64,000 nt of DNA from Planctomycetota bacterium (lineage in GTDB: Bacteria > Planctomycetota > Phycisphaerae > Phycisphaerales > SM1A02): positions 186,001-250,000 of the forward strand of contig JAIOPG010000004.1 in the NCBI GenBank assembly GCA_021414025.1, given 5' to 3'. The position numbers were made by a program, and so were the translations under genes. Below, piece after piece: positions 1-64,000 of this stretch (the first letter of the stretch is position 1; every line of letters begins with the position of its first letter). The notes under the pieces were generated by a model. The model ran no database searches. It saw only the letters and a list, made by a program, of their open reading frames with translations, and was not told the origin of the DNA.

Positions 1-126
1 CGCCGCATCGGGCGACTTGTTCAGGTCGGGATGATATTTGCGGGCGTGCTTGCGGTGGGCGTCGCGAATTTGATCGGCTGTGGCGTCGCGTGCAACGCCA
101 AGGATCTCATAGTAGTCACGCGCCAT
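1..126 (-). CDS. dnaJ: DnaJ-family chaperone, N-terminal J domain (partial, runs off left edge)
   Basis: Only the first 42 codons are present; the gene continues beyond base 1. The protein begins [20 protein letters not shown] and contains the HPD tripeptide at residues 32-34. This tripeptide is the signature J-domain loop that stimulates the ATPase of DnaK/Hsp70. The N-terminal placement of the J domain fits DnaJ or CbpA. Which of the two cannot be decided without the zinc-finger region. The gene lies directly downstream of the IIA-like gene, separated by 3 bases on the same strand, so the two are probably co-transcribed. Confidence 0.85.
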
Positions 127-129
127 GCG

Positions 130-591
130 TCACTCGGCGGTTTCAGCCTTGCGGAACAGACTGTAGATCGATTCGGCGCACTGGGCCTCGTACAACTTTT
201 CGCGAAACTCCGGATTGGTCATCAGTCGGCTGATGCGGCCCAGCGCCTGAATGTGCTCGGAGACGCACTCGGGCGGGCTGACCAGCAGGACGATCAGCCG
301 CACCGGCTTCTTGTCGATCGAGTCGTACTCCATGGGCGCCCCCGGCTTGCCGATCGCCATGGCAATGCGCTTGACTGCGGCGCTCTTGCCGTGGGGCAGG
401 GCCAGGCCCTCGCCGATCCCCGTGGAGCGCTGCGATTCGCGCTGCCAGACGACCTGCTTGATCGCCGCCGCGTCGGAGACCGCCCCGGAGGCCGCCAGTG
501 CGTCGACCAGCTCATCGATCACCCCGTGCTTGTCGCGGGCGATCAATGGAACTTTGACGCAATCAATATTCAGGACTTCAAGAACATTCAT
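130..591 (-). CDS. ptsN: PTS IIA-like nitrogen-regulatory protein (PtsN type)
   Basis: This 153-residue protein matches the length of single-domain EIIA-Ntr/EIIA-fructose proteins. The phosphorylatable histidine is H67 in the motif ALPHGKS, and the surrounding pattern (TGIGEGLALPH) is typical of PtsN. Proteins of this family are phosphorylated by HPr-like carriers and regulate other proteins rather than transporting sugar. The ATG at 591 was preferred over an upstream in-frame start at 645, because the PtsN fold begins with the NVLEVLN helix. The gene follows the RsmB-type methyltransferase gene and precedes dnaJ on the same strand. No EI, HPr or PTS permease is present in the window, so its phosphoryl donor is unknown. 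Confidence 0.8.
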   Translation of the reverse strand: MNVLEVLNIDCVKVPLIARDKHGVIDELVDALAASGAVSDAAAIKQVVWQRESQRSTGIGEGLALPHGKSAAVKRIAMAIGKPGAPMEYDSIDKKPVRLIVLLVSPPECVSEHIQALGRISRLMTNPEFREKLYEAQCAESIYSLFRKAETAE

Positions 592-651
592 GGGAAAATA
601 AGTCGATTCGGTCGATGCTACCAAGAGCAGGCCCCCCGCGTCCATCGCGGA

Positions 652-1995
652 TCAATGATTCGAGAAGATGGCCGCAAAGGCCCCGTCCTGCCAGATCGCG
701 GGGGTTTCGCCCGGCAACCCCTGAGGCATCTTCCGCTCGGACTTGCGAAGCGGGGTCTTGAGCCGCTGGGCAATCCAGCCCGCCATGCGCTCATTCTCCT
801 CCTGTTCCAGGCTGCAGGTGGCGTAGAGAAGCGTTCCATGGTCCGCCAGCAGCGGCCGGTGTTCGTCCACGATTTTTCGCTGCAGCGCGACGAGGCGATC
901 CACATTGGAGGGGGCGAAGCGGTACTTCGCCTCGGGCCGCCGCGCGAAGACGCCGCTGTTGGAGCAGGGTACGTCCAGCAGGAGCAGGTCCGCCTTGCCG
1001 AACCACTGCCCGATCTCCTCGGGTGTGACCACCTTGATGGCGGCCGCGCCTGCCGCCGCGGCCCGCCGCGCCGTGTCCTGAAGCGACGTCCGACGATGGA
1101 CGTCCGGATCGCTGGCGATGATCTCGGCGCCGGGGTAGCGCGCCGCCAGCTGCAGGGTCTTGGTGCCGCGCCCGGCGCAGGCGTCGATGATGATTTTGGG
1201 CGCCGTCAACTCCAGCAGCGACACCGCGAGGGCGCTGCCGACATCCTGCACACGGGCCAGCGGATATTTTTCCAGCGCCGCCAGCAGCGCCGAGTGAGTG
1301 CCATTCCAGAGGCGCGCACCGGGCGCCCCGTGGGGAATCGTCTCCGGCTCATCCACCGGCAGGCCGTAGAGCGTCAGCGGCGGATCGGTGAGTCCGTGGA
1401 AGCAGACGCGCCGCGCGTCCTTGGCGCCGAAACGGTTGGTCCAGCGCAGGACCAGCTCCAGCGGATGGCTCGTCTGCTGCGACAAGCGTTCCGGCGCCGA
1501 GCTGGCGAAAACCTCCGCCGACAATTTCCACGCCCCGCCATCCTCCAAGGGGAGATGATGGCGCTCAGGGCCCGTCAGCTTCATGAAGGCCTCCGCGGAA
1601 ATCCTTTCCACGCGCAGGGCGGCGATCTTGCGGAGCACGGCGTTGACCATGCCTCCGGCGCCAACGCGGATTGCGGTCTTGGCCCAGTGCACGGTCTCAT
1701 CCAGCACCGCGTGGTCGGGAATGCGGTCCATCAGCAGCAGCTGCGCCGCTCCGCCCATGAGCGCGGCGCGAAGCGCGGGCTGCACATTGACCCAGGGGCG
1801 GTCCAGCAGCGGGGCGACCACCGCCTCGAGCGTCAGCCAGCGCCGCACCACCTGCAGTTCAATCGTCCTACCCAGCGCCTTGTCGCGCGCGTCGATCCCC
1901 TCGGTCGGCGCCGCGTCAACCTGGAAGTCGAAACGGGGCCACTCCGCCGCGTAACGGGCGAGTCGCTCGTACGCCGACGCGCGACCGGGATTCAC
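652..1995 (-). CDS. rsmB: 16S rRNA m5C967 methyltransferase, RsmB/Sun family
   Basis: The predicted 447-residue protein has an N-terminal NusB-like helical domain followed by an SAM-dependent RNA cytosine-C5 methyltransferase domain. The SAM-binding motif DACAGRGTKTLQLAA lies near residue 270. The two family cysteines are C344 in DVPCSNSG and C394 in YATCSLEQEEN. The latter is followed by the glutamates typical of the fold. The frame is open further upstream, but that part overlaps metK. The GTG at 1995 is therefore the most likely start, 25 bases after the metK stop. No clear Shine-Dalgarno precedes it. RsmB methylates C967 of 16S rRNA in E. coli. Substrate specificity here is inferred from the NusB fusion. 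Confidence 0.8.
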   Translation of the reverse strand: MNPGRASAYERLARYAAEWPRFDFQVDAAPTEGIDARDKALGRTIELQVVRRWLTLEAVVAPLLDRPWVNVQPALRAALMGGAAQLLLMDRIPDHAVLDETVHWAKTAIRVGAGGMVNAVLRKIAALRVERISAEAFMKLTGPERHHLPLEDGGAWKLSAEVFASSAPERLSQQTSHPLELVLRWTNRFGAKDARRVCFHGLTDPPLTLYGLPVDEPETIPHGAPGARLWNGTHSALLAALEKYPLARVQDVGSALAVSLLELTAPKIIIDACAGRGTKTLQLAARYPGAEIIASDPDVHRRTSLQDTARRAAAAGAAAIKVVTPEEIGQWFGKADLLLLDVPCSNSGVFARRPEAKYRFAPSNVDRLVALQRKIVDEHRPLLADHGTLLYATCSLEQEENERMAGWIAQRLKTPLRKSERKMPQGLPGETPAIWQDGAFAAIFSNH

Positions 1996-2020
1996 GCTGC
2001 CCGCGCCAAGGAGGAGCCGA

Positions 2021-3223
2021 TCAACGCTTGGACCGCTTGGCGGCCCGCGCCAGTGCGGGGGCGTCCTCGGTCTTCTCCCAGGTGAAGGTGCCCGGGCCGC
2101 CTTCGCCGGGGCGCCGGCCGAAGTGGCCATGCGCCGCGGTCGGCGTGTAGATGGGCTTGAGCAGATCCAGGTGCTTGATGATGCCGGCGGGCGTCAGGTC
2201 GAAGAAATCCTGGACCAACTTGGAGATCCGCACGTCGGAAATTTCGCCCGTGTTCTGGGTGTCGATGTGAACGCTGACCGGCTCCGCCACGCCGATGGCG
2301 TAGGAGAGCTGAACCTCGCAAACCTTGGCCAGCTTGGCGGCGACGATGTTCTTGGCGATGTGGCGGGCCATGTAGGCGGCGCTGCGGTCCACCTTGCTTG
2401 GGTCCTTGCCGCTGAAGGCGCCGCCGCCGTGACGGCCGCGGCCTCCGTAGGTGTCCACGATGATCTTGCGGCCGGTCAGGCCGCAGTCGCCGTGGGGGCC
2501 GCCGATCTCGAAGCGACCGGTCGGGTTCACGAAGACGCGGATCTTGCTGTTCCACCAGCGTCCCAGCGAGGGCTTGATGATGTGCTGGATCACCTCGCGC
2601 TTCAGGCGGTCCTGCTTCTCGTTCCACATCGGCGCGTGCTGCGTGGAGAGCACGACCGTGTCGATGCGGGTCGGAATCAGGCCGTCGTACTCGACGGTCA
2701 CCTGGCTCTTGGCATCGGGGCGCAAACCTTCAATCGTGCACTTCTCGCGGATGCTCGCCTGGCGGCGCACCAGATCGTGCGCCATCTGGATCGGCAGCGG
2801 CATCAGCTCGGGGGTCTCGCTGCAGGCGAATCCGAACATCATGCCCTGGTCGCCGGCACCCTGCGCCTTCTTCTTCTTGGTTTTGGAGTTCTTGGTGTTC
2901 ACGCCGCGGGCGATGTCAGGGCTCTGCTTGCCCAGGGCCACGCTGACGCCGCAGCTGCGGCCGTCAAAGCCCTTCTCGGCGTCGTCGTAGCCCGCCTTGA
3001 GCACGGTGCTGCGCACCACGCCCGGGATGTCCACCCAGCCCGTCGTCGTCACCTCGCCCGCGACCACGCACAGGCCGGTGGTGACGAGCGTTTCGCAGGC
3101 GACGCGGCTCTTCGCGTCCTGCTTGAGCATGGCGTCCAGGATGGCGTCGGAGATCTGATCGGCAAGCTTGTCGGGATGGCCCATCGACACGGACTCGCTG
3201 GTGAAAAGGTGCTTCGCTGACAT
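2021..3223 (-). CDS. metK: S-adenosylmethionine synthetase
   Basis: This 400-residue enzyme makes SAM from methionine and ATP. It has the methionine/ATP-binding GHPDK near residue 16, the signature [10 protein letters not shown] near residue 122 and the phosphate loop [19 protein letters not shown] near residue 266. It is slightly longer than E. coli MetK (384). A lysine-rich stretch at residues 108-119 ([12 protein letters not shown]) sits just before the GAGDQ signature. The start at 3223 is supported by AAGGAAA eight bases upstream. The gene is divergent from the DUF151 gene across about 85 bases and lies upstream of rsmB. The following SAM-dependent methyltransferase gene may be co-transcribed with it. 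Confidence 0.97.
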
Positions 3224-3308
3224 TTCGTTTCCTTGTGGAATGGGGCGGAATGAGAAAGGGGGGTATGGTAGCGAGCCCCTCGATTCTTGCAGCCTCCTAC
3301 ACTGTCGG

Positions 3309-3806
3309 ATGATGAATCCCGTGAAAATTCCAGTGCAACTTTCGCGCATTTTCATCCGCGAGATGACCGACATGCAGATCATCGAACTCTCCGAGGTGGG
3401 AGGTTCGAGGACCTTCTCAATCGTGATCGGGCTGCCCGAGGCCTTCGCCATCGAGCGAAGACTCAAGGGAGTCGAGATCGCCCGGCCACAAACCCACGAC
3501 CTGCTCGCCTCCGTCATCGAGGCCCTGGGCGGCGAGCTGCGGCGCATCGAGATCACGGACCTCTCTGAGGGCACCTTCTTCGCCCGGCTGGTCGTGGCCC
3601 GCGATGACAAGGAGATCGCGATCGATTCGCGCCCCTCCGACGCAATCGCGCTGGGTGTGGCCCAGAGCGTCCCCATCCTGGTCGCCGAGCATGTGCTCGC
3701 CGCAGCCAGCGCCGAGGCGGCGGCGGGGATCAGTCCGGTGCCGGAAATCAGCGCCGACATGGAGGACGAGGACGACGAAGAGGACGACGACCAGGAGATC
3801 ATGTGA
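3309..3806 (+). CDS. DUF151 / bifunctional nuclease family protein
   Basis: The 165-residue protein carries the DUF151 (bifunctional nuclease, BFN) fold. Recognisable features are the [20 protein letters not shown] beginning, the central [13 protein letters not shown] segment and the conserved [10 protein letters not shown] motif around residues 103-112. Plant BFN proteins of this family have RNase and DNase activity; bacterial functions are mostly untested. The last 20 residues are almost entirely Asp and Glu. Two adjacent ATGs exist (3309 and 3312). Neither has a strong ribosome site. The stop overlaps the start of the HAD gene by four bases (GTGA), indicating translational coupling. Confidence 0.8.
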
Positions 3807-4447
3807 GCACCGCGGCCGGCGCCCGGCGCGTCGAGTGGGTTGTCTTCGATCTGGGCGGCGTGATCATCCGGATCCATCGGACCTGGCGCGATGCGGCGGA
3901 GGCGGCGGGAGTGCGCAGCCCGGTCGATCCGGCGAAGCATCGCGAGGAAGAATTTCGCAGTCTCATCTCGCTGCAGCAGCGCGGCGTGCTTTCCCACGAT
4001 GCATTCTGCCGCGGCGTGAGCGAACTCTCCGGCGGCCTGGTTCACGCCGACGATGTCTCGCGCATCCATGCCTCGGTCATTCTCGGCGCTGAGCCGGGTG
4101 CGGAGCAATTGCTCGCGGAACTGAAGCGCCGCGGCCTCGCCACCGCCTGTCTCTCCAACACAAACGCGACCCACTGGGAGCAGATGCAGTCCATCCCCGC
4201 CTTCGACGCCATCGAGCACCGGCACGCCTCCCATCTCTTTCAGCTGGAAAAACCCGACGAAGCCATCTTTCGCGCCTTCGAGAGGGCCACCCAGGCCCGC
4301 GCCGCGAGCATCCTCTATTTCGACGACCTCGAGGAGAACGTCGCGGCCGCGAAGAGGGCGGGCTGGAATGCCGTTGCCATCGATCCCCACCGGGACACCG
4401 TGCCCCAGATCCGCGTCGCCCTGGAAAAGTACGGGGCGCATCCATGA
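3803..4447 (+). CDS. HAD-superfamily phosphatase, YihX-like
   Basis: This 214-residue HAD hydrolase has motif [11 protein letters not shown] near residues 13-22, motif [11 protein letters not shown] near residue 117, and motif [11 protein letters not shown] near residue 172. Motif I has Gly at the DxD+2 position (DLG rather than DxD), as in the YihX branch of sugar-phosphate phosphatases. A small-molecule phosphate substrate is therefore likely but not identifiable. The gene starts with GTG and overlaps both neighbours by four bases: the DUF151 gene upstream and truD downstream. It is an integral member of a three-gene operon. Confidence 0.8.
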
Positions 4448-5742
4448 GCGAGTCCCCCGCGGAAGCTTCGAGGAATCCCTTTCCCTCGCCGCTCTGCCGA
4501 CGCACGTTGCTCGAGGCAGCGCCGCTGGCGGGAAGGATCAAGCTTCGCCCGGAGGACTTCCTGGTGGAGGAGCTTCCGCTCTTCGACCTCACCGGCGCGG
4601 GCGAGCATGTGCATCTGGGCGTTCAAAAAATCGGCCTTCGCCACGACGAGCTGATCGCGATCGTCGCCGACCACTGCGGCGTTTCGCCACGGGCCGTCGG
4701 ATACGCCGGCATGAAGGACAAGCGCGCGATCACCCAGCAGTCACTGTCGATCCACCTGCCGGGCCGGGCGGACCCGCCTCCACTGGACCACCCGAACGTG
4801 CGGATTCTCTGGAGCAAGCGGCATCAGGCGAAGTTGCGCGTCGGCCAGCTTCTTGGCAATCGCTTCGCGATCCGGCTTCGCGGCATCGATCCCTCGCGCA
4901 TCCCCGGAATTCATCGCGACCTCTACCGGTTGGCGAGGACCGGCGTTCCCAACGCCTTCGGTCCGCAGCGATTCGGCTATCGACTCAACGGCCACTGGCT
5001 GGGCCGATTCCTGGCGCTCCAGGATTGGCAGGGTTTTCTCGACGAGCTGCTGGGTGCATCGGGCTCGGGATTTCCGCCGCAACAGCGGGAGCGCCGCGAG
5101 ACCTACCACCGCGGGGAATTCCGCTCCGCCATCGCCGGCTGGGCGCGGTCGGATTTCGCCGAACGCGCGGCGCTGAAGGCCCTTTCGGAAGGAGCCTCGC
5201 CACGGGAAGCGGTCCTGGCCATCAAGCCCCAGATGCGCGACTTCTGGATCTGTGCGCTGCAATCGGCCATCTTCAACGCGGTGCTCGATCAAAGGCTCCA
5301 GGAGGGGACGTTTGACGAATTCATGCCGGGGGACCTGGCGTTTCTGCACGAAGGTGGCGCGATTTTCCGCATCACGCAGGCCATGCTCGACAACCCGCAG
5401 GAGAAGGCCTCCTTGAAAGCGCGGCTTCTTGCGTTCGAGATTTCACCCAGCGGTCCGCTGGCGGGTCCCAGCGTGATGTGGGGCGAAGGCTCGGTCCTTC
5501 AATGCGAACGGAATGCGATCGCGCACTTCGATCTCGATCCCCAGGTGTTTCTGGATCCGAAGTTCGAGCCTCCGGGCTCGCGCAGGGCATTGCGGATCGC
5601 ACTGACGCACCCGCAAGCCGAGTCCGGCGCCGACGAGCATGGCGACTTCATCCGCCTGGCGTTCGACCTGCCAAGAGGTGCGTATGCCACGAATGTGCTC
5701 CAGGAGCTCTTCGGCGGCGGCATCGTTGAGGAATATGGTTGA
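4444..5742 (+). CDS. truD: tRNA pseudouridine synthase D
   Basis: The 432-residue protein belongs to the TruD family, which converts U13 of tRNA-Glu to pseudouridine. The catalytic aspartate is D92 in the diagnostic motif GMKDKRA. Other family hallmarks are [13 protein letters not shown] near residue 33 and the NAFGPQRFG stretch near residue 170. The length is somewhat above E. coli TruD (349), which fits the longer bacterial/archaeal forms with a larger TRUD insertion domain. The start overlaps the HAD stop as ATGA. Eighteen bases separate its stop from the convergent surface-protein gene. Confidence 0.92.
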
Positions 5743-5760
5743 CTCTCGCGGCGGCGCGGT

Positions 5761-6999
5761 TCAGAACTTGCGGCGACGGTTCATGGCCACTGCGGCAGCG
5801 GCGATGAGTGCGATCGATCCGGGTGCGGGCACGACGGGAGTGGGATTCAAATTTTGAGAACCCGCATCCGAACCACGCGACTGCGCCGAAGGCTGAGCCG
5901 ATGCTGACGCGAGGAAATCCGGCAGCGGAAAAGCCTGTGGCGTGCCGACCTGACCAAGGCGGAAGAGCGGTCCGATGTACTGGGTGTAGACGCGATCCTC
6001 AGGGGCGAACTCCTCGTCCGCGAATCCTGGAGCGTCGAGCGAAGTGCTCTCGCTGGACGGCGCCGGAGTCAGCGACGGCGACTGGGCGAAAGTCTCGTAG
6101 GACAATTCGCGCGGATGGTCGGGTGAAGTCAACGCGGCGGCTTCCAGGGCCGGTGCGTCGCTGGCATACACGCCGGATTCCTGCGTGCCGACCGACATCA
6201 GTTTGATGGGCGTGTTGGTACCCGCGGGGCATTCGAGCTGATAGCCGACCACGGTGGAGCCCGACGCAACCTTGAGGTCGCCGGAGAGATCAAGGCCGAT
6301 CACACACATGCGATGCGGGCTGCTCCCCCCATTGGTCACGGTCGAAACCGAAGTTGTTCCCGCAGCGATGATGGTCGGATCGATCTCCAGCGTGCGGCCG
6401 AAGACCAGTGATTCCGGAATGTCCGGAGTGCCGGCCAGGATCGGCGTGACCTTGATGGTTCCATTGGGCACGGCACCCATCAGGATCACTTCCGGCGTCT
6501 TGTCATCGGCGAGGGCGTTGTTGTCACGCTCCGGCGTCGGAAGGAAAATCTGAGTCTGGGTGGCCCGCGTGCCGGTCGGTGCGAGCATGCGGCCGAAGTC
6601 GGAGGTTTGCGAGACATCCAGCGAGGTCATGCCCGGAATTTTCTCGATGTCATTGCTCAGTGCGAAGCGAAACGCGCTGCCGGGCGCGTCGATCTGCGAG
6701 TCGGGGACCGCCACGAAACGCTGGGCGTCGGCGTCGGACTGGGCGAAGAGCTTGACTGCGATGGGCGAGTGGAAATCGGTGCCCTTGAGATGGAAGGTCT
6801 TCTCGCCGAGTGTGAACGAGTTCACGACCACATTGGACTTGAAGACTCCTCCGCTGGAATTGACCGGATTGCCGTTGTTTTGAAGCGCGAAATTCGACAG
6901 TGGCAGGCCATTGGCCCACGCCATGCTCGAGGTCAGTCCCGCGGCCGCAACGACAGCGCACAGACCTTTTTCCATCCCTTTGCTCTTCAAAATGAACAT
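5761..6999 (-). CDS. Secreted protein with PEP-CTERM-like C-terminal sorting tail
   Basis: The 412-residue protein has an N-terminal signal peptide (MFILKSKGMEKGLCAVVAAA, cleavage probably after SSMAWA). The C-terminus carries a tripartite tail: PVVPAPGSI, a hydrophobic helix of alanines and isoleucine, then the basic end NRRRKF. This is the arrangement of PEP-CTERM proteins, which are handled by exosortases, in the PAPGS variant common in Phycisphaerae. The central part shows no recognised domain and is rich in Ser, Thr, Pro and Ala towards the end. The ATG at 6999 is chosen because GGGAAGGG lies about nine bases upstream; an in-frame ATG at 6975 would remove part of the signal peptide. No exosortase is present in the window. 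Confidence 0.7.
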   Translation of the reverse strand: MFILKSKGMEKGLCAVVAAAGLTSSMAWANGLPLSNFALQNNGNPVNSSGGVFKSNVVVNSFTLGEKTFHLKGTDFHSPIAVKLFAQSDADAQRFVAVPDSQIDAPGSAFRFALSNDIEKIPGMTSLDVSQTSDFGRMLAPTGTRATQTQIFLPTPERDNNALADDKTPEVILMGAVPNGTIKVTPILAGTPDIPESLVFGRTLEIDPTIIAAGTTSVSTVTNGGSSPHRMCVIGLDLSGDLKVASGSTVVGYQLECPAGTNTPIKLMSVGTQESGVYASDAPALEAAALTSPDHPRELSYETFAQSPSLTPAPSSESTSLDAPGFADEEFAPEDRVYTQYIGPLFRLGQVGTPQAFPLPDFLASASAQPSAQSRGSDAGSQNLNPTPVVPAPGSIALIAAAAVAMNRRRKF

Positions 7000-7026
7000 C
7001 TCGAACCCTTCCCTCTTGAATTGTGT

Positions 7027-7049
7027 CGGCAACTTCCTGTCGGTTGCCG
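7027..7049 (-). promoter_or_regulatory. Inverted repeat upstream of the PEP-CTERM-like gene
   Basis: CGGCAAC at 7027-7033 pairs with GTTGCCG at 7043-7049, giving a 7-bp stem with a 9-base loop. It lies 28-50 bases before the start codon at 6999, inside the 198-base spacer after tadA. It could be an operator or a 5' UTR hairpin. No function is demonstrated. A second small stem (GCCCT/AGGGC, 7162-7176) follows the tadA stop but has no T tract. Confidence 0.25.
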
Positions 7050-7197
7050 AAAGTGAACCAGATTGAGGAGGCCGGGCGGAACAGACCCTGTGCCAGCCAA
7101 AGCCCCAACTGATTCAACCTATGATTCATCCGCAGGAACCCCAAACGAGTTCCTTGAATTTGCCCTGAAATAGGGCATTTCACACATTGTGGGCGTC

Positions 7198-7752
7198 TTA
7201 TAAACCGCGTGAAGTTTGGACCAGCCTTCTTTGAGCGAAGAAACCCCTTAGGAGTCCGGCCGCTTCCGATTGGTAGATCCCGCCTGCACAGGGAAGTCGA
7301 TGATTCAATCGCGGGTCTTGGGGAATGTGGTAGAGCGACCCCACCGCCCCGGCCTTCGGATCGCTCGTGCCGAAGACCAGCGCTTCCAGGCGCGAGTTGA
7401 CGATGGCGCCGGCGCACATCGGGCAGGGCTCAAGCGTCACGGCCAGCCGACAATCATGAAGGCGCCAGCGCCCGAGCTTGGCGCCCGCCCGTCGCAAGGC
7501 CACCAGCTCGGCATGTCCGGCCGGATCTTTGGAGGCTTCGCGGTCGTTGGCCGCCTCCGCCACGATCTCGCCCTTGCGGTAGACCACCGCGGCCACCGGA
7601 ATTTCACCTGTAGCGCCCGCCCTCCGCGCGAGTCGAAGCGCCCTCCGCATCATGGCCAGGTCCACATCGGTCAGCCACTCGTGCCGGCGCCGATGCGCTG
7701 CCAGCGTCGCTCCCTGCCGGCGTCGGCGGCGCGACCCGATGGAGGCGCGCAT
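7198..7752 (-). CDS. tadA: tRNA adenosine(34) deaminase
   Basis: This 184-residue member of the cytidine/deoxycytidylate deaminase family carries the zinc ligands H80 (PAGHAEL) and C110/C113 (EPCPMCAGA). The proton-shuttling glutamate is E82. The C-terminal part contains GAVGSLYHIPQDPRLNHR, close to the TadA pattern GAVGS...LNHRV. This separates it from guanine deaminases. TadA converts A34 to inosine in the anticodon of tRNA-Arg. An N-terminal extension of about 28 basic residues (GSRRRRRQ) precedes the catalytic fold. The start ATG at 7752 overlaps the tatC stop. Confidence 0.85.
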   Translation of the reverse strand: MRASIGSRRRRRQGATLAAHRRRHEWLTDVDLAMMRRALRLARRAGATGEIPVAAVVYRKGEIVAEAANDREASKDPAGHAELVALRRAGAKLGRWRLHDCRLAVTLEPCPMCAGAIVNSRLEALVFGTSDPKAGAVGSLYHIPQDPRLNHRLPCAGGIYQSEAAGLLRGFFAQRRLVQTSRGL

Positions 7753-8768
7753 CAGCGATCTCCGCGGAAGAGCCGGGCGAAGCGCTTCGAGACTTCGCCG
7801 CCCGCCACGGCCTGGGGCGGCGCGATCCGCAGCAGGATGATGCCCAGCTCGTACAGGAGATAGAGCGGCACGAACATGATGAAGAGCGAGATGGGATCGC
7901 CCGTCGGCGTGATGATGGCCGAAAGAAAGAGCGCCAGGAAGATCGCGTAGCGGCGGAATTTGCCCAGCGACTTCACCTCGAAGACGCCGATCCACCCGAG
8001 CAGCAGGACCACCAGAGGCGCCTGGAAGGCGATGCAGGTTCCCAGGATGAAGTTCAGCGTGAAGTCGAGGTAGTCGGCCAGGCGGAACTGCTGCGCCAGG
8101 CGGGTGGCGTGCATCAGCGGCACCGAGAAGAGCTCGATGCCGCTCTGCTCGTGCGGCGCGGCGATGATCAACTTGTGGTCCGGGGTCAGCCACATCTGGC
8201 CGGGCAAGACGTGGCTGGGGGTTGTCGAAAGAATCGGGATGCTTGGAAGCGCCGGAGCCGTCGTCTCGGCACCGGTGGAGTTCGCCTCGGCGGTGATCAC
8301 CGAGGGCGTTTCGCTGCCGAAACTGACCAGCACATCCAGCATCAGCGGCATGAGCACGAAATAGAGCAGAAGGAATCCGGAAATCGTGAGCAGGGTGCTC
8401 AGCGGAATCAGGAAGCGCACGAAGCGCTTCTCATGGGCGTAGAGGCCGGGCTCGATGAATTTCCACGCCTGCCAGAGGATCCAAGGACTGCTGGCCACGA
8501 TGGCGGTGATCATGGCCAGGTACATGTCCGTCGACAGCGCCTCGATCGGGCTGAGCACCTGGAGTTGCGCCGGCAAGTCGTGGGCTTTCAGCGCGTTGAT
8601 TGCCGGCGCGCACAAGAAATCCCGGATGGGCTCCGCGTAGGAAAAAGCCAGGACCGCCAGCGGAATGGGCAGTGCGATCGCCCACAGCAGGCGGCGGCGC
8701 AGCTCCTCCAGATGGTCCCCGAAGCTCATGGAGCCGCGCGTGGCATCGGGATCGCGGTCGACGGTCAT
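7752..8768 (-). CDS. tatC: Twin-arginine translocase subunit TatC with enlarged periplasmic loop
   Basis: TatC is the polytopic receptor of the twin-arginine export pathway. The cytoplasmic N-terminal motif FGDHLEELRRRL (residues 16-27) is the recognition site for Tat signal peptides. Transmembrane segments follow at about 28-45, 80-100, 117-147, 230-250, 252-272 and 276-312. The protein has 338 residues where 240-260 is usual. The difference lies in the second periplasmic loop, about residues 150-225, which is Ser/Thr/Pro-rich. ActB in this window has a twin-arginine signal and is a plausible substrate. No tatA gene is present here. The gene lies between tatD and tadA. Confidence 0.92.
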   Translation of the reverse strand: MTVDRDPDATRGSMSFGDHLEELRRRLLWAIALPIPLAVLAFSYAEPIRDFLCAPAINALKAHDLPAQLQVLSPIEALSTDMYLAMITAIVASSPWILWQAWKFIEPGLYAHEKRFVRFLIPLSTLLTISGFLLLYFVLMPLMLDVLVSFGSETPSVITAEANSTGAETTAPALPSIPILSTTPSHVLPGQMWLTPDHKLIIAAPHEQSGIELFSVPLMHATRLAQQFRLADYLDFTLNFILGTCIAFQAPLVVLLLGWIGVFEVKSLGKFRRYAIFLALFLSAIITPTGDPISLFIMFVPLYLLYELGIILLRIAPPQAVAGGEVSKRFARLFRGDR

Positions 8769-8777
8769 GCCGCGATC

Positions 8778-9581
8778 CTAGCCGCCTGCGGGCGGAAGCT
8801 TGGCGAGAGGCAGGCCGAAAAAGCGCAGGGCATTGGCGTCGAGCGTGTTCAGGAACGACGCTTCGTCGGCACCGCGGATCCGGGCGAGATGGCGCGCCAC
8901 CACGATCGAATGGGCGGGGCGATTCGGCTTCGCAGTGCGCATCGGTTCCGGGCTGAGGAAGGGCGCGTCGGTCTCGGCCATGATCCGGTCCTCGGGCACC
9001 AGCAGCGCAGCCTGCGCGACCTCGGGCGCGTTGCGGTAGGTGACGACACCGGTGAAGGAAATCCACGCGCCAAACTCCAGCACGCGCCGCGCCTCGTCGA
9101 GGGTGCCGGTGAAGCAATGAAAGACGAAGCGGTCGCGCGGCAGGCCGCTGGCGGCCAGAATGGGGATCAGATCATCGAAGGCCTTGCGGCAGTGGATGAC
9201 GACCGGCTTGGAGAGCCCCTCGTCGGACCAGCGGGTGATGCGGTCGAGCTGCGCGTCCAACATCGTGCGCTGCAGCGAGGCCGCGGGCTTTTCATAGTGG
9301 TTGTCCAGGCCGAGCTCGCCCCAGGCCACGCAGCGAGGATGCGCCCCGCAGGCGCGAAGCACGCCCCAGTCCACGCGGTCGTCGGTGGAGAGCGGATGGA
9401 TGCCGGCCGTGAACCAGAGGCGCGGATCGCTCTCGGCGAGCAGGCGGGCCTGGTCGGAGTCCTCGCTGTTGGTGCCGATGGTGATGCAGGCGCGCACGCC
9501 GGCCGCCTCGGCGGCGTCCAGTTCCTCCTTGAGCCGGTTGCGAAAGGGCTGATAGGTGAGATGGCAGTGGGTGTCGATCAT
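8778..9581 (-). CDS. tatD: TatD-family metal-dependent hydrolase
   Basis: The 267-residue TIM-barrel protein belongs to the TatD DNase/amidohydrolase family. Metal-binding and active-site motifs are visible in order: DTHCHL at residues 3-8, GELGLD near residue 83, VIHCRKAF near residue 130, HCFTG near residue 155 and ETDAPF near residue 203. Family members are 3'-5' exonucleases. The start ATG at 9581 overlaps the stop of the CPA2 transporter gene. An earlier in-frame start would lie entirely within that gene and was rejected. The gene is followed nine bases later by tatC, but no role in Tat export is established for the family. Confidence 0.9.
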   Translation of the reverse strand: MIDTHCHLTYQPFRNRLKEELDAAEAAGVRACITIGTNSEDSDQARLLAESDPRLWFTAGIHPLSTDDRVDWGVLRACGAHPRCVAWGELGLDNHYEKPAASLQRTMLDAQLDRITRWSDEGLSKPVVIHCRKAFDDLIPILAASGLPRDRFVFHCFTGTLDEARRVLEFGAWISFTGVVTYRNAPEVAQAALLVPEDRIMAETDAPFLSPEPMRTAKPNRPAHSIVVARHLARIRGADEASFLNTLDANALRFFGLPLAKLPPAGG

Positions 9582-10945
9582 GCTTGCAACTCGCCGGACC
9601 GTACCACTCCCAGTCGCATCAGGGGCGGCCCGATGATTTCGTTCACCACGATGGTCGCCAGCATCAGGCTTTCCAGCTCCCCGACCCAAGGCTCATTTCG
9701 AAAAAGCAGGGAAACTTCGGCCGCCAGCGCAATGCTGACGCCGGCCTGCGGAACCATCGCGGTCCAGAGCCAGCGGCGCACCGGATAGGCAACGGCCGCC
9801 ATCTGGCAGCCGACGCGAAGTCCGGCCAGGATGCCCGCCAGTCGCGCCGCGGAGATGCCCAGGGCCAGCGGCCAGATCTGCAGGAACGAATCCAGCGAAA
9901 TCTTCGCGCCGGTGACCGCAAAGAAGATGGCGTAGGTCGTCGGCAGCAGGTTGTCGACGGAATGAAAGAGTCGTCGCGAACTTTTCGGGGACGCGTTGGC
10001 CAGCGCGAAACCGGCGGTGATGCCGGCCAGCAGCGGCGCAATGTCGAGCAGGCGCCCGGCGACGGCAATCGCGAAGCCGGCGACGATGACCGCAAGATCC
10101 AGACGGAAGCGGGTGAGATTGGCCAGCAGCCCGAGCACCATCGAGAACGCCAGCCCCACGACGAGCGACCCGACCAGATGCCAGGAGACCCCTAGCGCCG
10201 CGCTCCAGCCACCGCCCTGCGACTGGCTGGCCGACCAGGATGCCAGCAGGCCGCTGATCAGAATGACCAGCGCCAGATCCTTGAGCACCGTCATGGCCAG
10301 CGCCGTGCGGGCGAAGGGACCCGTCGCCCGCGTCTCGCGCAGAAGCGCCGTGACGATGGCGGGACTGTTGGCGATGGCCAGCGCGCAGAGCACCGCCACG
10401 AGAAACCATCGCTCACTCGGCGTGCGCAATGAGAGCAGCGGGACCGATCCGGAGATCGCGGCCAGCAGCACCGCGACGAAGAGGACGACGCCGCCGGCGT
10501 CGCAGAGCACAAGCTGCGTGATGCGCCGGCCCGCGGTGCGCAGAAAAGACACGCGGATCTCGCTGCCGGCCACCAGTCCGATCAAGCTCACGGCCAGCGC
10601 GTTCATGAGTTCGAGATAGCGCAGCTCGCCGCGCGGAACCAGCGTGGGAAATCCCCGGGGCAGCCAGGTGGCAAAGGAGGGTCCCGCGAGAATTCCGAAG
10701 AGCAGGTAGGCCGTGACGCGCGGCAGGCGGAACGTCGCCACGATCTCGCCGGCCAGGAATCCTCCAAGCACGAGCAGGCCCAGCGCGAGAATGGTGTAGA
10801 GCGCCTCGTCGGGCGGGGGGGCCGCCTGCGAAAGCGCGTTACCCGCCGGCACGGCGACCGGCGGATGCGCCAGGCTGAGGCGCAACAGGCCGACCGCCAC
10901 CACGGTCGCGAGCAGGGTCGCCGACAAAGCCAGCACCCGCTTCAT
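9578..10945 (-). CDS. CPA2/Kef-type cation:proton antiporter-like membrane protein (first of pair)
   Basis: The 455-residue protein has an N-terminal hydrophobic helix and then about 12 predicted transmembrane helices of the monovalent cation:proton antiporter-2 family. In the discontinuous core it has ANSPAIVTALLRE followed by VLKDLALVILI. D223 in the latter aligns with the membrane aspartate that binds the cation or proton in Kef/CPA2 carriers. There is no C-terminal TrkA-N (RCK) regulatory domain, unlike KefB/KefC. The ion carried is not predictable. The start overlaps the stop of the second transporter-like gene (ATGA), so both are probably made together. Confidence 0.75.
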   Translation of the reverse strand: MKRVLALSATLLATVVAVGLLRLSLAHPPVAVPAGNALSQAAPPPDEALYTILALGLLVLGGFLAGEIVATFRLPRVTAYLLFGILAGPSFATWLPRGFPTLVPRGELRYLELMNALAVSLIGLVAGSEIRVSFLRTAGRRITQLVLCDAGGVVLFVAVLLAAISGSVPLLSLRTPSERWFLVAVLCALAIANSPAIVTALLRETRATGPFARTALAMTVLKDLALVILISGLLASWSASQSQGGGWSAALGVSWHLVGSLVVGLAFSMVLGLLANLTRFRLDLAVIVAGFAIAVAGRLLDIAPLLAGITAGFALANASPKSSRRLFHSVDNLLPTTYAIFFAVTGAKISLDSFLQIWPLALGISAARLAGILAGLRVGCQMAAVAYPVRRWLWTAMVPQAGVSIALAAEVSLLFRNEPWVGELESLMLATIVVNEIIGPPLMRLGVVRSGELQA

Positions 10946-12180
10946 GAGCGGCTTCTCCAAAGCAGGGGAAACAAGTTGCTGAGCACGCCGCAGGCGACCA
11001 GCGCCAGCAGGATGCCGCGCTGCGTGTCGTTGGCCCCCTCGACCAGCGAGGCGATGGCCAGCGGAATGGCGATGGGCGCCTGGCGGATGGCTGCGAAATG
11101 GATGACCTGCGCGCCGGGCTCATTCCAGGCCTTGCCGCTGAGCCGCCAGGCCACCGGCGTCTTGAACGCGAAGCGGAAGGTGATCAGCGCCGCGGCGATG
11201 ATCCAGGGCCAGAAGCTGCCCAGGTCGCCCAGCATCGCGCCGGCAAACAGGAAGAACATGCTGGCGACCGCGGCCTCGCTCTCGGTGACCAGGCGTTCCA
11301 GTCGCCGCATGGCGCCGCTGCGCATGTTGGTGATCACCATTCCCAGCAGGCAGGCGCCGAACATGGGCGAGCCGTTGAGCGCGATGGAGACGCCGCTCAC
11401 CAGGGCGAGCGTGCCGACCAGCGAGGCGATGATCCGTCCCTCGCTCCAACTTTCGCGGTCGAGGATGACGCGGATCGCGGTCGCGGCGATGGCGGCCACG
11501 ATCAGGGTGACCACAAGTCCAAGCGAGCCGCGGGCTGCGTCGATGACGGTCGTGCCGTCCGCCAGGGTGGAAGCCTGCAACATCGCGACGCCGTGCAGCG
11601 CGATGGCAAGGACCGCCGCCAGGCCGGCGCCGGCGTGGATCAGCGTGGCCAGCTGCGGCGAGCGCGTATCGAGCCCGCGGAGCGAGCGGAGTTCGCCCGC
11701 CCATCCCATCGTGGCGCAACCCGTGAGCGCGCAGGGAATCCACATCGCGCCCAGCGAGGCGCCGGGATCCATGAGCCGCAGTGCGGTCGCGGTGAAGCCG
11801 ACACCGGCCGCCAGGCTGAGCAGCGAATCCAGGGCAAGCCACTGCCAGAGCGCCGCGGGAACCGCTGCAAGCACGGAGCGCTTGAGCTGCAATCCGACGA
11901 GGAGACCGATCCACGCAAGTCCAAGCTGGAGCAGGGGGCGCAGCTCGGTGAGGGAGCCGGTCTTGAAAAGGTCGAAGCCGATCGGACCCAGCAGCAGGCC
12001 GGCCGCGAAGGCGACCCATCCGCCGCCGATCAGCGCGGCGGCGACGGGAATGCGCAGCAGCTTCGCCGCCTGTCGGGTGAGCGAGAAGGAGGCGAGGCCG
12101 AAGGCGATGGAGCCTATCGCCAGCGCCGAGATCGCCCGCGTGATGTCGCCGAAGGTTTCCGTTGCCAGGGTCGCCGTCAC
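10942..12180 (-). CDS. CPA2-like membrane protein (second of pair), transport aspartate apparently absent
   Basis: The 412-residue polytopic protein shows about 11-12 hydrophobic helices and a CPA2-like layout (RIPVAAALIGGGWVAFAAGL, then LLQLGLAWIGLLVGLQLK). At the position where its neighbour has VLKDLALV, it reads LIHAGAGLAAVL near residues 180-191, with no acidic residue. I infer that it may be a regulatory or structural partner, or may use a different ion path. The start is GTG at 12180, overlapping the PII-like stop by four bases. No cytosolic RCK domain is present. The family assignment is weaker than for the neighbouring gene. Confidence 0.6.
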   Translation of the reverse strand: MTATLATETFGDITRAISALAIGSIAFGLASFSLTRQAAKLLRIPVAAALIGGGWVAFAAGLLLGPIGFDLFKTGSLTELRPLLQLGLAWIGLLVGLQLKRSVLAAVPAALWQWLALDSLLSLAAGVGFTATALRLMDPGASLGAMWIPCALTGCATMGWAGELRSLRGLDTRSPQLATLIHAGAGLAAVLAIALHGVAMLQASTLADGTTVIDAARGSLGLVVTLIVAAIAATAIRVILDRESWSEGRIIASLVGTLALVSGVSIALNGSPMFGACLLGMVITNMRSGAMRRLERLVTESEAAVASMFFLFAGAMLGDLGSFWPWIIAAALITFRFAFKTPVAWRLSGKAWNEPGAQVIHFAAIRQAPIAIPLAIASLVEGANDTQRGILLALVACGVLSNLFPLLWRSRS

Positions 12181-12530
12181 AGACCGAGGCCCATCACCGT
12201 CTCCACGGGAAGCGTCACACCAAGGGGGCGGCGCTCCACGGGCAGCTGCGACATGAAGCGCATGAGCGCGTCGATCTGCGCCCGGCTCGCGATGGACAGC
12301 ACGACGCGGCTTCCGGTGGCTTGGGGAAGCAGGGAGGCGAGCCCTGCGAAGATGGGCATCTCAGAGCGGATGATCGCACCCAGCCCGCGACTCTCCAGCA
12401 CGGTGGCGCCCTGGATGCCGGCGTCGATAAGCGCCGTCACCAGAGGATCAAAGCTTTCCTCGGTCCGGGCCACCAGGACCAGCAGCCGCTCATCCTGAGA
12501 GGGCCTTTCGGCCGCGGTGGAATCATGCAT
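12177..12530 (-). CDS. PII-like small signalling protein
   Basis: This 117-residue protein resembles the ferredoxin-like PII/GlnB fold. There is a first strand LLVLVA (residues 16-21), a helix, a second strand GATVLESRGLG that echoes GlnB's GMTVTEVKGFG, a variable loop at about 52-68 in the T-loop position, and a last strand-helix pair SRVVLSIASRAQIDALMRFM. PII relatives bind nucleotides and gate membrane transporters by loop insertion. Canonical PII signatures are not fully present, so ligand binding is unproven. It lies between the IIA-like gene (8-base overlap) and the CPA2 pair (4-base overlap). This suggests a regulatory role over them. Confidence 0.55.
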   Translation of the reverse strand: MHDSTAAERPSQDERLLVLVARTEESFDPLVTALIDAGIQGATVLESRGLGAIIRSEMPIFAGLASLLPQATGSRVVLSIASRAQIDALMRFMSQLPVERRPLGVTLPVETVMGLGL

Positions 12531-12984
12531 GTCGTTGATCCTCCTGAAGAATCAATTCCATCAGCGCCATACCGTTGGCGGCGGATTTCAAACGAGCGCG
12601 GGCTTCGGCATCGGAGGCAATCCTGCTGAGTCGAGCCAAGAGGCGCACATGCTGCCAGGGATTGGATGAATCCCCGACCAAAACGAAGATCAGGTCGGCT
12701 GGCGGATTAGTAAAGTCCAATAATAACCCTCTTGGAACTAAAATACAGCCTATGACTGTTCGCTTGATCCCGGCTACCACGGCATGGGGGAATGCCACCC
12801 CCTCAGGAGTGCAGACTGAGCCATTTCGCATTCGGGCCATGAAGGCCTGTTCCAGCGTTGTCGCGGACAATCCGACAATCGGCGACAATTGCTCGCAAAT
12901 GTTGCGAATGAACTGCGTGGGTTCAGGCGATGGGTCCAGTCTTTGCACCAGCTCCGGAAGCAAGACATCCTTCAGCATCTCCAT
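12523..12984 (-). CDS. PTS IIA-like regulatory protein, head of the CPA2 operon
   Basis: The 153-residue protein has the EIIA-Ntr/fructose fold. The candidate phosphohistidine is H67 in GVAFPHAVV, preceded by the family-typical variable GSVCTPEG. The C-terminal half contains ADLIFVLVGDSSNPWQHVRL, matching the core strand and following helix of PtsN. A second ATG at 12978 with GGAG four bases before it is an alternative start. It is the first gene of a minus-strand run that continues into the PII-like protein and two CPA2-type transporters. The phosphoryl donor is not encoded nearby. This is the second IIA-like protein in the window. Confidence 0.7.
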   Translation of the reverse strand: MEMLKDVLLPELVQRLDPSPEPTQFIRNICEQLSPIVGLSATTLEQAFMARMRNGSVCTPEGVAFPHAVVAGIKRTVIGCILVPRGLLLDFTNPPADLIFVLVGDSSNPWQHVRLLARLSRIASDAEARARLKSAANGMALMELILQEDQRHA

Positions 12985-13051
12985 ATAAGGTAGCGACCGC
13001 CGTGAAACTCGCCGGGCAAGCGGTCCGGTCCGACTGGAACTTTGTCCATTG

Positions 13052-13081
13052 TTGACGCACCGACTGAAACACCCGTAGGAT
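13052..13081 (+). promoter_or_regulatory. Candidate sigma-70-type promoter for the act/cox operon
   Basis: TTGACG at 13052-13057 and TAGGAT at 13076-13081 are separated by 18 bases. They lie 78 bases before the actA start codon, in the 174-base divergent spacer between the IIA-like gene and actA. Both hexamers are near the consensus. No mapped transcript supports it. Confidence 0.35.
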
Positions 13082-13158
13082 TACCCCGTCGTACTTTGTG
13101 AAATAAATCACGAAGTTCCATTCGGATTGAACGCCTCGAACAGGAACATCGCTTACCC

Positions 13159-13812
13159 GTGAGCCGCTTCCTCTTTCCACGCTGGTCCAACGCCTTCCTG
13201 CCATTGGTGATCGTGCTTGGCGCGATCGCCCCGCTCTATGTGGGCATGTTCGTCGCCTATGGATTCAGCCCGAAGACCCTCGAGATGGGCTACATGCCCA
13301 CGCAGCCGGTTCCCTACAGCCACGCCCTGCATGCCGGAAAGCTCGGAATGGATTGCCGCTATTGCCACATCAGCGTGGAGAAGGCCTCCTTCGCCGCGGT
13401 TCCCGCGACGCAGACCTGCATGAACTGCCACACACAGATTCATCGCGAGAGCCCGAAGCTGGAGAAGATCCGCACCAGCTACGAGACGGGCATGCCGGTC
13501 GAATGGATCAAGGTTCACAAGCTCGCCGACTACACCTACTTCAACCATTCAGCGCATGTCGTGCGCGGCGTCGGCTGCGTGGAGTGCCACGGACGCATCG
13601 ACCAGATGGAAGTCGTCTATCGAGTGGCGCCACTCTCCATGGGATGGTGCCTGGAATGCCATCGCGATCCCTCCGGCCGGATCCGTCCTCCCGCCATGGT
13701 CACGCAGATGGCCTGGGACCAGAACAAGGAAATGACAGCCGAGGAGCGCGCCGCGCTTCAAAAACTCAACAACATCCACCCCAGCGACAATTGCTCCACC
13801 TGCCACCGATGA
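13159..13812 (+). CDS. actA: Alternative Complex III subunit ActA, pentaheme cytochrome c
   Basis: The 217-residue protein has one N-terminal membrane helix (about residues 13-35) and five CxxCH heme c motifs: CRYCH, CMNCH, CVECH, CLECH and CSTCH. Five hemes, a single anchor and position at the head of the cluster match ActA. ActA passes electrons within Alternative Complex III (quinol:electron acceptor oxidoreductase). The start is GTG at 13159 with AGGAAC about 12 bases upstream. The stop overlaps the actB ATG (ATGA). It opens a long plus-strand operon that extends through the caa3 oxidase genes. Confidence 0.92.
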   Translation: MSRFLFPRWSNAFLPLVIVLGAIAPLYVGMFVAYGFSPKTLEMGYMPTQPVPYSHALHAGKLGMDCRYCHISVEKASFAAVPATQTCMNCHTQIHRESPKLEKIRTSYETGMPVEWIKVHKLADYTYFNHSAHVVRGVGCVECHGRIDQMEVVYRVAPLSMGWCLECHRDPSGRIRPPAMVTQMAWDQNKEMTAEERAALQKLNNIHPSDNCSTCHR

Positions 13813-16800
13813 AAATTTCCAAGGACATCCCACTTCCATTGGCCCAGTCGCACGGCGCATGCGGATGCACGTCGTCGGATGTTGCGGCCGATTCAAACGG
13901 CGCCTGCGGTTGCGGCTCGTCGGAGTCCGCGGCGCCGGCGAATGGCGGGTGCGGCTGCGGATCTTCCAAGGCGGTGCCGGCGCAGCGCAGCGGCAGCGCC
14001 TGGTGGCGGTCGCTCGGTGAAAAATCCGAGGACGCCGAAGCCAGCGCTTTTGCATCACGCGAGTTTTCGATGGCCAGTGATGTGCTCGATGGCGACGACC
14101 GGCGCACCTTCATCAAACTGATGGGCGCGGGATTCGCGCTGGCGGGGCTTGGACTTGCGGGATGCCGCCGATGGCCGGAGTCGAAGATTGTTCCCAACGC
14201 CAGCCAGCCGGCCAATCGCACGCCCGGCATCGCGGTGACCTACTCGACCGCCGTCGACCTGATGGGCGTGGGCTACGGATTGGTGGCGACCAGCTACGAC
14301 GGACGGCCGATCAAGCTCGACGGCAATGCGGCCCATCCCTTCTGGGGAGGCGCTTCCACCAGTTGGATGCAGTCGCGCGTGCTTGAGCTCTACGATCCTG
14401 ACCGGAGCCGACAGGTGTTCAAGAACGGCGCTCCCTCCGACTACGCAGCCTTTGCCAAGTGGCTTCGCGCCAATGCCGACCGCCTGGCTGCGGCGCAGGG
14501 CGAAGGGCTGGCCATTCTCACGCAGGCGAATTCCGGCCCCGCGTTCGCCGACATGGTCGCGCGGGCAGCGGCCATGTATCCGAAGATGTCCGTGGCGACC
14601 TGGGAAGCCCTCTCGCCCGACGCCAGCCGCGACGGACTCTGGATGGCCACCGGCCGCAACGTCATGCCAATCTTCGACCTGTCCCAGGCGAAGGTCATCG
14701 TGTCGCTCGATGCCGATTTCCTGGGCACGACCGCGGACTCCACGCGATCCACCAAGCAATGGGCCGAGGGCCGGCGCGTCCGAAATCCGGACGCCTCCAA
14801 GCAGACTCAGAATCGCACCTACGTCGCCGAGCCGAGCCTCACCGTCACGGGCATGAACGCCGACGAGCGCTTCGCGATGCGCCGCATGGACATCCCGATC
14901 TTCGCCGCGCGGATCGCACAGGCCCTGGGCGTCGGCAGCGGCAACGGCGAACTCAAGGCCGCGCTCGACACCGCCGTCGGAAGCGCCGCGGGCAAGAACC
15001 TTCTGGACGAGCGCGGCGAAGCCGTGCTCGCGAAGATGATCGAGGACCTCAAGTCCGCCGATGGCGCGGCGATCGTGCTCTGCGGTGAAAGCCAGCCCGC
15101 CGCGATGCACGCCCTGGTCGCTTCGATCAACAATGTCCTGGGAGCAAAGAGCAAGACGCTTCGCTATGTCCCGACACCGCAAGCCTCCTGCGTCGCGCAG
15201 CTCAAGGAGCTCGTCGACCGGATGAATGCCGGCAAGATCGACACGCTGCTCATTCTGGGCGCCAATCCGGTCTACGACGCGCCGGCCGACCTGCAGTTCG
15301 CCGCGGCCATGGGCAAGGTTCCCAACATCGCCCGCGTCAGTTACTACCGCGACGAGACCAGCCTGGAAAAATCCTGCGCCTGGCACGTCCCGGCCTGCCA
15401 CTTCCTGGAATGCTGGGGCGATGTGCGATCGCCCGATGGCGTCGTCAGCATCCAGCAGCCGCTCATCCAGCCGCTGATCGATCCCGCCCAGGGCGGGCGC
15501 TCGCCGGTCGAGGTTCTCGCCGAGTTGATCGGCCAGGATCCGCGAGACGGCTACGCCATCGTGCGCCGAACGCACATGGCCGGCAGCGGCCTGTCGGGAA
15601 CCGCATTCGACCACCAATGGCGCACGTGGCTTGACCAGGGAATCGTCGAGGGGACCACGGCGATCCTGGTGCCGGCGCCGGTCAACGACGGCGCCGTGGG
15701 CAAGAACTTCGCGACACTGGCGGGAACCCTTGGCGGCGTCCGCGGCAGCGAGATCGAGCTCTGCTTCGCCCCCGACGCGAGGGTGCTGGACGGGCGCTTC
15801 GCCAACCTGGGCTGGCTGCAGGAACTGCCCGATCCGGTGACCAAGCTCACCTGGGACAACGCACTGCTTCTTTCCGTCGCGACGATGCAGCGACTGGGAT
15901 TGAAGTCCGGCGACATGGTCAAGGTCTCCGCCGGCACCTCCTCCATCGAATGCGCGGTCTGGGCCGTGCCCGGCAACGCCGACGACACCGGCACCATCGC
16001 GCTGGGCAGCGGACGCAGCGGCGCCGCCGCGGGCCGCGTCGCCGCCGACGCCGGATTCAACGCCTATCCGCTGCGCACCTCAACCAACATGGGCTCCATC
16101 CGCGGCGTCTCGGTGCAACCGGTCGGCCGCCGCTACGAGTTCGCCCACACCCAGGACCATGGCGCCGTCGATGCCCTCGTGGCCGCGGTTCCCAACGACG
16201 GCATTCAAGCCCGGCTGCCCACCTTGGTGCGCGAAAGCTCGCTCTCGAAATACCGCGCCGAACCGGCCTTCGCCGGCGAGCTGGTGCACACGCCGCACCG
16301 CCTTTCGCTCTGGCAGGAGAACAACCTCGACGGCGCCCAGTTCCGTTGGGCCGTCTCCGTCGACCTCTCCACCTGCACCGGCTGCAGCGCCTGCGTCACC
16401 GCCTGCCAGGCGGAGAACAACATTCCGATCGTCGGCAAGGATCAGGTGAAGCGCGGCCGCGAGATGTTCTGGATCCGCATCGACCGCTACTTCCGCGGCT
16501 CCGACGCCGCCAAGCCCGAGGGCTTCGCCATCCAGCCCGTGGCCTGCATGCACTGCGAGAACGCGCCGTGCGAGCAGGTCTGCCCGGTGGCGGCCACCGT
16601 GCATGACTCCGATGGACTCAACAGCATGGTCTACAACCGCTGCATCGGCACGCGCTATTGCAGCAACAACTGCCCCTACAAGGTGCGCCGCTTCAACAGT
16701 CCGGACCCTTCGCGATCAAGCCGGAGTACTACGTCGACACCGGCCCCGACGTGTGGGTGCGCATGCAGATGAACCCCGAGGTCACGGTGCGCATGCGCGG

Positions 16801-17179
16801 CGTGATGGAGAAGTGCTCCTTCTGCGTGCAGCGGATCGCCGCGGCGAAGATCAAGTTCAAGAACAAGTGGGTGCAGGCGGGCGGCACCTCGGCGGGCACG
16901 GCGAACTACTCCATTCCCGACGGGGCCATCATCACGGCGTGTCAGCAGGCGTGCCCCGCCAACGCGATCGTGTTCGGCGACCTGAACGATCCGGCCAGCC
17001 AGGTGAGCAAGCTTCACGCATCCAAGCTCTCCTATGGAATGCTCGAGGAGCTCAATGTGAAGCCGCGGGTGAAGTACATGGCGCGGGTTCGCAATCCCGC
17101 CATCGAGCGCCCCGAGTCCCATGAAGAGGGCCATGCGCCAGAGCATGCCCGCGCGTCCAACGGGGAGGCCAAGTCATGA
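13809..17179 (+). CDS. actB: Alternative Complex III subunit ActB (molybdopterin-like plus iron-sulfur domains), apparent frameshift near 16698
   Basis: The gene codes for about 1120 residues over two frames. An unusual N-terminal stretch (residues 16-54) holds three GxCGCxSS-like repeats. A twin-arginine segment [10 protein letters not shown] follows at 97-106, ending in LAGC. Next is a molybdopterin-oxidoreductase-like B1 domain, which is cofactor-free in characterised ActB. The B2 domain holds Cys motifs for [Fe-S] clusters: [38 protein letters not shown], then CSFCVQRI and CQQACP. The first frame runs 13809-16697 and ends with KVRRFN. The coding sense then continues one frame back, reading [20 protein letters not shown] to the stop at 17179. 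Without a correction the protein would lose its last two Cys groups. A one-base loss in the assembly, or a real mutation, explains this. It overlaps actA and actC by four bases each. Confidence 0.85.
16690..16712 (+). other. Frameshift junction within actB
   Basis: Before this point the ActB reading frame uses codons starting at 16695, 16698 and so on (RRFN then SPDPSRSS, which does not look like ActB). From about 16700 the ActB-like frame is one base back (SGPFAIKP). A net loss of one base, or of 3n+1 bases, near 16697-16700 would produce this. There is no obvious slippery heptamer. The run is CAACAGTCCGG. Confidence 0.75.
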
Positions 17180-18726
17180 CCTCGCTGCAGGCCAACCGGC
17201 CCACCGCGCTGCCCGGCTTTCAGGAGTCGGACAACACCGCCGAGAATCCCGGCATCCGCGCCCCGCTGGTGCTGAACATGGATCGCTTCAACCAGGTGAC
17301 CCGGCAGGTCTGCCAGGTCGCCGAATCGAAGCGCCCGCCCTTCGCCTGGTACGCGGCCTTTACCGTGAGCCTTGGGCTGGTCGGCCTGCTCGGCTTCTGC
17401 GTCACCTACCTCATTTTCACCGGAGTCGGCGTCTGGGGTTTGAACAATCCGGTGATGTGGGCCTTTGACATCACCAACTTCGTCTTCTGGGTCGGCATCG
17501 GACATGCCGGAACGCTGATCAGCGCCATCCTTTTCCTTTTCCGGCAGAAGTGGCGCACCGGCATCAACCGCTTCGCCGAGGCCATGACCATTTTCGCGGT
17601 CATCTGCGCCGGACTCTTCCCCGGCATCCACGTCGGACGCGTCTGGCTGGCCTACTGGCTCTTCCCGATTCCCAACCAGATGGACATGTGGCCGCAGTTC
17701 CGCAGTCCGCTGCTCTGGGACGTCTTCGCGGTCGGCACCTACTTCACCGTCTCCTTCGTCTTCTGGTTCATCGGCATGGTGCCGGACCTGGCGACGTTGC
17801 GCGACCGCGCCAAGGGACCGATCCAGCAATTCGCCTACGGCCTCTTCGCCCTGGGATGGCGGGGGAGCAACCGGCACTGGCACCGCTATGAGGTGGCCTA
17901 TCTGCTGCTGGCCGCGCTGAGCACGCCGCTGGTGCTAAGCGTCCACTCGGTCGTGAGCTTCGACTTCGCCGTGAGCCAGCTGCCCGGCTGGCACACCACC
18001 ATCTTCCCGCCCTACTTCGTCGCCGGAGCCATCTTCAGCGGCTTCGCCATGGTGGTCACGCTGGCCGTGCCCGCGCGGCAGCTCTTCGGCCTGAAGGACC
18101 TGATCACGCTGCGCCACCTGGACAACATGAACAAGATCATCCTGGTCACGGGATGCATGGTGGGCTACGCCTACTCGATGGAGTTTTTCATCGCCTGGTA
18201 CTCCGGCGCGATCTACGAGAAATTCGCCTTCGTCAACCGCGCCTTCGGACAGTACTGGTGGGCCTACTGGATCATGGTCAGCTGCAACGTGATCACGCCG
18301 CAGCTCTTCTGGTCCAAGCGCATCCGCACCAGCATCCCGATCATGTTCGCCCTCTGCCTGGTGGTGAACATCGGCATGTGGTTCGAGCGCTTCGTCATCA
18401 TCGTCACCAGCCTCGCCAACGACTTCCTGCCGACCAGCTGGGACTTCTTCACGCCGACCTGGGTGGACATGGGCACGATGATGGGAGCCTTCGGTTTGTT
18501 TGGAACCTGCTTCCTGCTTTTCTGCCGCTACCTGCCGATGATCGCGATCGCCGAAGTCAAGGCCACCATGCCGCAGGCGAATCCGCACTGGTCGGGATAC
18601 GAGGCGGCCCACGGACACGGAGATCATGGCTCGCACGGCGGCGGATCCGCCAAGCCATCCTTCGCCAGCCCCGACGCGCAGCGAAGCCCGGGCGGAAGCC
18701 CGAATGGGAGCGACCTGACGCCATGA
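17176..18726 (+). CDS. actC: Alternative Complex III subunit ActC, NrfD-like quinol-binding membrane subunit
   Basis: This 516-residue NrfD/PsrC-family membrane protein has about ten predicted helices. It is one of the two large membrane subunits of Alternative Complex III and is expected to bind menaquinol. Recognisable family features include [20 protein letters not shown] in the second or third helix, [17 protein letters not shown] in a loop, and [20 protein letters not shown]. The last 45 residues are His- and Gly-rich ([12 protein letters not shown]) and probably cytosolic. The start overlaps the actB stop as ATGA. It is followed by actD with the same kind of overlap. Confidence 0.92.
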
Positions 18727-19337
18727 CCACGCTTTCGCCGACACCGCACGCAGCGCCGAGTGCGCCCACCCAGCGCCGCCGCCTCTACGGCGTGATCGGT
18801 GAGTTCCACGATCCCGCCGCATTGATGGCCGCCGCCGAAAAAGTCCGCGGTGCCGGCTACCGATGGTGGGATTGCCACACACCTTTCCCGGTGCACGGGC
18901 TCGACAAGGCCATGGGCATCCGCCGCACGATCCTGCCGGTGCTGGTCTTCGGCGCGGGCCTGACCGGAACCACGGTCGGCTTCTGCCTGCAGGCCTTCAC
19001 CAACGCCGCGAGCTTCTCGATCTGGGCGCTGGTCTGGGTGACCGGCTATCCCTTCCTCATCAGCGGCAAGCCGCTGATCAGCCTGCCGGCCTTCATTCCC
19101 GTCATGTTCGAGCTCACCATTCTGCTCGCGGCCCTGGGTTCGGCGGGCATCATGCTGCTCTTCAACGGACTGCCGCGGTGGAACCATCCGCTGCTCACCA
19201 GCAAGCGCTTCCTGCGCGTCACCGACGACCGGTTCTTCATCGTGATCGAGTCGCGCGATCCGCGGTTCTTTGCCAGCCGCACCGAACAATTCCTCAAGGA
19301 TCTCGGCGCCAAGGCCGTCGAGATGGTGGAGGCCTGA
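18723..19337 (+). CDS. actD: Alternative Complex III subunit ActD (DUF3341)
   Basis: The 204-residue DUF3341 protein has an N-terminal soluble part ([20 protein letters not shown] and [18 protein letters not shown]), then two transmembrane helices at about 69-90 and 125-150. The C-terminal cytosolic part contains [15 protein letters not shown]. In solved ACIII structures ActD is a peripheral two-helix subunit. Its start overlaps the actC stop by four bases. The 204-residue length is close to orthologues. Synteny (actC-actD-actE) supports the call strongly. Confidence 0.9.
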
Positions 19338-19342
19338 CCGTC

Positions 19343-20020
19343 ATGCCGCGCATCTTCATCTTTGCAGGACTGATCGGATTGATGTGCCTGCTGTTGCCGC
19401 CGGCCATCATCGCCCGCGTCCGCAGCACCCCCAATTCAAACCTTCCGATCCGCATCGTCCAGGACATGGCCTTCCAGTCCAAGTACAAGACGCAGGCGGT
19501 CAATCCGCTCTTCGCCGACCGCAACACCATGCGTCCTCCGGTGCCCAACGCGGTGGCCCGCGGCGAGACCTACATCGACACACACCTCTACGACGGCGTG
19601 ATCGAGGGGCAGTGGGCCAACGTCCTGCCGGAGCAGATCGCCACGACCTTCGCCACGCTCAAGCGCGGCCAGGAGCGCTTCAACATCTACTGCTCGGTCT
19701 GCCACGGCCTCTCCGGCTATGGCAACGGCATCATCAACCAGCGCGCAATGGAACTGGTGGCCAACGCCAACGGGCCGGTCAACGGCACCGTGTGGGTGGC
19801 CGCCAAGAACCTGGTCCACGACGAGGCCGTGGTGGTCCAGCCCGTCGGCCAGATCTTCAACACGATCACCTACGGCATTCGCAACATGGCCGGCTACGGA
19901 AGTCAGATTCCCACCGAGGATCGCTGGGCGATCGCGGCCTATGTGAAGGCCCTGCAGCGAAGCCAGAACGCCCAGCCCTCGGACGTGCCTCCGGGAACCA
20001 AAGTCGCGGAGGCCAAGTGA
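19343..20020 (+). CDS. actE: Alternative Complex III subunit ActE, monoheme cytochrome c
   Basis: The 225-residue protein starts with a hydrophobic anchor or signal segment (IFIFAGLIGLMCLLLPPAII). It has a single heme motif, CSVCH near residue 117, followed by GLSGYGNG. A distal Met ligand probably lies in the RNMAGYGSQIP stretch. This matches ActE, the monoheme subunit that delivers electrons towards the oxidase. The ATG at 19343 lies five bases after the actD stop. An upstream GTG is possible but would extend into actD. Confidence 0.88.
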   Translation: MPRIFIFAGLIGLMCLLLPPAIIARVRSTPNSNLPIRIVQDMAFQSKYKTQAVNPLFADRNTMRPPVPNAVARGETYIDTHLYDGVIEGQWANVLPEQIATTFATLKRGQERFNIYCSVCHGLSGYGNGIINQRAMELVANANGPVNGTVWVAAKNLVHDEAVVVQPVGQIFNTITYGIRNMAGYGSQIPTEDRWAIAAYVKALQRSQNAQPSDVPPGTKVAEAK

Positions 20021-20021
20021 G

Positions 20022-21320
20022 ATGAGTCAAAGCGCGCCCGTCATCAACCTGAGCACGGCCAACATCCGCGGCGAGAGTCTTTCCACACCCGGACAGTTGA
20101 TGCGCCTCCTCGGCCTCGCCATTCTGGCGGGCTCATTCCTCATGGGGCTCAACGCCACCGACCAGGGACTCTTCCTGCGCACCTGGATGCAGGCGTGGCT
20201 CTTCGTCACCACGGTTTCCCTCGGAGCGCTCTTCTTCCTGATCGTGCAGCACATCACGCACGCGGGATGGAGCGTGGTGGTGCGCCGCCCCGCCGAGGCG
20301 CTCGCCTCGAATCTGCAGTGGCTCTGGATCGGCTTCCTGCCCTTCGTCTTCTACTGGTGGAAGGGGCAGCTGGACTTCATCTTCCCGTGGGCGAACCTCG
20401 AGGCCCTCAAGCACATCTCGCTGGAGGAGGCGGAGCTCGTCGCCAAGAAGTCGGCCTTCCTCAACGACCGCTTCTTCATGATCCGCGCCGCGATCTACCT
20501 GGTGACCTGGTTTGCGCTGTCGAAGTTCTTCGTCGGCAACTCCTTCGCGCAGGACAGCGACGGCTCGGTGGCCCGCACCAAGAAGCTCGAGAAGTGGGCG
20601 GGTCCCGCCGCGATCCTTTTCGGCGTGACCACTTCCTTCGCCGCCTTCGACTGGATCATGAGCCTCAACCCGGCCTGGTTCAGCACCATGTTCGGCGTCT
20701 ACTTCTTCGTGGGCTGCTGCACCGGCGGCTTCGCCTGCCTGGGCATCGTCTGCCTGCGCCTGCAGCAACTGGGCTACCTCAAGGGGGTCATCACCTCCGA
20801 GCACTACCAGGACATCGGCAAGCTGCTCTTCGCCTTCGGCGTGGTCTTCTGGGCCTACATCGCCTTCAGCCAGTACATGCTGATCTGGTATGGCAACATT
20901 CCCGAGGAGACCGCGTGGTTCCTGGCCCGGCAGATCGGCGAGTGGCGCGTCGTCAGCGTGGTGCTGCTCTTCGGCCATTTCATCCTGCCCTTCCTCTTCC
21001 TGATCAGCCGCTGGACCAAGCGATGGCGCGGCACGCTCTTCTTCGCCTGCGTCTGGATGCTCGCCGCCCAGTGGTTCGATCTCTATTACCTGATCCATCC
21101 GCACATTCCCCACGACATCGGCACCTTCAGCACCTACGATCAGATCCTGGCCAAGTACGCCGGCGAGAGCGCCCACTTCCTCAATCCGTGGAACTGGGTC
21201 CTGCTGGCGGGGTTCTGGCTCATGATGGTCGGCACCACGCTGCGTCGGCTCGGCTCGATGGGGCTGCTTTGCGTCCGCGATCCGCGCCTGGCCGAGAGTC
21301 TGCGCTTCGAAAATATTTGA
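20022..21320 (+). CDS. actF: Alternative Complex III subunit ActF
   Basis: This 432-residue membrane protein has about ten helices and is the second large quinol-oxidoreductase membrane subunit, related to ActC but shorter. Typical segments are WLFVTTVSLGALFFLIVQHI near the N-terminus, AAFDWIMSLNPAWFSTMFGV in the middle and ISRWTKRWRGTLFFACVWML later. It starts one base after the actE stop. The order actABCDEF is complete and uninterrupted. It ends 12 bases before a small membrane-protein gene. Confidence 0.92.
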   Translation: MSQSAPVINLSTANIRGESLSTPGQLMRLLGLAILAGSFLMGLNATDQGLFLRTWMQAWLFVTTVSLGALFFLIVQHITHAGWSVVVRRPAEALASNLQWLWIGFLPFVFYWWKGQLDFIFPWANLEALKHISLEEAELVAKKSAFLNDRFFMIRAAIYLVTWFALSKFFVGNSFAQDSDGSVARTKKLEKWAGPAAILFGVTTSFAAFDWIMSLNPAWFSTMFGVYFFVGCCTGGFACLGIVCLRLQQLGYLKGVITSEHYQDIGKLLFAFGVVFWAYIAFSQYMLIWYGNIPEETAWFLARQIGEWRVVSVVLLFGHFILPFLFLISRWTKRWRGTLFFACVWMLAAQWFDLYYLIHPHIPHDIGTFSTYDQILAKYAGESAHFLNPWNWVLLAGFWLMMVGTTLRRLGSMGLLCVRDPRLAESLRFENI

Positions 21321-21332
21321 TGGAACCACGAG

Positions 21333-21734
21333 ATGACCACCGCCAACCCTGACCTTCTGCAGCAGCTCGACGATCCGGAACCCGGCAGCACCTGGTTCGT
21401 GTCGCTGGCCACCATCGTGATCTTCGTGGTCATCGTCGTGGCGGCCAGCGCCTTCTACTTCAAGATCGACGAGCATGAGATCGACGCCAAAGTCGTGGAC
21501 CAGCCCACGCTGGACCTCGAGCACCTGCGCGCCGCCCAGCGTGAGGAGCTGGCGGTCTACAGCAACTACAACTGGATCCTGCCCGACGGCAAGTCGGCGA
21601 CCCGGATGCGGATTCCGATCGAGCGCGCCATGGAGCTCGTGGTGCAGGACGCCAAGAGCGCACCGCGCGTCCTGCCCGCCTCGGCGAAGCCCGCTGCCGC
21701 CCCTGTGACCGCCCAGCCCGGAGCCGCGAAATGA
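21333..21734 (+). CDS. Small single-helix membrane protein in the act/cox operon, function unknown
   Basis: The 133-residue protein has one strong transmembrane helix (about residues 21-42, WFVSLATIVIFVVIVVAASA). A periplasmic domain of about 60 residues follows, containing EELAVYSNYNWILPDGKSAT and a helix RMRIPIERAMELVVQDA. The tail is Ala/Pro-rich. I do not recognise a family. The sequence RIPIERAM resembles the tail motif of small act-cluster proteins found next to Sco in related bacteria, so an accessory role in Alternative Complex III or oxidase assembly is inferred from position only. Its stop overlaps the Sco gene by four bases. Confidence 0.75.
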   Translation: MTTANPDLLQQLDDPEPGSTWFVSLATIVIFVVIVVAASAFYFKIDEHEIDAKVVDQPTLDLEHLRAAQREELAVYSNYNWILPDGKSATRMRIPIERAMELVVQDAKSAPRVLPASAKPAAAPVTAQPGAAK

Positions 21735-22645
21735 ACCTGCGCAAGGCCACCCTCCTGGTCAGCCTGATCGCCGCCGCGGCGTTGGCGCACAGCGCCTTCG
21801 CGCAGCGCCCGCTGGACGCCCACGGCTACGAACCGCGGGCGCAGTTCACCGATGCTCCGAAGGAACTCGATGGACTCGAAGTCAAGGATCAGCGCGGCGC
21901 GAGGCTGCCCATGGAGGCGGCGCTCTTCGACGAGAGCGGCAAGGCCATCACGCTGGCGGAGCTCTTCGCCGACGGCAAGCCCAAGCTGGTGCAGCTGGGC
22001 TACATGAAGTGTCCGATGCTCTGCAGCCTCGTGCTCAACGGTTTGGTGAAGGGCATGCAGGGGCTGGACTGGTCGGCGGGGGAGCAGTACGACGTGCTCT
22101 TCTTCAGCATCAACCCCGACGAGACTTTTGAACTGGCCGCGGCCAAGCGCAAGGGATACGCGGTCGAATATGGACGCGCCGGCGGCGAGAAAGGCTGGCG
22201 CTTTCTGACCGGCTCCGAGGCCAGCGTCCGCTCCATCGCCGAAGCGGTCGGCTTTCCCTACCGAAAAATGGAAAATGGCGAGTATGCCCATCCGGCCGCG
22301 GTCTTCGCCGTGACCGGCGACGGGCGACTCGCCCAGTATCTGCCGGGCGTGGCGCCGACTCCGTCGGATCTGCGCCTGGCCCTGACCGGCGCCGGCGAGG
22401 GCCAGCTCGGCTCGACCTTTGACCAGTTCGTCTTCTGGTGCCACAACTTTGACCCCGCCAAGGGCAGCTATGCGTGGCATGCCTACCGAATCATGCAAAT
22501 TGCGGGACTGTTCACCGTGCTCGCGCTGGGCGCGGTGGTGTGGATCCTCTTCCGCAGCGAGGCCCGCGCCAAGCGCCTGGCCGCGCCGTTCCTCGGCGCG
22601 ACGGCTCCGACGAATCGGGTCCCCGGAGCGCTCCCGACGCCCTAG
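21731..22645 (+). CDS. SCO1/SenC-family copper chaperone with C-terminal membrane anchor
   Basis: The 304-residue protein has a signal peptide (cleavage probably after SAFA), then a thioredoxin-like SCO domain. Copper ligands are C94 and C98 in YMKCPMLC and H187 in EYAHPA. The segment LFFSINPDET corresponds to the conserved SVDPERDT region. Unlike most SCO proteins, which have only an N-terminal anchor, a transmembrane helix lies near residues 252-272. SCO proteins deliver copper to the CuA site of subunit II, which is the next gene. The gene begins in ATGA overlap with the small membrane-protein gene. Confidence 0.88.
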   Translation: MNLRKATLLVSLIAAAALAHSAFAQRPLDAHGYEPRAQFTDAPKELDGLEVKDQRGARLPMEAALFDESGKAITLAELFADGKPKLVQLGYMKCPMLCSLVLNGLVKGMQGLDWSAGEQYDVLFFSINPDETFELAAAKRKGYAVEYGRAGGEKGWRFLTGSEASVRSIAEAVGFPYRKMENGEYAHPAAVFAVTGDGRLAQYLPGVAPTPSDLRLALTGAGEGQLGSTFDQFVFWCHNFDPAKGSYAWHAYRIMQIAGLFTVLALGAVVWILFRSEARAKRLAAPFLGATAPTNRVPGALPTP

Positions 22646-22666
22646 TCCCCACCAACGAATCCTCCC

Positions 22667-23785
22667 ATGTCCATCGCCTCAACCATCCTTTCGAACGTGC
22701 TTGCCGGAGATCCGCGCCAAGGCGGCACCATCTGGCTTCCGCCGCCCGACAGCAATCTGGCGGCCAACAGCGACAGCATGTTCTGGTGGATCAACGCGAT
22801 CTGCTACTTCTTCTTCATCGGCATCGTGATCGCGCTGGTGTACCTGGTGGCGAAGTACCGCCTGCGGAAAGATCAGCCCTTCCGCACCGACGGCCCTCAC
22901 CACCATCTGCCGCTGGAGATGACCTGGGCCCTCGTGCCGCTGCTGATCGTGATCTTCATCTTCTACTTCGGCTTCCGCGACTACCTGAACTTCATGACGC
23001 CCCCCAAGAACTCCTTCGAGATCTCGGTGCAGGCGCAAAAGTGGAGCTGGCTCTTCAAGTATCCCAACGGCGCGACCAGCGAGGATCTCTATGTGCCCGC
23101 CGGCCGGCCGGTGAAGCTCTCCATGCGGAGCTCGGACGTCCTGCACTGCTGCTACATCCCGGATTTCCGCGTGAAGAAGGACCTGGTGCCGGGGCGCTAT
23201 TCCTACATGTGGTTCCAGACCGACGACCCCACGCCGACCGGCTGGGGACACAATCTCTTCTGCGCCGAGTACTGCGGCACCGGTCACAGCAACATGAACC
23301 GCAAGGTCTACGTGCTGCCCCAGGCGGAGTACGACACCTGGCTGGTGGCCCAGGCCCAGTGGCTCGACAAGATTCCCGATGAGGAGCTCTACTTTCGCGC
23401 GGGTCCCAAGCTCTACGCGCGCTGCCAGCAGTGCCACTCGCTCGACGGCACCAAGGGCATCGGTCCCTCCTGGAAGGGTCTGTGGTCGCGGGTCAGCGGC
23501 GGCGAGGGCAGCGACGGCAAGTTCGCCGACGGCACCGGCTACCAGAGCCAGATCGGACCCGGCAAGCAATACGCGACGCCTGAGGACTACATCCGCGAAT
23601 CCATCCTGAACCCCGGCGCGCATCTCGTGGCCGGTTACAGCAACGCCATGCCGACCTTCAAGGGGCAGCTCAACGACAAGGGCATCGACGCCGTCATCGG
23701 CTTCATGAAGCACCTGGATGAGTTTGATACCAAGGGCAAGTATCTGAAGGACGTTCCGCCCGCCCCCAAAGTGAGCATGAAATGA
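22667..23785 (+). CDS. ctaC: Cytochrome c oxidase subunit II with fused cytochrome c domain (caa3 type)
   Basis: The 372-residue protein has two transmembrane helices (about 39-61 and 84-102) and a cupredoxin domain with all CuA ligands: H160, C199, E201, C203, H207 and M210. A C-terminal class I cytochrome c domain carries CQQCH at 253-257 and a probable Met ligand in YSNAMPTF. The fusion defines a caa3-type oxidase, which accepts electrons directly from a donor complex such as ACIII. Twenty-one bases separate it from the Sco gene, and it overlaps the subunit I gene by four. Confidence 0.96.
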
Positions 23786-25494
23786 CCACACTCGAATTCG
23801 ATCCCATCCTCGACACGTCGGCCAAGTCCGACAACTACCTCACCCACACGCGCGGGTTCATGAGCTGGGCCTTCACGCTGGATCACAAGCGGATCGGCGT
23901 GATGTACCTGGTCAGTGTGCTGGTCAGCTTCTTCGTCGGCGGCATGTTCGCCCTGCTGGTGCGGACCGAGCTGCTCACCCCGGGCCAGACGATTCCCGGC
24001 GTCACCGCCGATGTGTACAACCAGTTCTTCACCCTGCACGGCGCGATCATGGTGTTCCTGGTGATCATCCCGAGCATTCCCGCGGCCCTGGGCAACTTCG
24101 TCATGCCCATCATGCTGGGAGCCAAGGACGTCGCCTTCCCCCGGCTCAATCTCATGAGCTACTACCTCTGGGTCTTCGGCGCGCTCTTCACGGTCAGCAG
24201 TCTCATGATGGGCGGCTTCGACACGGGCTGGACCTTCTACACGCCCTATTCGACCACCACGCCCGCCGGCGGCGTGATCCCCGCCCTCACCGGGGTCTTC
24301 ATCCTGGGATTCTCCAGCATCTTCACCGGCATGAACTTCATCGTCACGGTGCACAAGCTGCGCCCGCCGGGCATGACCTGGTTCCGCATGCCGCTCTTCC
24401 TGTGGGCGATCTACGCCACCGCCATCATCCAGGTGCTGGCCACCCCGGTGCTCGCCATCACGCTGCTGCTGCTGATCGTCGAGCGCTCCTTCAACATCGG
24501 CATCTTTGATCCGTCGATGGGCGGCGACCCGGTGCTCTTCCAGCACTTCTTCTGGTTCTACAGCCATCCCGCGGTCTACATCATGATCCTGCCGTCAATG
24601 GGCATCATCAGCGAGCTCATCAGCGTGCACGCGCACCGGCACATCTTCGGCTACAAGTTCATCGCGCTCAGCTCCATCGCCATCGCCATCTTCAGCTTCA
24701 TGGTGTGGGGCCACCACATGTTCATCAGCGGACAGAGCCCGCTGCTCAACACGCTCTTCAGCCTGATCTCCTTCAGCGTGGCGATTCCCAGCGCGGTGAA
24801 GGTGTTCAACTGGATCTCGACCCTCTACAAGGGCAACATCGTCCTCAACACGCCGATGCTCTACGCCCTGTCCTTCCTGATTCTGTTCACCATTGGCGGC
24901 CTGACCGGCATCCACCTGGCCACGCTCAACACCGACGTGCACTTGCACGACACCTACTTCGTCGTGGCCCATTTCCACTACGTGATGATGGGCTCGGCCC
25001 TCATCGGCATGATCGGCGGAATGCACCATTGGTGGCCGAAGATGACCGGGCGCATGTACAACGAGAACCTGGGGCGCATAGCCTGCGTCATCATCTTCAT
25101 CGGCTTCAACGTCACCTTCTTCACGCAGTTCTTCCTGGGCAGCCAGGGCATGCCGCGCCGCTACTACGACTACCAGCCCGAGTATCAGATCTACCACGTG
25201 ATCAGCACGATCGGCTCCTACATCATGGCCTGCGGATTCCTGCTCACCGCCTACTACCTGGTGTCCAGTCTCTTCGGCGGGCGCCGCGCTCCGGCAAATC
25301 CCTGGGGCGGCCGCAGCCTGGAGTGGCAGTGCGCCAGCCCGCCGCCCTATGACAACTTCGCCACCCAGCCGCGCGTGGGCGACTGCTACGACTTCTCCTG
25401 CGTCCGATGGGACGACAAGGAGCAGGGCTACGTCGTGGACCGCTCGCTCGATCCCGACTTGAATACCGGCGCGGCCGAGAAGAAGGCGCACTGA
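23782..25494 (+). CDS. ctaD: Cytochrome c oxidase subunit I (A2-type heme-copper oxidase)
   Basis: The 570-residue catalytic subunit has 12 helices. It carries the heme a ligands (FTLHGAIM early, AHFHYVMM later), the CuB/Tyr motif FYSHPAVY and the CuB histidines GHHMF. In helix VI it has YSHPAVY rather than GHPEVY. The D-channel glutamate is replaced by the YS pair, as in the A2 subfamily exemplified by Rhodothermus caa3. It reduces oxygen to water and pumps protons. The C-terminus extends about 70 residues past the last helix, with [18 protein letters not shown]. The start overlaps ctaC by four bases. Confidence 0.97.
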
Positions 25495-25525
25495 TGTCCC
25501 CGAACCACCTCCACGAGAGCACCCC

Positions 25526-26497
25526 GTGACCACCCTTCAATCCGACTCATCCCACGCCGACGGACACGGCGCTCCCGACCGGAGCCACGGCAGCCACGAC
25601 CACGACAAGTATCCGTTCCTTCAGCACCACTTCGACACCCCGGCGCACCAGTTCGACAGCGCCAAGCTGGGCATGTGGCTCTTCCTCGCCACCGAAGTCC
25701 TCTTCTTCGGCGGCCTCTTCGTGGCCTACGCGGTGTTGCGCAACCGCTTTCCCGAGGTCTTCAGCTACGCCAGCCACTACCTCGACACGATCATGGGAGG
25801 CATCAACACCTGCGTGCTGATCCTTTCCAGCCTGACCATGGCCATGGCGGTGCGCTTCGCGCAGACCAACCGCCGGACCGGGCTGATCATCTGCCTGATC
25901 CTGACCTTCATGGGCGCGGTCGGCTTCATGGTGATCAAGTACTTCGAGTACAGCCACAAGATCCACGACAATCTGGTGTGGGGCAAGTCCTTCTATGTTC
26001 CGCCGCACGACGCCGCGGGCGAGGAGGAGGCCAAGGTTCTCGCGGTGGCGCCGACGGCAAGCACCACGCTCGCGCCGGCGAACCCCGCGGTCTTCGCAGT
26101 TCCGTCGCTGGCGACCCTGCCGCCGGTCGAGGCCACCGCGATCAAGCCCGCCTCGCAGGCGCCCGCGGGCCTGGCCACGGCGCATCAGGAGGCCAAGGCC
26201 GAAGGACTTCACGAGGGCGGACACGATCCGGCCTTTGCCCATCCCTCCACGCATCTGGTTGACCCCAAGATGCCGCCGAACACGCACCTGTTCTTCGCGG
26301 TGTACTACGCCATGACGGGCCTGCACGGCATCCACGTGCTGGCGGGCATGGTGATGATCGGCTGGCTCCTGCACCGGGCCATCCGCGGAGACTTCTCCAG
26401 CGACTACTTCACGCCGGTGGACGTCGGCGGCCTCTACTGGCACATCGTCGACTTGATCTGGATCTTCCTCTTTCCGCTGTTCTATCTCATTCACTAA
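25526..26497 (+). CDS. ctaE: Cytochrome c oxidase subunit III with a long internal insertion
   Basis: The 323-residue protein has the typical beginning HHFDTPAHQFDSAKLGMWLF and EVLFFGGLFVAY. The last helices carry MTGLHGIHVLAG and GGLYWHIVDLIWIFLFPLFY. Between the fourth and fifth helices (about residues 155-250) lies an Ala/Pro-rich, low-complexity insertion. It ends HLVDPKMPPNTHLFF, where typical subunit III has a short loop. The start is GTG at 25526, 31 bases after ctaD. The His/Asp-rich N-terminal 28 residues are also unusual. It is part of the caa3 operon. Confidence 0.9.
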   Translation: MTTLQSDSSHADGHGAPDRSHGSHDHDKYPFLQHHFDTPAHQFDSAKLGMWLFLATEVLFFGGLFVAYAVLRNRFPEVFSYASHYLDTIMGGINTCVLILSSLTMAMAVRFAQTNRRTGLIICLILTFMGAVGFMVIKYFEYSHKIHDNLVWGKSFYVPPHDAAGEEEAKVLAVAPTASTTLAPANPAVFAVPSLATLPPVEATAIKPASQAPAGLATAHQEAKAEGLHEGGHDPAFAHPSTHLVDPKMPPNTHLFFAVYYAMTGLHGIHVLAGMVMIGWLLHRAIRGDFSSDYFTPVDVGGLYWHIVDLIWIFLFPLFYLIH

Positions 26498-26506
26498 GGG
26501 CACCTC

Positions 26507-26941
26507 ATGTCTCACACCGCTTCGACAACCCACGCGACGGGCGTACACGCTCCCGGCGCGCATCCCCTCGTCGGCCATCTGGTTCCCGCCTGGCTGCTGG
26601 TCTTCACCGGCACCGTGCTGTTGCTGCTCACGGCCATCACGGTGGCGGTGCGCTACATCGACATCGGTGAGTTCAACATCGTGGTCGCCCTGGGCGTGGC
26701 CCTGATCAAGGCGACGCTGGTCTGCCTTTTCTTCATGCATCTGCGCTGGGACCGGCCCTTCAACATCCTGGTATTCATCGCCAGCGCCGTGTTCGTGATC
26801 CTGATGATGGCCTTCCTGGTCATGGACACCAGCCAGTACTTCAAGGATCAATTCACCGGCAACGCCCCCGAGGTCGAGACCACGCTGCAGGCCAACGCCC
26901 CCGGCGCGCCGGTGGCCCGCTTCAAGTCCTACAGCCCTTGA
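26507..26941 (+). CDS. ctaF: Cytochrome c oxidase subunit IV (prokaryotic COX4 type)
   Basis: This 144-residue protein has three transmembrane helices, at about 27-50, 56-76 and 85-105. It contains ALIKATLVCLFFMHLRWDRP, the characteristic segment of the caa3/bo3 subunit IV family. An N-terminal His/Thr-rich stretch and a soluble C-terminal tail flank the membrane part. It follows ctaE by nine bases and precedes a second subunit III-like gene. Subunit IV helps stabilise the oxidase; no catalytic residues are expected. Confidence 0.85.
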   Translation: MSHTASTTHATGVHAPGAHPLVGHLVPAWLLVFTGTVLLLLTAITVAVRYIDIGEFNIVVALGVALIKATLVCLFFMHLRWDRPFNILVFIASAVFVILMMAFLVMDTSQYFKDQFTGNAPEVETTLQANAPGAPVARFKSYSP

Positions 26942-26968
26942 CGCGGGGCCTGCCGCGAGCGCAACGTC

Positions 26969-27583
26969 GTGGCGATTAAAACCCAGAAGAAAGTCGACCC
27001 CTTCTCCGGCCCGCCGCAGCGTTTCGCCGCTGGTGTGCTGGGCATGTGGGTCTTCCTGGTCGTGATCGCCATGATGTTTTTCGGCGCCATCATCGGGTAC
27101 TTGGTCATCCGGATGAGTCCTGACCTGGCCGAGCCCTTCATTCCCGAAGGAGCGGAGGGCCTCCCGAACATCCTGATCTTCTCGACGATCGCCCTGATGG
27201 CGTCGGGGTTCACCATGCACCGTGCCACCCAGCGCGTCCGGCAGGGGCAGCCCGGGCAGGCGCACCGCGCCATGTCCTGGACTCTGCTCCTGGCGGTCGC
27301 CTTTCTCGTGCTGCAGAGCGCGGCGTGGATCTCGCTCTACCAGCACAATGTCCGGCCCGGCGAAAACCTCTACGCGTGGAGCTTCTATGTGCTCACCGGC
27401 CTGCACGCGGTTCATGTGATGGCGGGATTCGTGCCCTTGATCCGTGTGTGGAGAAAAACCGCCCACGGACACTACAGCAAGGCGCATCCGGAAGGCATCG
27501 TCTACTGCGAGATGTACTGGCACCTGCTCGGCGGAATCTGGCTGGTGCTTTACTTCACGCTCTGGCTTGGCATGCGGACTTGA
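26969..27583 (+). CDS. Second heme-copper oxidase subunit III-like protein
   Basis: This 204-residue protein belongs to the subunit III family, with five helices. It contains GVLGMWVFLVVIAMMFFGAI near the start, SFYVLTGLHAVHVMAGF in the middle and CEMYWHLLGGIWLVLYFTLW at the end. The last element has the conserved His/Trp pattern of COX III. It lacks the first two helices of the longer form and the insertion of the neighbouring gene. The start is GTG at 26969. Its 3' end overlaps the convergent DUF3179 gene by 34 bases. Having two subunit III-like genes in one operon suggests that one substitutes for the helices lacking in the other, or serves in assembly. Confidence 0.8.
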   Translation: MAIKTQKKVDPFSGPPQRFAAGVLGMWVFLVVIAMMFFGAIIGYLVIRMSPDLAEPFIPEGAEGLPNILIFSTIALMASGFTMHRATQRVRQGQPGQAHRAMSWTLLLAVAFLVLQSAAWISLYQHNVRPGENLYAWSFYVLTGLHAVHVMAGFVPLIRVWRKTAHGHYSKAHPEGIVYCEMYWHLLGGIWLVLYFTLWLGMRT

Positions 27584-28641
27584 TCGCTTGCCGCCGCGGA
27601 ATGAAACGCTTCCCACGCGAAGGAGAGGCAGGGGGTCACCTGGATCGGCGTCCCGTCGGCGGCGCGAATCAGCACCGACGCGGGTTCCTTCTGGGAGGTG
27701 ACCACCACGGGGACGCCGCCGACGGCAAAGCTCCAAGGGGCGTCGCCGCCCCGGTCCGCCGCCTCGCGCAGCGTGACGACGCGCGTTTCGCCGCCCGCAG
27801 TGATGGCGATGATCGGCATCTTGTCGGGCATGGCGTCGGGACGGGACATGCGGCCGATCGGAAAATCGACGCGCGGGCTCAGCAGGTAGCGGCTGTACGA
27901 GAAGGTCTTCATCCGCTGCTCGTCCTGCGGATCGGGCAGGATCACCTCGGTGGCGGGATGCTCGGCGAGCCAGTGCTTCCAGGTGCACACATTGACGTTG
28001 GGAATCTCCACCAGCTTCGTGCCCGCGGCGGGTCCGGCGATCGCCTCCTCGCCCATCTGGCTCCACAGGCTGGGCGCGCCCGAGGAAGACTTGTCATACA
28101 TCACCAGGTTGGAGTCCAGCAGCAGTCCGCTCACGCCGAAGTCGAGCGTGGCGCCGCCGACCCGGCGGTCAAAGACGATGGCCGCGTCGCAGAGCGGGCT
28201 GAAGGTGACCGCAATCGGCACGCCGGCAAGCTCGTCGTTCACGATCTCATGCACGTTCATCAGGTTCAGCGGATAGGCGCGAGACTGGCCGCCGATTTCC
28301 ACGCCGATCACGCGGTCGGCGGTGACGACGAACTTCGAGCGCAGCTTCGCGTTGTAAGCCAGCATGTCGTGGCCCGCGATCGACTTCGGCCGGTCCAGTG
28401 GAAGCAGGAAGTCCCGCGGATTGCCGCTGGCGACCAGGGCACCGCCGCGGGTTTGAAGATTGCCGAGCTCGAATCCGTAGGAGGCGACCGACTGCCCGTC
28501 TCCCTTGGGATGGTGGCCCAGGAAAATTCCGGCGAAGGCCCAGGCCAGGATGGCCAGCACCAGCACTCCCGCCAGCGCAATCACCCAGCCGCCGGAGCGG
28601 AAGGTGAGCGTCGGGGAACCCGTGGGCGCTCCCTCGCTCAT
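27550..28641 (-). CDS. DUF3179 membrane-anchored periplasmic protein
   Basis: The 363-residue protein has one N-terminal membrane helix (about residues 19-42) and then a DUF3179 domain. The domain is recognisable from SRAYPLNLMNVHEIVNDELA near residue 119, PIAVTFSPLCDAAIVFDR near 142, and SGLLLDSNLVMYDKSS and NVCTWKHWLAEHP later. The function of DUF3179 is unknown. Some members occur next to heme-copper oxidases and a redox role is sometimes suggested. Cys residues at about 150 and 219 could bind metal, but this is unproven. It overlaps ctaB (ATGA), so it is probably co-expressed with heme A synthesis. Confidence 0.75.
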   Translation of the reverse strand: MSEGAPTGSPTLTFRSGGWVIALAGVLVLAILAWAFAGIFLGHHPKGDGQSVASYGFELGNLQTRGGALVASGNPRDFLLPLDRPKSIAGHDMLAYNAKLRSKFVVTADRVIGVEIGGQSRAYPLNLMNVHEIVNDELAGVPIAVTFSPLCDAAIVFDRRVGGATLDFGVSGLLLDSNLVMYDKSSSGAPSLWSQMGEEAIAGPAAGTKLVEIPNVNVCTWKHWLAEHPATEVILPDPQDEQRMKTFSYSRYLLSPRVDFPIGRMSRPDAMPDKMPIIAITAGGETRVVTLREAADRGGDAPWSFAVGGVPVVVTSQKEPASVLIRAADGTPIQVTPCLSFAWEAFHSAAASDQVRMPSQSVK

Positions 28642-29654
28642 GGGGCCTTCGGCGCGCTGGTTGTTGGCGCGGGGGTCGTGGGCGCCGGCAGGTCAAGCAT
28701 GATTCCGCGGCCGCCGCGAAGCGCGGCGTCGGTGCCGAGGGGCCCGCGGTCGAGCACCATGGTTCCCAGCACCAGGGGCAGGTAGATCAGCGAGGCGAAG
28801 AACATGGCGCGGGCGGAGGCATCATCGACGCGGCGCAGATGACGCAGCGCGAACCAGGCGAATCCGAGGCCGGCCAAGCCGGACACGATCGCGGAGACCA
28901 GGCCCGCCAGGCCGAGAAGCGTCGCCATCAATCCCAGCGGCACCAACGTGAGCGCCGCAAGCAGGCTGGTCTGCGCCGCCAGATGCTCCGAGCCCTCGAC
29001 CGCGGGCAGCATCAGGAAACCGCCGCGCCGGTAGTCGCCGCGATGCAGCCACGCCAGTGCAAAGAAGTGGGGCATCTGCCAGACGAAGAGAATCGCCCCC
29101 AGCACCCACGCGCCGCGCTGCAGGTCTCCCGTCGCGCCGACCCAGCCGATCATCGGCGGGATGCCTCCGACCACCGCGCCGACCAGGGTGTTGAGCGTGG
29201 TCATCCATTTCATCGGCGTGTAGACCGCCACATAGAGGACGATGGTGAGCGCCGCCAGGGCGCATGAATACAGGTTCACCTGCGTGGCCAGCGTGAAGCA
29301 GCCGAGGTAGCCCAGGACCATGCCGGCGACCACCGCACCAACCACCGAGACGCGTCCCGCGGGGATGGGGCGGCGCGAGGTGCGGTGCATCAGGCCGTCG
29401 CGGCGCACTTCGATCGCCTGGTTCAACGCCGCGGCGCTGGCGGCGGCGAGAAAGGTGCCCAGCATCGTCCAGCCGAAGCGGGGCCAGTCGGTCCCGCCCG
29501 GCTCAGCCAGCGCGAATCCGGCGGCGGTCGTTCCCAGCACCATCAGGCTCAGCCGCGCCTTGATCAGCGTGCTCCAGTCCGAAGCGCGGCTGCCGCGCGG
29601 TGGGGCCGCTGTGCGAGCGTCCGCCGGTTCGATGTCTGCGTTGGAGGTGTTCAT
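28638..29654 (-). CDS. ctaB: Protoheme IX farnesyltransferase (heme O synthase)
   Basis: The 338-residue UbiA-family prenyltransferase has about nine helices. Its substrate-binding loop reads NQAIEVRRDGLMHRTSRRP near residues 78-96. The second conserved loop is YTPMKWMTTLNTLVGAVVGG near residue 145. CtaB farnesylates heme B to heme O, the first step to heme A used by caa3 oxidase. The gene is divergent from ctaA with 54 bases between the two starts. The DUF3179 gene follows with an ATGA overlap. The first loop has the less common Glu/Asp pattern but retains charged residues in the right places. Confidence 0.9.
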   Translation of the reverse strand: MNTSNADIEPADARTAAPPRGSRASDWSTLIKARLSLMVLGTTAAGFALAEPGGTDWPRFGWTMLGTFLAAASAAALNQAIEVRRDGLMHRTSRRPIPAGRVSVVGAVVAGMVLGYLGCFTLATQVNLYSCALAALTIVLYVAVYTPMKWMTTLNTLVGAVVGGIPPMIGWVGATGDLQRGAWVLGAILFVWQMPHFFALAWLHRGDYRRGGFLMLPAVEGSEHLAAQTSLLAALTLVPLGLMATLLGLAGLVSAIVSGLAGLGFAWFALRHLRRVDDASARAMFFASLIYLPLVLGTMVLDRGPLGTDAALRGGRGIMLDLPAPTTPAPTTSAPKAP

Positions 29655-29708
29655 GGGCGTGCGCGCCGCGGGCCTGCCGGACGAGTGGCGTCTACTATAG
29701 ATGCCTTC

Positions 29709-31145
29709 ATGAGCCCGATCATCCTCGCGTCCTCAGAAGGCAGCTCCGGCATGTTTGGACTTTTGTATGCCGGTCTTTTCCTGATCGGCGTGATGGTGGT
29801 GATCCTGCGCATGCGATCGCAAACCCTGGCGCTGGGATTCGCCACCACGACGGTGCAATGGGGATTGGCCTACCTCGCCATGATGGGTCCGGGACCGGTC
29901 GTGGGCGATGCGCTCTTCGCGCTGACCCTTGCCGCGCCGATCGCAGCGGGCTTCGTCGCCGCGCGGACGCTGCGCGACCAGGCCTCGCCTGTGGGGGTCG
30001 GCCTGGTGTCCGGATACGTGAATCTGCTGGTCGTGGGCGGGCTGGTCGGCGGCGGCAGCAGCGACTCCGCGATGATCACGCAGGGGGCACTGTGGGGCGC
30101 GGGCATGCTCGTGGGCAGCGGCCTGCTCGCCTGGATCGGCGGCGCTTTCGGAAGCAAAAAATCCGCCGCGTGGCCCTGGCCCGCGCCGGCGGCGCTCTTC
30201 GCCATCGTCGCCTGCGGCGCCATCTTCCTGCTGCTGATCACCGGAGGTCTGGTCACCGGGCTCGAGGCGGGCCTCGCGGTGCCCGATTGGCCCAACACCT
30301 TCGGCCACAACATGCTGCTCTACCCGGTCAGCGAGATGAAGGGCGGCGTCTACTACGAGCACGCCCACCGGCTCTTCGGCATGCTGGTCGGCGCGACCAC
30401 GCTCACCACGGTGCTCGTGGTGTTCCGCGAGGATCGCCGCGGCTGGGTTCGCCTTCTCTCCATCGCCGCGCTGCTGATGGTGTGCGGCCAGGGCTTGATG
30501 GGCGGCCTGCGCGTCACCGGCAAGCTCACGCTGAGCCAGCAAACCGCGGAGCTCTCGCCGAGCATCCTGCTGGCGATTGCGCATGGCATCTTTGGACAGA
30601 TCGTCTTCGCGACCGTGGCACTGCTGGCGGCGGTGCTGACGACCTCTTGGAAAACCGCCGCACCGCTGGGCGGATTCGCCGGCGCAGGAAGCGTGCGGGC
30701 CCTGACACTGGCCGCGCCCTTCGTGCTGATCGTGCAATTGTTCCTGGGCGCCAGCTACCGGCATCTGCAGATTCCACCGCGCGACGGGCATCCGGCCTTC
30801 CATCCGGTCTGGGCCATGCACGGGCATCTGGGTTTCTCCATCGTGGCGATCCTTGCGGTGGTGCTGGCCGCGAGCCGCATGTCCGCGGCGGCGCGGGAGA
30901 AGCCGGAGCTCAAGCGGCTCGGCTCCTGCGCCACTGTGCTGATCACGCTTCTCATTGTCCAGGTCCTGCTGGGCCTGCTGGCCTACGTCGCGGTGCTGAT
31001 GCGCAAGGATGCGGCGATTCCGCTTTGGGAGCTCGCCTTCACCTCCGCCCATCAGGCGACCGGAGCGCTGCTCTTCGCCGCGGCCATCCAGGGCGCCGCG
31101 TGGACGCGCCGGCTCGTGGTCACTGCGCAGTCTGAACGGGCTTGA
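29709..31145 (+). CDS. ctaA: Heme A synthase, COX15/CtaA family, with N-terminal membrane extension
   Basis: The 478-residue membrane protein carries a COX15/CtaA domain from about residue 160. Heme-ligand histidines are seen at H218/H220 (YYEHAHRLFG), H292 (AHGIFGQ), H371/H373 (AMHGHLGF) and H448 (SAHQATGA). This is the two-fold repeat of four-helix bundles typical of heme A synthase. It converts heme O to heme A. The first 150 residues add about four extra helices that are not part of usual CtaA proteins. The ATG at 29709 was chosen because ctaB starts 54 bases away in the other direction. Its 3' end overlaps the convergent toroid gene by 26 bases. Confidence 0.88.
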   Translation: MSPIILASSEGSSGMFGLLYAGLFLIGVMVVILRMRSQTLALGFATTTVQWGLAYLAMMGPGPVVGDALFALTLAAPIAAGFVAARTLRDQASPVGVGLVSGYVNLLVVGGLVGGGSSDSAMITQGALWGAGMLVGSGLLAWIGGAFGSKKSAAWPWPAPAALFAIVACGAIFLLLITGGLVTGLEAGLAVPDWPNTFGHNMLLYPVSEMKGGVYYEHAHRLFGMLVGATTLTTVLVVFREDRRGWVRLLSIAALLMVCGQGLMGGLRVTGKLTLSQQTAELSPSILLAIAHGIFGQIVFATVALLAAVLTTSWKTAAPLGGFAGAGSVRALTLAAPFVLIVQLFLGASYRHLQIPPRDGHPAFHPVWAMHGHLGFSIVAILAVVLAASRMSAAAREKPELKRLGSCATVLITLLIVQVLLGLLAYVAVLMRKDAAIPLWELAFTSAHQATGALLFAAAIQGAAWTRRLVVTAQSERA

Positions 31146-32508
31146 TCGCCTCTTCCAGGGCGAGCACGGAGAACACGGTGGCGAGCACAGGCTCGCCCTC
31201 CATCCAACGCGCCTCGGGATTCTGCCAGGAGCCGTCGGGCCGCTGACGCAGCACGATCGAATCGATCATCTCCTCGCGCCAATTGTGCTTCCTGCCATCA
31301 GTGTCCGTCACCTGGTCGCTGCCGCAGGCGAGCAGAGCCCGCGCCGCGGAGTGGATGTAGTAGTAGTAACCCTGCTGGCCAAGCCCCGGATTCTCGCTGA
31401 AGGTGAAATGCTTCTGGATCCACTCCAGGGCGGCCTTGACCCGCGGATCGTTGCGCGGCAGCCCCGCGAAGAGCATGCTTTTGTATCCGGCGTAGGTCAT
31501 GCTGCCGTAGCTGCGCAGCGCGCGGGTGCCGGGCGGCATCTTCTCGCCCATGCGACCTTCGCCCGCGCTCTCGCTGGAAAGGCTCTCACCGCCGTTGGCG
31601 GGGGTGTAGATCATGCCTCCGTCATCGTTGCCGGCCTGCGACCAGGGAGCGGCATTGGTCGACTTCAGATTCTGGCAGCGAGTCAGGAAGATCACGGCGC
31701 GTTCCACCGCGGGGTCCTTCGCGTTGGCGTTGGCCTCGTGCAAGGCGTCGAGCATGAACTGCGTGTTGCTCAGGTCGGGGCGTCCGCTTCCCAGGCCATA
31801 TCCCATGCCGCCATACCAGTCCTGTTTGGGCTCGATGCCGTTGCTCTCGTCGTACTGGCACTTGCGGATCCAGGCCACTGCTTCCGCGAGCTGCTTTTCA
31901 TATTTCGGTTCCTGCAGCGCGGCCAGCCCCATCGCCGTGCAGGAGGCGACATAGGTCGACATGCCTCCCTTGTCATCGGTTCCGAAGCCATTCTTCCCGG
32001 TCAGCAGCGTCATCAATCGCGAGGCTCCGCGCTCCAGGGACGCTTCGCCCTGCAGGGTCAGTCCGCGCTGCGCCAAGGCGCGGACCACCAGAGCCGTCAT
32101 GGCGCTGCTGGCCGCCGTGGCCGATTTCGACTCGGTGCTGGTGGCGGCCGTCTCGCCCTCCATCCATCCGCCCTGCGGTGACTGAACGGTTTTCAGGTAG
32201 GCGATGCCCTTGTCGATGGCCTCCATGGCGCGGGCGAAGGTGGCGGGCGAAATCGGAACCTCGGTCGGGTTCTTGGCGATGCGCCGGATCACCGGCGGCG
32301 GCGGATCAAACGAGGTCGTGGCGGGCGGAACCGGAAGGATCGTGCTCTTGGCCGCGATGGGCGGCTTCGGCGCCGTGGCGTCCTGCGCGGCGGGAGCACC
32401 GGGCGCCTTTTGCGCGGGTGCCGCAGGTGTGCCGGGCGAAGCTTGTCCCCAGCAGAACGAAGTCACGAGCGCTACACACAGCCACGATGTTGAAAGGGTA
32501 TTCCGCAT
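31120..32508 (-). CDS. Secreted prenyltransferase/squalene-oxidase repeat (alpha/alpha-toroid) protein
   Basis: The 462-residue protein has a signal peptide (MRNTLSTSWLCVALVTSFCW) and a Pro/Ala-rich linker to about residue 80. Repeated alpha-helical segments of the terpenoid-cyclase/alpha-alpha toroid fold follow, including GIAYLKTVQSPQGGWMEGE, AVAWIRKCQ and SIVLRQRPDGSWQNPEA. The repeats keep the QxxxGxW pattern of QW motifs. Such secreted toroid proteins are common in Planctomycetota and their function is unknown. A true cyclase DxDD acid motif is not visible. It is divergent from the OprB porin gene with 49 bases between them. Confidence 0.75.
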   Translation of the reverse strand: MRNTLSTSWLCVALVTSFCWGQASPGTPAAPAQKAPGAPAAQDATAPKPPIAAKSTILPVPPATTSFDPPPPVIRRIAKNPTEVPISPATFARAMEAIDKGIAYLKTVQSPQGGWMEGETAATSTESKSATAASSAMTALVVRALAQRGLTLQGEASLERGASRLMTLLTGKNGFGTDDKGGMSTYVASCTAMGLAALQEPKYEKQLAEAVAWIRKCQYDESNGIEPKQDWYGGMGYGLGSGRPDLSNTQFMLDALHEANANAKDPAVERAVIFLTRCQNLKSTNAAPWSQAGNDDGGMIYTPANGGESLSSESAGEGRMGEKMPPGTRALRSYGSMTYAGYKSMLFAGLPRNDPRVKAALEWIQKHFTFSENPGLGQQGYYYYIHSAARALLACGSDQVTDTDGRKHNWREEMIDSIVLRQRPDGSWQNPEARWMEGEPVLATVFSVLALEEAIKPVQTAQ

Positions 32509-32557
32509 CGGCGAATTCTAGCAATCGCACTCCTTCCTTTTGGGCTACAACTTGGTC

Positions 32558-33985
32558 ATGACGATGGCGCGGCGGCTCGTGGGATCGCAGATGCTCCTGC
32601 TTTGGAGCGCCGCGGCGCTCTGCGCCCAGACCGTGCCGATGCCCAAGCCCTTTGACCCGGTGCCGGATCCGCCCAAGGCACCGACAGCGCCGGCGAAGGA
32701 CGAATCCGGGCCGCCCGATCCAAATCCCCTGCAAGCGGAGGAGAATGAAAGTGTCGGCGCGCAAAGCGAGAGCGCCGCGAAACTGAACCTGAGCGGCGAA
32801 TGGCCCTGGACCTCGAACACGATGACTGGCAATTGGTGGGGCGCGCGTTCCGGGCTTCAGAACATCGGCATCACGCTGCAGGGAACGGCCACGCTCGACT
32901 TTGTGAATGTGCTCGGCGGGGGCGTGGTGAACGGTTTCACCATACTCAGTCTCGTCGATGTGAATGCCACGGGCGACACGCAAAAAATGTTCGGCCTGCA
33001 GGGCGGAACCATCTTCGTCGATTTCCAGACTGCGAATCAGACGCGTTCGACCTGGGAGCTGGTTCCGGACTTCTGGGGATTCGATGTCCTCAATTCCTTC
33101 GGATCCTTCACAGCCTTGGCCCAATACTGGTACCAGCAGGAGATCCTGGGCGACCGGCTGAAGGTGAAGTTCGGCAAGATCGACGCCAACGTCGACTTCG
33201 CCGTTCCCTGCACGGGCCTCAATTTCGTGAACAGCGCCGCCTACTATCCCGGCGCGATCGTCTCGGACATGCCGACCTATCCCAAGCAGGCGGGCGGCGT
33301 CGAGATTCTCGGCAAGCCGCTGGAAAAATTCGACGTCCGCTTCGGCTTCTTCGACGGCACGAGCAACTATGCGAACCCCTCGACCGGCAATGTCGGGCCG
33401 AGCACCGGCGCGGGGGGGCTCTCCACTTTTCTCTGGGACAACCCCGGCAGTTACTTCATGATCGCGGAGGCCGGGCCGGACTGGTCCGTGGATGGGCACG
33501 ACGGCAAATTCCGCGCCGGCTGGTTCGAGCAGCTCGGCTACACCGACATCTTCGGCGTGGCCGGCCCGGGTGTCGGCCTGGGACCCTCAGGAGCGTACGC
33601 CTACGCGAATCAGCATGTCTTCGATCCCGACAAGGGGCGTGTGCTGGGTCTCGAAGTTTTCGGGCAATTCAGCTGGAGCCAGCCCAACCGAAATCCAACG
33701 CAATGGTCGGTGATGTTCGGCTCGCAGTGGCAGGGTGTCATCGAATCCCGGCCCAACGACACGGTGGGAATTCTCTATGCGTACAACCAGTTCTCGGGCA
33801 ACTCCGCGGTGACCACCTCGCCGGGCACCTCCGAATCCATCGTCGAAGCCTTCTATGCGCTGCAGGTCACGCCGTGGTTCTCCATTCAACCGGACATCCA
33901 GTACATCAGCCAGACCAGTCCCGTCGCCGGAATGAGCATCCCCGGAGCCTGGCTCTTGACCGTGCGGCTTTCGTTCGTCTTTTGA
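32558..33985 (+). CDS. Carbohydrate-selective porin, OprB family
   Basis: The protein is about 475 residues long and has a signal peptide (cleavage probably after ALCA). A Pro-rich linker follows, then an outer-membrane beta-barrel of the OprB family. Typical segments are WTSNTMTGNWWGARSGLQNI at the domain start and LQVTPWFSIQPDIQYI and the aromatic C-terminus WLLTVRLSFVF at the end. OprB proteins let sugars enter the periplasm. Candidate ATG starts are 32558 and 32564; a TTG at 32540 is less likely. It ends seven bases from the convergent DUF1573 gene. Confidence 0.88.
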   Translation: MTMARRLVGSQMLLLWSAAALCAQTVPMPKPFDPVPDPPKAPTAPAKDESGPPDPNPLQAEENESVGAQSESAAKLNLSGEWPWTSNTMTGNWWGARSGLQNIGITLQGTATLDFVNVLGGGVVNGFTILSLVDVNATGDTQKMFGLQGGTIFVDFQTANQTRSTWELVPDFWGFDVLNSFGSFTALAQYWYQQEILGDRLKVKFGKIDANVDFAVPCTGLNFVNSAAYYPGAIVSDMPTYPKQAGGVEILGKPLEKFDVRFGFFDGTSNYANPSTGNVGPSTGAGGLSTFLWDNPGSYFMIAEAGPDWSVDGHDGKFRAGWFEQLGYTDIFGVAGPGVGLGPSGAYAYANQHVFDPDKGRVLGLEVFGQFSWSQPNRNPTQWSVMFGSQWQGVIESRPNDTVGILYAYNQFSGNSAVTTSPGTSESIVEAFYALQVTPWFSIQPDIQYISQTSPVAGMSIPGAWLLTVRLSFVF

Positions 33986-33992
33986 ATCGGCG

Positions 33993-35144
33993 CTACTCGA
34001 CCTTGCCGTAGACCAGCAGGTCGGTCTCGGAGGGAAGCGTGAGGATCTTTGCCGGCTGACCGGGGAGTCCGGCCTCCGGACGCTGCGTGATGTAGGGCTG
34101 GCCCTTCTCGTCGACCGCGAAGAGGCGCACCGGTGTCATGAAAACCCCCGAAACATCCTTCGAGGGCTTCAATCGGATCGTCACCATCAGCGAGCTGCCG
34201 TCCGCCTTCTGGCCGACAAGCTCCGCCTCGAACTTCGGGTCGACCGCCTTGACCGAGCCAATCCGGTTCCCGCCCATCTTCTTGATTTCAATGTCGAAGG
34301 TTCCCGTGCCGCCGGCGGCGATCACCCCCGCGTTGGACCGGAACTCCGCAATGTCGATTGCCGGCGAGATTCGGGTGCAGGCGTGGCGCACCCGCGCGTC
34401 GATGATCCGCGCGTCGGCGCGGTCGGTTTCCACCAGCAGGTACTTCGGCACCTGCTCGCAGGGCTCGCCCTTGAGCGCGAATTGAATCTCGTACTTCGGT
34501 CGCGGCGGATCGCTCTGCGGATTCCAGCCGACGAACTTCGGAGTCTCGCCCTGCACCGAAACCACGCGAAAAGGCTTGCCGTCGCTGCTGAACACTTGCG
34601 CAGTCCCATTCAGGCGCGATGGGTCCTCAGCGGCGTCCACATAGGGCTGCACTTTCCCGGCGGCGTCCGCGATGGCCAGCCGCACCGCGTAGGCGACCTC
34701 GGCGCGCAGCTCCAGCGTGATCGGCCTCGCTTCGCCTTCCACGACCACCTTCACGTTGGCGATCTTGATGCCGGTGGCGCTCACCTTCATGGTGACGGGC
34801 ACCTCAAGCGAGCCCTTCGCCGGAATTTCCTTGCCCACAATGTCGACGGTGGTGCATTGGCAAGAGGGCTGCGCCGCCACCACCTTCAGCGGCTTGTCCG
34901 AGATGTTCATCAGCTTGAAGTTGCCCTCGAGCAAGGTGTGCGGAGAGACGACGCCGAAATCAAGACCGGCAGGATCCGCGATCACCCTGGCGTCCGCCGC
35001 GGGCGCCGCTCCGCTCATCGGCTTGCCCACGGGTTTTGCAGGCGCGCTCGCGACCGGACTCGCGGAGGGATCCATCCCGGCGGACGCGCCCAGCGCCATC
35101 GCCAGGCCGATCATCCACGCGCTCCATTTGATGGCGTCTCTCAT
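33993..35144 (-). CDS. DUF1573 domain secreted protein
   Basis: The 383-residue protein has a signal peptide (WMIGLAMALGASAG) and, from about residue 55, a DUF1573 domain. The domain is recognised by LDFGVVSPHTLLEGNFKLMN and the signature SCQCTT. Such domains have an immunoglobulin-like fold and occur in many exported planctomycete proteins; no enzymatic role is known. The C-terminal part has further beta-rich repeats (GTGTFDIEIKKMGG). The start is uncertain: ATG at 35144 or 35156, neither with a clear ribosome site. It is divergent from the oxidoreductase gene with about 67 bases between. Confidence 0.75.
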   Translation of the reverse strand: MRDAIKWSAWMIGLAMALGASAGMDPSASPVASAPAKPVGKPMSGAAPAADARVIADPAGLDFGVVSPHTLLEGNFKLMNISDKPLKVVAAQPSCQCTTVDIVGKEIPAKGSLEVPVTMKVSATGIKIANVKVVVEGEARPITLELRAEVAYAVRLAIADAAGKVQPYVDAAEDPSRLNGTAQVFSSDGKPFRVVSVQGETPKFVGWNPQSDPPRPKYEIQFALKGEPCEQVPKYLLVETDRADARIIDARVRHACTRISPAIDIAEFRSNAGVIAAGGTGTFDIEIKKMGGNRIGSVKAVDPKFEAELVGQKADGSSLMVTIRLKPSKDVSGVFMTPVRLFAVDEKGQPYITQRPEAGLPGQPAKILTLPSETDLLVYGKVE

Positions 35145-35211
35145 AGTTGCGCCCATGGTATTCAAACCGGCCGGCGCGATTCACCGCACGAGCGATGGTT
35201 ACACTTTGTTC

Positions 35212-36246
35212 ATGCGAGCTCTTGAAATATCCAGGCAGGGAAGCCCGGTCGCGGCCAATGTGCAGTTCGTCTCCGACCGCGCCGCTCCGGAGCCTGGATC
35301 GGGAGAAGTGCTCGTGCAGACCGAGGCCTCGGCCTTGAATCATCTGGATCTCTGGGTCGGCCGCGGCATGCCGGGCATTCCGGTGAAATGGCCCACGGTC
35401 GGTGGATCCGATGGAGCCGGCAAGGTGACCAAAGTCGGCCCCGGAGCCGACGCCTCATGGATCGGTCGCCGCGTTGTCCTGATGGCCGCCGTTGAGCAGC
35501 CCCAGTCCAGGCTGCCCAATCAAAATCCCGCCGGCGAGGAGATCCACATGATCGGCGAGCACTCGCCGGGCACGCACGCGGAGTTCTTCACTGCGCCCGT
35601 CACCAACATCCTTGACATCGGCGAGCACGACCCGCTCGACGCAGCCGCCGTCGGGCTCACGCATCTCACCGCCTATCGAATGCTGGTGACCAAAGCCCGC
35701 GTCGCGCCCGGCGCCTGGGTGCTGATCACGGGTATCGGCGGCGGCGTCGCGGTGGCGGCGCTGGCGTTGGCCAGGCACCTGGGTTGCAGAACGATCGTGA
35801 CCAGCCGCCACGCCTGGAAGCTTGAAAAAGCGAAATCACTTGGCGCCGAGCATGTCATTCTGGATGAGGGATCGGATTGGTCCAAGCAAGTCCGCGGCTG
35901 CACCGATCGACGCGGCGTGGACGCGGTGATCGATTCCATCGGCATGTCGATTCTTCCCCAATCCATCAAGAGCCTGGCTCGCGGAGGCGCCTTCGTCACC
36001 TGCGGCTGCACCAGCGGCAGCGAAGGTGTCACGGATCTCGCCCGCGTGTTCTGGAATCAACTCTCCATTCTTGGCTCCACCATGGGCTCGATGGATGAGT
36101 TTCGCTCCGTCCTCTCGCTCTTCAAGAGCGGAGCGATCAAGCCGGTGATCGATTCCACCCACGCCGCCAAGGAGGGCAGAGCCGCCTATGCCAGACTTGA
36201 AGCGGGGGAGCAGTTCGGCAAGGTCATGATCGACTGGCGGAAATAG
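35212..36246 (+). CDS. Zinc-independent quinone-oxidoreductase-like MDR enzyme
   Basis: The 344-residue protein belongs to the medium-chain dehydrogenase/reductase superfamily. It has ASALNHLDLWVGRG near residue 40, VGGSDGAGKV near residue 64 and the nucleotide-binding GIGGGVAVAALALARHLG near residue 173. In place of the catalytic zinc Cys it carries NHLD, as in quinone oxidoreductases and crotonyl-CoA reductase-like relatives. NADPH-dependent reduction of a quinone or alpha,beta-unsaturated carbonyl is inferred; the substrate is unknown. The ATG at 35212 follows a short divergent spacer. It precedes clpS by 58 bases. Confidence 0.82.
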   Translation: MRALEISRQGSPVAANVQFVSDRAAPEPGSGEVLVQTEASALNHLDLWVGRGMPGIPVKWPTVGGSDGAGKVTKVGPGADASWIGRRVVLMAAVEQPQSRLPNQNPAGEEIHMIGEHSPGTHAEFFTAPVTNILDIGEHDPLDAAAVGLTHLTAYRMLVTKARVAPGAWVLITGIGGGVAVAALALARHLGCRTIVTSRHAWKLEKAKSLGAEHVILDEGSDWSKQVRGCTDRRGVDAVIDSIGMSILPQSIKSLARGGAFVTCGCTSGSEGVTDLARVFWNQLSILGSTMGSMDEFRSVLSLFKSGAIKPVIDSTHAAKEGRAAYARLEAGEQFGKVMIDWRK

Positions 36247-36304
36247 TCCGCTGAAATCCTGACAAATGCTTGTGTTTGGATGGTGCTTCTGCGAGGATGC
36301 CCCA

Positions 36305-36589
36305 ATGAGCCAGACCTTGATTTTGCCGGTTGAAACGAATGTCCGCCCTTCGCAGGGGATGCCCCAATGGGCCGTCCGGCTTCACAATGACGACAAAAAC
36401 GACATGGTGTACGTTGTGTCCACTCTGATCAAGCTGATCCGAATCCCAGCCAAGGATGCCACCGAACGAACGCTGGAGACCCATAACAACGGCTCTGCGA
36501 TCGTCTTTCAGACCCATCGTGAACACGCCGAATTGGTCCGTGATCAGCTTCAGTCCAAAGGTTTGTCCGCGTCCATTGAAAAAAATTGA
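36305..36589 (+). CDS. clpS: ATP-dependent Clp protease adaptor ClpS
   Basis: The 94-residue protein matches ClpS. N28, D29 and D30 in RLHNDDKND and H60 in LETHNNGSA correspond to residues that form the N-degron pocket in E. coli ClpS. The MVYVVSTLIKLIRI helix follows. ClpS hands proteins with destabilising N-terminal residues to ClpAP. No ClpA or ClpC gene is in the window. The start ATG at 36305 follows two in-frame possibilities upstream that were rejected, because the ClpS fold begins near it. It is followed by an A+T-rich spacer of 269 bases before the secreted paralogue genes. Confidence 0.88.
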   Translation: MSQTLILPVETNVRPSQGMPQWAVRLHNDDKNDMVYVVSTLIKLIRIPAKDATERTLETHNNGSAIVFQTHREHAELVRDQLQSKGLSASIEKN

Positions 36590-36649
36590 AGTTTTTTGAT
36601 CGATTTTGGAAGCGACCAACCCTTCGAAATCACCTGGACCACGCGAGGC

Positions 36650-36681
36650 TCAACCCGCGAGTCGAGTGGGTCAACCCGCGA
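36650..36681 (+). promoter_or_regulatory. Pair of direct repeats, candidate operator upstream of first Cys-rich secreted gene
   Basis: TCAACCCGCGA occurs at 36650-36660 and again at 36671-36681, exactly 21 bases apart (about two helical turns). Each copy sits in a near palindrome (GGCTCAACCC and GGGTCAACCC). A related element GGGTTAGATTGACCC follows at 36736-36750. Such phased repeats suit a dimeric regulator. No protein is known to bind here. Confidence 0.35.
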
Positions 36682-36785
36682 TATTCGAAGAAAAATCAAA
36701 ACAATTTTATTTCCGAGTGGACTCTTGTTAACCGTGGGTTAGATTGACCCCTAGTTATGGTTAGGTTGCGCCAGAAGTCTGTTGT

Positions 36786-36807
36786 ACCTCGGTAACGTCG
36801 CCGAGGT
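36786..36807 (+). promoter_or_regulatory. Stem-loop in leader of first Cys-rich secreted gene
   Basis: ACCTCGG at 36786-36792 pairs with CCGAGGT at 36801-36807, a 7-bp stem with an 8-base loop. It lies 51 bases before the start codon at 36859. It is not followed by a T run, so it is not an intrinsic terminator. It could be a leader hairpin or part of an operator. Confidence 0.3.
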
Positions 36808-36858
36808 AAGGAAAGTATGGCCAAAGATCCGTTTGCACCCAATTTAGGAGATGTAAAA

Positions 36859-39078
36859 ATGTTGAAGTGTTATTCAAAGTTCATTTACGGATGCGCGGCT
36901 GCGGCTGCGTTTGCCGTAGCTGGAAGCGCGTTCGCGCAATGTGACCCCCTCGGTCCGGGCACTTACACTGACAGTGACTACGACACCGGCTCGGATTGCA
37001 ACGGTGCATTCGATGACAACGGCGGCTGGAATGAAGTCGGCACTCCGTTCCTCGAGGCTGGCACAATGAGCCCCGGCGATTCGTTCCGCGTCAAGGGCGT
37101 TTGTGGTACCTACAACAGCCCCTGCGACGGTGGCGATGACAACAGCCGCGATCTTGACTGGATCCGCTGCACGATGAATGAGCCGTGCTACATCACCGTT
37201 TCCCTTCAGATGGCTGACGCCAGTGGCGCCAACATGAACGGAACCGACACGTTTGACCTGCTCTTCATCGAGCAAGGCTCCGACAGCGGCACCGCGGTCG
37301 ACCTTTACGGCGAGTACGGCACCGATGGCTGCCCGCACTTCGCTGTGTACACCTTCCCCAACGGCACGCAGCAGGCTCGTTTCCCGGTTCCCGCCGGCGA
37401 CGTCCTGCTGATCGTGACCACCGCTTTCTCCACCACCTACGCTGATCCGTTGTCGGTCCATGGCCCGCTGGATTACGGCTTGGACGTTTCATGCAGCGGC
37501 TATGACAACGCTTCGTGCGTGTCGGCGGTCGATGATTGCATCACCGCAACCGGCAACCCCGGCTGCTCTGATGGCGTCTGCTGCGATCTCGTCTGTGGTT
37601 TCAGCCCGCAGTGCTGCGACACGGCGTGGGACGCGAACTGCGTCGCCGACGGCGTGACCCAGTGCGGTAACTTCATCTACGTCTGCGAGAATCCTTGGAA
37701 CGGCGCTCCGAACGACTGCGTCGGCGATGCTGAGCTTGTGCTCGGCCTCCCGGCGTTCATCTCGTTCGACTGCACCGCGGCCAACGGCGACGGACCGAAT
37801 GACGTGTCCCGTCTCTGCACCTCGAGCACCGAGCGCGACGTTTGGTACGTCGTGGGCCCGACTCCATTCGCAGGCGAGCTTCTGGTCACCATGTGCGGCC
37901 AGGGCAACACCGGCGATGCGGTCGTCAGTCTCTACGATCTCGGAGCCAGCAACGACATCGGCAATCCCCAGGATCTGCCGAGCAAGTACGTTGCTTGCCG
38001 CGATGACGTGTGCGACGATGACGGCGACGGCAACGTCGACCTGGGTGGACCCGCAGGCATCAACCTGATCGGCGTTCCAGCCGGCGACTTCCTGCTCGTC
38101 CGCGTTGGATCGTTCCTTGACACGGGCAACCTTGGCGCTCCCGGCTTTGCGGGCACCATGGAGATTTCGTTCCGCGCCGTGTTCGTTGATCACGGTCTGC
38201 AGAGTGCATGTCTCCACAACGGCGCTGGCGTGAACCTCGGTCTCATCTCCGGTTGGTCGACTGCGGCACTGCCCAAGCGGTGGTCTGCGGTTCCGTTCAA
38301 CATGGATGTGTCCGGTACCGTCAACGGCTTCGATTTCGCGGCCTTTGACAGCACCACGCCAGACGTGGTCGAGTACATGGTGTTCAATCGCAACACTGGC
38401 GATGCAACCTATGGCGACGCGGGCAAGCCCTTCGGTTCAGGTCTCTTTGATGGCGGACAGGTCATTGCCTCCGGCTCTGAGCTCTTCGACATCAATGCAC
38501 CGTCGAACGTTGGCGATGATTACCAGCAACGGTACTTCATCGACCTCTCCTCGCCCTTCCATCTGGATCCGGGCCCGTACTACTTCTCCTGCTGGGGCGC
38601 TTACTCGGACGGTTCGTCCGGCGCGTCCTTCGCATGGCTGCTGTACGGCCGCAGTGCAATTCCGACGAAGACCACCGCTGCTGTGGTGATCGGCGTCGGC
38701 GATGGTGCGAGCGCGACCTCTGAAGGAGCCTTCCCATCTGGCACGCCATTCGGATGGCGTTCCATCGGTGGCGGTTTCCCGTCAGGGGATCCGACCTTCA
38801 AGTTCTATCAGCTCACCGTTTCTGGTGACACTTATGCGGTTCAGGCTGGCGACGAGCCAGGTCTGCTCTACATGAATGCCTTCAACCTGAAGGGTGATCT
38901 GGATCCGGCCTGCTTCGGCGATCTTGACGGATCCGGCGAAGTGGACGGCGGCGACATCGGCCTCGTGCTCCTGGACTTCGGTCCGTGCCCGGGCTGCTCG
39001 ACTGATCTTGACGGATCAGGCGAAGTCGACGGTGGAGACATCGGTCTCGTGCTGCTCAGCTTCGGCGCCTGCATGTGA
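36859..39078 (+). CDS. Secreted Cys-rich protein with duplicated EF-hand (dockerin-like) C-terminus, paralogue 1
   Basis: The 739-residue protein starts with a signal peptide (MLKCYSKFIYGCAAAAAFAV, cleavage after SAFA before QCDP). AGGAG nine bases upstream fixes the ATG at 36859. Residues 18-200 form a beta-rich region seen in all three paralogues. A Cys-rich module follows at about 220-275 with CCDLVCGFSPQCCDTAWD. It resembles Cys repeats of planctomycete exported proteins. Next is a segment carrying NPQDLPSKYVACRDDVCDDD, then a beta-rich C-half. The end has two copies of DLDGSGEVDGGDIGLVLL, an EF-hand loop repeat. No catalytic motif was recognised. Extracellular location is inferred. A surface or attachment role is possible. 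Confidence 0.75.
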   Translation: MLKCYSKFIYGCAAAAAFAVAGSAFAQCDPLGPGTYTDSDYDTGSDCNGAFDDNGGWNEVGTPFLEAGTMSPGDSFRVKGVCGTYNSPCDGGDDNSRDLDWIRCTMNEPCYITVSLQMADASGANMNGTDTFDLLFIEQGSDSGTAVDLYGEYGTDGCPHFAVYTFPNGTQQARFPVPAGDVLLIVTTAFSTTYADPLSVHGPLDYGLDVSCSGYDNASCVSAVDDCITATGNPGCSDGVCCDLVCGFSPQCCDTAWDANCVADGVTQCGNFIYVCENPWNGAPNDCVGDAELVLGLPAFISFDCTAANGDGPNDVSRLCTSSTERDVWYVVGPTPFAGELLVTMCGQGNTGDAVVSLYDLGASNDIGNPQDLPSKYVACRDDVCDDDGDGNVDLGGPAGINLIGVPAGDFLLVRVGSFLDTGNLGAPGFAGTMEISFRAVFVDHGLQSACLHNGAGVNLGLISGWSTAALPKRWSAVPFNMDVSGTVNGFDFAAFDSTTPDVVEYMVFNRNTGDATYGDAGKPFGSGLFDGGQVIASGSELFDINAPSNVGDDYQQRYFIDLSSPFHLDPGPYYFSCWGAYSDGSSGASFAWLLYGRSAIPTKTTAAVVIGVGDGASATSEGAFPSGTPFGWRSIGGGFPSGDPTFKFYQLTVSGDTYAVQAGDEPGLLYMNAFNLKGDLDPACFGDLDGSGEVDGGDIGLVLLDFGPCPGCSTDLDGSGEVDGGDIGLVLLSFGACM
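38917..39075 (+). repeat. Duplicated EF-hand-like repeat at end of paralogue 1
   Basis: The last 53 codons encode two copies of DLDGSGEVDGGDIGLVLL, separated by DFGPCPGCST. Each copy offers a calcium-loop pattern (D-x-D-G-S-G-E-V-D-x-x-D). The two copies are near-identical at DNA level and also match the ends of the two downstream paralogues. Confidence 0.85.
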
Positions 39079-39120
39079 GATTGACGCGGCTTTGAGAAGC
39101 CGCCCTATTTGAGTGCAAAC

Positions 39121-39157
39121 AAGCCCCTCGGCCATGCGGCCGGGGGGCTTTCTTTTT
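39121..39157 (+). terminator. Rho-independent terminator after paralogue 1
   Basis: AAGCCCCTCGGCC pairs with GGCCGGGGGGCTT around a four-base loop (ATGC), followed by TCTTTTT. It lies 43 bases after the stop codon of the first secreted paralogue. It suggests that each paralogue has its own transcript. Confidence 0.85.
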
Positions 39158-39305
39158 GAGAAAACCGGATCAATCTTCCAAATCCGGCGAATTCTTGGTG
39201 AATGCCGTTTGCCCTTCGGTCGAAAGAGGGCATCCTGCCAAGACGCATCTTGGTTGTGCAGTTTTCCGGTCGATTGTCTTCTCACAATTTATGAAGGATT
39301 CCAGC

Positions 39306-41444
39306 ATGGATTCAATGAAATCAGCGGCGTTGGGTTTGTTGTCGGTGGCGTGCCTGGCGATGCCGGCATGGGCCCAGTGCGATCTGACTTCGCCGGGAGA
39401 TTTTCTCGACACGACCTATGACAACTCCGTTGTGTCCGATGACAACGGCGGTTGGAACGTCACTCCCAATGCCTTCATGGACCTTGGCACCCTGTCAGTC
39501 GGCACCTCGGTCCGCGTCGCCGGCATTGTCGGCGCCTTCACTCCATCCGGCGGCTCCGCACCGACCAGCCGCGACCTGGATTGGATCCGATTCACCGTGC
39601 CGGAATCCTGCTACGTGCAGATCACGCTCTCCATGGGCAAGGATGACGGCTTCGGAAACATCGTGCCTTTCGCCACAGGCCAGCAGTCCTACCTCTCGGT
39701 CTACGAGGGTTCCGTGCAGGCCAGCGCCACCAACCTCTCCTCGGGCTACGACTCCGACGGCTGCCCGCAGAGCGCGGTCTACACCTTCCCCAACGGCACT
39801 CAGCAGGGACGCCTCCCGGTCGCCGCGGGTGAAGTTCTCTTTATCGTGTCAACGCCCTTCAATCCGACGGGCCAGACCACCTACAACGGGCCGATCGTCT
39901 ATCGCGCGGATGTCTTTGTGACGGGCCGCGACAACGCTGCGTGCTCGACGTCGGTCGATGACTGCATCACCGCGACCAACAATCCCGGCTGCTCCGATGG
40001 TGCCTGCTGCGACCTGGTCTGCGGCTTCAGCCCGCAATGCTGCGACACCAAGTGGGATGCGCTTTGCGTGCAGGATGGCGTGGAGCAGTGCGGAAACTTC
40101 ATCTACTCCTGCGCCAACCCGAGCCTCAGCGCGCCCAACGATTGCGTCGGCGATGCTGAGCTGGTGCTGGGCATGCCCGCGAACATCTCGTTCGACTGCA
40201 CCGACGCGAATTCGGACGGCCCCAACGACGTGACCCGGCTCTGCACCTCGAGCACCAGCCGCGACGTCTGGTACATCGTCGGGCCGATGCCGACCGTGGG
40301 CGACCTCTCGGTCACCATGTGCGGCCAGGGCAACACCGGCGACGCGGTCATCAGCCTGTTCGACCTCGGCCCCACCACCGACATCGGCAATCCTCAGGAC
40401 CTGCCGAGCAAGTACGTGGCCTGCCGCGACGATGTGTGCGACGACGATGGCGATGGCGACACGGATTTCGGCGGACCCGCCGGCATCACCCTGATCGGCG
40501 TTCCGGCGGATTCGTACTACCTTGTCCGCGTCGGCTCCTTCCTTGACTCGGGGGACCCGGACGCGCCAGGCTTCGCAGGGGCGATGCAGATCTCCTTCCG
40601 CGCCTCGCTCTACGACAATGGCCGCCAGAAGCGGGTGAAGAAGGTCTCCGATGGAAGCTTGACCAACCTCTACTTCACCATGGGCTACGTGCCTGCCGCG
40701 GGCGCGACGCCGGCCAAGCCCAGCTTCGCGCTGGCGGTTCCGGTCACGGTCGACGCCGGTTGCACGGTGGATGGCTTCGAGTTCTGCGGCTTCCAGCCGG
40801 CAGGAACGGTCAGCGACACCATCCACTGGTACATCTACCACCGCGGCCCGAACTGGCTCTCATCCTGGGGCACTACCACCACGGAGACGCTGGTTGCACA
40901 GGGAACGATTCCCTACGATTCGTCGGTCTACTCCAACATCAACACCGACTATGGACGCCGGTACTTCCTGGACCTGCCCGAAGGTGCGGGTGTGAATCTT
41001 GAGGCGGGGGACTACTACTTCGCCATTGCAGGCGAGGATTCCGGCAGCGCGACCGGCTCGATGGGGCAGTTCTACTACGCGGAGAACGCCATTCCGCAGC
41101 AGAGTCCGACCAGCTTCCGGCCCGCCTACTGGGGCAACAACGCCATCGAGCTCAGTGGCTCGTCGTGGGGCCGCTTTGCCGCGGTCGCCTCGCCGACCTA
41201 TGTGGTGCAGACGGGCGACAATCCCGACAAGTTCTACAAGCCCGCGGTGAAGTGGAAGGGGCAATTCGCGCCCGCCTGCTTCGGCGATCTTGATGGATCG
41301 GGCGAAGTGGACGGCGGCGACATCGGTCTGGTGCTGTTGGACTTCGGTCCCTGCCCAAGCTGCCCGACCGATCTGGATGGATCAGGCGAGGTGGACGGCG
41401 GCGACATCGGACTGGTGCTGCTGAGCTTCGGCGCCTGCATGTGA
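39306..41444 (+). CDS. Secreted Cys-rich protein with duplicated EF-hand C-terminus, paralogue 2
   Basis: The 712-residue protein has a signal peptide ending MPAWA before QCDL. ATG 39306 is preferred to 39291 and 39315 because AAGGA lies eight bases upstream. It shares the N-terminal region (GGWN, DLDWIRFTVPESCYVQI), the Cys module (CCDLVCGFSPQCCDTKWD) and the NPQDLPSKYVACRDDVCDDD segment with paralogue 1. The C-half is different: VSDGSLTNLYFTMGYVPAAG and YAENAIPQQSPTSF have no close counterpart in the other two. The protein ends with the same double EF-hand repeat. Function unknown. The divergent C-half suggests a different ligand or partner. Confidence 0.75.
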   Translation: MDSMKSAALGLLSVACLAMPAWAQCDLTSPGDFLDTTYDNSVVSDDNGGWNVTPNAFMDLGTLSVGTSVRVAGIVGAFTPSGGSAPTSRDLDWIRFTVPESCYVQITLSMGKDDGFGNIVPFATGQQSYLSVYEGSVQASATNLSSGYDSDGCPQSAVYTFPNGTQQGRLPVAAGEVLFIVSTPFNPTGQTTYNGPIVYRADVFVTGRDNAACSTSVDDCITATNNPGCSDGACCDLVCGFSPQCCDTKWDALCVQDGVEQCGNFIYSCANPSLSAPNDCVGDAELVLGMPANISFDCTDANSDGPNDVTRLCTSSTSRDVWYIVGPMPTVGDLSVTMCGQGNTGDAVISLFDLGPTTDIGNPQDLPSKYVACRDDVCDDDGDGDTDFGGPAGITLIGVPADSYYLVRVGSFLDSGDPDAPGFAGAMQISFRASLYDNGRQKRVKKVSDGSLTNLYFTMGYVPAAGATPAKPSFALAVPVTVDAGCTVDGFEFCGFQPAGTVSDTIHWYIYHRGPNWLSSWGTTTTETLVAQGTIPYDSSVYSNINTDYGRRYFLDLPEGAGVNLEAGDYYFAIAGEDSGSATGSMGQFYYAENAIPQQSPTSFRPAYWGNNAIELSGSSWGRFAAVASPTYVVQTGDNPDKFYKPAVKWKGQFAPACFGDLDGSGEVDGGDIGLVLLDFGPCPSCPTDLDGSGEVDGGDIGLVLLSFGACM
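41283..41441 (+). repeat. Duplicated EF-hand-like repeat at end of paralogue 2
   Basis: This is the same 53-residue ending as paralogue 1 (DLDGSGEVDGGDIGLVLL twice), with PCPSCPT as the linker. It is retained although the preceding domain differs from paralogue 1, so the tail behaves as a module. Confidence 0.85.
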
Positions 41445-41489
41445 GTTGATGGCGGCATGTTGAGGCCGCCATTCAAGAATTGAAATCAG

Positions 41490-41517
41490 ACCCCCGGTCG
41501 CAGGACCGGGGGTTTTT
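41490..41517 (+). terminator. Rho-independent terminator after paralogue 2
   Basis: CCCCCGGTC at 41491-41499 pairs perfectly with GACCGGGGG at 41504-41512 around a GCAG loop, followed by TTTTT. An outer A-T pair extends it to ten base pairs. It lies 45 bases after the stop of paralogue 2. Confidence 0.9.
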
Positions 41518-41607
41518 CATTGGTTCGACCGGAAAATGTGTTGAATTGCCTTAAATGGGTACGAAATGACTTGATGCACAATTGATTCGTGGCATCATGG
41601 ATACAGC

Positions 41608-43815
41608 GTGAAATCATTCAAAACGACAAGCTGGATCTTCCTGGCAGCGTCCCTCGCGGGGGCCGGCGCGTTCGCGCAGTGCGATCCGACCAGTCCCGGC
41701 AATTTCACCGACAACCGATTTGATTCCGGCGCCGATTGCAGCAACACCGGCGGCGTCGATGAAAATGGCGGATGGAACGAACCCGGCAGCCCCTTCATCG
41801 AGGCCGGTTCGCGGAGCCCCGGCGATGTCTTCCGTGTCCAGGGAGTCGTGGGCACCTACAACAAGCTCTGCGACAGCGGAGACGACGACAGCCGAGATCT
41901 TGACTGGATTCGCTTCAGCGCGACCGAAGCCTGCTACATCACGGTCTCCCTCCAGATGAACGATGCCTTTGGCTTTGTGATGGACGGAACCGATGTTTAC
42001 GACCTGCTCTACATCGTGCAAGGCTCGAATTCCGAATCGGGGGTCACTCTGTATGGAGCGTACGGCGCCGACGGCTGCCCGCACGTTGCCGAATACATGT
42101 TTCCCAACGGCACGAAGATGGCCCGCTTTCCGGTTCCGGCGGGCGATGTCCTGATCATCGTGACCACAGCGTTCGGCACCACCTACGCGAATCCCGCACA
42201 GGTCCATGGACCATTGCATTATGGCGTTGATGTCTCCGTCACCGCCTACGACCATCCCGCCTGCGCCTCGTCGACCAACGACTGCCTTGCCACAAGCAGC
42301 ACGGGGGGCTGCACCGACAGCGTGTGCTGCGATCTCGTCTGTGGCTTGAATCCTGCATGTTGCAACGTGGCGTGGGATGCATCCTGCGTGCATGACGGGA
42401 TTGAGATGTGCGCCAACTGCATTTCACCTTGCTGCTTTGCAAACCCAAACATTCCCAACGATTGCATGTCCAATGCCGAACTGGTCGTCAGTCTTCCCGC
42501 GTTCATCTCGTTTGATTGCACGGATGCGGACACGGACGGACCCAACAACACGGCACAGCTTTGCACTTCCAATACATGCCATGACCTTTGGTACATCGTC
42601 GGACCGATGCCGACGGCGGGCGAGCTTCTGGTCACCATGTGCGGCCAGGGCAACATCGGCGACGCGGTCATCAGCCTCTACGATCTCGGTACAAGCAATG
42701 ACATCGGCAATCCCCAGGATCTGCCGAGCAAGTACGTGGGCTGCCGTGATGACGTGTGTGACGACAACGGCGATGGCAGTGTTGACGTGGACGGCCCGGC
42801 CGGGATCAATTTGATCAGTGTTCCGGCCGGCGAATACATCCTGGTCCGCGTCGGCGCCTTCCTGAATCCGGCGAAATCGGGCAATCCGGGATTCCCCGGG
42901 ACCATGGAAATCTCGTTCCGCACTGTGTTCGTGGATCACGGTCTGCAGAGCGTCGTCCTCAACAACGGCGTCAATACGAACCTCGGCATCATCTCCGGCT
43001 GGTCGACCGCGGCGCTGCCCAAGCGCTGGAGCATGGTGCCCTTCGAAATGACCACCGAAGGCACGATCGACGGATTCGACTTTGCCGCCTTCGACAGCAC
43101 GACTCCGAATGAGATCCATTACAAGATCATGGCCCGCGCTCCTGGTGCCTCCTATGGCGCCTTCGGTCGCCCCTTCGGTGACGGCAACTATGTCGACGGA
43201 CAGATCATCGCCTCAGGGAGCGAGCCGCTGGACATGAGCGTGTTCGCGAATGTGGGCGACGACTACCAGCAACGCTTCTTCATCGACATCACCAACCCCT
43301 TCCACCTTGATCCGGGCAGCTACTACTTCAGCATCTATGGGGCGAATTCGGATGGATCGGGAGGCGGGGCGTTCGCCTGGCTGCTCTATGGCCGCAAGGG
43401 AATGCCGCAGGTGACCACGGCCGCAGTCACGATTTCCGCGGAGGAAGCCGCGAGCTCGTCATCGCAGGGCACCTTCGCTGCCGGCACGCCATTCGGTTGG
43501 CGTTCCATTGGTGGAGGATTCCCGAACGGTGATCCGAAGTTCTGCTTCTACAATCTCGGCGCGCTCTACTCGGTGCAACCCGGCGACGATCCGGGATTGC
43601 TCTACAACTGCGCCTTCAACTTGAAGGGGCACATCGTGGATCCGGCCTGCTTTGGCGATCTTGACGGATCCAGTGAAGTGGACGGCGGCGACATCGGACT
43701 GGTGCTGCTGGATTTCGGTCCCTGCCCGGGATGCACCACGGACCTGGACGGTTCGGGCGAAGTGGATGGCGGCGACATCGGCCTGGTGCTGCTGAGTTTC
43801 GGCGCCTGTCCGTAG
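41608..43815 (+). CDS. Secreted Cys-rich protein with duplicated EF-hand C-terminus, paralogue 3
   Basis: The 735-residue protein starts at GTG 41608 with a signal peptide (MKSFKTTSWIFLAASLAGAG, cleavage after AFA before QCDP). The overall plan equals paralogue 1. The C-half is close to paralogue 1 (ISGWSTAALPKRWSMVPFEM, GDDYQQRFFIDITNPFHL, TPFGWRSIGGGFP). The Cys module is more divergent, reading CCDLVCGLNPACCNVAWD and then SPCCFANPN. It ends with two EF-hand repeats, the first reading DLDGSSEVDGGD. No enzymatic motif is seen. It precedes the tripartite exporter genes by 136 bases; no functional link is shown. Confidence 0.75.
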   Translation: MKSFKTTSWIFLAASLAGAGAFAQCDPTSPGNFTDNRFDSGADCSNTGGVDENGGWNEPGSPFIEAGSRSPGDVFRVQGVVGTYNKLCDSGDDDSRDLDWIRFSATEACYITVSLQMNDAFGFVMDGTDVYDLLYIVQGSNSESGVTLYGAYGADGCPHVAEYMFPNGTKMARFPVPAGDVLIIVTTAFGTTYANPAQVHGPLHYGVDVSVTAYDHPACASSTNDCLATSSTGGCTDSVCCDLVCGLNPACCNVAWDASCVHDGIEMCANCISPCCFANPNIPNDCMSNAELVVSLPAFISFDCTDADTDGPNNTAQLCTSNTCHDLWYIVGPMPTAGELLVTMCGQGNIGDAVISLYDLGTSNDIGNPQDLPSKYVGCRDDVCDDNGDGSVDVDGPAGINLISVPAGEYILVRVGAFLNPAKSGNPGFPGTMEISFRTVFVDHGLQSVVLNNGVNTNLGIISGWSTAALPKRWSMVPFEMTTEGTIDGFDFAAFDSTTPNEIHYKIMARAPGASYGAFGRPFGDGNYVDGQIIASGSEPLDMSVFANVGDDYQQRFFIDITNPFHLDPGSYYFSIYGANSDGSGGGAFAWLLYGRKGMPQVTTAAVTISAEEAASSSSQGTFAAGTPFGWRSIGGGFPNGDPKFCFYNLGALYSVQPGDDPGLLYNCAFNLKGHIVDPACFGDLDGSSEVDGGDIGLVLLDFGPCPGCTTDLDGSGEVDGGDIGLVLLSFGACP
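43654..43812 (+). repeat. Duplicated EF-hand-like repeat at end of paralogue 3
   Basis: The last 53 codons repeat the DLDGSxEVDGGDIGLVLL unit twice, with linker PCPGCTT. This makes six copies in three genes. The first copy carries S in place of G in the loop. Confidence 0.85.
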
Positions 43816-43951
43816 ACCTCGGCTTCGTGAAACGGCGCCCCGGGCTCGGTGAAACGAAGTCCCGGAAGTTCCCCGGTGCGGGGCAATTTCATGTGACATT
43901 TTGCGTTGGGTGGGCTACTCTTCGTGACCACCCGATCAACGGGAGATTCTT

Positions 43952-45265
43952 ATGCGAAAGCCCATCATTATCACCACCATCGCAGTCGTCGTCGTGTCCC
44001 TCGGGACCTACTTCGTCTGGCCCAGCTCGGATGCCAACTCGATTCCGGTGCGCCAGACCACTGCGAAAAAGCAGACCCTGGTCGAGTCCGTCTCAGCCCC
44101 GGGCAACGTGGAGCCCAAGCGCAAGGTCGACGTGAGCGCCGAGGTGAGCGCCCGCATTCTTGAGCTGCCGCTGCGCGAGGGAGCCCAGGTGAAGAAGGGC
44201 GACGTGCTGGTGAAGCTGGACGGACGCAACCTGATGGCGGCCCTGACCAGCGCCGAGGCCCGGCGCGACGGCGAGCGATTCCGCCTGGAGTCGGAGCGTT
44301 CCCGGATCCTGGGTACCAAGGAGAACCTGGACAATTCGCAGCTGCAGCTGACCCGCCAGAAGAACCTCTTTGAAACCGGGGACGTGAGCAAGCAAGCCCT
44401 GGAGGACGCCCAGACCAAGAACAAGGACCTGCAGTCCCAGCTCAAGGCGGCGGAGCAGATGCTGTCGCAACTGCAGAAGGCGATCGAATCCAGCGAGGCC
44501 GAGATCGAGGAGGCCCGCGAGGCCCTGCGCAAGACGACCATCACCAGCCCGATCGATGGCGTGGTGACCCTGCTCTCGGCGGAAGTCGGCGAACTTGTGA
44601 TGGTCGGCACCATGAACAACGCAGGCACGCGGATCATGACCGTCGCCGACCTCACCGAGATGCGCCTCAACGCGAGAGTCTCCGAGACCGACATCGCGCG
44701 GGTCGCCATCGGCGCCCCGGCGACGATCTACATCAACGCCTACAAGGACCAGCCCTTCACCGGCAAGGTGGACGAGATCGCGCTCTCCCGCACCATCGAG
44801 AAGGACGGCACCAGCACCTACAAGGTCCTGGTCTCCTTCGACCTCAACGGCAAGATGATCCCCAGCGGACTCTCCGGCAATGTCGACCTGAATGTGGCCA
44901 GCAACGAGGGCATCGTGGTGCCGAGCCAGGCGATCGTGGACCGAAAGGTCGACGAGCTGCCCTCGTCGATCTCGAAGGATCCACTGGTGCAGAAGGGCAA
45001 GGGCACGACGCCGATCGTGCTGGTGGTCAAGGATGGCCGCGTCTCGCTGCGCCCGGTGCTCAGCGGCGTGAGCAACCTCACCGACTCCATCGTCCTGCAG
45101 GGGGTGCAGGAGGGCGAGACCGTCATCACCGGACCCTACCGTTCGCTGGAATCCCTGAAGGAGGGCGACCGCGTGCGTGAGGAAGAGGACAAAGGCAACA
45201 TGCGCATGAACGGTCCGGGTGGCGGCGGAGGCGGAGGCCGGCGCGGCGGAATGAGAATGGGATAA
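43952..45265 (+). CDS. Membrane fusion (periplasmic adaptor) protein of MacA/HlyD type
   Basis: The 437-residue protein has an N-terminal membrane anchor (IIITTIAVVVVSLGTYFVW), a lipoyl-like half-motif (GNVEPKRKVDVSAEVSARIL) and a long alpha-helical hairpin at about residues 100-195 with heptad-like Glu/Leu/Gln. The second lipoyl half is TITSPIDGVVTLLSAEVGEL, and beta-barrel and membrane-proximal domains follow. The Gly/Arg-rich tail (GGGGGGGRRGG) is unusual. Such adaptors bridge an inner-membrane ABC permease to a TolC channel. The three partner genes follow immediately. GGGAGA lies upstream of the start. Substrate unknown. Confidence 0.9.
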   Translation: MRKPIIITTIAVVVVSLGTYFVWPSSDANSIPVRQTTAKKQTLVESVSAPGNVEPKRKVDVSAEVSARILELPLREGAQVKKGDVLVKLDGRNLMAALTSAEARRDGERFRLESERSRILGTKENLDNSQLQLTRQKNLFETGDVSKQALEDAQTKNKDLQSQLKAAEQMLSQLQKAIESSEAEIEEAREALRKTTITSPIDGVVTLLSAEVGELVMVGTMNNAGTRIMTVADLTEMRLNARVSETDIARVAIGAPATIYINAYKDQPFTGKVDEIALSRTIEKDGTSTYKVLVSFDLNGKMIPSGLSGNVDLNVASNEGIVVPSQAIVDRKVDELPSSISKDPLVQKGKGTTPIVLVVKDGRVSLRPVLSGVSNLTDSIVLQGVQEGETVITGPYRSLESLKEGDRVREEEDKGNMRMNGPGGGGGGGRRGGMRMG

Positions 45266-45270
45266 TCCGA

Positions 45271-46026
45271 ATGAGTCACCCACTCATCGAGATTCGAGGG
45301 CTCACCAAGATCTACCGGGTTGGCGTCGAAATCATCCACGCGCTGCGCGGAGTGGACTTCGACCTGCACCAGGGGGAGATGGTCGCGATCATGGGCGCCT
45401 CCGGCAGCGGCAAGAGCACCCTGATGAACACGCTGGGCTGCCTGGATCAGCCGACCGGCGGCACCTACCGCCTCGGCGGGCGCCTGGTGAGCGACCTGGA
45501 CTCCAACGAGCTCGCCGCGGTGCGCAACAAGGAGATCGGCTTCGTCTTCCAGAGCTTCGAGCTGCTGCCGCGGCTGTCGGCGCTGGAGAACGTCGAGCTG
45601 CCGCTGCTCTATGCGCAGGGCGAGGGCTGGGGCTGGCGCAAGCGCCGCCGGCAGATCGCCAAGGACGTGCTTGACCGCGTCGGCCTGGCCGACCGCATGG
45701 ACCACCGTCCGAGCCAGCTCTCCGGCGGCCAGAAGCAGCGCGTGGCCATCGCCCGCGCCATCCTGACCAACCCGAAAATTCTGATGGCCGACGAGCCGAC
45801 GGGCAACCTGGACACCGTCACCACCCTGGAGATCCTTGAGCTCTTCGAGAAGATCCACCGCGACGGCCAGACCGTGGTGATGGTGACGCACGAAATCGAC
45901 GTCGCCGCGCACTGCGAGCGCGTGCTGCGGCTGCGCGACGGGCTGATCCTGAGCGATCTTCCCGCTGAGCAAGACGAGGCCGTGGGGCCGCTGGCCAAGG
46001 CCCGGAGGCTCACCGTCGCATGCTGA
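45271..46026 (+). CDS. ABC transporter ATP-binding protein, MacB/LolD type
   Basis: The 251-residue ATPase has Walker A GASGSGKST near residue 42, the Q-loop, the signature LSGGQKQRVAIARAIL near residue 151 and Walker B ILMADEPTGNLD near residue 171. The sequence belongs to the LolD/MacB/FtsE clade that pairs with FtsX-like permeases. It energises the permease encoded next, with which it overlaps by seven bases. The adaptor gene lies five bases upstream. The C-terminal 25 residues extend past the usual domain end. Confidence 0.93.
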   Translation: MSHPLIEIRGLTKIYRVGVEIIHALRGVDFDLHQGEMVAIMGASGSGKSTLMNTLGCLDQPTGGTYRLGGRLVSDLDSNELAAVRNKEIGFVFQSFELLPRLSALENVELPLLYAQGEGWGWRKRRRQIAKDVLDRVGLADRMDHRPSQLSGGQKQRVAIARAILTNPKILMADEPTGNLDTVTTLEILELFEKIHRDGQTVVMVTHEIDVAAHCERVLRLRDGLILSDLPAEQDEAVGPLAKARRLTVAC

Positions 46027-47261
46027 GCCCGCTCTTCTATTTCGAAAGCATTCTGCTGGCCTTCCGCCAGATCTGGGCCAACAAGATGCGCAGCGCGCTG
46101 ACGGCGCTGGGCATCATCGTGGGCGTGGCCAGCACCACCGCGGTCATCGCGGCGCTCACCGGCATGAAGACCCAGGTGCTCAAGGAGTTCGAGACCTTCG
46201 GCGCGGCGCGACTCTATGTGTGGCCGAGCCGGCCGGAGAACGCTCCGCGCAACAAGTATCCCTGGGAAAAAGTGCGCTTGAAGGCCCGGGAAGCCCAGGC
46301 CATCGCGGATCAGTGCCGCAGCGTGAAATGCGTGACTCCCATCAGCGAGACCAGCCTGAGCGTGCAGAGCCTCAACGAAACGCTCGAGGGTGTGTCCATC
46401 ACGGGCATGTGGCCCGCATGGCACCAGACCGAAAACCGGCAGGTGATCATGGGGCGGCCCTTCAGCGCCGCCGACATCGACAACGCCCGGCAGGTCTGCA
46501 TGGTGAACGAGCTGGGGATCCGCGACCTGAAGCTGCCCAACGACCCGGTGGGGGAGCATCTGATCATTGGCGGCCGGCGCTTCCTGATCGTGGGTGTGGT
46601 CGAGACCATCACCGAGCGCATGACCGGCTTCAGCACCATCAGTGCCGAGCTCTTCATCCCTTTTCCGATGATGGAGAAGTTCCAGGATCGCGACTACTTC
46701 ATGCAGATCGTGGCCATGGCCAACAGCCCCGCGGACGCCGACGATGCCAAGATGGAGATCACCCGCGTGATGAAGAAGATCCGCCAGCTGGGGCCCGACG
46801 ATCCCGAGACCTTCCGCGTGCAGGCCATCGACCAGTTCATCAACCAGTTCAAGAGCATCGCCAGCGGCATCACCGCGGTGGCGGGCGGCATCGTGGCCAT
46901 CAGCCTGCTGGTGGGCGGCATCGGCATCATGAACATCATGCTGGTGAGCGTGAGCGAGCGGACCCGCGAAATCGGACTGCGCAAGGCGGTCGGCGCCACA
47001 CCGTCGGCGATCCTGCTGCAGTTCCTGCTGGAGGCGGTCACGCTCTGCCTGGTCGGCGGCATGGTCGGCGTGATGATCGGGCAGAGTTTCGCCATGCTGT
47101 TGCGAGTGTTTCTCGGCACCTATCTCAAGGAAGCCAGCGTTCCGGGCTGGGCGATCGCCTTGGCGTTTCTTTTCAGCGCGATCGTCGGCGTGGTCTTCGG
47201 CATGTTCCCCGCGATCAAGGCTTCGCGCCTGGATCCCATCGAGGCGCTGCGGCATGATTGA
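46020..47261 (+). CDS. ABC transporter permease, MacB/FtsX type
   Basis: This 413-residue permease has the MacB arrangement. A first helix (FRQIWANKMRSALTALGIIV) precedes a large periplasmic domain (about residues 45-275). Three C-terminal helices follow: AVAGGIVAISLLVGGIGIMN, then GMVGVMIGQSFAM and AIALAFLFSAIVGVVFGMFP. The segment VSERTREIGLRKAVGA between helices is the family signature. It moves a substrate from the periplasm to the TolC duct by a mechanical movement. The ATPase is a separate gene, unlike E. coli MacB, where it is fused. The start overlaps the ATPase gene by seven bases. Confidence 0.92.
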   Translation: MLSPLFYFESILLAFRQIWANKMRSALTALGIIVGVASTTAVIAALTGMKTQVLKEFETFGAARLYVWPSRPENAPRNKYPWEKVRLKAREAQAIADQCRSVKCVTPISETSLSVQSLNETLEGVSITGMWPAWHQTENRQVIMGRPFSAADIDNARQVCMVNELGIRDLKLPNDPVGEHLIIGGRRFLIVGVVETITERMTGFSTISAELFIPFPMMEKFQDRDYFMQIVAMANSPADADDAKMEITRVMKKIRQLGPDDPETFRVQAIDQFINQFKSIASGITAVAGGIVAISLLVGGIGIMNIMLVSVSERTREIGLRKAVGATPSAILLQFLLEAVTLCLVGGMVGVMIGQSFAMLLRVFLGTYLKEASVPGWAIALAFLFSAIVGVVFGMFPAIKASRLDPIEALRHD

Positions 47262-49254
47262 CGCGTCGCGCATCGCACGAACGACCGGCCTGATCCTGTG
47301 CGCCGCGCTGTGCGGCTGCCAGAACGAGCTCTTTCAGGACGCCGAGACGCCCTACACCGCGCCGGCGAAGCGGCTGCACGAGGTCGGCACCTTCAATCCG
47401 GTGAAGGCGGCGTCGCAGCCGCCGGAGACCCTCAAGGAAATCGAGAAGAGCCTCTCGGCGGACAAGCTGCCCAAGCAGGAGGATCGGCCGACGCGCGAGC
47501 TGACCCTGGCGGAGTGCCGCTCGGCGGCGCTGCAGCGCAACCTGGACTTGAAGGTGCAGCTCTACAACCCGGCGATCGCGCGCTCGCAGGTGAGCCAGGA
47601 GGAGGCCAAGTTCGAGGCCGCCATCACCGCCAACTGGCAGAAGCAGTCGTCGAATCTGGTCGGCAACGACCCCACCACCGGGAACCTGGCCACGGACAAC
47701 TTCACCACCGGACTGAATTTTCCGCTGGCCACCGGCGGCACCTTCACCGCCTCGGCGCTCTCCACGGAGAACACGCCCACGGTCGCCGCGGCGACGGGCA
47801 CGGACAACTGGCAGAGCGGCATGGCCTTCTCGATCAGCCAGCCGCTGCTGCAGGGTGCCGGCGTGGAGGCCAACACCGCCAGCATCCGCGTGGCCAAGCT
47901 CAACAGCCAGATCGCCGACGCGCGGACCAAGCTCGAATCGATCCGGCTGCTGGCCAACGTTGACAAGACCTACTGGAACGTCTACGCGGCGTCGCGCGAG
48001 CTGGACGTGCGCCTCAACCAGTACAAGCTGGCGCTGGCCCAGCTGGAGCGGGCGCGGCGGCGCGTGAACGCCGGTGACGCGGCCCAGATCGAGGTCATCC
48101 GCGCCGAGAGCGGCCTGGGCAGCACGATCGAGAACATCATCATCGCGGACAACCTGCTGCGCCTGCGGCAGCGCGACCTCAAGCGCCTGATCAATGACCC
48201 CGAGCTGAACATGGACACGCCGATCTATGTGATCACAGTCACCGAGCCGAGGCCGCTGGGTCTGAAGTTCGACCCGGAGAAGCTGGCCCAGCAGGCGGTG
48301 GAGAATCGCATGGAGATGCTGGAGCTGGAGCTGCAGCTGGCGGTCGACGCCACCAATCTGGGGCTGGCCCGCAACGCGGCGCTGCCACTCTTCACCGTGG
48401 CCTACCAGTACAACATCCAGGGAACCAACGACGACTTCGCCAAGAGCTGGAACATCGGCAACGACGATGGCTTCACGGCCTCCGCCAACGCCAACATTCC
48501 GCTGGGCAACGAGGCCGCCAAGAACCGGGTTCAGCAGGCGATTTTGACCCGTCTGCAGCGACTGGCCACGCGCGATCTGCGCCGCCAGACGATCCGCCAG
48601 GAGCTTTTCAACGCCATGGACAATCTGCAGAACTCCTGGCGGCGCATCCTGGCGGCGCGCCTGGAGACGGCGCTGGCGGGCCGGACCTATGAGGCGGAAA
48701 AGCGCCAGTTCGACCTGGGCATTCGCACCAGCACCGACGTGCTCATCGCGGCGAACCAGCTGGGCGACGCGCAAAGCAAGGAAGTGACGGCGCTGGCGGG
48801 ATGGCAGATCTCGCTGGTCGACCTGGCCTTCGCCACCGGAACTCAGCTGGGCCAGGCGCAAATCGACTGGACCGCCGAGCTCAAGGTGCCCAGCGCCACC
48901 GAGGCGACCACGGGCTGGGGCGCCTGGGGCGTCAACGTCGGCTACGAGGAGGGCAACCAGCCCAACGACACCACCGGCTCCGCGCTGAAGAAGACCGATA
49001 CCAAGCCCTTCGAGATGCCGGAACTCGGCCCTCCGGTCGAGCCCATCGCCGGGCTCAAAACGCCGCTGCCCAATGCGGTGCCCAAGATGGATCCGACATC
49101 GGTGGATCCCGCCAATCCCGCGGCGATCTCGCCCGCTCCGCCCATGCCGTCGACGGGCGTGCCGGCGCCGCAGACTCCACCGGTGGAGCCGAAGCCATCG
49201 CCCGAGCCGTCGGGGGCGCCTGCCGGGGCGAATCCTTCCATAATTTCCGATTGA
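47254..49254 (+). CDS. TolC-family outer-membrane efflux lipoprotein with long Pro-rich tail
   Basis: The 666-residue protein has a lipoprotein signal ending in the lipobox ALCGC, so C22 would be lipidated. Two outer-membrane-efflux (OEP) repeats follow, at roughly residues 85-290 and 330-545. They include TLAECRSAALQRNLDLKVQL and RLNQYKLALAQLERARRRVN. The C-terminal about 95 residues are rich in Pro, Ala and Ser and are not part of TolC. It completes the adaptor-ATPase-permease-channel set and overlaps the permease gene by eight bases. The exported substrate is unknown. Candidates include hydrophobic compounds or the secreted proteins encoded upstream; neither is demonstrated. Confidence 0.88.
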   Translation: MIDASRIARTTGLILCAALCGCQNELFQDAETPYTAPAKRLHEVGTFNPVKAASQPPETLKEIEKSLSADKLPKQEDRPTRELTLAECRSAALQRNLDLKVQLYNPAIARSQVSQEEAKFEAAITANWQKQSSNLVGNDPTTGNLATDNFTTGLNFPLATGGTFTASALSTENTPTVAAATGTDNWQSGMAFSISQPLLQGAGVEANTASIRVAKLNSQIADARTKLESIRLLANVDKTYWNVYAASRELDVRLNQYKLALAQLERARRRVNAGDAAQIEVIRAESGLGSTIENIIIADNLLRLRQRDLKRLINDPELNMDTPIYVITVTEPRPLGLKFDPEKLAQQAVENRMEMLELELQLAVDATNLGLARNAALPLFTVAYQYNIQGTNDDFAKSWNIGNDDGFTASANANIPLGNEAAKNRVQQAILTRLQRLATRDLRRQTIRQELFNAMDNLQNSWRRILAARLETALAGRTYEAEKRQFDLGIRTSTDVLIAANQLGDAQSKEVTALAGWQISLVDLAFATGTQLGQAQIDWTAELKVPSATEATTGWGAWGVNVGYEEGNQPNDTTGSALKKTDTKPFEMPELGPPVEPIAGLKTPLPNAVPKMDPTSVDPANPAAISPAPPMPSTGVPAPQTPPVEPKPSPEPSGAPAGANPSIISD

Positions 49255-49270
49255 GCGGCAGAGCCCCGGC

Positions 49271-49525
49271 TCACACCAGCGTGTGCTGGGCCAGGTCGAT
49301 CTGCTCGCGCATCCAGTCGCGCAGGCGATTTTCCGCGGCCAGCACCGAGGCGGGCTCGCGCGACAGCACGGCCGCGGTCTCATGCCGGGTCAGTTCGTCG
49401 CCCCATCGCAGCAACAGGACGCGCCGATCAAATTTGGTGAGGGAACCAACCGCCATTCTCAGAGTTCGGTACGGATGCTCTGTGGCGTCATGTCCAGCGA
49501 AGCCTTCCTTGGCCTCAGTGCCCAT
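49271..49525 (-). CDS. Small protein resembling sigma-70 region 4
   Basis: The 84-residue protein (ATG 49525) resembles the fourth region of sigma-70 family proteins, which holds the -35-binding helix-turn-helix. The segment SLTKFDRRVLLLRWGDELTR corresponds to the first helices, and HETAAVLSREPASVLAAENR to the helix-turn-helix. It lacks regions 2 and 3. It could be a transcription regulator or a remnant of a sigma factor. Confidence in the gene itself is moderate. It lies 66 bases downstream of the HD-GYP gene on the same strand and converges with the TolC-family gene. Confidence 0.5.
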   Translation of the reverse strand: MGTEAKEGFAGHDATEHPYRTLRMAVGSLTKFDRRVLLLRWGDELTRHETAAVLSREPASVLAAENRLRDWMREQIDLAQHTLV

Positions 49526-49591
49526 GCCGGAATTGTGCCACCGCCGCGGCGCGGGCACAAGGGGGGAAGCGCTTTCCCGGAAAAATATTTT

Positions 49592-50695
49592 TCAGGCGGC
49601 GAGCACGGGCTCGCGGTCGATCAGGCCCACGAAGGTGTGGGCGATCTTCGGGTCAAACTGCCGGCCGGCGCCGTTCTGGACCTCCAGCAGCGCCGCCTCG
49701 ATCGACATCGAGTCGCAGTAGGGGCGGTTGCGGCGCATGGCGTCGAAGCTGTCCACCACCGACATGATCCGCGCCAGCACGGGAATCTTCTCCCCGGCCA
49801 GTCCGTGGGGATAGCCGGCGCCATCCCATCGTTCGTGGTGCCAAAGCACCGCGGGCACCGTGCGCTCCAGCCCGCCCAGGCCGGAAACGATCTGCTTGCC
49901 CATCTCCGGATGCATGTTCACCAGGGCCCGTTCCTCCAGGGTCAGGGCGCCGCGCTTCTGGAGAATGGAAGTGGGGATGCCGATCTTGCCGACGTCATGC
50001 AGAAGCCCGGCCACGCGCGCCGTTTCCTGATCCGTCGGGTTCAGGCGGCAGGTCGTGGCCAGGCGGAGTGCGAGATTCGCGGTCCGCTCGCTGTGGCCGC
50101 GGATGGACTGGTCCGCGGTCTCGACCGCGCGAAGCAGGGCTTCGATGGTCGGGATCGCGGACATGGTTCGAAGAGCCGCCGGGCGCACCAGCGATACCAT
50201 GGCGCTGAGCCGGGGAATTTCCTGGCGCAGGATCGCCGGCTCGCGGCGCAGCAGGTCGCGGGTCAGCTCGAAGTCGACGCCGGAAGACTGGCAGAGGGCC
50301 TGGAACGATCCATGCTGGCCGATCGCGTCCCGGGTGATGGCCACCACCAGCCCGCGCGAAACGCCGTCGGAGCGCACCTTGACTCCCGCCGGCAGCACCC
50401 AGCATCCGGGGATGGCTTCGATGGAGGCGACGCAGCCGTTGGCGTTCCATTGCGTGATGACCTGGTCGACGGCGCGGCGCATCCAGGCGCTGCCCGAGGT
50501 GAGTCGGGTCAGCCATTCGTCGGCGGTGGAGAAGCGGAGGCAACTGGGTTCGGCCTGGGCCCAGATCAGGCCCGCCTTGCGGAGCCGGTGGGCGAGTCTC
50601 TCGAATCGTTCCCCGACGCGGTCGCTGGCGGAGGGGGCTTCAATGTGTGCGTCGAGTGAGAACACATTCGCATCCAAAGTCGATTCGACGAGCAT
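49592..50695 (-). CDS. HD-GYP domain protein, probable cyclic-di-GMP phosphodiesterase
   Basis: The 367-residue protein has a C-terminal HD-GYP domain with HD at 233-234 (GLLHDVGKIGIP) and HHERWDGAGYPHGL at 286-299. These match the metal site and GYP signature of cyclic-di-GMP phosphodiesterases. The N-terminal about 170 residues have no recognised receiver or GAF domain and may be a sensor of unknown type. CGGAGA lies ahead of the ATG at 50695. Cyclic-di-GMP signalling in this organism is inferred from this single gene. Divergent from the DUF1015 gene across 238 bases. Confidence 0.85.
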   Translation of the reverse strand: MLVESTLDANVFSLDAHIEAPSASDRVGERFERLAHRLRKAGLIWAQAEPSCLRFSTADEWLTRLTSGSAWMRRAVDQVITQWNANGCVASIEAIPGCWVLPAGVKVRSDGVSRGLVVAITRDAIGQHGSFQALCQSSGVDFELTRDLLRREPAILRQEIPRLSAMVSLVRPAALRTMSAIPTIEALLRAVETADQSIRGHSERTANLALRLATTCRLNPTDQETARVAGLLHDVGKIGIPTSILQKRGALTLEERALVNMHPEMGKQIVSGLGGLERTVPAVLWHHERWDGAGYPHGLAGEKIPVLARIMSVVDSFDAMRRNRPYCDSMSIEAALLEVQNGAGRQFDPKIAHTFVGLIDREPVLAA

Positions 50696-50933
50696 GGGGG
50701 TACTTCTCCGAAGTGGTTCAAGCTGAGACTGTCTTCACAAGACAATTCCATGGGGAAGGTCGGTTATAAAAACTTCACGCTGAAGTCACATTGGTGTTTT
50801 CGAGAGCAAAGGGTCACACCCCGTCCGCATAGACCGATCAGACGGAACCGGCGCGGCGCCTTCGGGCAGTCCATAATTTCGCCTCCACGGTCACCGGAAG
50901 CGGCGGCTACCATCCCCGCCAGGATCGTCTTTC

Positions 50934-52124
50934 GTGTTCAGAATTCACCAATTCGCAGCCTTTCGACCCATCCCGGCCAAGTCCGCGGACATCTCCTGTG
51001 AGCCCGGCGGCCGGCTTTCCCTGGCGGAAGCCATGCGCCGGCTGGAGGAGGTGCCCAACACCTGGCTGCCGGCGGTTCGGGCGGACCTTCGGCAGAAGCT
51101 CGGCGATCCCCACGCCGGCGTGAAGCAGTTTGAGCGGCTCAAGGCCAGCAAGTGGCTCGTCCAGGATCCGCTCCCGCAGATGTACGTCTACCGGCAAGTC
51201 CGCGGTGAGAAGAAGTCGGTCGCCCTGATCGCGGCCATGGATCTCTCCGAGAATTTCCTCAAGGGGATTCTGCGCCTTCAGGCCGGCGACGCCGCCAAGG
51301 CACAGGAGACAAGTGAGCAGGATCGACAGCTTGGCGCCCACGCCGAGATTCCGCTCTTTGCATTCATGGACCAGGAGGAGCTTGGAAGCGCGATCCGAGG
51401 CAGCACCATCGAGAGGCCGCTCGCCCACTTCCTGGGCAAGGATGGCGCGACGCACACGATCTGGGCCTGCCGTGAGACGGCGCTGGTGACGAAGCTGGTG
51501 AACGATCTGAAGTCGCTGGTGGCGGTGAACGGAGACGAATTGTATTCAGCAGAGGGCGCCTCGCCCGGACGACCGCCGGCCCGAGCCATGGCCCTGGTGG
51601 AGTTCGAGCACATTTCCATCCACGCATCGCATCTCATCGTGCAGGGAGGCGACGAAGCGGCGCTGGAGAAAAAACTTGCCGAGCTGCTTGAGTCAGGATG
51701 CGCAAAGAATCCGGAAAATCCGGGCATGCCACCGGCGGGATTTTTCGACGCCTACCTGCGCGGCACCGCGGCAACTTCCGGCAAGGGCTCCTGGATCCGC
51801 TGCCGGATCCCGCCCGCCAAGCCGGGGCATTCCCCGGCGGCCAACTGGGAGCGGACGCGCTTCGAACGTGGAGTGCTCGAACCTTTGCTGTCTGCGGGAA
51901 ATCAGGTCAATTCCCCCCGGAAATGCTCGGTCAGCGCCACCATCAGCCCCACGGCACTGGCCCAGATGGTGGACTCGGGCGAGGCCGCCGCAGCCTTCGT
52001 CTTCGCCATTCCATCGATGGAGGATCTCCTGGAGATCGCCCGGGGCGGCGAAGGCGTGCCCCACGGCGCCATCACGGTCGACCTGGCCGTGCCCAGCGGA
52101 CTTTTCATTCAACCGATCGAGTGA
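50934..52124 (+). CDS. DUF1015 family protein beside serine synthesis genes
   Basis: The 396-residue protein begins MFRIHQFAAFRPIPAKSADI, resembling the DUF1015 N-terminus. It contains PQMYVYRQVRGEKKSVALIA near residue 81, where family members have YVYRQ and the following G-rich segment. DUF1015 members often sit next to serA and serC, and some relatives are related to ParB/SbnI-type kinases that act on serine. An activity here is not established. The GTG start at 50934 is supported by AGGA upstream. It precedes serA by 21 bases, so co-transcription is likely. Confidence 0.7.
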   Translation: MFRIHQFAAFRPIPAKSADISCEPGGRLSLAEAMRRLEEVPNTWLPAVRADLRQKLGDPHAGVKQFERLKASKWLVQDPLPQMYVYRQVRGEKKSVALIAAMDLSENFLKGILRLQAGDAAKAQETSEQDRQLGAHAEIPLFAFMDQEELGSAIRGSTIERPLAHFLGKDGATHTIWACRETALVTKLVNDLKSLVAVNGDELYSAEGASPGRPPARAMALVEFEHISIHASHLIVQGGDEAALEKKLAELLESGCAKNPENPGMPPAGFFDAYLRGTAATSGKGSWIRCRIPPAKPGHSPAANWERTRFERGVLEPLLSAGNQVNSPRKCSVSATISPTALAQMVDSGEAAAAFVFAIPSMEDLLEIARGGEGVPHGAITVDLAVPSGLFIQPIE

Positions 52125-52145
52125 ACGCGCCGATACACTTGGCGC

Positions 52146-53414
52146 ATGACCGTCTTTTCCCGCAGCAACTCGAATCCGAACTCCATTCCGCGCAGCACGG
52201 TGCGGGTGCTGGTCGCCGACGCCTTCGGCGATCATGGCGTCCGCGCGCTTCAGGACCTGGGCTGCGAAGTCCTCCACGAGCCCGATCTGGCCGCCAAGGA
52301 CCTGGCCAAGCGACTGGCGGACACCCAGAGTGAAGTGCTGGTGGTGCGCGAAACGTCCGTGAGCGCCGAGGCCATCGAGGCGAGCCCCAAGCTGGCGCTG
52401 GTGGTGCAGGCCGGCGCGGGCGTCGATGAAATTGACTTGGGTGCGGCGAGCCGGCGCGGTGTCTTCGTAGCCAACTGCCCTGGCCGCAACGCCAACGCCG
52501 TCGCCGAGCTGGCCTGGGCGCACATTCTCGCCTGCGACCGGCGCCTGCCCGACCAGGTGATCGAGATGCGCAAGGGACTCTGGAAGCGCAAGGAATTTCT
52601 GCAGGCGGCGGGGCTGCACGGTCGAACGCTCGGTGTGGTCGGTCTGGGCCAGGTGGGCATGGAGATCGCCCGGCGGGCCAAGGCTTTCGGCATGAGCGTG
52701 GTGGCGTGGAGCCGTCATCTCACCGAAGAGAAAGCCGACGCAGCGGGCGTGCACTTCTGCGCCAACATCGTCAATCTGGCCAAGCTGGCCGACGTGGTCA
52801 GCGTGAGCCTGGCCGTGAACGAGGAGACCGACGGGCTGATCGGCGAGAAATTCCTCAACGCCCTCAAGCCCAACTCGATTTTGGTGAATACCTCCAGCGG
52901 CCGCGTGATCGATGAGGCCGCGCTGGCGGCGGCGGTCAAGAGCCGCGGCATCCGCGCCGGTCTGGACGTTTTCGCCCATGAGCCGGAGAAGGACGACGAT
53001 CGTTTCGAGGAGCCGCTCGCCAAGATGGCGGGCGTCTATGGAACCTTTCACATCGGAGCCTCGACCACGCAGGCGGCCCTGGCGGTCGCGGCGGAGACGG
53101 TGCGGGTGATCCGCGAATGGCTGGAGAGCGGCTCGGCCCCCAACTGCGTCAACCGCGCCCGCTCGACGCCGGCGACCACGCTGCTTTCGGTGCGGCACCT
53201 GAACCGGCCCGGCGTGCTGGCGCATGTCTTCTACACATTGGGCCAGGCAGGCATCAACGCCGAGGAGATGGAGAACATCATCTACGAGGGAGGCGAGGCG
53301 GCGCTGGCCCGCATCCACCTGAACCAGACGCCGACCGAGGAGCAGATGAACACCATCCGCCGCAACGCCAACGTGCTCAGTGCCAGCATCGCATCGATCG
53401 CGAGCAAGCCGTGA
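52146..53414 (+). CDS. serA: D-3-phosphoglycerate dehydrogenase
   Basis: The 422-residue enzyme oxidises 3-phosphoglycerate to 3-phosphohydroxypyruvate with NAD+, the first step of serine synthesis. It has the NAD-binding GVVGLGQVGMEIARR near residue 162, the substrate residues NTSSGRVIDEAAL near residue 248 and the catalytic histidine in TFHIGAST near residue 300. The C-terminal about 90 residues form an ACT-like domain (HLNRPGVLAHVFYTLGQAGI), probably binding serine as feedback inhibitor. The N-terminal 20 residues are Ser/Asn-rich. It starts 21 bases after the DUF1015 gene and overlaps serC by four bases. Confidence 0.92.
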   Translation: MTVFSRSNSNPNSIPRSTVRVLVADAFGDHGVRALQDLGCEVLHEPDLAAKDLAKRLADTQSEVLVVRETSVSAEAIEASPKLALVVQAGAGVDEIDLGAASRRGVFVANCPGRNANAVAELAWAHILACDRRLPDQVIEMRKGLWKRKEFLQAAGLHGRTLGVVGLGQVGMEIARRAKAFGMSVVAWSRHLTEEKADAAGVHFCANIVNLAKLADVVSVSLAVNEETDGLIGEKFLNALKPNSILVNTSSGRVIDEAALAAAVKSRGIRAGLDVFAHEPEKDDDRFEEPLAKMAGVYGTFHIGASTTQAALAVAAETVRVIREWLESGSAPNCVNRARSTPATTLLSVRHLNRPGVLAHVFYTLGQAGINAEEMENIIYEGGEAALARIHLNQTPTEEQMNTIRRNANVLSASIASIASKP

Positions 53415-54553
53415 TCCATGCCACGCACACTGGTGCTCAGGCCGGCGCCGTGCGACCGCTGCCCGGCGGCCGCGTCTACAACTTTTCCGCGGGTCCCGCC
53501 GGCATGCCGCTGGAGGTTCTCGAGCAGTTGCGCTCCGATCTGATCGACCTTGAGCGCGGCGGCGCCGGCATCCTGGAGATTTCCCATCGCGGAACCTTGT
53601 TTGAAAAGGTCCTCGCTCAGAGCGAGGCGGCCTTCCGCAAGGTCGGCAACATCCCCGACGATTACGCGGTGCTCTTTCTTCCCGGAGGCGCGACGCAGCA
53701 ATTCGGCATGCTGCCGATGAATTTCCTGCCCGACGGCGGCAGCGCGGACTATCCGGACACGGGTGTGTGGGCCTCTAAGGCGATCGCGGACGCCAAGCTG
53801 GTCGGGCGCGTCAACGAAATCTGGAAGGGGAAAGAGTGCGGATATCGCCGCACGCCTCGGCCGGGTGAGCTCAAGACCACGCCGGGCTCGACCTACCTGC
53901 ACTACTGCTCCAACAACACCGTCTATGGAACGCGGTGGGTCGCGCCGCCCAAGCCCGCCGCCGGCGCCTGGCTGGCCCGCGACGCCAGCAGCGACATCTA
54001 CGCCGAGCCGCTGGACCTGACCGGCTGTTCTTTCCTCTACGCCTCCGCGCAGAAGAATCTTGGCCCCTCGGGCATGACCATGGTGGTGATGCACCGCGAC
54101 CTGGTGAAGGCGCCGGTGCGCACGCTGCCCAGCATGATGCGCTACGACGAACATGTGCACGCCGCCAGCCGGCTGAACACGCCGCCCACCTTCGGCATTC
54201 ATGCCGTCGGCGTGATGTGCGAGTGGATCCTCCGCCAGGGCGGGCTCGCGGAAATGGCCCGGCGCTCGCGGACCCGCTGCGACCTGGTGATGCGGGCCAT
54301 CAAGGATTCCAAGGGATTCTGGATCGCCAACGCCGAGCCCGAATGCCAGAGCCTGGTGAATGTTCTTTTCCACGCCGCCGATCCGAAGCACGAGGCCGCC
54401 TTCCTGGAGGAGGCGGCCGGAGCCGGGCTCGACGCGCTGGCCGGCCATCGCGCCACCGGCGGCATGCGCGCCAGCATGTACAACGCCATGCCCGTGGCGG
54501 GGGCCAAGGCGCTGGCCGACCTCATGGTCGACTTCGCGCGGCGGCACGGTTGA
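53411..54553 (+). CDS. serC: Phosphoserine aminotransferase
   Basis: The 380-residue PLP enzyme converts 3-phosphohydroxypyruvate and glutamate to phosphoserine. The pyridoxal-binding lysine is K215 in YASAQKNLGPSG, and the N-terminal YNFSAGPAGMP is diagnostic for SerC. The residue run NNTVYGTRWV near 168 and SMYNAMPVAGAKALADLM near the end also match. The GTG start at 53411 overlaps the serA stop. No serB is in the window, so the phosphatase step is elsewhere. A short gap precedes the transhydrogenase gene. Confidence 0.95.
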   Translation: MIHATHTGAQAGAVRPLPGGRVYNFSAGPAGMPLEVLEQLRSDLIDLERGGAGILEISHRGTLFEKVLAQSEAAFRKVGNIPDDYAVLFLPGGATQQFGMLPMNFLPDGGSADYPDTGVWASKAIADAKLVGRVNEIWKGKECGYRRTPRPGELKTTPGSTYLHYCSNNTVYGTRWVAPPKPAAGAWLARDASSDIYAEPLDLTGCSFLYASAQKNLGPSGMTMVVMHRDLVKAPVRTLPSMMRYDEHVHAASRLNTPPTFGIHAVGVMCEWILRQGGLAEMARRSRTRCDLVMRAIKDSKGFWIANAEPECQSLVNVLFHAADPKHEAAFLEEAAGAGLDALAGHRATGGMRASMYNAMPVAGAKALADLMVDFARRHG

Positions 54554-54586
54554 CCCCAATCGCAGCCGCTACTCTTCAGCCCATCC

Positions 54587-56011
54587 ATGGCCGAGTCCTT
54601 TGAATATGACCTGGTGGTGATCGGCAGCGGTCCGGCAGGGCAGCGCGCCGCGGTGCAGGCCAGCAAGCTCGGCAAGCGCGTCTGCGTGGTGGAGAAGGCC
54701 CCGAGCATCGGCGGCGCCTGCATTCATTCCGCGACGATTCCCAGCAAGACCTTTCGCGAGGCGGTCCGCAGCCTGACCCGCCGCAGCATCACGCTGAGCA
54801 TGCACGCCCTGGGCACGCGGCCGGTGCGCCCCACGATGGAGGCGCTGCTGAGTCGCGTCGACATGGTGGTCGACCGAGAGAGCGAGGTCGTGCACGACCA
54901 GTTCGACCGCAACGACGTCGAGATCGTGCCCGGCCTGGGCCGCTTCGTCTCGCCCCATGAGATCAATGTCGAGGGAGTGGACATCAACCGCGCGCTGCAC
55001 ACCTCGTTCGCGCTGATCGCCACGGGCAGTCGCGCCGCCACGCCGGTGAAGATGATCCCGGACCTCGAATGCATCTTCACCAGCGACACCATTTTGTCGA
55101 TACCCAAGATCCCGCGTACCATGGTCGTGATCGGCGCCGGCGTGATCGGCATCGAATACGCCAGCATGTTCGCCCAGATCGGCGTGCAGGTGACGGTGCT
55201 GGACAAGGTGGACCGGCCGATTTCCTTCATGGAGACGGAGCTGGTGGACGAGCTGGTCCATCAGATGCGCAAGAAAGGCGTGACCTTCCGCCTGAACGAG
55301 GAGGTGGCCAGCGTGACCCGGACCAACGGCGAGAAGCCGACGGTCAACATCGAGATGCGCAGCGGCAAGCGGATCGTGGCCGATGTCGTGCTCAGCAGCG
55401 CGGGCCGGCAGGGCAACATCGAGGGGCTCGACCTGGACCGGATCGGCATCGCGGCCGACGAGCGCGGGCGCATCAAGGTGGACCCGCGCTACCGGACAAC
55501 CGTTGAAAATATCTACGCTGCCGGCGACGTCATCGGCGCGCCGGGCCTGGCGGCCACCAGCTACGAGCAGGGGCGCATCGCCGCCTGCGACATGTTCGGC
55601 CTCTCTCATGGAGGCGTACCCAGCCACTGGCCCTACGGCATTTACGCGGTGCCGGAGCTGAGCATGGTGGGGGCCACCGAGCAGGAGCTGACTCGCGACG
55701 CCGTGCCTTATGAGATTGGCGTTTCCCGCTATTCCGAAAGCGCCCGCGGGCAGATCCGCGGCGACGACCAGGGCGTGCTCAAGCTCATCTTCCACCGCGA
55801 TTCGCGCAAGCTGCTGGGCGTGCATTGCATCGGCAGCCAGGCGACGGAGATCGTGCACATCGGCCAGGCGGTGCTGGCCCTGGGCGGCGGGCTGGACTAC
55901 TTCGTGAACACGGTCTTCAACTATCCGACCTTCGCCGAGTGCTACAAGGTGGCGGCGCTGAACGCGCTGAACCGCTTCCGCGCCGTGGAAGCTGAATCGA
56001 CGACGAAATAA
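54587..56011 (+). CDS. sthA: Soluble pyridine nucleotide transhydrogenase, SthA-like
   Basis: The 474-residue flavoprotein belongs to the pyridine-nucleotide disulfide oxidoreductase family. It has the FAD motif VIGSGPAGQRAA at residues 11-22, and the second Rossmann motif VVIGAGVIGIEYASMF around residue 180. In the redox loop it reads GGACIHSATIPSK: C45 is kept but the second cysteine position is T50. This loss of the disulfide matches SthA rather than dihydrolipoamide dehydrogenase. It would transfer hydride between NADPH and NAD+. The C-terminal interface domain is complete. It is the last gene before the tmRNA. Confidence 0.9.
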   Translation: MAESFEYDLVVIGSGPAGQRAAVQASKLGKRVCVVEKAPSIGGACIHSATIPSKTFREAVRSLTRRSITLSMHALGTRPVRPTMEALLSRVDMVVDRESEVVHDQFDRNDVEIVPGLGRFVSPHEINVEGVDINRALHTSFALIATGSRAATPVKMIPDLECIFTSDTILSIPKIPRTMVVIGAGVIGIEYASMFAQIGVQVTVLDKVDRPISFMETELVDELVHQMRKKGVTFRLNEEVASVTRTNGEKPTVNIEMRSGKRIVADVVLSSAGRQGNIEGLDLDRIGIAADERGRIKVDPRYRTTVENIYAAGDVIGAPGLAATSYEQGRIAACDMFGLSHGGVPSHWPYGIYAVPELSMVGATEQELTRDAVPYEIGVSRYSESARGQIRGDDQGVLKLIFHRDSRKLLGVHCIGSQATEIVHIGQAVLALGGGLDYFVNTVFNYPTFAECYKVAALNALNRFRAVEAESTTK

Positions 56012-56066
56012 ATTCTCCGGCGGTTTCAATTTGTCCGTCGGACGGGCTACACTCTCGTTCTTGGAC

Positions 56067-56410
56067 GGGGCCGTACCGGTATCGACCGGACGATTCCAGA
56101 CACTGGTGGCGCGCCGTGGAGCCTGCTGGCCACGTAAAAAGTAGGCACAAAGTCGACTGCCAACACGCAGTACGCAATCGCAGCCTAATTAGGCTGCATG
56201 GATGACGTCTGACGTCCGATGGGGCGGCATCCAAAAAACATCGGGCTGGCGGAGAAACCCTGGCATGCGGTTTCCCGCGACACTTTGTATGCATAGGTCT
56301 TGCGCAGGCGGTCAATAGCCGAAGCAAGTCCGAAATCAAAGAGTTGACTACGCGCGTAGAGGCCTTTGTCAGGGCGTTTCGGCACAGGGGTTCAACTCCC
56401 CTCGGCTCCA
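56067..56410 (+). ncRNA. ssrA: tmRNA (transfer-messenger RNA)
   Basis: The 5' end (GGGGCCGTACCGGTATCGAC) and the 3' end (GGTTCAACTCCCCTCGGCTC) form the tRNA-Ala-like half. The acceptor stem is GGGGCCG with CGGCTCC plus discriminator A. The 3' CCA is not encoded and must be added. A tag-coding stretch starts with GCC at 56159. It reads ANTQYAIAA and ends at TAA, followed by a palindromic hairpin (AGCCTAATTAGGCT). The 344-base length is usual. tmRNA rescues stalled ribosomes and marks the nascent chain for proteolysis. The flanks 56012-56066 and 56465-56519 hold no gene that I can support. Confidence 0.95.
56159..56188 (+). other. tmRNA proteolysis-tag reading frame
   Basis: Codons GCC AAC ACG CAG TAC GCA and ATC GCA GCC precede the stop TAA. 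The tag is ANTQYAIAA. The first Ala is the resume codon and the C-terminal Ala-Ala end is what ClpXP-type proteases recognise. The Tyr-Ala-Ile-Ala-Ala end differs from the common LALAA. Confidence 0.85.
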
Positions 56411-56417
56411 TTCACTT

Positions 56418-56464
56418 GCCGCGGCGAATTCAAACCGGATTCGCACGCGGCGTTTTTATTTTTG
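56418..56464 (+). terminator. Strong rho-independent terminator after tmRNA
   Basis: GCCGCG plus GCGAAT at 56418-56429 pair with ATTCGC, one bulged A and CGCGGC, around a nine-base loop. TTTTTATTTTTG follows. It begins eight bases after the mature tmRNA end. Confidence 0.85.
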
Positions 56465-56519
56465 ACGCCAGGAAATAGAGGCAGGGTCGGCGCAAGGAGA
56501 GCGATCCTCCGCGCGGAAA

Positions 56520-58514
56520 TCACTCTTCGCTCTCGCGGAGCTTCGCCAGCACATTGAAGTCCTCGAGGGTGGTCACATCCTGCGTGGTCTCCTTGCCGGC
56601 GGCGACGTCGCGCAGAAGGCGGCGCATGATTTTTCCCGAGCGAGTCTTGGGCAGCCCGTTGGTGAAGCGGATCATGTCGGGCCGCGCGATCGCGCCGATG
56701 TCGCCCGCGACATGCTCCATCAGCATCTGGCGCAGCGAGTCGTCGGCCGCGTGGGCGAAGTCCGGGTGCGGCACGCAGAACGCGGCGATGCCCGTGCCCT
56801 TGATCTCGTGGGGCATGCCGACCACGGCCGCCTCGACGACCATCTTGCTGCCCACCAGGCTGCTCTCCACTTCCGCAGTTCCAAGGCGGTGACCGCTGAC
56901 GTTGAGCACATCGTCAATTCGGCCCATGATCCAGAAGAATCCGTCGCCGTCGCGCCGCGCCCCGTCACCCGCGAGGTACATGCCGGGAATCCGCTTCCAG
57001 TAGGTCTCGATGAAGCGATCGCGGTCGCCGTGGATGCCCCGCAGCATGCCCGGCCAGGGCTTGCGGATGACCAGCAGCCCGCCCGAGTTCGGCGACAGCT
57101 CGTTGCCCTGCTCGTCGACGATGGCCGCGTCCACGCCGGGGAAGGGCAGCGTGCATGACCCGGGCTTCAGCGGCGTGCACCCCGGCAGCGGCGTGATGAG
57201 GTGTCCGCCGCTCTCGGTCTGCCAGAAGGTGTCCATGATCGGGCAGCGGTCATGGCCGATCTTTTCGCGGTACCACATCCACGCCTCGGGGTTGATGGGC
57301 TCGCCGACCGATCCGAGCAGTTGCAGGCTGGAGAGATCATGCGCCGCGGGCAGCGCGTCGCCCCACTTCATGAAGGCGCGAATCGCGGTGGGGGCGGTGT
57401 AGAAATGCGTGACCTTGTGGCGCTGAATGATTCGCCAGAAGCGGTCTTCTTTCGGCGCGTTGGGCGCGCCCTCAAACATCAGAGTCGTGACGCGGTTGGG
57501 AAGGATGCCGTAGATCACATAGCTGTGGCCGGTGACCCAACCGATGTCGGCGGTGCACCAGAAAACTTGTTTGGCATTCGGAAGCAGGTTGAAAGTCAGT
57601 TTCGCCGTGTAGGCGGTGTAGACCATGTAGCCGCCGGTGGTGTGGCGGATTCCCTTGGGTTTTCCGGTGCTTCCCGAGGTGTAGAGCAGGAAGAGCAGAT
57701 CCTCGGCCTCCATCGGTTCGCAGGGGCATGATTCTGATTCCTTTGCGACCGCCTCGTGCCACCATTGATCGCGCCCGCCGTGCAGGGTGATCTTGTTTCC
57801 GCAGCGCCGGAGCACCAGGACATTCTTGACTTCCGGCAGTTGCTCGCAGGCCTTGTCGACATTCTCCTTCAGCGGAACCACTGAGCCGCGCCGCCACGCG
57901 CCGTCGCAGGTGAGGATGACCTTGCTGCCCGCGTCATGCACGCGATCAACGATGGCGCTGGCTGCGAATCCGCCGAAGATGACGCTGTGCGGCGCGCCGA
58001 TGCGGGCGCAGGCCAGCACGGCGAAGGCGAGTTCCGGCACCATCCCCATGTAGAGCGTGACCACATCACCTTTGCGCACGCCCATGTGCTTGAGCGCGTT
58101 GGCGATGCGGCAGACTTCACTCTGCAGCTCGGCGTAGGTGATTTTTCGGATCTCGGGCGAGTCTCCATCGGCGCCGGCTGGTTCGCCCTCCCAGAGGATC
58201 GCCACGTCGTTTCCATGGCCTTCGGCCACGATGCGGTCCACGGCGTTGAAGCACGCATTGGTGGTGCCGCCTGAAAACCATTTGGCGTCGGGGCATTTCC
58301 ATTCCAGCACCTTGCTCCACGGCTTGTACCAGTGGAATTGTTTGGCGATGTCGCCCCAGAATTTTTCCGGCTCCTTGATGGCCTGCTCGTGCAGCTTTTG
58401 ATAGGCCGCCATGTCCGGGACATGGAGCGTGCCGGTCGACGCGGCAAACTCCTTCGAAGCCTGAAAAACAGCCGAATCATTCTGAATGCTCTGGATTCCG
58501 CCGGTGCTCTTCAT
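56520..58514 (-). CDS. acsA: Acetyl-CoA synthetase
   Basis: The 664-residue AMP-forming ligase makes acetyl-CoA from acetate, ATP and CoA. The phosphate loop is LYTSGSTGKPKGIRHTTGGY and the AMP-binding WQTESGGHLITP lies near residue 430. The C-terminal lysine in LPKTRSGKIMRRLLRD is the catalytic, acetylatable residue. The start at 58514 was chosen because the family's usual N-terminus begins near it. An open frame extends upstream into the 85-base spacer after alaS without supporting features. Both genes are on the minus strand, with alaS upstream. Confidence 0.95.
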   Translation of the reverse strand: MKSTGGIQSIQNDSAVFQASKEFAASTGTLHVPDMAAYQKLHEQAIKEPEKFWGDIAKQFHWYKPWSKVLEWKCPDAKWFSGGTTNACFNAVDRIVAEGHGNDVAILWEGEPAGADGDSPEIRKITYAELQSEVCRIANALKHMGVRKGDVVTLYMGMVPELAFAVLACARIGAPHSVIFGGFAASAIVDRVHDAGSKVILTCDGAWRRGSVVPLKENVDKACEQLPEVKNVLVLRRCGNKITLHGGRDQWWHEAVAKESESCPCEPMEAEDLLFLLYTSGSTGKPKGIRHTTGGYMVYTAYTAKLTFNLLPNAKQVFWCTADIGWVTGHSYVIYGILPNRVTTLMFEGAPNAPKEDRFWRIIQRHKVTHFYTAPTAIRAFMKWGDALPAAHDLSSLQLLGSVGEPINPEAWMWYREKIGHDRCPIMDTFWQTESGGHLITPLPGCTPLKPGSCTLPFPGVDAAIVDEQGNELSPNSGGLLVIRKPWPGMLRGIHGDRDRFIETYWKRIPGMYLAGDGARRDGDGFFWIMGRIDDVLNVSGHRLGTAEVESSLVGSKMVVEAAVVGMPHEIKGTGIAAFCVPHPDFAHAADDSLRQMLMEHVAGDIGAIARPDMIRFTNGLPKTRSGKIMRRLLRDVAAGKETTQDVTTLEDFNVLAKLRESEE

Positions 58515-58599
58515 GTCGGCATGATGGCGGTGTCCCGCGTGCGCCGCAAGTGCAACCCACCATTGAACCCGCGGCGCTACCGCGACGTCGGTCGCTGGA

Positions 58600-61497
<2,898 letters not shown>

Positions 61498-61534
61498 CCG
61501 ACGATTCTAGAAATCTGCGGGTATCCTGCCGGGC

Positions 61535-62332
61535 ATGGCGCAGCACGATTCCAAGCGGCTCTTTGTGGGCGGCAACTGGAAAATGAATGGAACCCGGGAG
61601 GCGGCCGGCCGGTTGGCGGGGGAGATCGCCGCCGCTTTCGAGCCCATGGCGGCTTCGGTGGACGCGGCCATCTTTCCGCCTTTCCCCTACCTGCAGCAGG
61701 TCGGCGAGATCATCCGGGGCAGTGGAGTGCTGCTTGGGGCGCAGCAGGTCAGTGCCGAGGCCAATGGAGCCTTCACCGGCCAGGTGAGTGCCGAAATGTT
61801 GATCGACTTGGGGGTCCAGATAGTAATTATAGGACATTCGGAATGTCGCCAGCTCCTCAATGAGCCAGATTCCCTGATCGGCGAGAAAGTCTCCATGGCG
61901 GTTTCCTCCGGGCTCTCAGTGATGCTCTGCGTGGGGGAGACCTGGGAGGAGCGTCAGGCCGGCCAAGCCGAAAGCGTCTGTAGACGCCAGATTACGGCGG
62001 CTTTGAAGGGGATCCACACGGACCACCTCGGCTCGATCCTGATCGCCTACGAGCCGATCTGGGCAATCGGCACCGGGCGTTCGGCAAGCCCCCAGGATGC
62101 CTCCACAAGCCACGCGTCGCTGCGGAAAGACATCCGGGATCTGTATGATCCTTCGCTCGCTGCAGCGGCCCGAATCCTTTATGGAGGATCGGTGAATCCC
62201 GCGAATGCGACCTCCCTTTTTTCGCAACCTGAAATCCAGGGAGCGCTGGTCGGGGGTGCCAGTTTGAAGGCGGCGGACTTTGCCTCGATTCTTCGAGGCG
62301 CATCACAGGCGGCATCAAGCCGCCGCAGTTAG
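61535..62332 (+). CDS. tpiA: Triosephosphate isomerase
   Basis: The 265-residue TIM-barrel enzyme interconverts dihydroxyacetone phosphate and glyceraldehyde 3-phosphate. The N-terminal GGNWKMNGT carries the catalytic Lys/Asn. The catalytic histidine is in IIGHSECR, with Cys where most have Arg. The catalytic glutamate is in AYEPIWAIGTG, and the phosphate loop is YGGSVNPANA. All catalytic residues are present. The start ATG lies 37 bases from the divergent alaS start. It is followed by secG 13 bases later. Confidence 0.96.
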   Translation: MAQHDSKRLFVGGNWKMNGTREAAGRLAGEIAAAFEPMAASVDAAIFPPFPYLQQVGEIIRGSGVLLGAQQVSAEANGAFTGQVSAEMLIDLGVQIVIIGHSECRQLLNEPDSLIGEKVSMAVSSGLSVMLCVGETWEERQAGQAESVCRRQITAALKGIHTDHLGSILIAYEPIWAIGTGRSASPQDASTSHASLRKDIRDLYDPSLAAAARILYGGSVNPANATSLFSQPEIQGALVGGASLKAADFASILRGASQAASSRRS

Positions 62333-62345
62333 GAGCTTGGACTTC

Positions 62346-62918
62346 ATGAGCGTCTTCTTCACCGTCTTGACCTTTCTCTTCATCCTGATCAGCGTGGCGC
62401 TGGTGCTGGTCATTCTTGTGCAGCGGCCCCAGGGCGGCGGACTCTCCAGCGCCTTCGGCGGCGGCGGCGGAACCGATACGGCCTTCGGCGGACGGACCGG
62501 CGACGCACTGACGGTCGGCACGGTCTCGGTCTTCGCCGTCTATCTGCTGCTGGCGATGGCGCTGAACATCTTCAATCCGCAGACCACGATGTCTTCGCTC
62601 GTGCCCGGCAGCGCATCGACCACGACCGAGCAGGCTCCGGCCAATTCAACCACTCCGGCAAGTCCGACCGATCCCGGCAGCACTCCCATTCCCGCGGCGA
62701 CGCTTCCGATGCGACCGGTCACCATGCCACCGGGAGCGAATCCCGCAGGCAATCCTGCGACGCAACCGACGACCGCGCCTGCGACGCCACCCGCGACCGC
62801 TCCGGCCACGGCGCCTGCGTCGACAACGCCTCCGCCGAGCACCGCGCCATCGGCTCCGCCCGCCGGCGCTCCGGCCTCCACGCCGCCCGCAAATCCCGAG
62901 AAGCCTCGGCAATCATGA
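62346..62918 (+). CDS. secG: Preprotein translocase subunit SecG with long low-complexity tail
   Basis: The first 75 residues match SecG: the helix LTFLFILISVALVLVILVQR, the loop GGGLSSAFGGGGGTDTAFGG and the second helix VGTVSVFAVYLLLAMALNIF. The residual about 110 residues are Pro/Ala/Thr-rich and unrelated to SecG. Typical SecG proteins are 75-110 residues long, so this tail is odd. It would lie in the cytosol or periplasm, depending on the topology of the second helix. TAGGAG lies about ten bases ahead of the start. The yicC start overlaps the stop as ATGA. Confidence 0.85.
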   Translation: MSVFFTVLTFLFILISVALVLVILVQRPQGGGLSSAFGGGGGTDTAFGGRTGDALTVGTVSVFAVYLLLAMALNIFNPQTTMSSLVPGSASTTTEQAPANSTTPASPTDPGSTPIPAATLPMRPVTMPPGANPAGNPATQPTTAPATPPATAPATAPASTTPPPSTAPSAPPAGAPASTPPANPEKPRQS

Positions 62919-63799
62919 TTCGCTCCATGACGGGCTTCGGATCGGCGTCAGGGACGCACGAAGGCCTGCATCTTTCGCTTGAGGTCCGCTCGGTCAACAA
63001 CCGCTATTTCAAGGGCGTGATTCGCCTGCCCACAGAGCTGGCCCCGCTCGAGGGCGAGCTCGAGGCCAAGCTGGCGGCGCGGGTTGCACGAGGCAGCGTG
63101 ACCCTGACCGTGCGGGCCACCGACTCGACGTCGCGCAGCGCCGGCCGCATCAACACCGAAGTTCTCAAGAGCTACCTCTCGCAGTTGGAGAGCGTGATGC
63201 CCGACGGCCGCAAGGGATCGCTCGACGCGAGCTCGCTCCTTTCGCTGCCCGGCGTGATCATCGACGATGGCTCGCAGCGGATGTGCGACACCGCCCGCGC
63301 CGGCATCGACGCGCTGCTTGACAAGAGCGTCGCCGAGATGAACGACATGCGCAATCGCGAGGGCGAGGCGCTGCGCGGCCAATTGGTGCAGTTCGGCGCG
63401 ACCTTGGACGAGCGGCTGAAGGAGATCGCGCTGCGCGTTCCCAACGTGGCCGATCTCTACCGCGAGCGGCTCCGCGCCCGCATGAAGACGCTGCTCGCCG
63501 AATCCGGCGCCGCGGTGCGCGAGGAGGACATGCTCCGCGAGGTGGCGGCCTTCGCCGAGCGCAGCGACATCGCCGAGGAGGTGCACCGGCTCGAGGGGCA
63601 TCTGGAGCAGTACCGGCAATTGCTCGATCCCAAGCGCCCCGACGCCGTGGGCCGCGCCCTGGACTTCCTGGCCCAGGAGATGCTGCGCGAGGCCAACACC
63701 ATCGCCAGCAAGGCTTCCGATTACGAGATCAGCAAGCGCGTGGTGGAGATGAAGACCGCCATCGATCGGATCAAGGAACAGGCGGCGAATGCCGAGTGA
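62915..63799 (+). CDS. yicC: YicC-family protein (endoribonuclease-like)
   Basis: The 294-residue protein begins MIRSMTGFGSASG and has EVRSVNNRYFKGVIRLP near residue 23, both YicC hallmarks. The C-terminal half (EEVHRLEGHLEQYRQLL, FLAQEMLREANTIASKASDY) contains the DUF1732 helix pattern with conserved Glu and Asn. E. coli YicC is a metal-dependent endoribonuclease. Here the role is by homology. It overlaps secG by four bases and the next gene by eleven. The open frame is intact. Confidence 0.92.
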   Translation: MIRSMTGFGSASGTHEGLHLSLEVRSVNNRYFKGVIRLPTELAPLEGELEAKLAARVARGSVTLTVRATDSTSRSAGRINTEVLKSYLSQLESVMPDGRKGSLDASSLLSLPGVIIDDGSQRMCDTARAGIDALLDKSVAEMNDMRNREGEALRGQLVQFGATLDERLKEIALRVPNVADLYRERLRARMKTLLAESGAAVREEDMLREVAAFAERSDIAEEVHRLEGHLEQYRQLLDPKRPDAVGRALDFLAQEMLREANTIASKASDYEISKRVVEMKTAIDRIKEQAANAE

Positions 63800-64000
63800 A
63801 GCCCCCGCGGGGGGAGTGTCGCTCGAGGAAGTCAACGATGCGCTGGGGCAGTGGGAGATCGGATCGGTGCGCGAGATCGCGCCGCTGACCGGCGGCAGCC
63901 GCGCCAACCCGAAGATGCGAATCCACTCCGAGCGCGGCGCCTTCGTGCTCAAGCGCCGGCCGGTCCAGCAGACCGACCTCGAGCGCATCCGCTTCGCCCA
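63789..64000 (+). CDS. Phosphotransferase-family protein (aminoglycoside/homoserine kinase fold), partial
   Basis: The first 70 codons are present; the gene runs off the right edge. The sequence contains EIAPLTGGSRANPKMRIHS and GAFVLKRRP. This is the N-lobe of the APH/ChoK-like kinase fold, in which the lysine after FVL would bind ATP phosphates. Which substrate it phosphorylates cannot be read from this part. The ATG at 63789 overlaps the yicC end by 11 bases. Partial call. Confidence 0.6.
   Translation, partial: MPSEAPAGGVSLEEVNDALGQWEIGSVREIAPLTGGSRANPKMRIHSERGAFVLKRRPVQQTDLERIRFA

Follow-up and report, generated by a model that had tools for sequence, protein, structure and literature searches.

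Why are a phosphotransferase IIA protein, a PII-like protein and two membrane transporters encoded in a single overlapping run of genes, and do their products act as one system? The question is raised by a window of 64,000 nucleotides (the whole stretch of DNA analysed here) from a Planctomycetota bacterium, in which four open reading frames lie on the minus strand in the order IIA, PII-like, transporter A (TA) and transporter B (TB). The first gene (12523..12984) encodes a PTS EIIA type-2 protein (PtsN/fructose-type) of 153 aa; the second (12177..12530), a PII-like sensor of 117 aa with a ferredoxin-like fold; the third (10942..12180, GTG start), the CPA/NapA-fold membrane protein TA of 412 aa, without an acidic ion-binding pair; and the fourth (9578..10945), the CPA2-type antiporter TB, of 455 aa when read from the ATG at 10945. 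The overlap is 8 bases between the IIA and PII-like genes, 4 between the PII-like gene and TA, and 4 between TA and TB, or 19 if TB starts at the TTG at 10960 (460 aa); the 4-base TA/TB overlap recurs in 14/20 relatives' loci, for which starts were chosen by a script. These frames confirm the first-pass annotation, which had described four overlapping genes in this order and had also stated that both transporters lack an RCK domain: Pfam and NCBIfam profile searches found an RCK match in neither transporter. The run extends past the module, as the TatD start and the TB stop share 4 bases and TatC comes after a further 9 bases. The reading that we favour, with a probability of about one-half, is that the products of the four genes form a single transport unit that carries its own two-input switch, in which TB transports, TA serves as scaffold and IIA together with the PII-like protein regulates.

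Conservation and separation of the genes

The complete order was found in all 20 of the relatives' loci and in 52 of 57 loci from a named collection; in the remaining five it is interrupted by contig ends. The 57 loci were collected with a PII-like profile, so that TA or TB genes without a PII-like gene fall outside this sample, and the named loci (L082–L156) overlap with the genome set (G handles), so the counts are not additive. A lack of joint conservation in the neighbourhood had been named beforehand as one result that would refute the four-gene set, and on these counts the set is conserved. It spans many planctomycete bacteria, and its order persists in relatives whose TA is as little as 23% identical to that of the window, which argues that the arrangement is more than chance; a chance neighbourhood is rejected in view of the retention of the order in both samples while the flanking genes vary. 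TatD, TatC and ActA/B, which overlap or adjoin the module in the window, were considered as further members and rejected, because neither ActA nor TatD adjoins the module in 19 of the 40 loci with the full module and enough flank. No description of the four-gene set was found among the open-access papers listed in literature searches, as judged by titles and the starts of abstracts, or in the available parts of PMC7143216 and PMC7349511.

The arrangement could also reflect co-expression only: IIA and the PII-like protein might have metabolic enzymes or one another as targets, and the transporters would merely share the operon. Sensors and transporters are indeed separable: locus L218 carries a TA–TB pair but, over the 12 kb retrieved, neither an IIA nor a PII match, and loci L196–L198 carry a PII-like gene without transporters. 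In three genomes with a PII-like gene (79–90% complete), no TB match was obtained at E 1e-20, and in genome G097, which has the PII-like gene without TA or TB, the sole antiporter match was weaker and lay on a different contig. This explanation is nevertheless judged unlikely, given that the order is broken in the named collection only by contig ends while the flanks vary, and that Firmicutes and Caldisericia also have a PII-like gene paired with an antiporter, with no IIA match. There, the PII-like gene lies directly before a CPA2 antiporter of ~400 aa in 15/18 loci (L139–L156); Acetobacterium wieringae DSM 1911 is among the named strains with such a pair. The pair is like the module in placing a PII-like gene next to a CPA2 antiporter; it differs in having one antiporter and in its DD site (14/15 of the single antiporters of L139–L155, with R and K each in 15/15). 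This simpler case makes the question of a PII–antiporter connection testable at once.

In one distant family, four loci (L199, L200, L202 and L205) have the IIA and PII-like sequences joined in a single open frame; in L204, of the same family, no IIA match was found inside the PII-like frame. These natural fusions suggest that IIA and the PII-like protein are likely to act jointly.

Two unequal transporters

TB matches the Pfam family Na_H_Exchanger (PF00999) with 56.7 bits at a cut-off of 26.2, but falls short of the NCBIfam CPA2 model TIGR00932 (36.3 bits against 238.3). Its ion-binding Asp (D223 in the window, preceded by K222) is kept in 56/56 sequences and the K-D pair in 50/56; the Arg of a later helix is retained in 56/56, but without the Lys that TA keeps. 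Matches to TA or TB spanning <300 residues were removed before alignment, and the motif counts leave out L137, a non-operon paralogue (4395–6413). In a tree of 84 rows, obtained after 7 of 91 rows had been dropped, the SH-aLRT support was 61 for the TB group and 97 for the TA group.

TA is recognisable as a CPA-type protein only through its relatives, profile and fold. The window's TA gave no match in a Pfam search and no strong relative in a PDB sequence search, 6/21 members of the TA set A3 match PF00999 with E values of 0.1 or lower (1.8e-11 for the best), and comparison of TA with TB by hhalign gave 97.6%. An AF2 model (pLDDT 92.4, pTM 0.92), predicted from an alignment of 48 rows (the window and 47/55 references), superposes on MjNhaP1 with a Z of 28.3 over 373 residues (rmsd 4.4) and on NapA with a Z of 26.2, as expected for a CPA fold. 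The essential Asp is absent: an acid at either site column, like a DD or KD pair, was found in 0/56 TA sequences, and the acids within 9 columns of the site (6/56) lie 5 to 8 residues past it. The earlier description of two CPA2-type transporters therefore stands for TB, with its PF00999 match and invariant Asp, and for TA as regards the fold, but not as regards the acidic cation site, which is missing from all 56 TA sequences. Because TA has lost this site, the two transporters are not equivalent.

The loss of the site could alternatively mean that TA actively moves another cargo, for example an anion via its Arg and Lys, and that TA and TB form separate homodimers served by the same sensors. 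Consistent with this, TA has retained the Arg (R336 in the window) in 56/56 and the Lys (K340) in 55/56, with one gap, despite the lost acids; its predicted fold is intact and confident; and acids are still present in three distant TAs, one each in L194 and L195 and two Glu in L218, which suggests that early TAs may have transported. We regard such activity in the present TA as improbable, since the known mechanism, as described in a study of KefC, requires the Asp that TA is missing (D156; PMC11150392), and TB, as a partner should, accompanies TA in all genomes that were checked for the two. TB was present in 7/7 TA genomes checked (E below 1e-76); in three of these it is encoded at a separate genome location, which weakens the case for strict stoichiometric coupling.

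The PII-like and IIA proteins

The two small proteins had been said to resemble signal-sensing folds, and this description is supported for both: IIA matches PTS_EIIA_2 (PF00359) with 58.8 bits at a cut-off of 27, and the PII-like model has a PII-family fold (Z up to 9.9). The window's PII-like protein scores 15.3 bits with PF00543, below the cut-off of 25, and a PDB sequence search gave no strong relative; 17/21 members of the PII-like set A2 match PF00543 with E values of 0.1 or lower (5.5e-6 for the best), and the Acetobacterium relative (L143) passes the cut-off with 28.9 bits. The AF2 model, a monomer based on an alignment of 63 rows (the window and 62/75), has a pLDDT of 85.8; of its 80 PDB matches with E no higher than 0.001, a PII protein ranks first (7.8e-5). 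The model has two short helices (50–57 and 59–65) at the place of the T-loop of PII proteins, to which they would be equivalent.

Among solved structures, the model lies closest to a PII-like protein from Anabaena, to CPII and to SbtB (Z 9.9 to 9.4), a modest distance above unrelated ferredoxin-like domains (Z 8.3–8.4). This proximity would suit a carbon-uptake module, in which the PII-like protein is related to SbtB/CPII and TA/TB moves or supports bicarbonate instead of serving K+/Na+ balance. That function appears very unlikely, as the CPA cation site is kept in TB, and many PII-family rows lie within one or two Z units of each other, so that rank inside the family says little.

In IIA, the active-site residues R51 and H67 are retained in 56/56 and H112 in 52/56; we take H67 to be the candidate phospho-acceptor and R51 and H112 its active-site partners. 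The host genome carries EI and HPr genes, which, judging from sequence, could provide for the phosphorylation of IIA. EI occurs in 58/61 and HPr in 60/61 relatives (the host's genome counted), and both are present equally in relatives that have the module and in those that lack it. A role for IIA as part of a sugar permease was judged unlikely: the host genome gave 0 matches to PF02378, the only EIIC family searched.

A possible mode of control

The module is probably an ion exchanger with one working half and one half without an ion site. We infer a heterodimer with a silent TA, a contact between sensors and transporter, and the following cargo, ligand and sign of control. CPA-fold transporters are known as dimers. 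TB would be the transporting protomer, exchanging a monovalent cation (K+ or Na+) for H+, and this exchange would probably be electroneutral because the site has one Asp and not a DD pair. TA, a diverged antiporter paralogue, would most likely take the place of a second TB in the pair and serve as a scaffold and docking subunit, not as a second pump. IIA and the PII-like protein would form a cytosolic regulatory unit that replaces the RCK domain; the PII-like part would read a small molecule, with an adenine nucleotide as the best guess by family, and IIA, phosphorylated at H67 by EI and HPr, would report on the PEP/pyruvate state. By analogy to PtsN acting on YcgO, the inhibitory form would be unphosphorylated IIA. 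More tentatively, and at somewhat less than even odds, the pair may be an obligate CPA heterodimer whose site-less protomer is a regulatory platform, gated jointly by the PII-like protein and phosphorylated IIA in place of RCK.

Parts of this mechanism have counterparts in earlier reports. Unphosphorylated PtsN (EIIA-Ntr) of E. coli binds and inhibits the K+/H+ antiporter YcgO, a CPA1 protein whose C-terminal region has a putative RCK domain and a putative CorC domain to which PtsN is proposed to bind (PMC11808508; the link is also mentioned in PMC7349511). The likeness lies in a regulatory-PTS IIA protein paired with a cation/proton antiporter; control of YcgO is direct and phosphorylation-dependent, whereas here the pairing is one of genes. 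Moreover, the module transporters have no C-terminal domain and are encoded in one gene run with their putative sensors, among them a PII-like partner of a kind not mentioned for PtsN–YcgO in the accessible part of PMC11808508. PII-family proteins gate transporters in the cases of SbtB, which uses adenine nucleotides, on SbtA, and of GlnK on AmtB (PMC10710835, PMC10117731), and the module likewise links a PII-family protein to a membrane transporter gene. SbtA and AmtB, however, are trimers that match the PII trimer (PMC10710835, PMC10117731), whereas the module has a CPA fold, two unequal transporter chains and an added IIA; a PII trimer paired with a dimeric transporter would depart from the pattern that a review points out (PMC10710835), which counts against our favoured reading. 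KefC resembles TB in its CPA2 fold, single essential Asp and non-DD site, which in KefC is a QD site taken as electroneutral (PMC11150392). KefC is controlled by a nucleotide-binding cytosolic part, to which the module may be likened if nucleotide sensing is assumed, but it is a homodimer with fused RCK, and the module has two separate small proteins instead.

IIA and PII proteins are known to gate transporters, but separately. If the reading of an obligate heterodimer is true, a PII-family protein would control a dimeric, not a trimeric, transporter, and ion balance would be wired directly to the phosphotransferase chain and to an adenylate-type sensor. The conserved set and the natural sensor fusions in a distant family would show carbon/energy and phosphotransfer signals integrated directly on an antiporter, and the complementary decay of the ion sites in the two copies offers a natural experiment on the role of the second protomer in elevator-type antiporters.

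Conservation of the four-gene module

The four genes of the module lie on the minus strand in the order IIA (12984–12523), PII-like (12530–12177), TA (12180–10942; a CPA-fold transporter without an acidic ion site) and TB (a CPA2-type transporter, from an assumed start at ATG 10945 to the stop at 9578), in a source genome of 2.8 Mb that is 97.5% complete. As the first-pass annotation had described, successive genes overlap, by 8, 4 and 4 bases, the last value holding for TB read from ATG 10945. In Pfam searches, IIA and TB scored over the cut-off, the PII-like protein matched weakly and the TA protein of the window gave no match; no RCK domain was reported in TA or TB by profile searches, in line with its claimed absence. 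TatD shares its first 4 bases with the end of TB, and TatC comes next; the transcription unit therefore probably extends past TB into these genes. Divergent from the module, on the plus strand from 13159 onward, a multihaem cytochrome gene is followed by a gene of the molybdopterin/iron-sulfur type; these look like alternative complex III genes, which we take to be ActA and ActB.

The nearest named records carried the titles Planctomycetia, Planctomycetaceae or uncultured bacterium; those ranking after them were chiefly Phycisphaerae or Phycisphaerales. Among 61 relatives (own genome counted), the PII-like protein and TA were each found in 31 genomes, and together in 30; TA lacked a PII-like match solely in G009, where TA begins at a contig end, and a PII match lacked TA solely in G058, where the match (E 0.009) is interrupted by stops. 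The order of all four genes was identical in 20 of 20 larger stretches from relatives. In a named collection, relatives of the PII-like protein were encoded at 75 loci, and the full order was present in 52 of the 57 loci L082–L138, the remaining five (L082, L094, L107, L129 and L135) ending at contig ends as read from the records. The gene-neighbourhood check thus found the four genes conserved together, with TA sequences of these 57 loci forming 28 clusters at 50% identity. Among the 40 loci where the module was complete and its flanks were long enough, ActA was found in 20, TatD in 21 and neither in 19, indicating that these flanks vary while the four genes are constant; ActA and ActB matches occurred together in 25 of the 57 loci. 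In a draw of 343 genomes from the phylum, the PII profile matched 21 and the TA profile, at the TA cut, 31, many of which lie in open frames of 550–630 residues and resemble common antiporters that carry a C-terminal domain; these counts indicate that the set is not universal in the phylum. A tandem TB pair follows TA in L078 and L079, on contigs shared with L131 and L130, respectively. The same module occurs at L104, at L137 and in records titled Singulisphaera sp. GP187, whose metagenome-bin labels (Vicinamibacteraceae, Proteobacteria, Singulisphaera) may be wrong.

Fold, ion site and ancestry of TA and TB

TA is related to TB by profile comparison (hhalign 97.6%, E 4.7e-12), and its AF2 model (pLDDT 92.4, pTM 0.92) matches MjNhaP1 (Z 28.3, rmsd 4.4, 373 aligned residues), SOS1 (Z 26.5) and NapA (Z 26.2). 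The single antiporters that partner the PII-like gene in Firmicutes and Caldisericia (L139–L155) carry DD at the ion site in 14 of 15 sequences and DN in one; TB keeps the second Asp in 56/56, with Lys before it in 50, and TA has an acid at neither column (56/56). Individual TA positions are uncertain, since the local placement of TA in this helix moves by a few residues between two alignments; TA is acid-free within 9 columns of the site in 50/56, and the other six have an acid 5 to 8 residues past it. Hence, the description of both proteins as CPA2-type transporters held for TB, and TA has a predicted CPA fold without the acids. Among more distant TAs, L194 and L195 have one acid, L218 has two Glu and family f17, of distant planctomycetes, mostly has W-N, so that acid loss is graded. 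In a later helix, an Arg is common to TA, TB and the single antiporters; four residues after it, the single antiporters (15/15) and TA (55/56, with one gap) retain a Lys that is not conserved in TB. The paper on KefC describes the Asp as essential and treats sites that lack the DD pair as electroneutral (PMC11150392); by analogy, we infer that TB would be electroneutral with an essential Asp.

In an 84-row tree, built by a quick method and with its root on a long branch, TA formed one group (SH-aLRT 97), TB formed one weakly supported group (SH-aLRT 61), and the single antiporters branched on the TA side (SH-aLRT 92). TB was found in 7/7 TA genomes examined, at a separate place in three. Four genomes that carry the PII-like gene but no TA were examined: three gave no TB match at E 1e-20, and the fourth, G097, gave a weaker antiporter hit on a different contig.

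The two sensor proteins and their variants

In IIA, H67 (56/56), R51 (56/56) and H112 (52/56) are kept. In the source genome, EI and HPr each gave one match and EIIA type-2 gave three; no EIIC of the PF02378 family was found. EI and HPr were present in 58/61 and 60/61 relatives, with or without the module, which permits phosphorylation of IIA yet is not specific evidence for it. A second IIA protein (130–645, minus, 171 aa) outscores the module IIA against PTS_EIIA_2, and the third EIIA of the genome adjoins HPr.

The PII-like AF2 model (pLDDT 85.8) resembled the PII fold, as had been proposed, with a best Foldseek E of 7.8e-5 against PII proteins and VIA-align Z of 9.9–9.4 for a PII-like Anabaena protein, CPII and SbtB; elongation-factor domains that are ferredoxin-like but unrelated reached Z 8.3–8.4. 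The fold alone does not settle the assignment, which is supported by the sequence family, in which the Acetobacterium protein scores above the P-II cut-off.

The same four genes occur in two further families, represented by L194 and L195 (the locus of L193, in the family of L194, is cut). In f17, IIA and the PII-like protein share one frame at L199:5961–6794, L200:5933–6763, L202:1058–1930 and L205:6088–6915; the N-terminal half matches PTS_EIIA_2 (E 0.003 to 5.5e-7, one of four over the cut-off) and the C-terminal half is the PII-like domain, an arrangement read from these frames as a natural fusion of two sensors. Also in f17, no IIA match was found within the PII-like frame of L204, and the L203 frame is too long for a judgement. 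A five-gene run of IIA, antiporter, PII-like, antiporter and PII-like occurs in one genome (L201:4598–8539). In 15 of 18 loci from Firmicutes and Caldisericia, one CPA2 antiporter gene lies immediately after the PII-like gene, and these 15 lack an IIA match; at L152 and L156 the sequence stops just past the PII-like gene, and no antiporter match was found at L141. Counter-cases are L218, with TA and TB but no IIA or PII match in the 12 kb covered, and L196–L198 (three genomes, one family), where the PII-like gene has no adjoining antiporter match.

Proposed working of the module

No description of the four-gene set was found in the open papers searched, consistent with the first-pass statement that no worked-out example was known. 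Partial parallels are described: PtsN binds YcgO, so that an IIA protein can inhibit an antiporter (PMC11808508), and the PII proteins SbtB and GlnK gate transporters (PMC10710835, PMC10117731). Any sign of control, ligand or cargo named for the module would be a guess. The evidence best fits a heteromeric antiporter in which TB would be the transporting chain and TA its silent partner, with an IIA-PII unit that would take the place of RCK.
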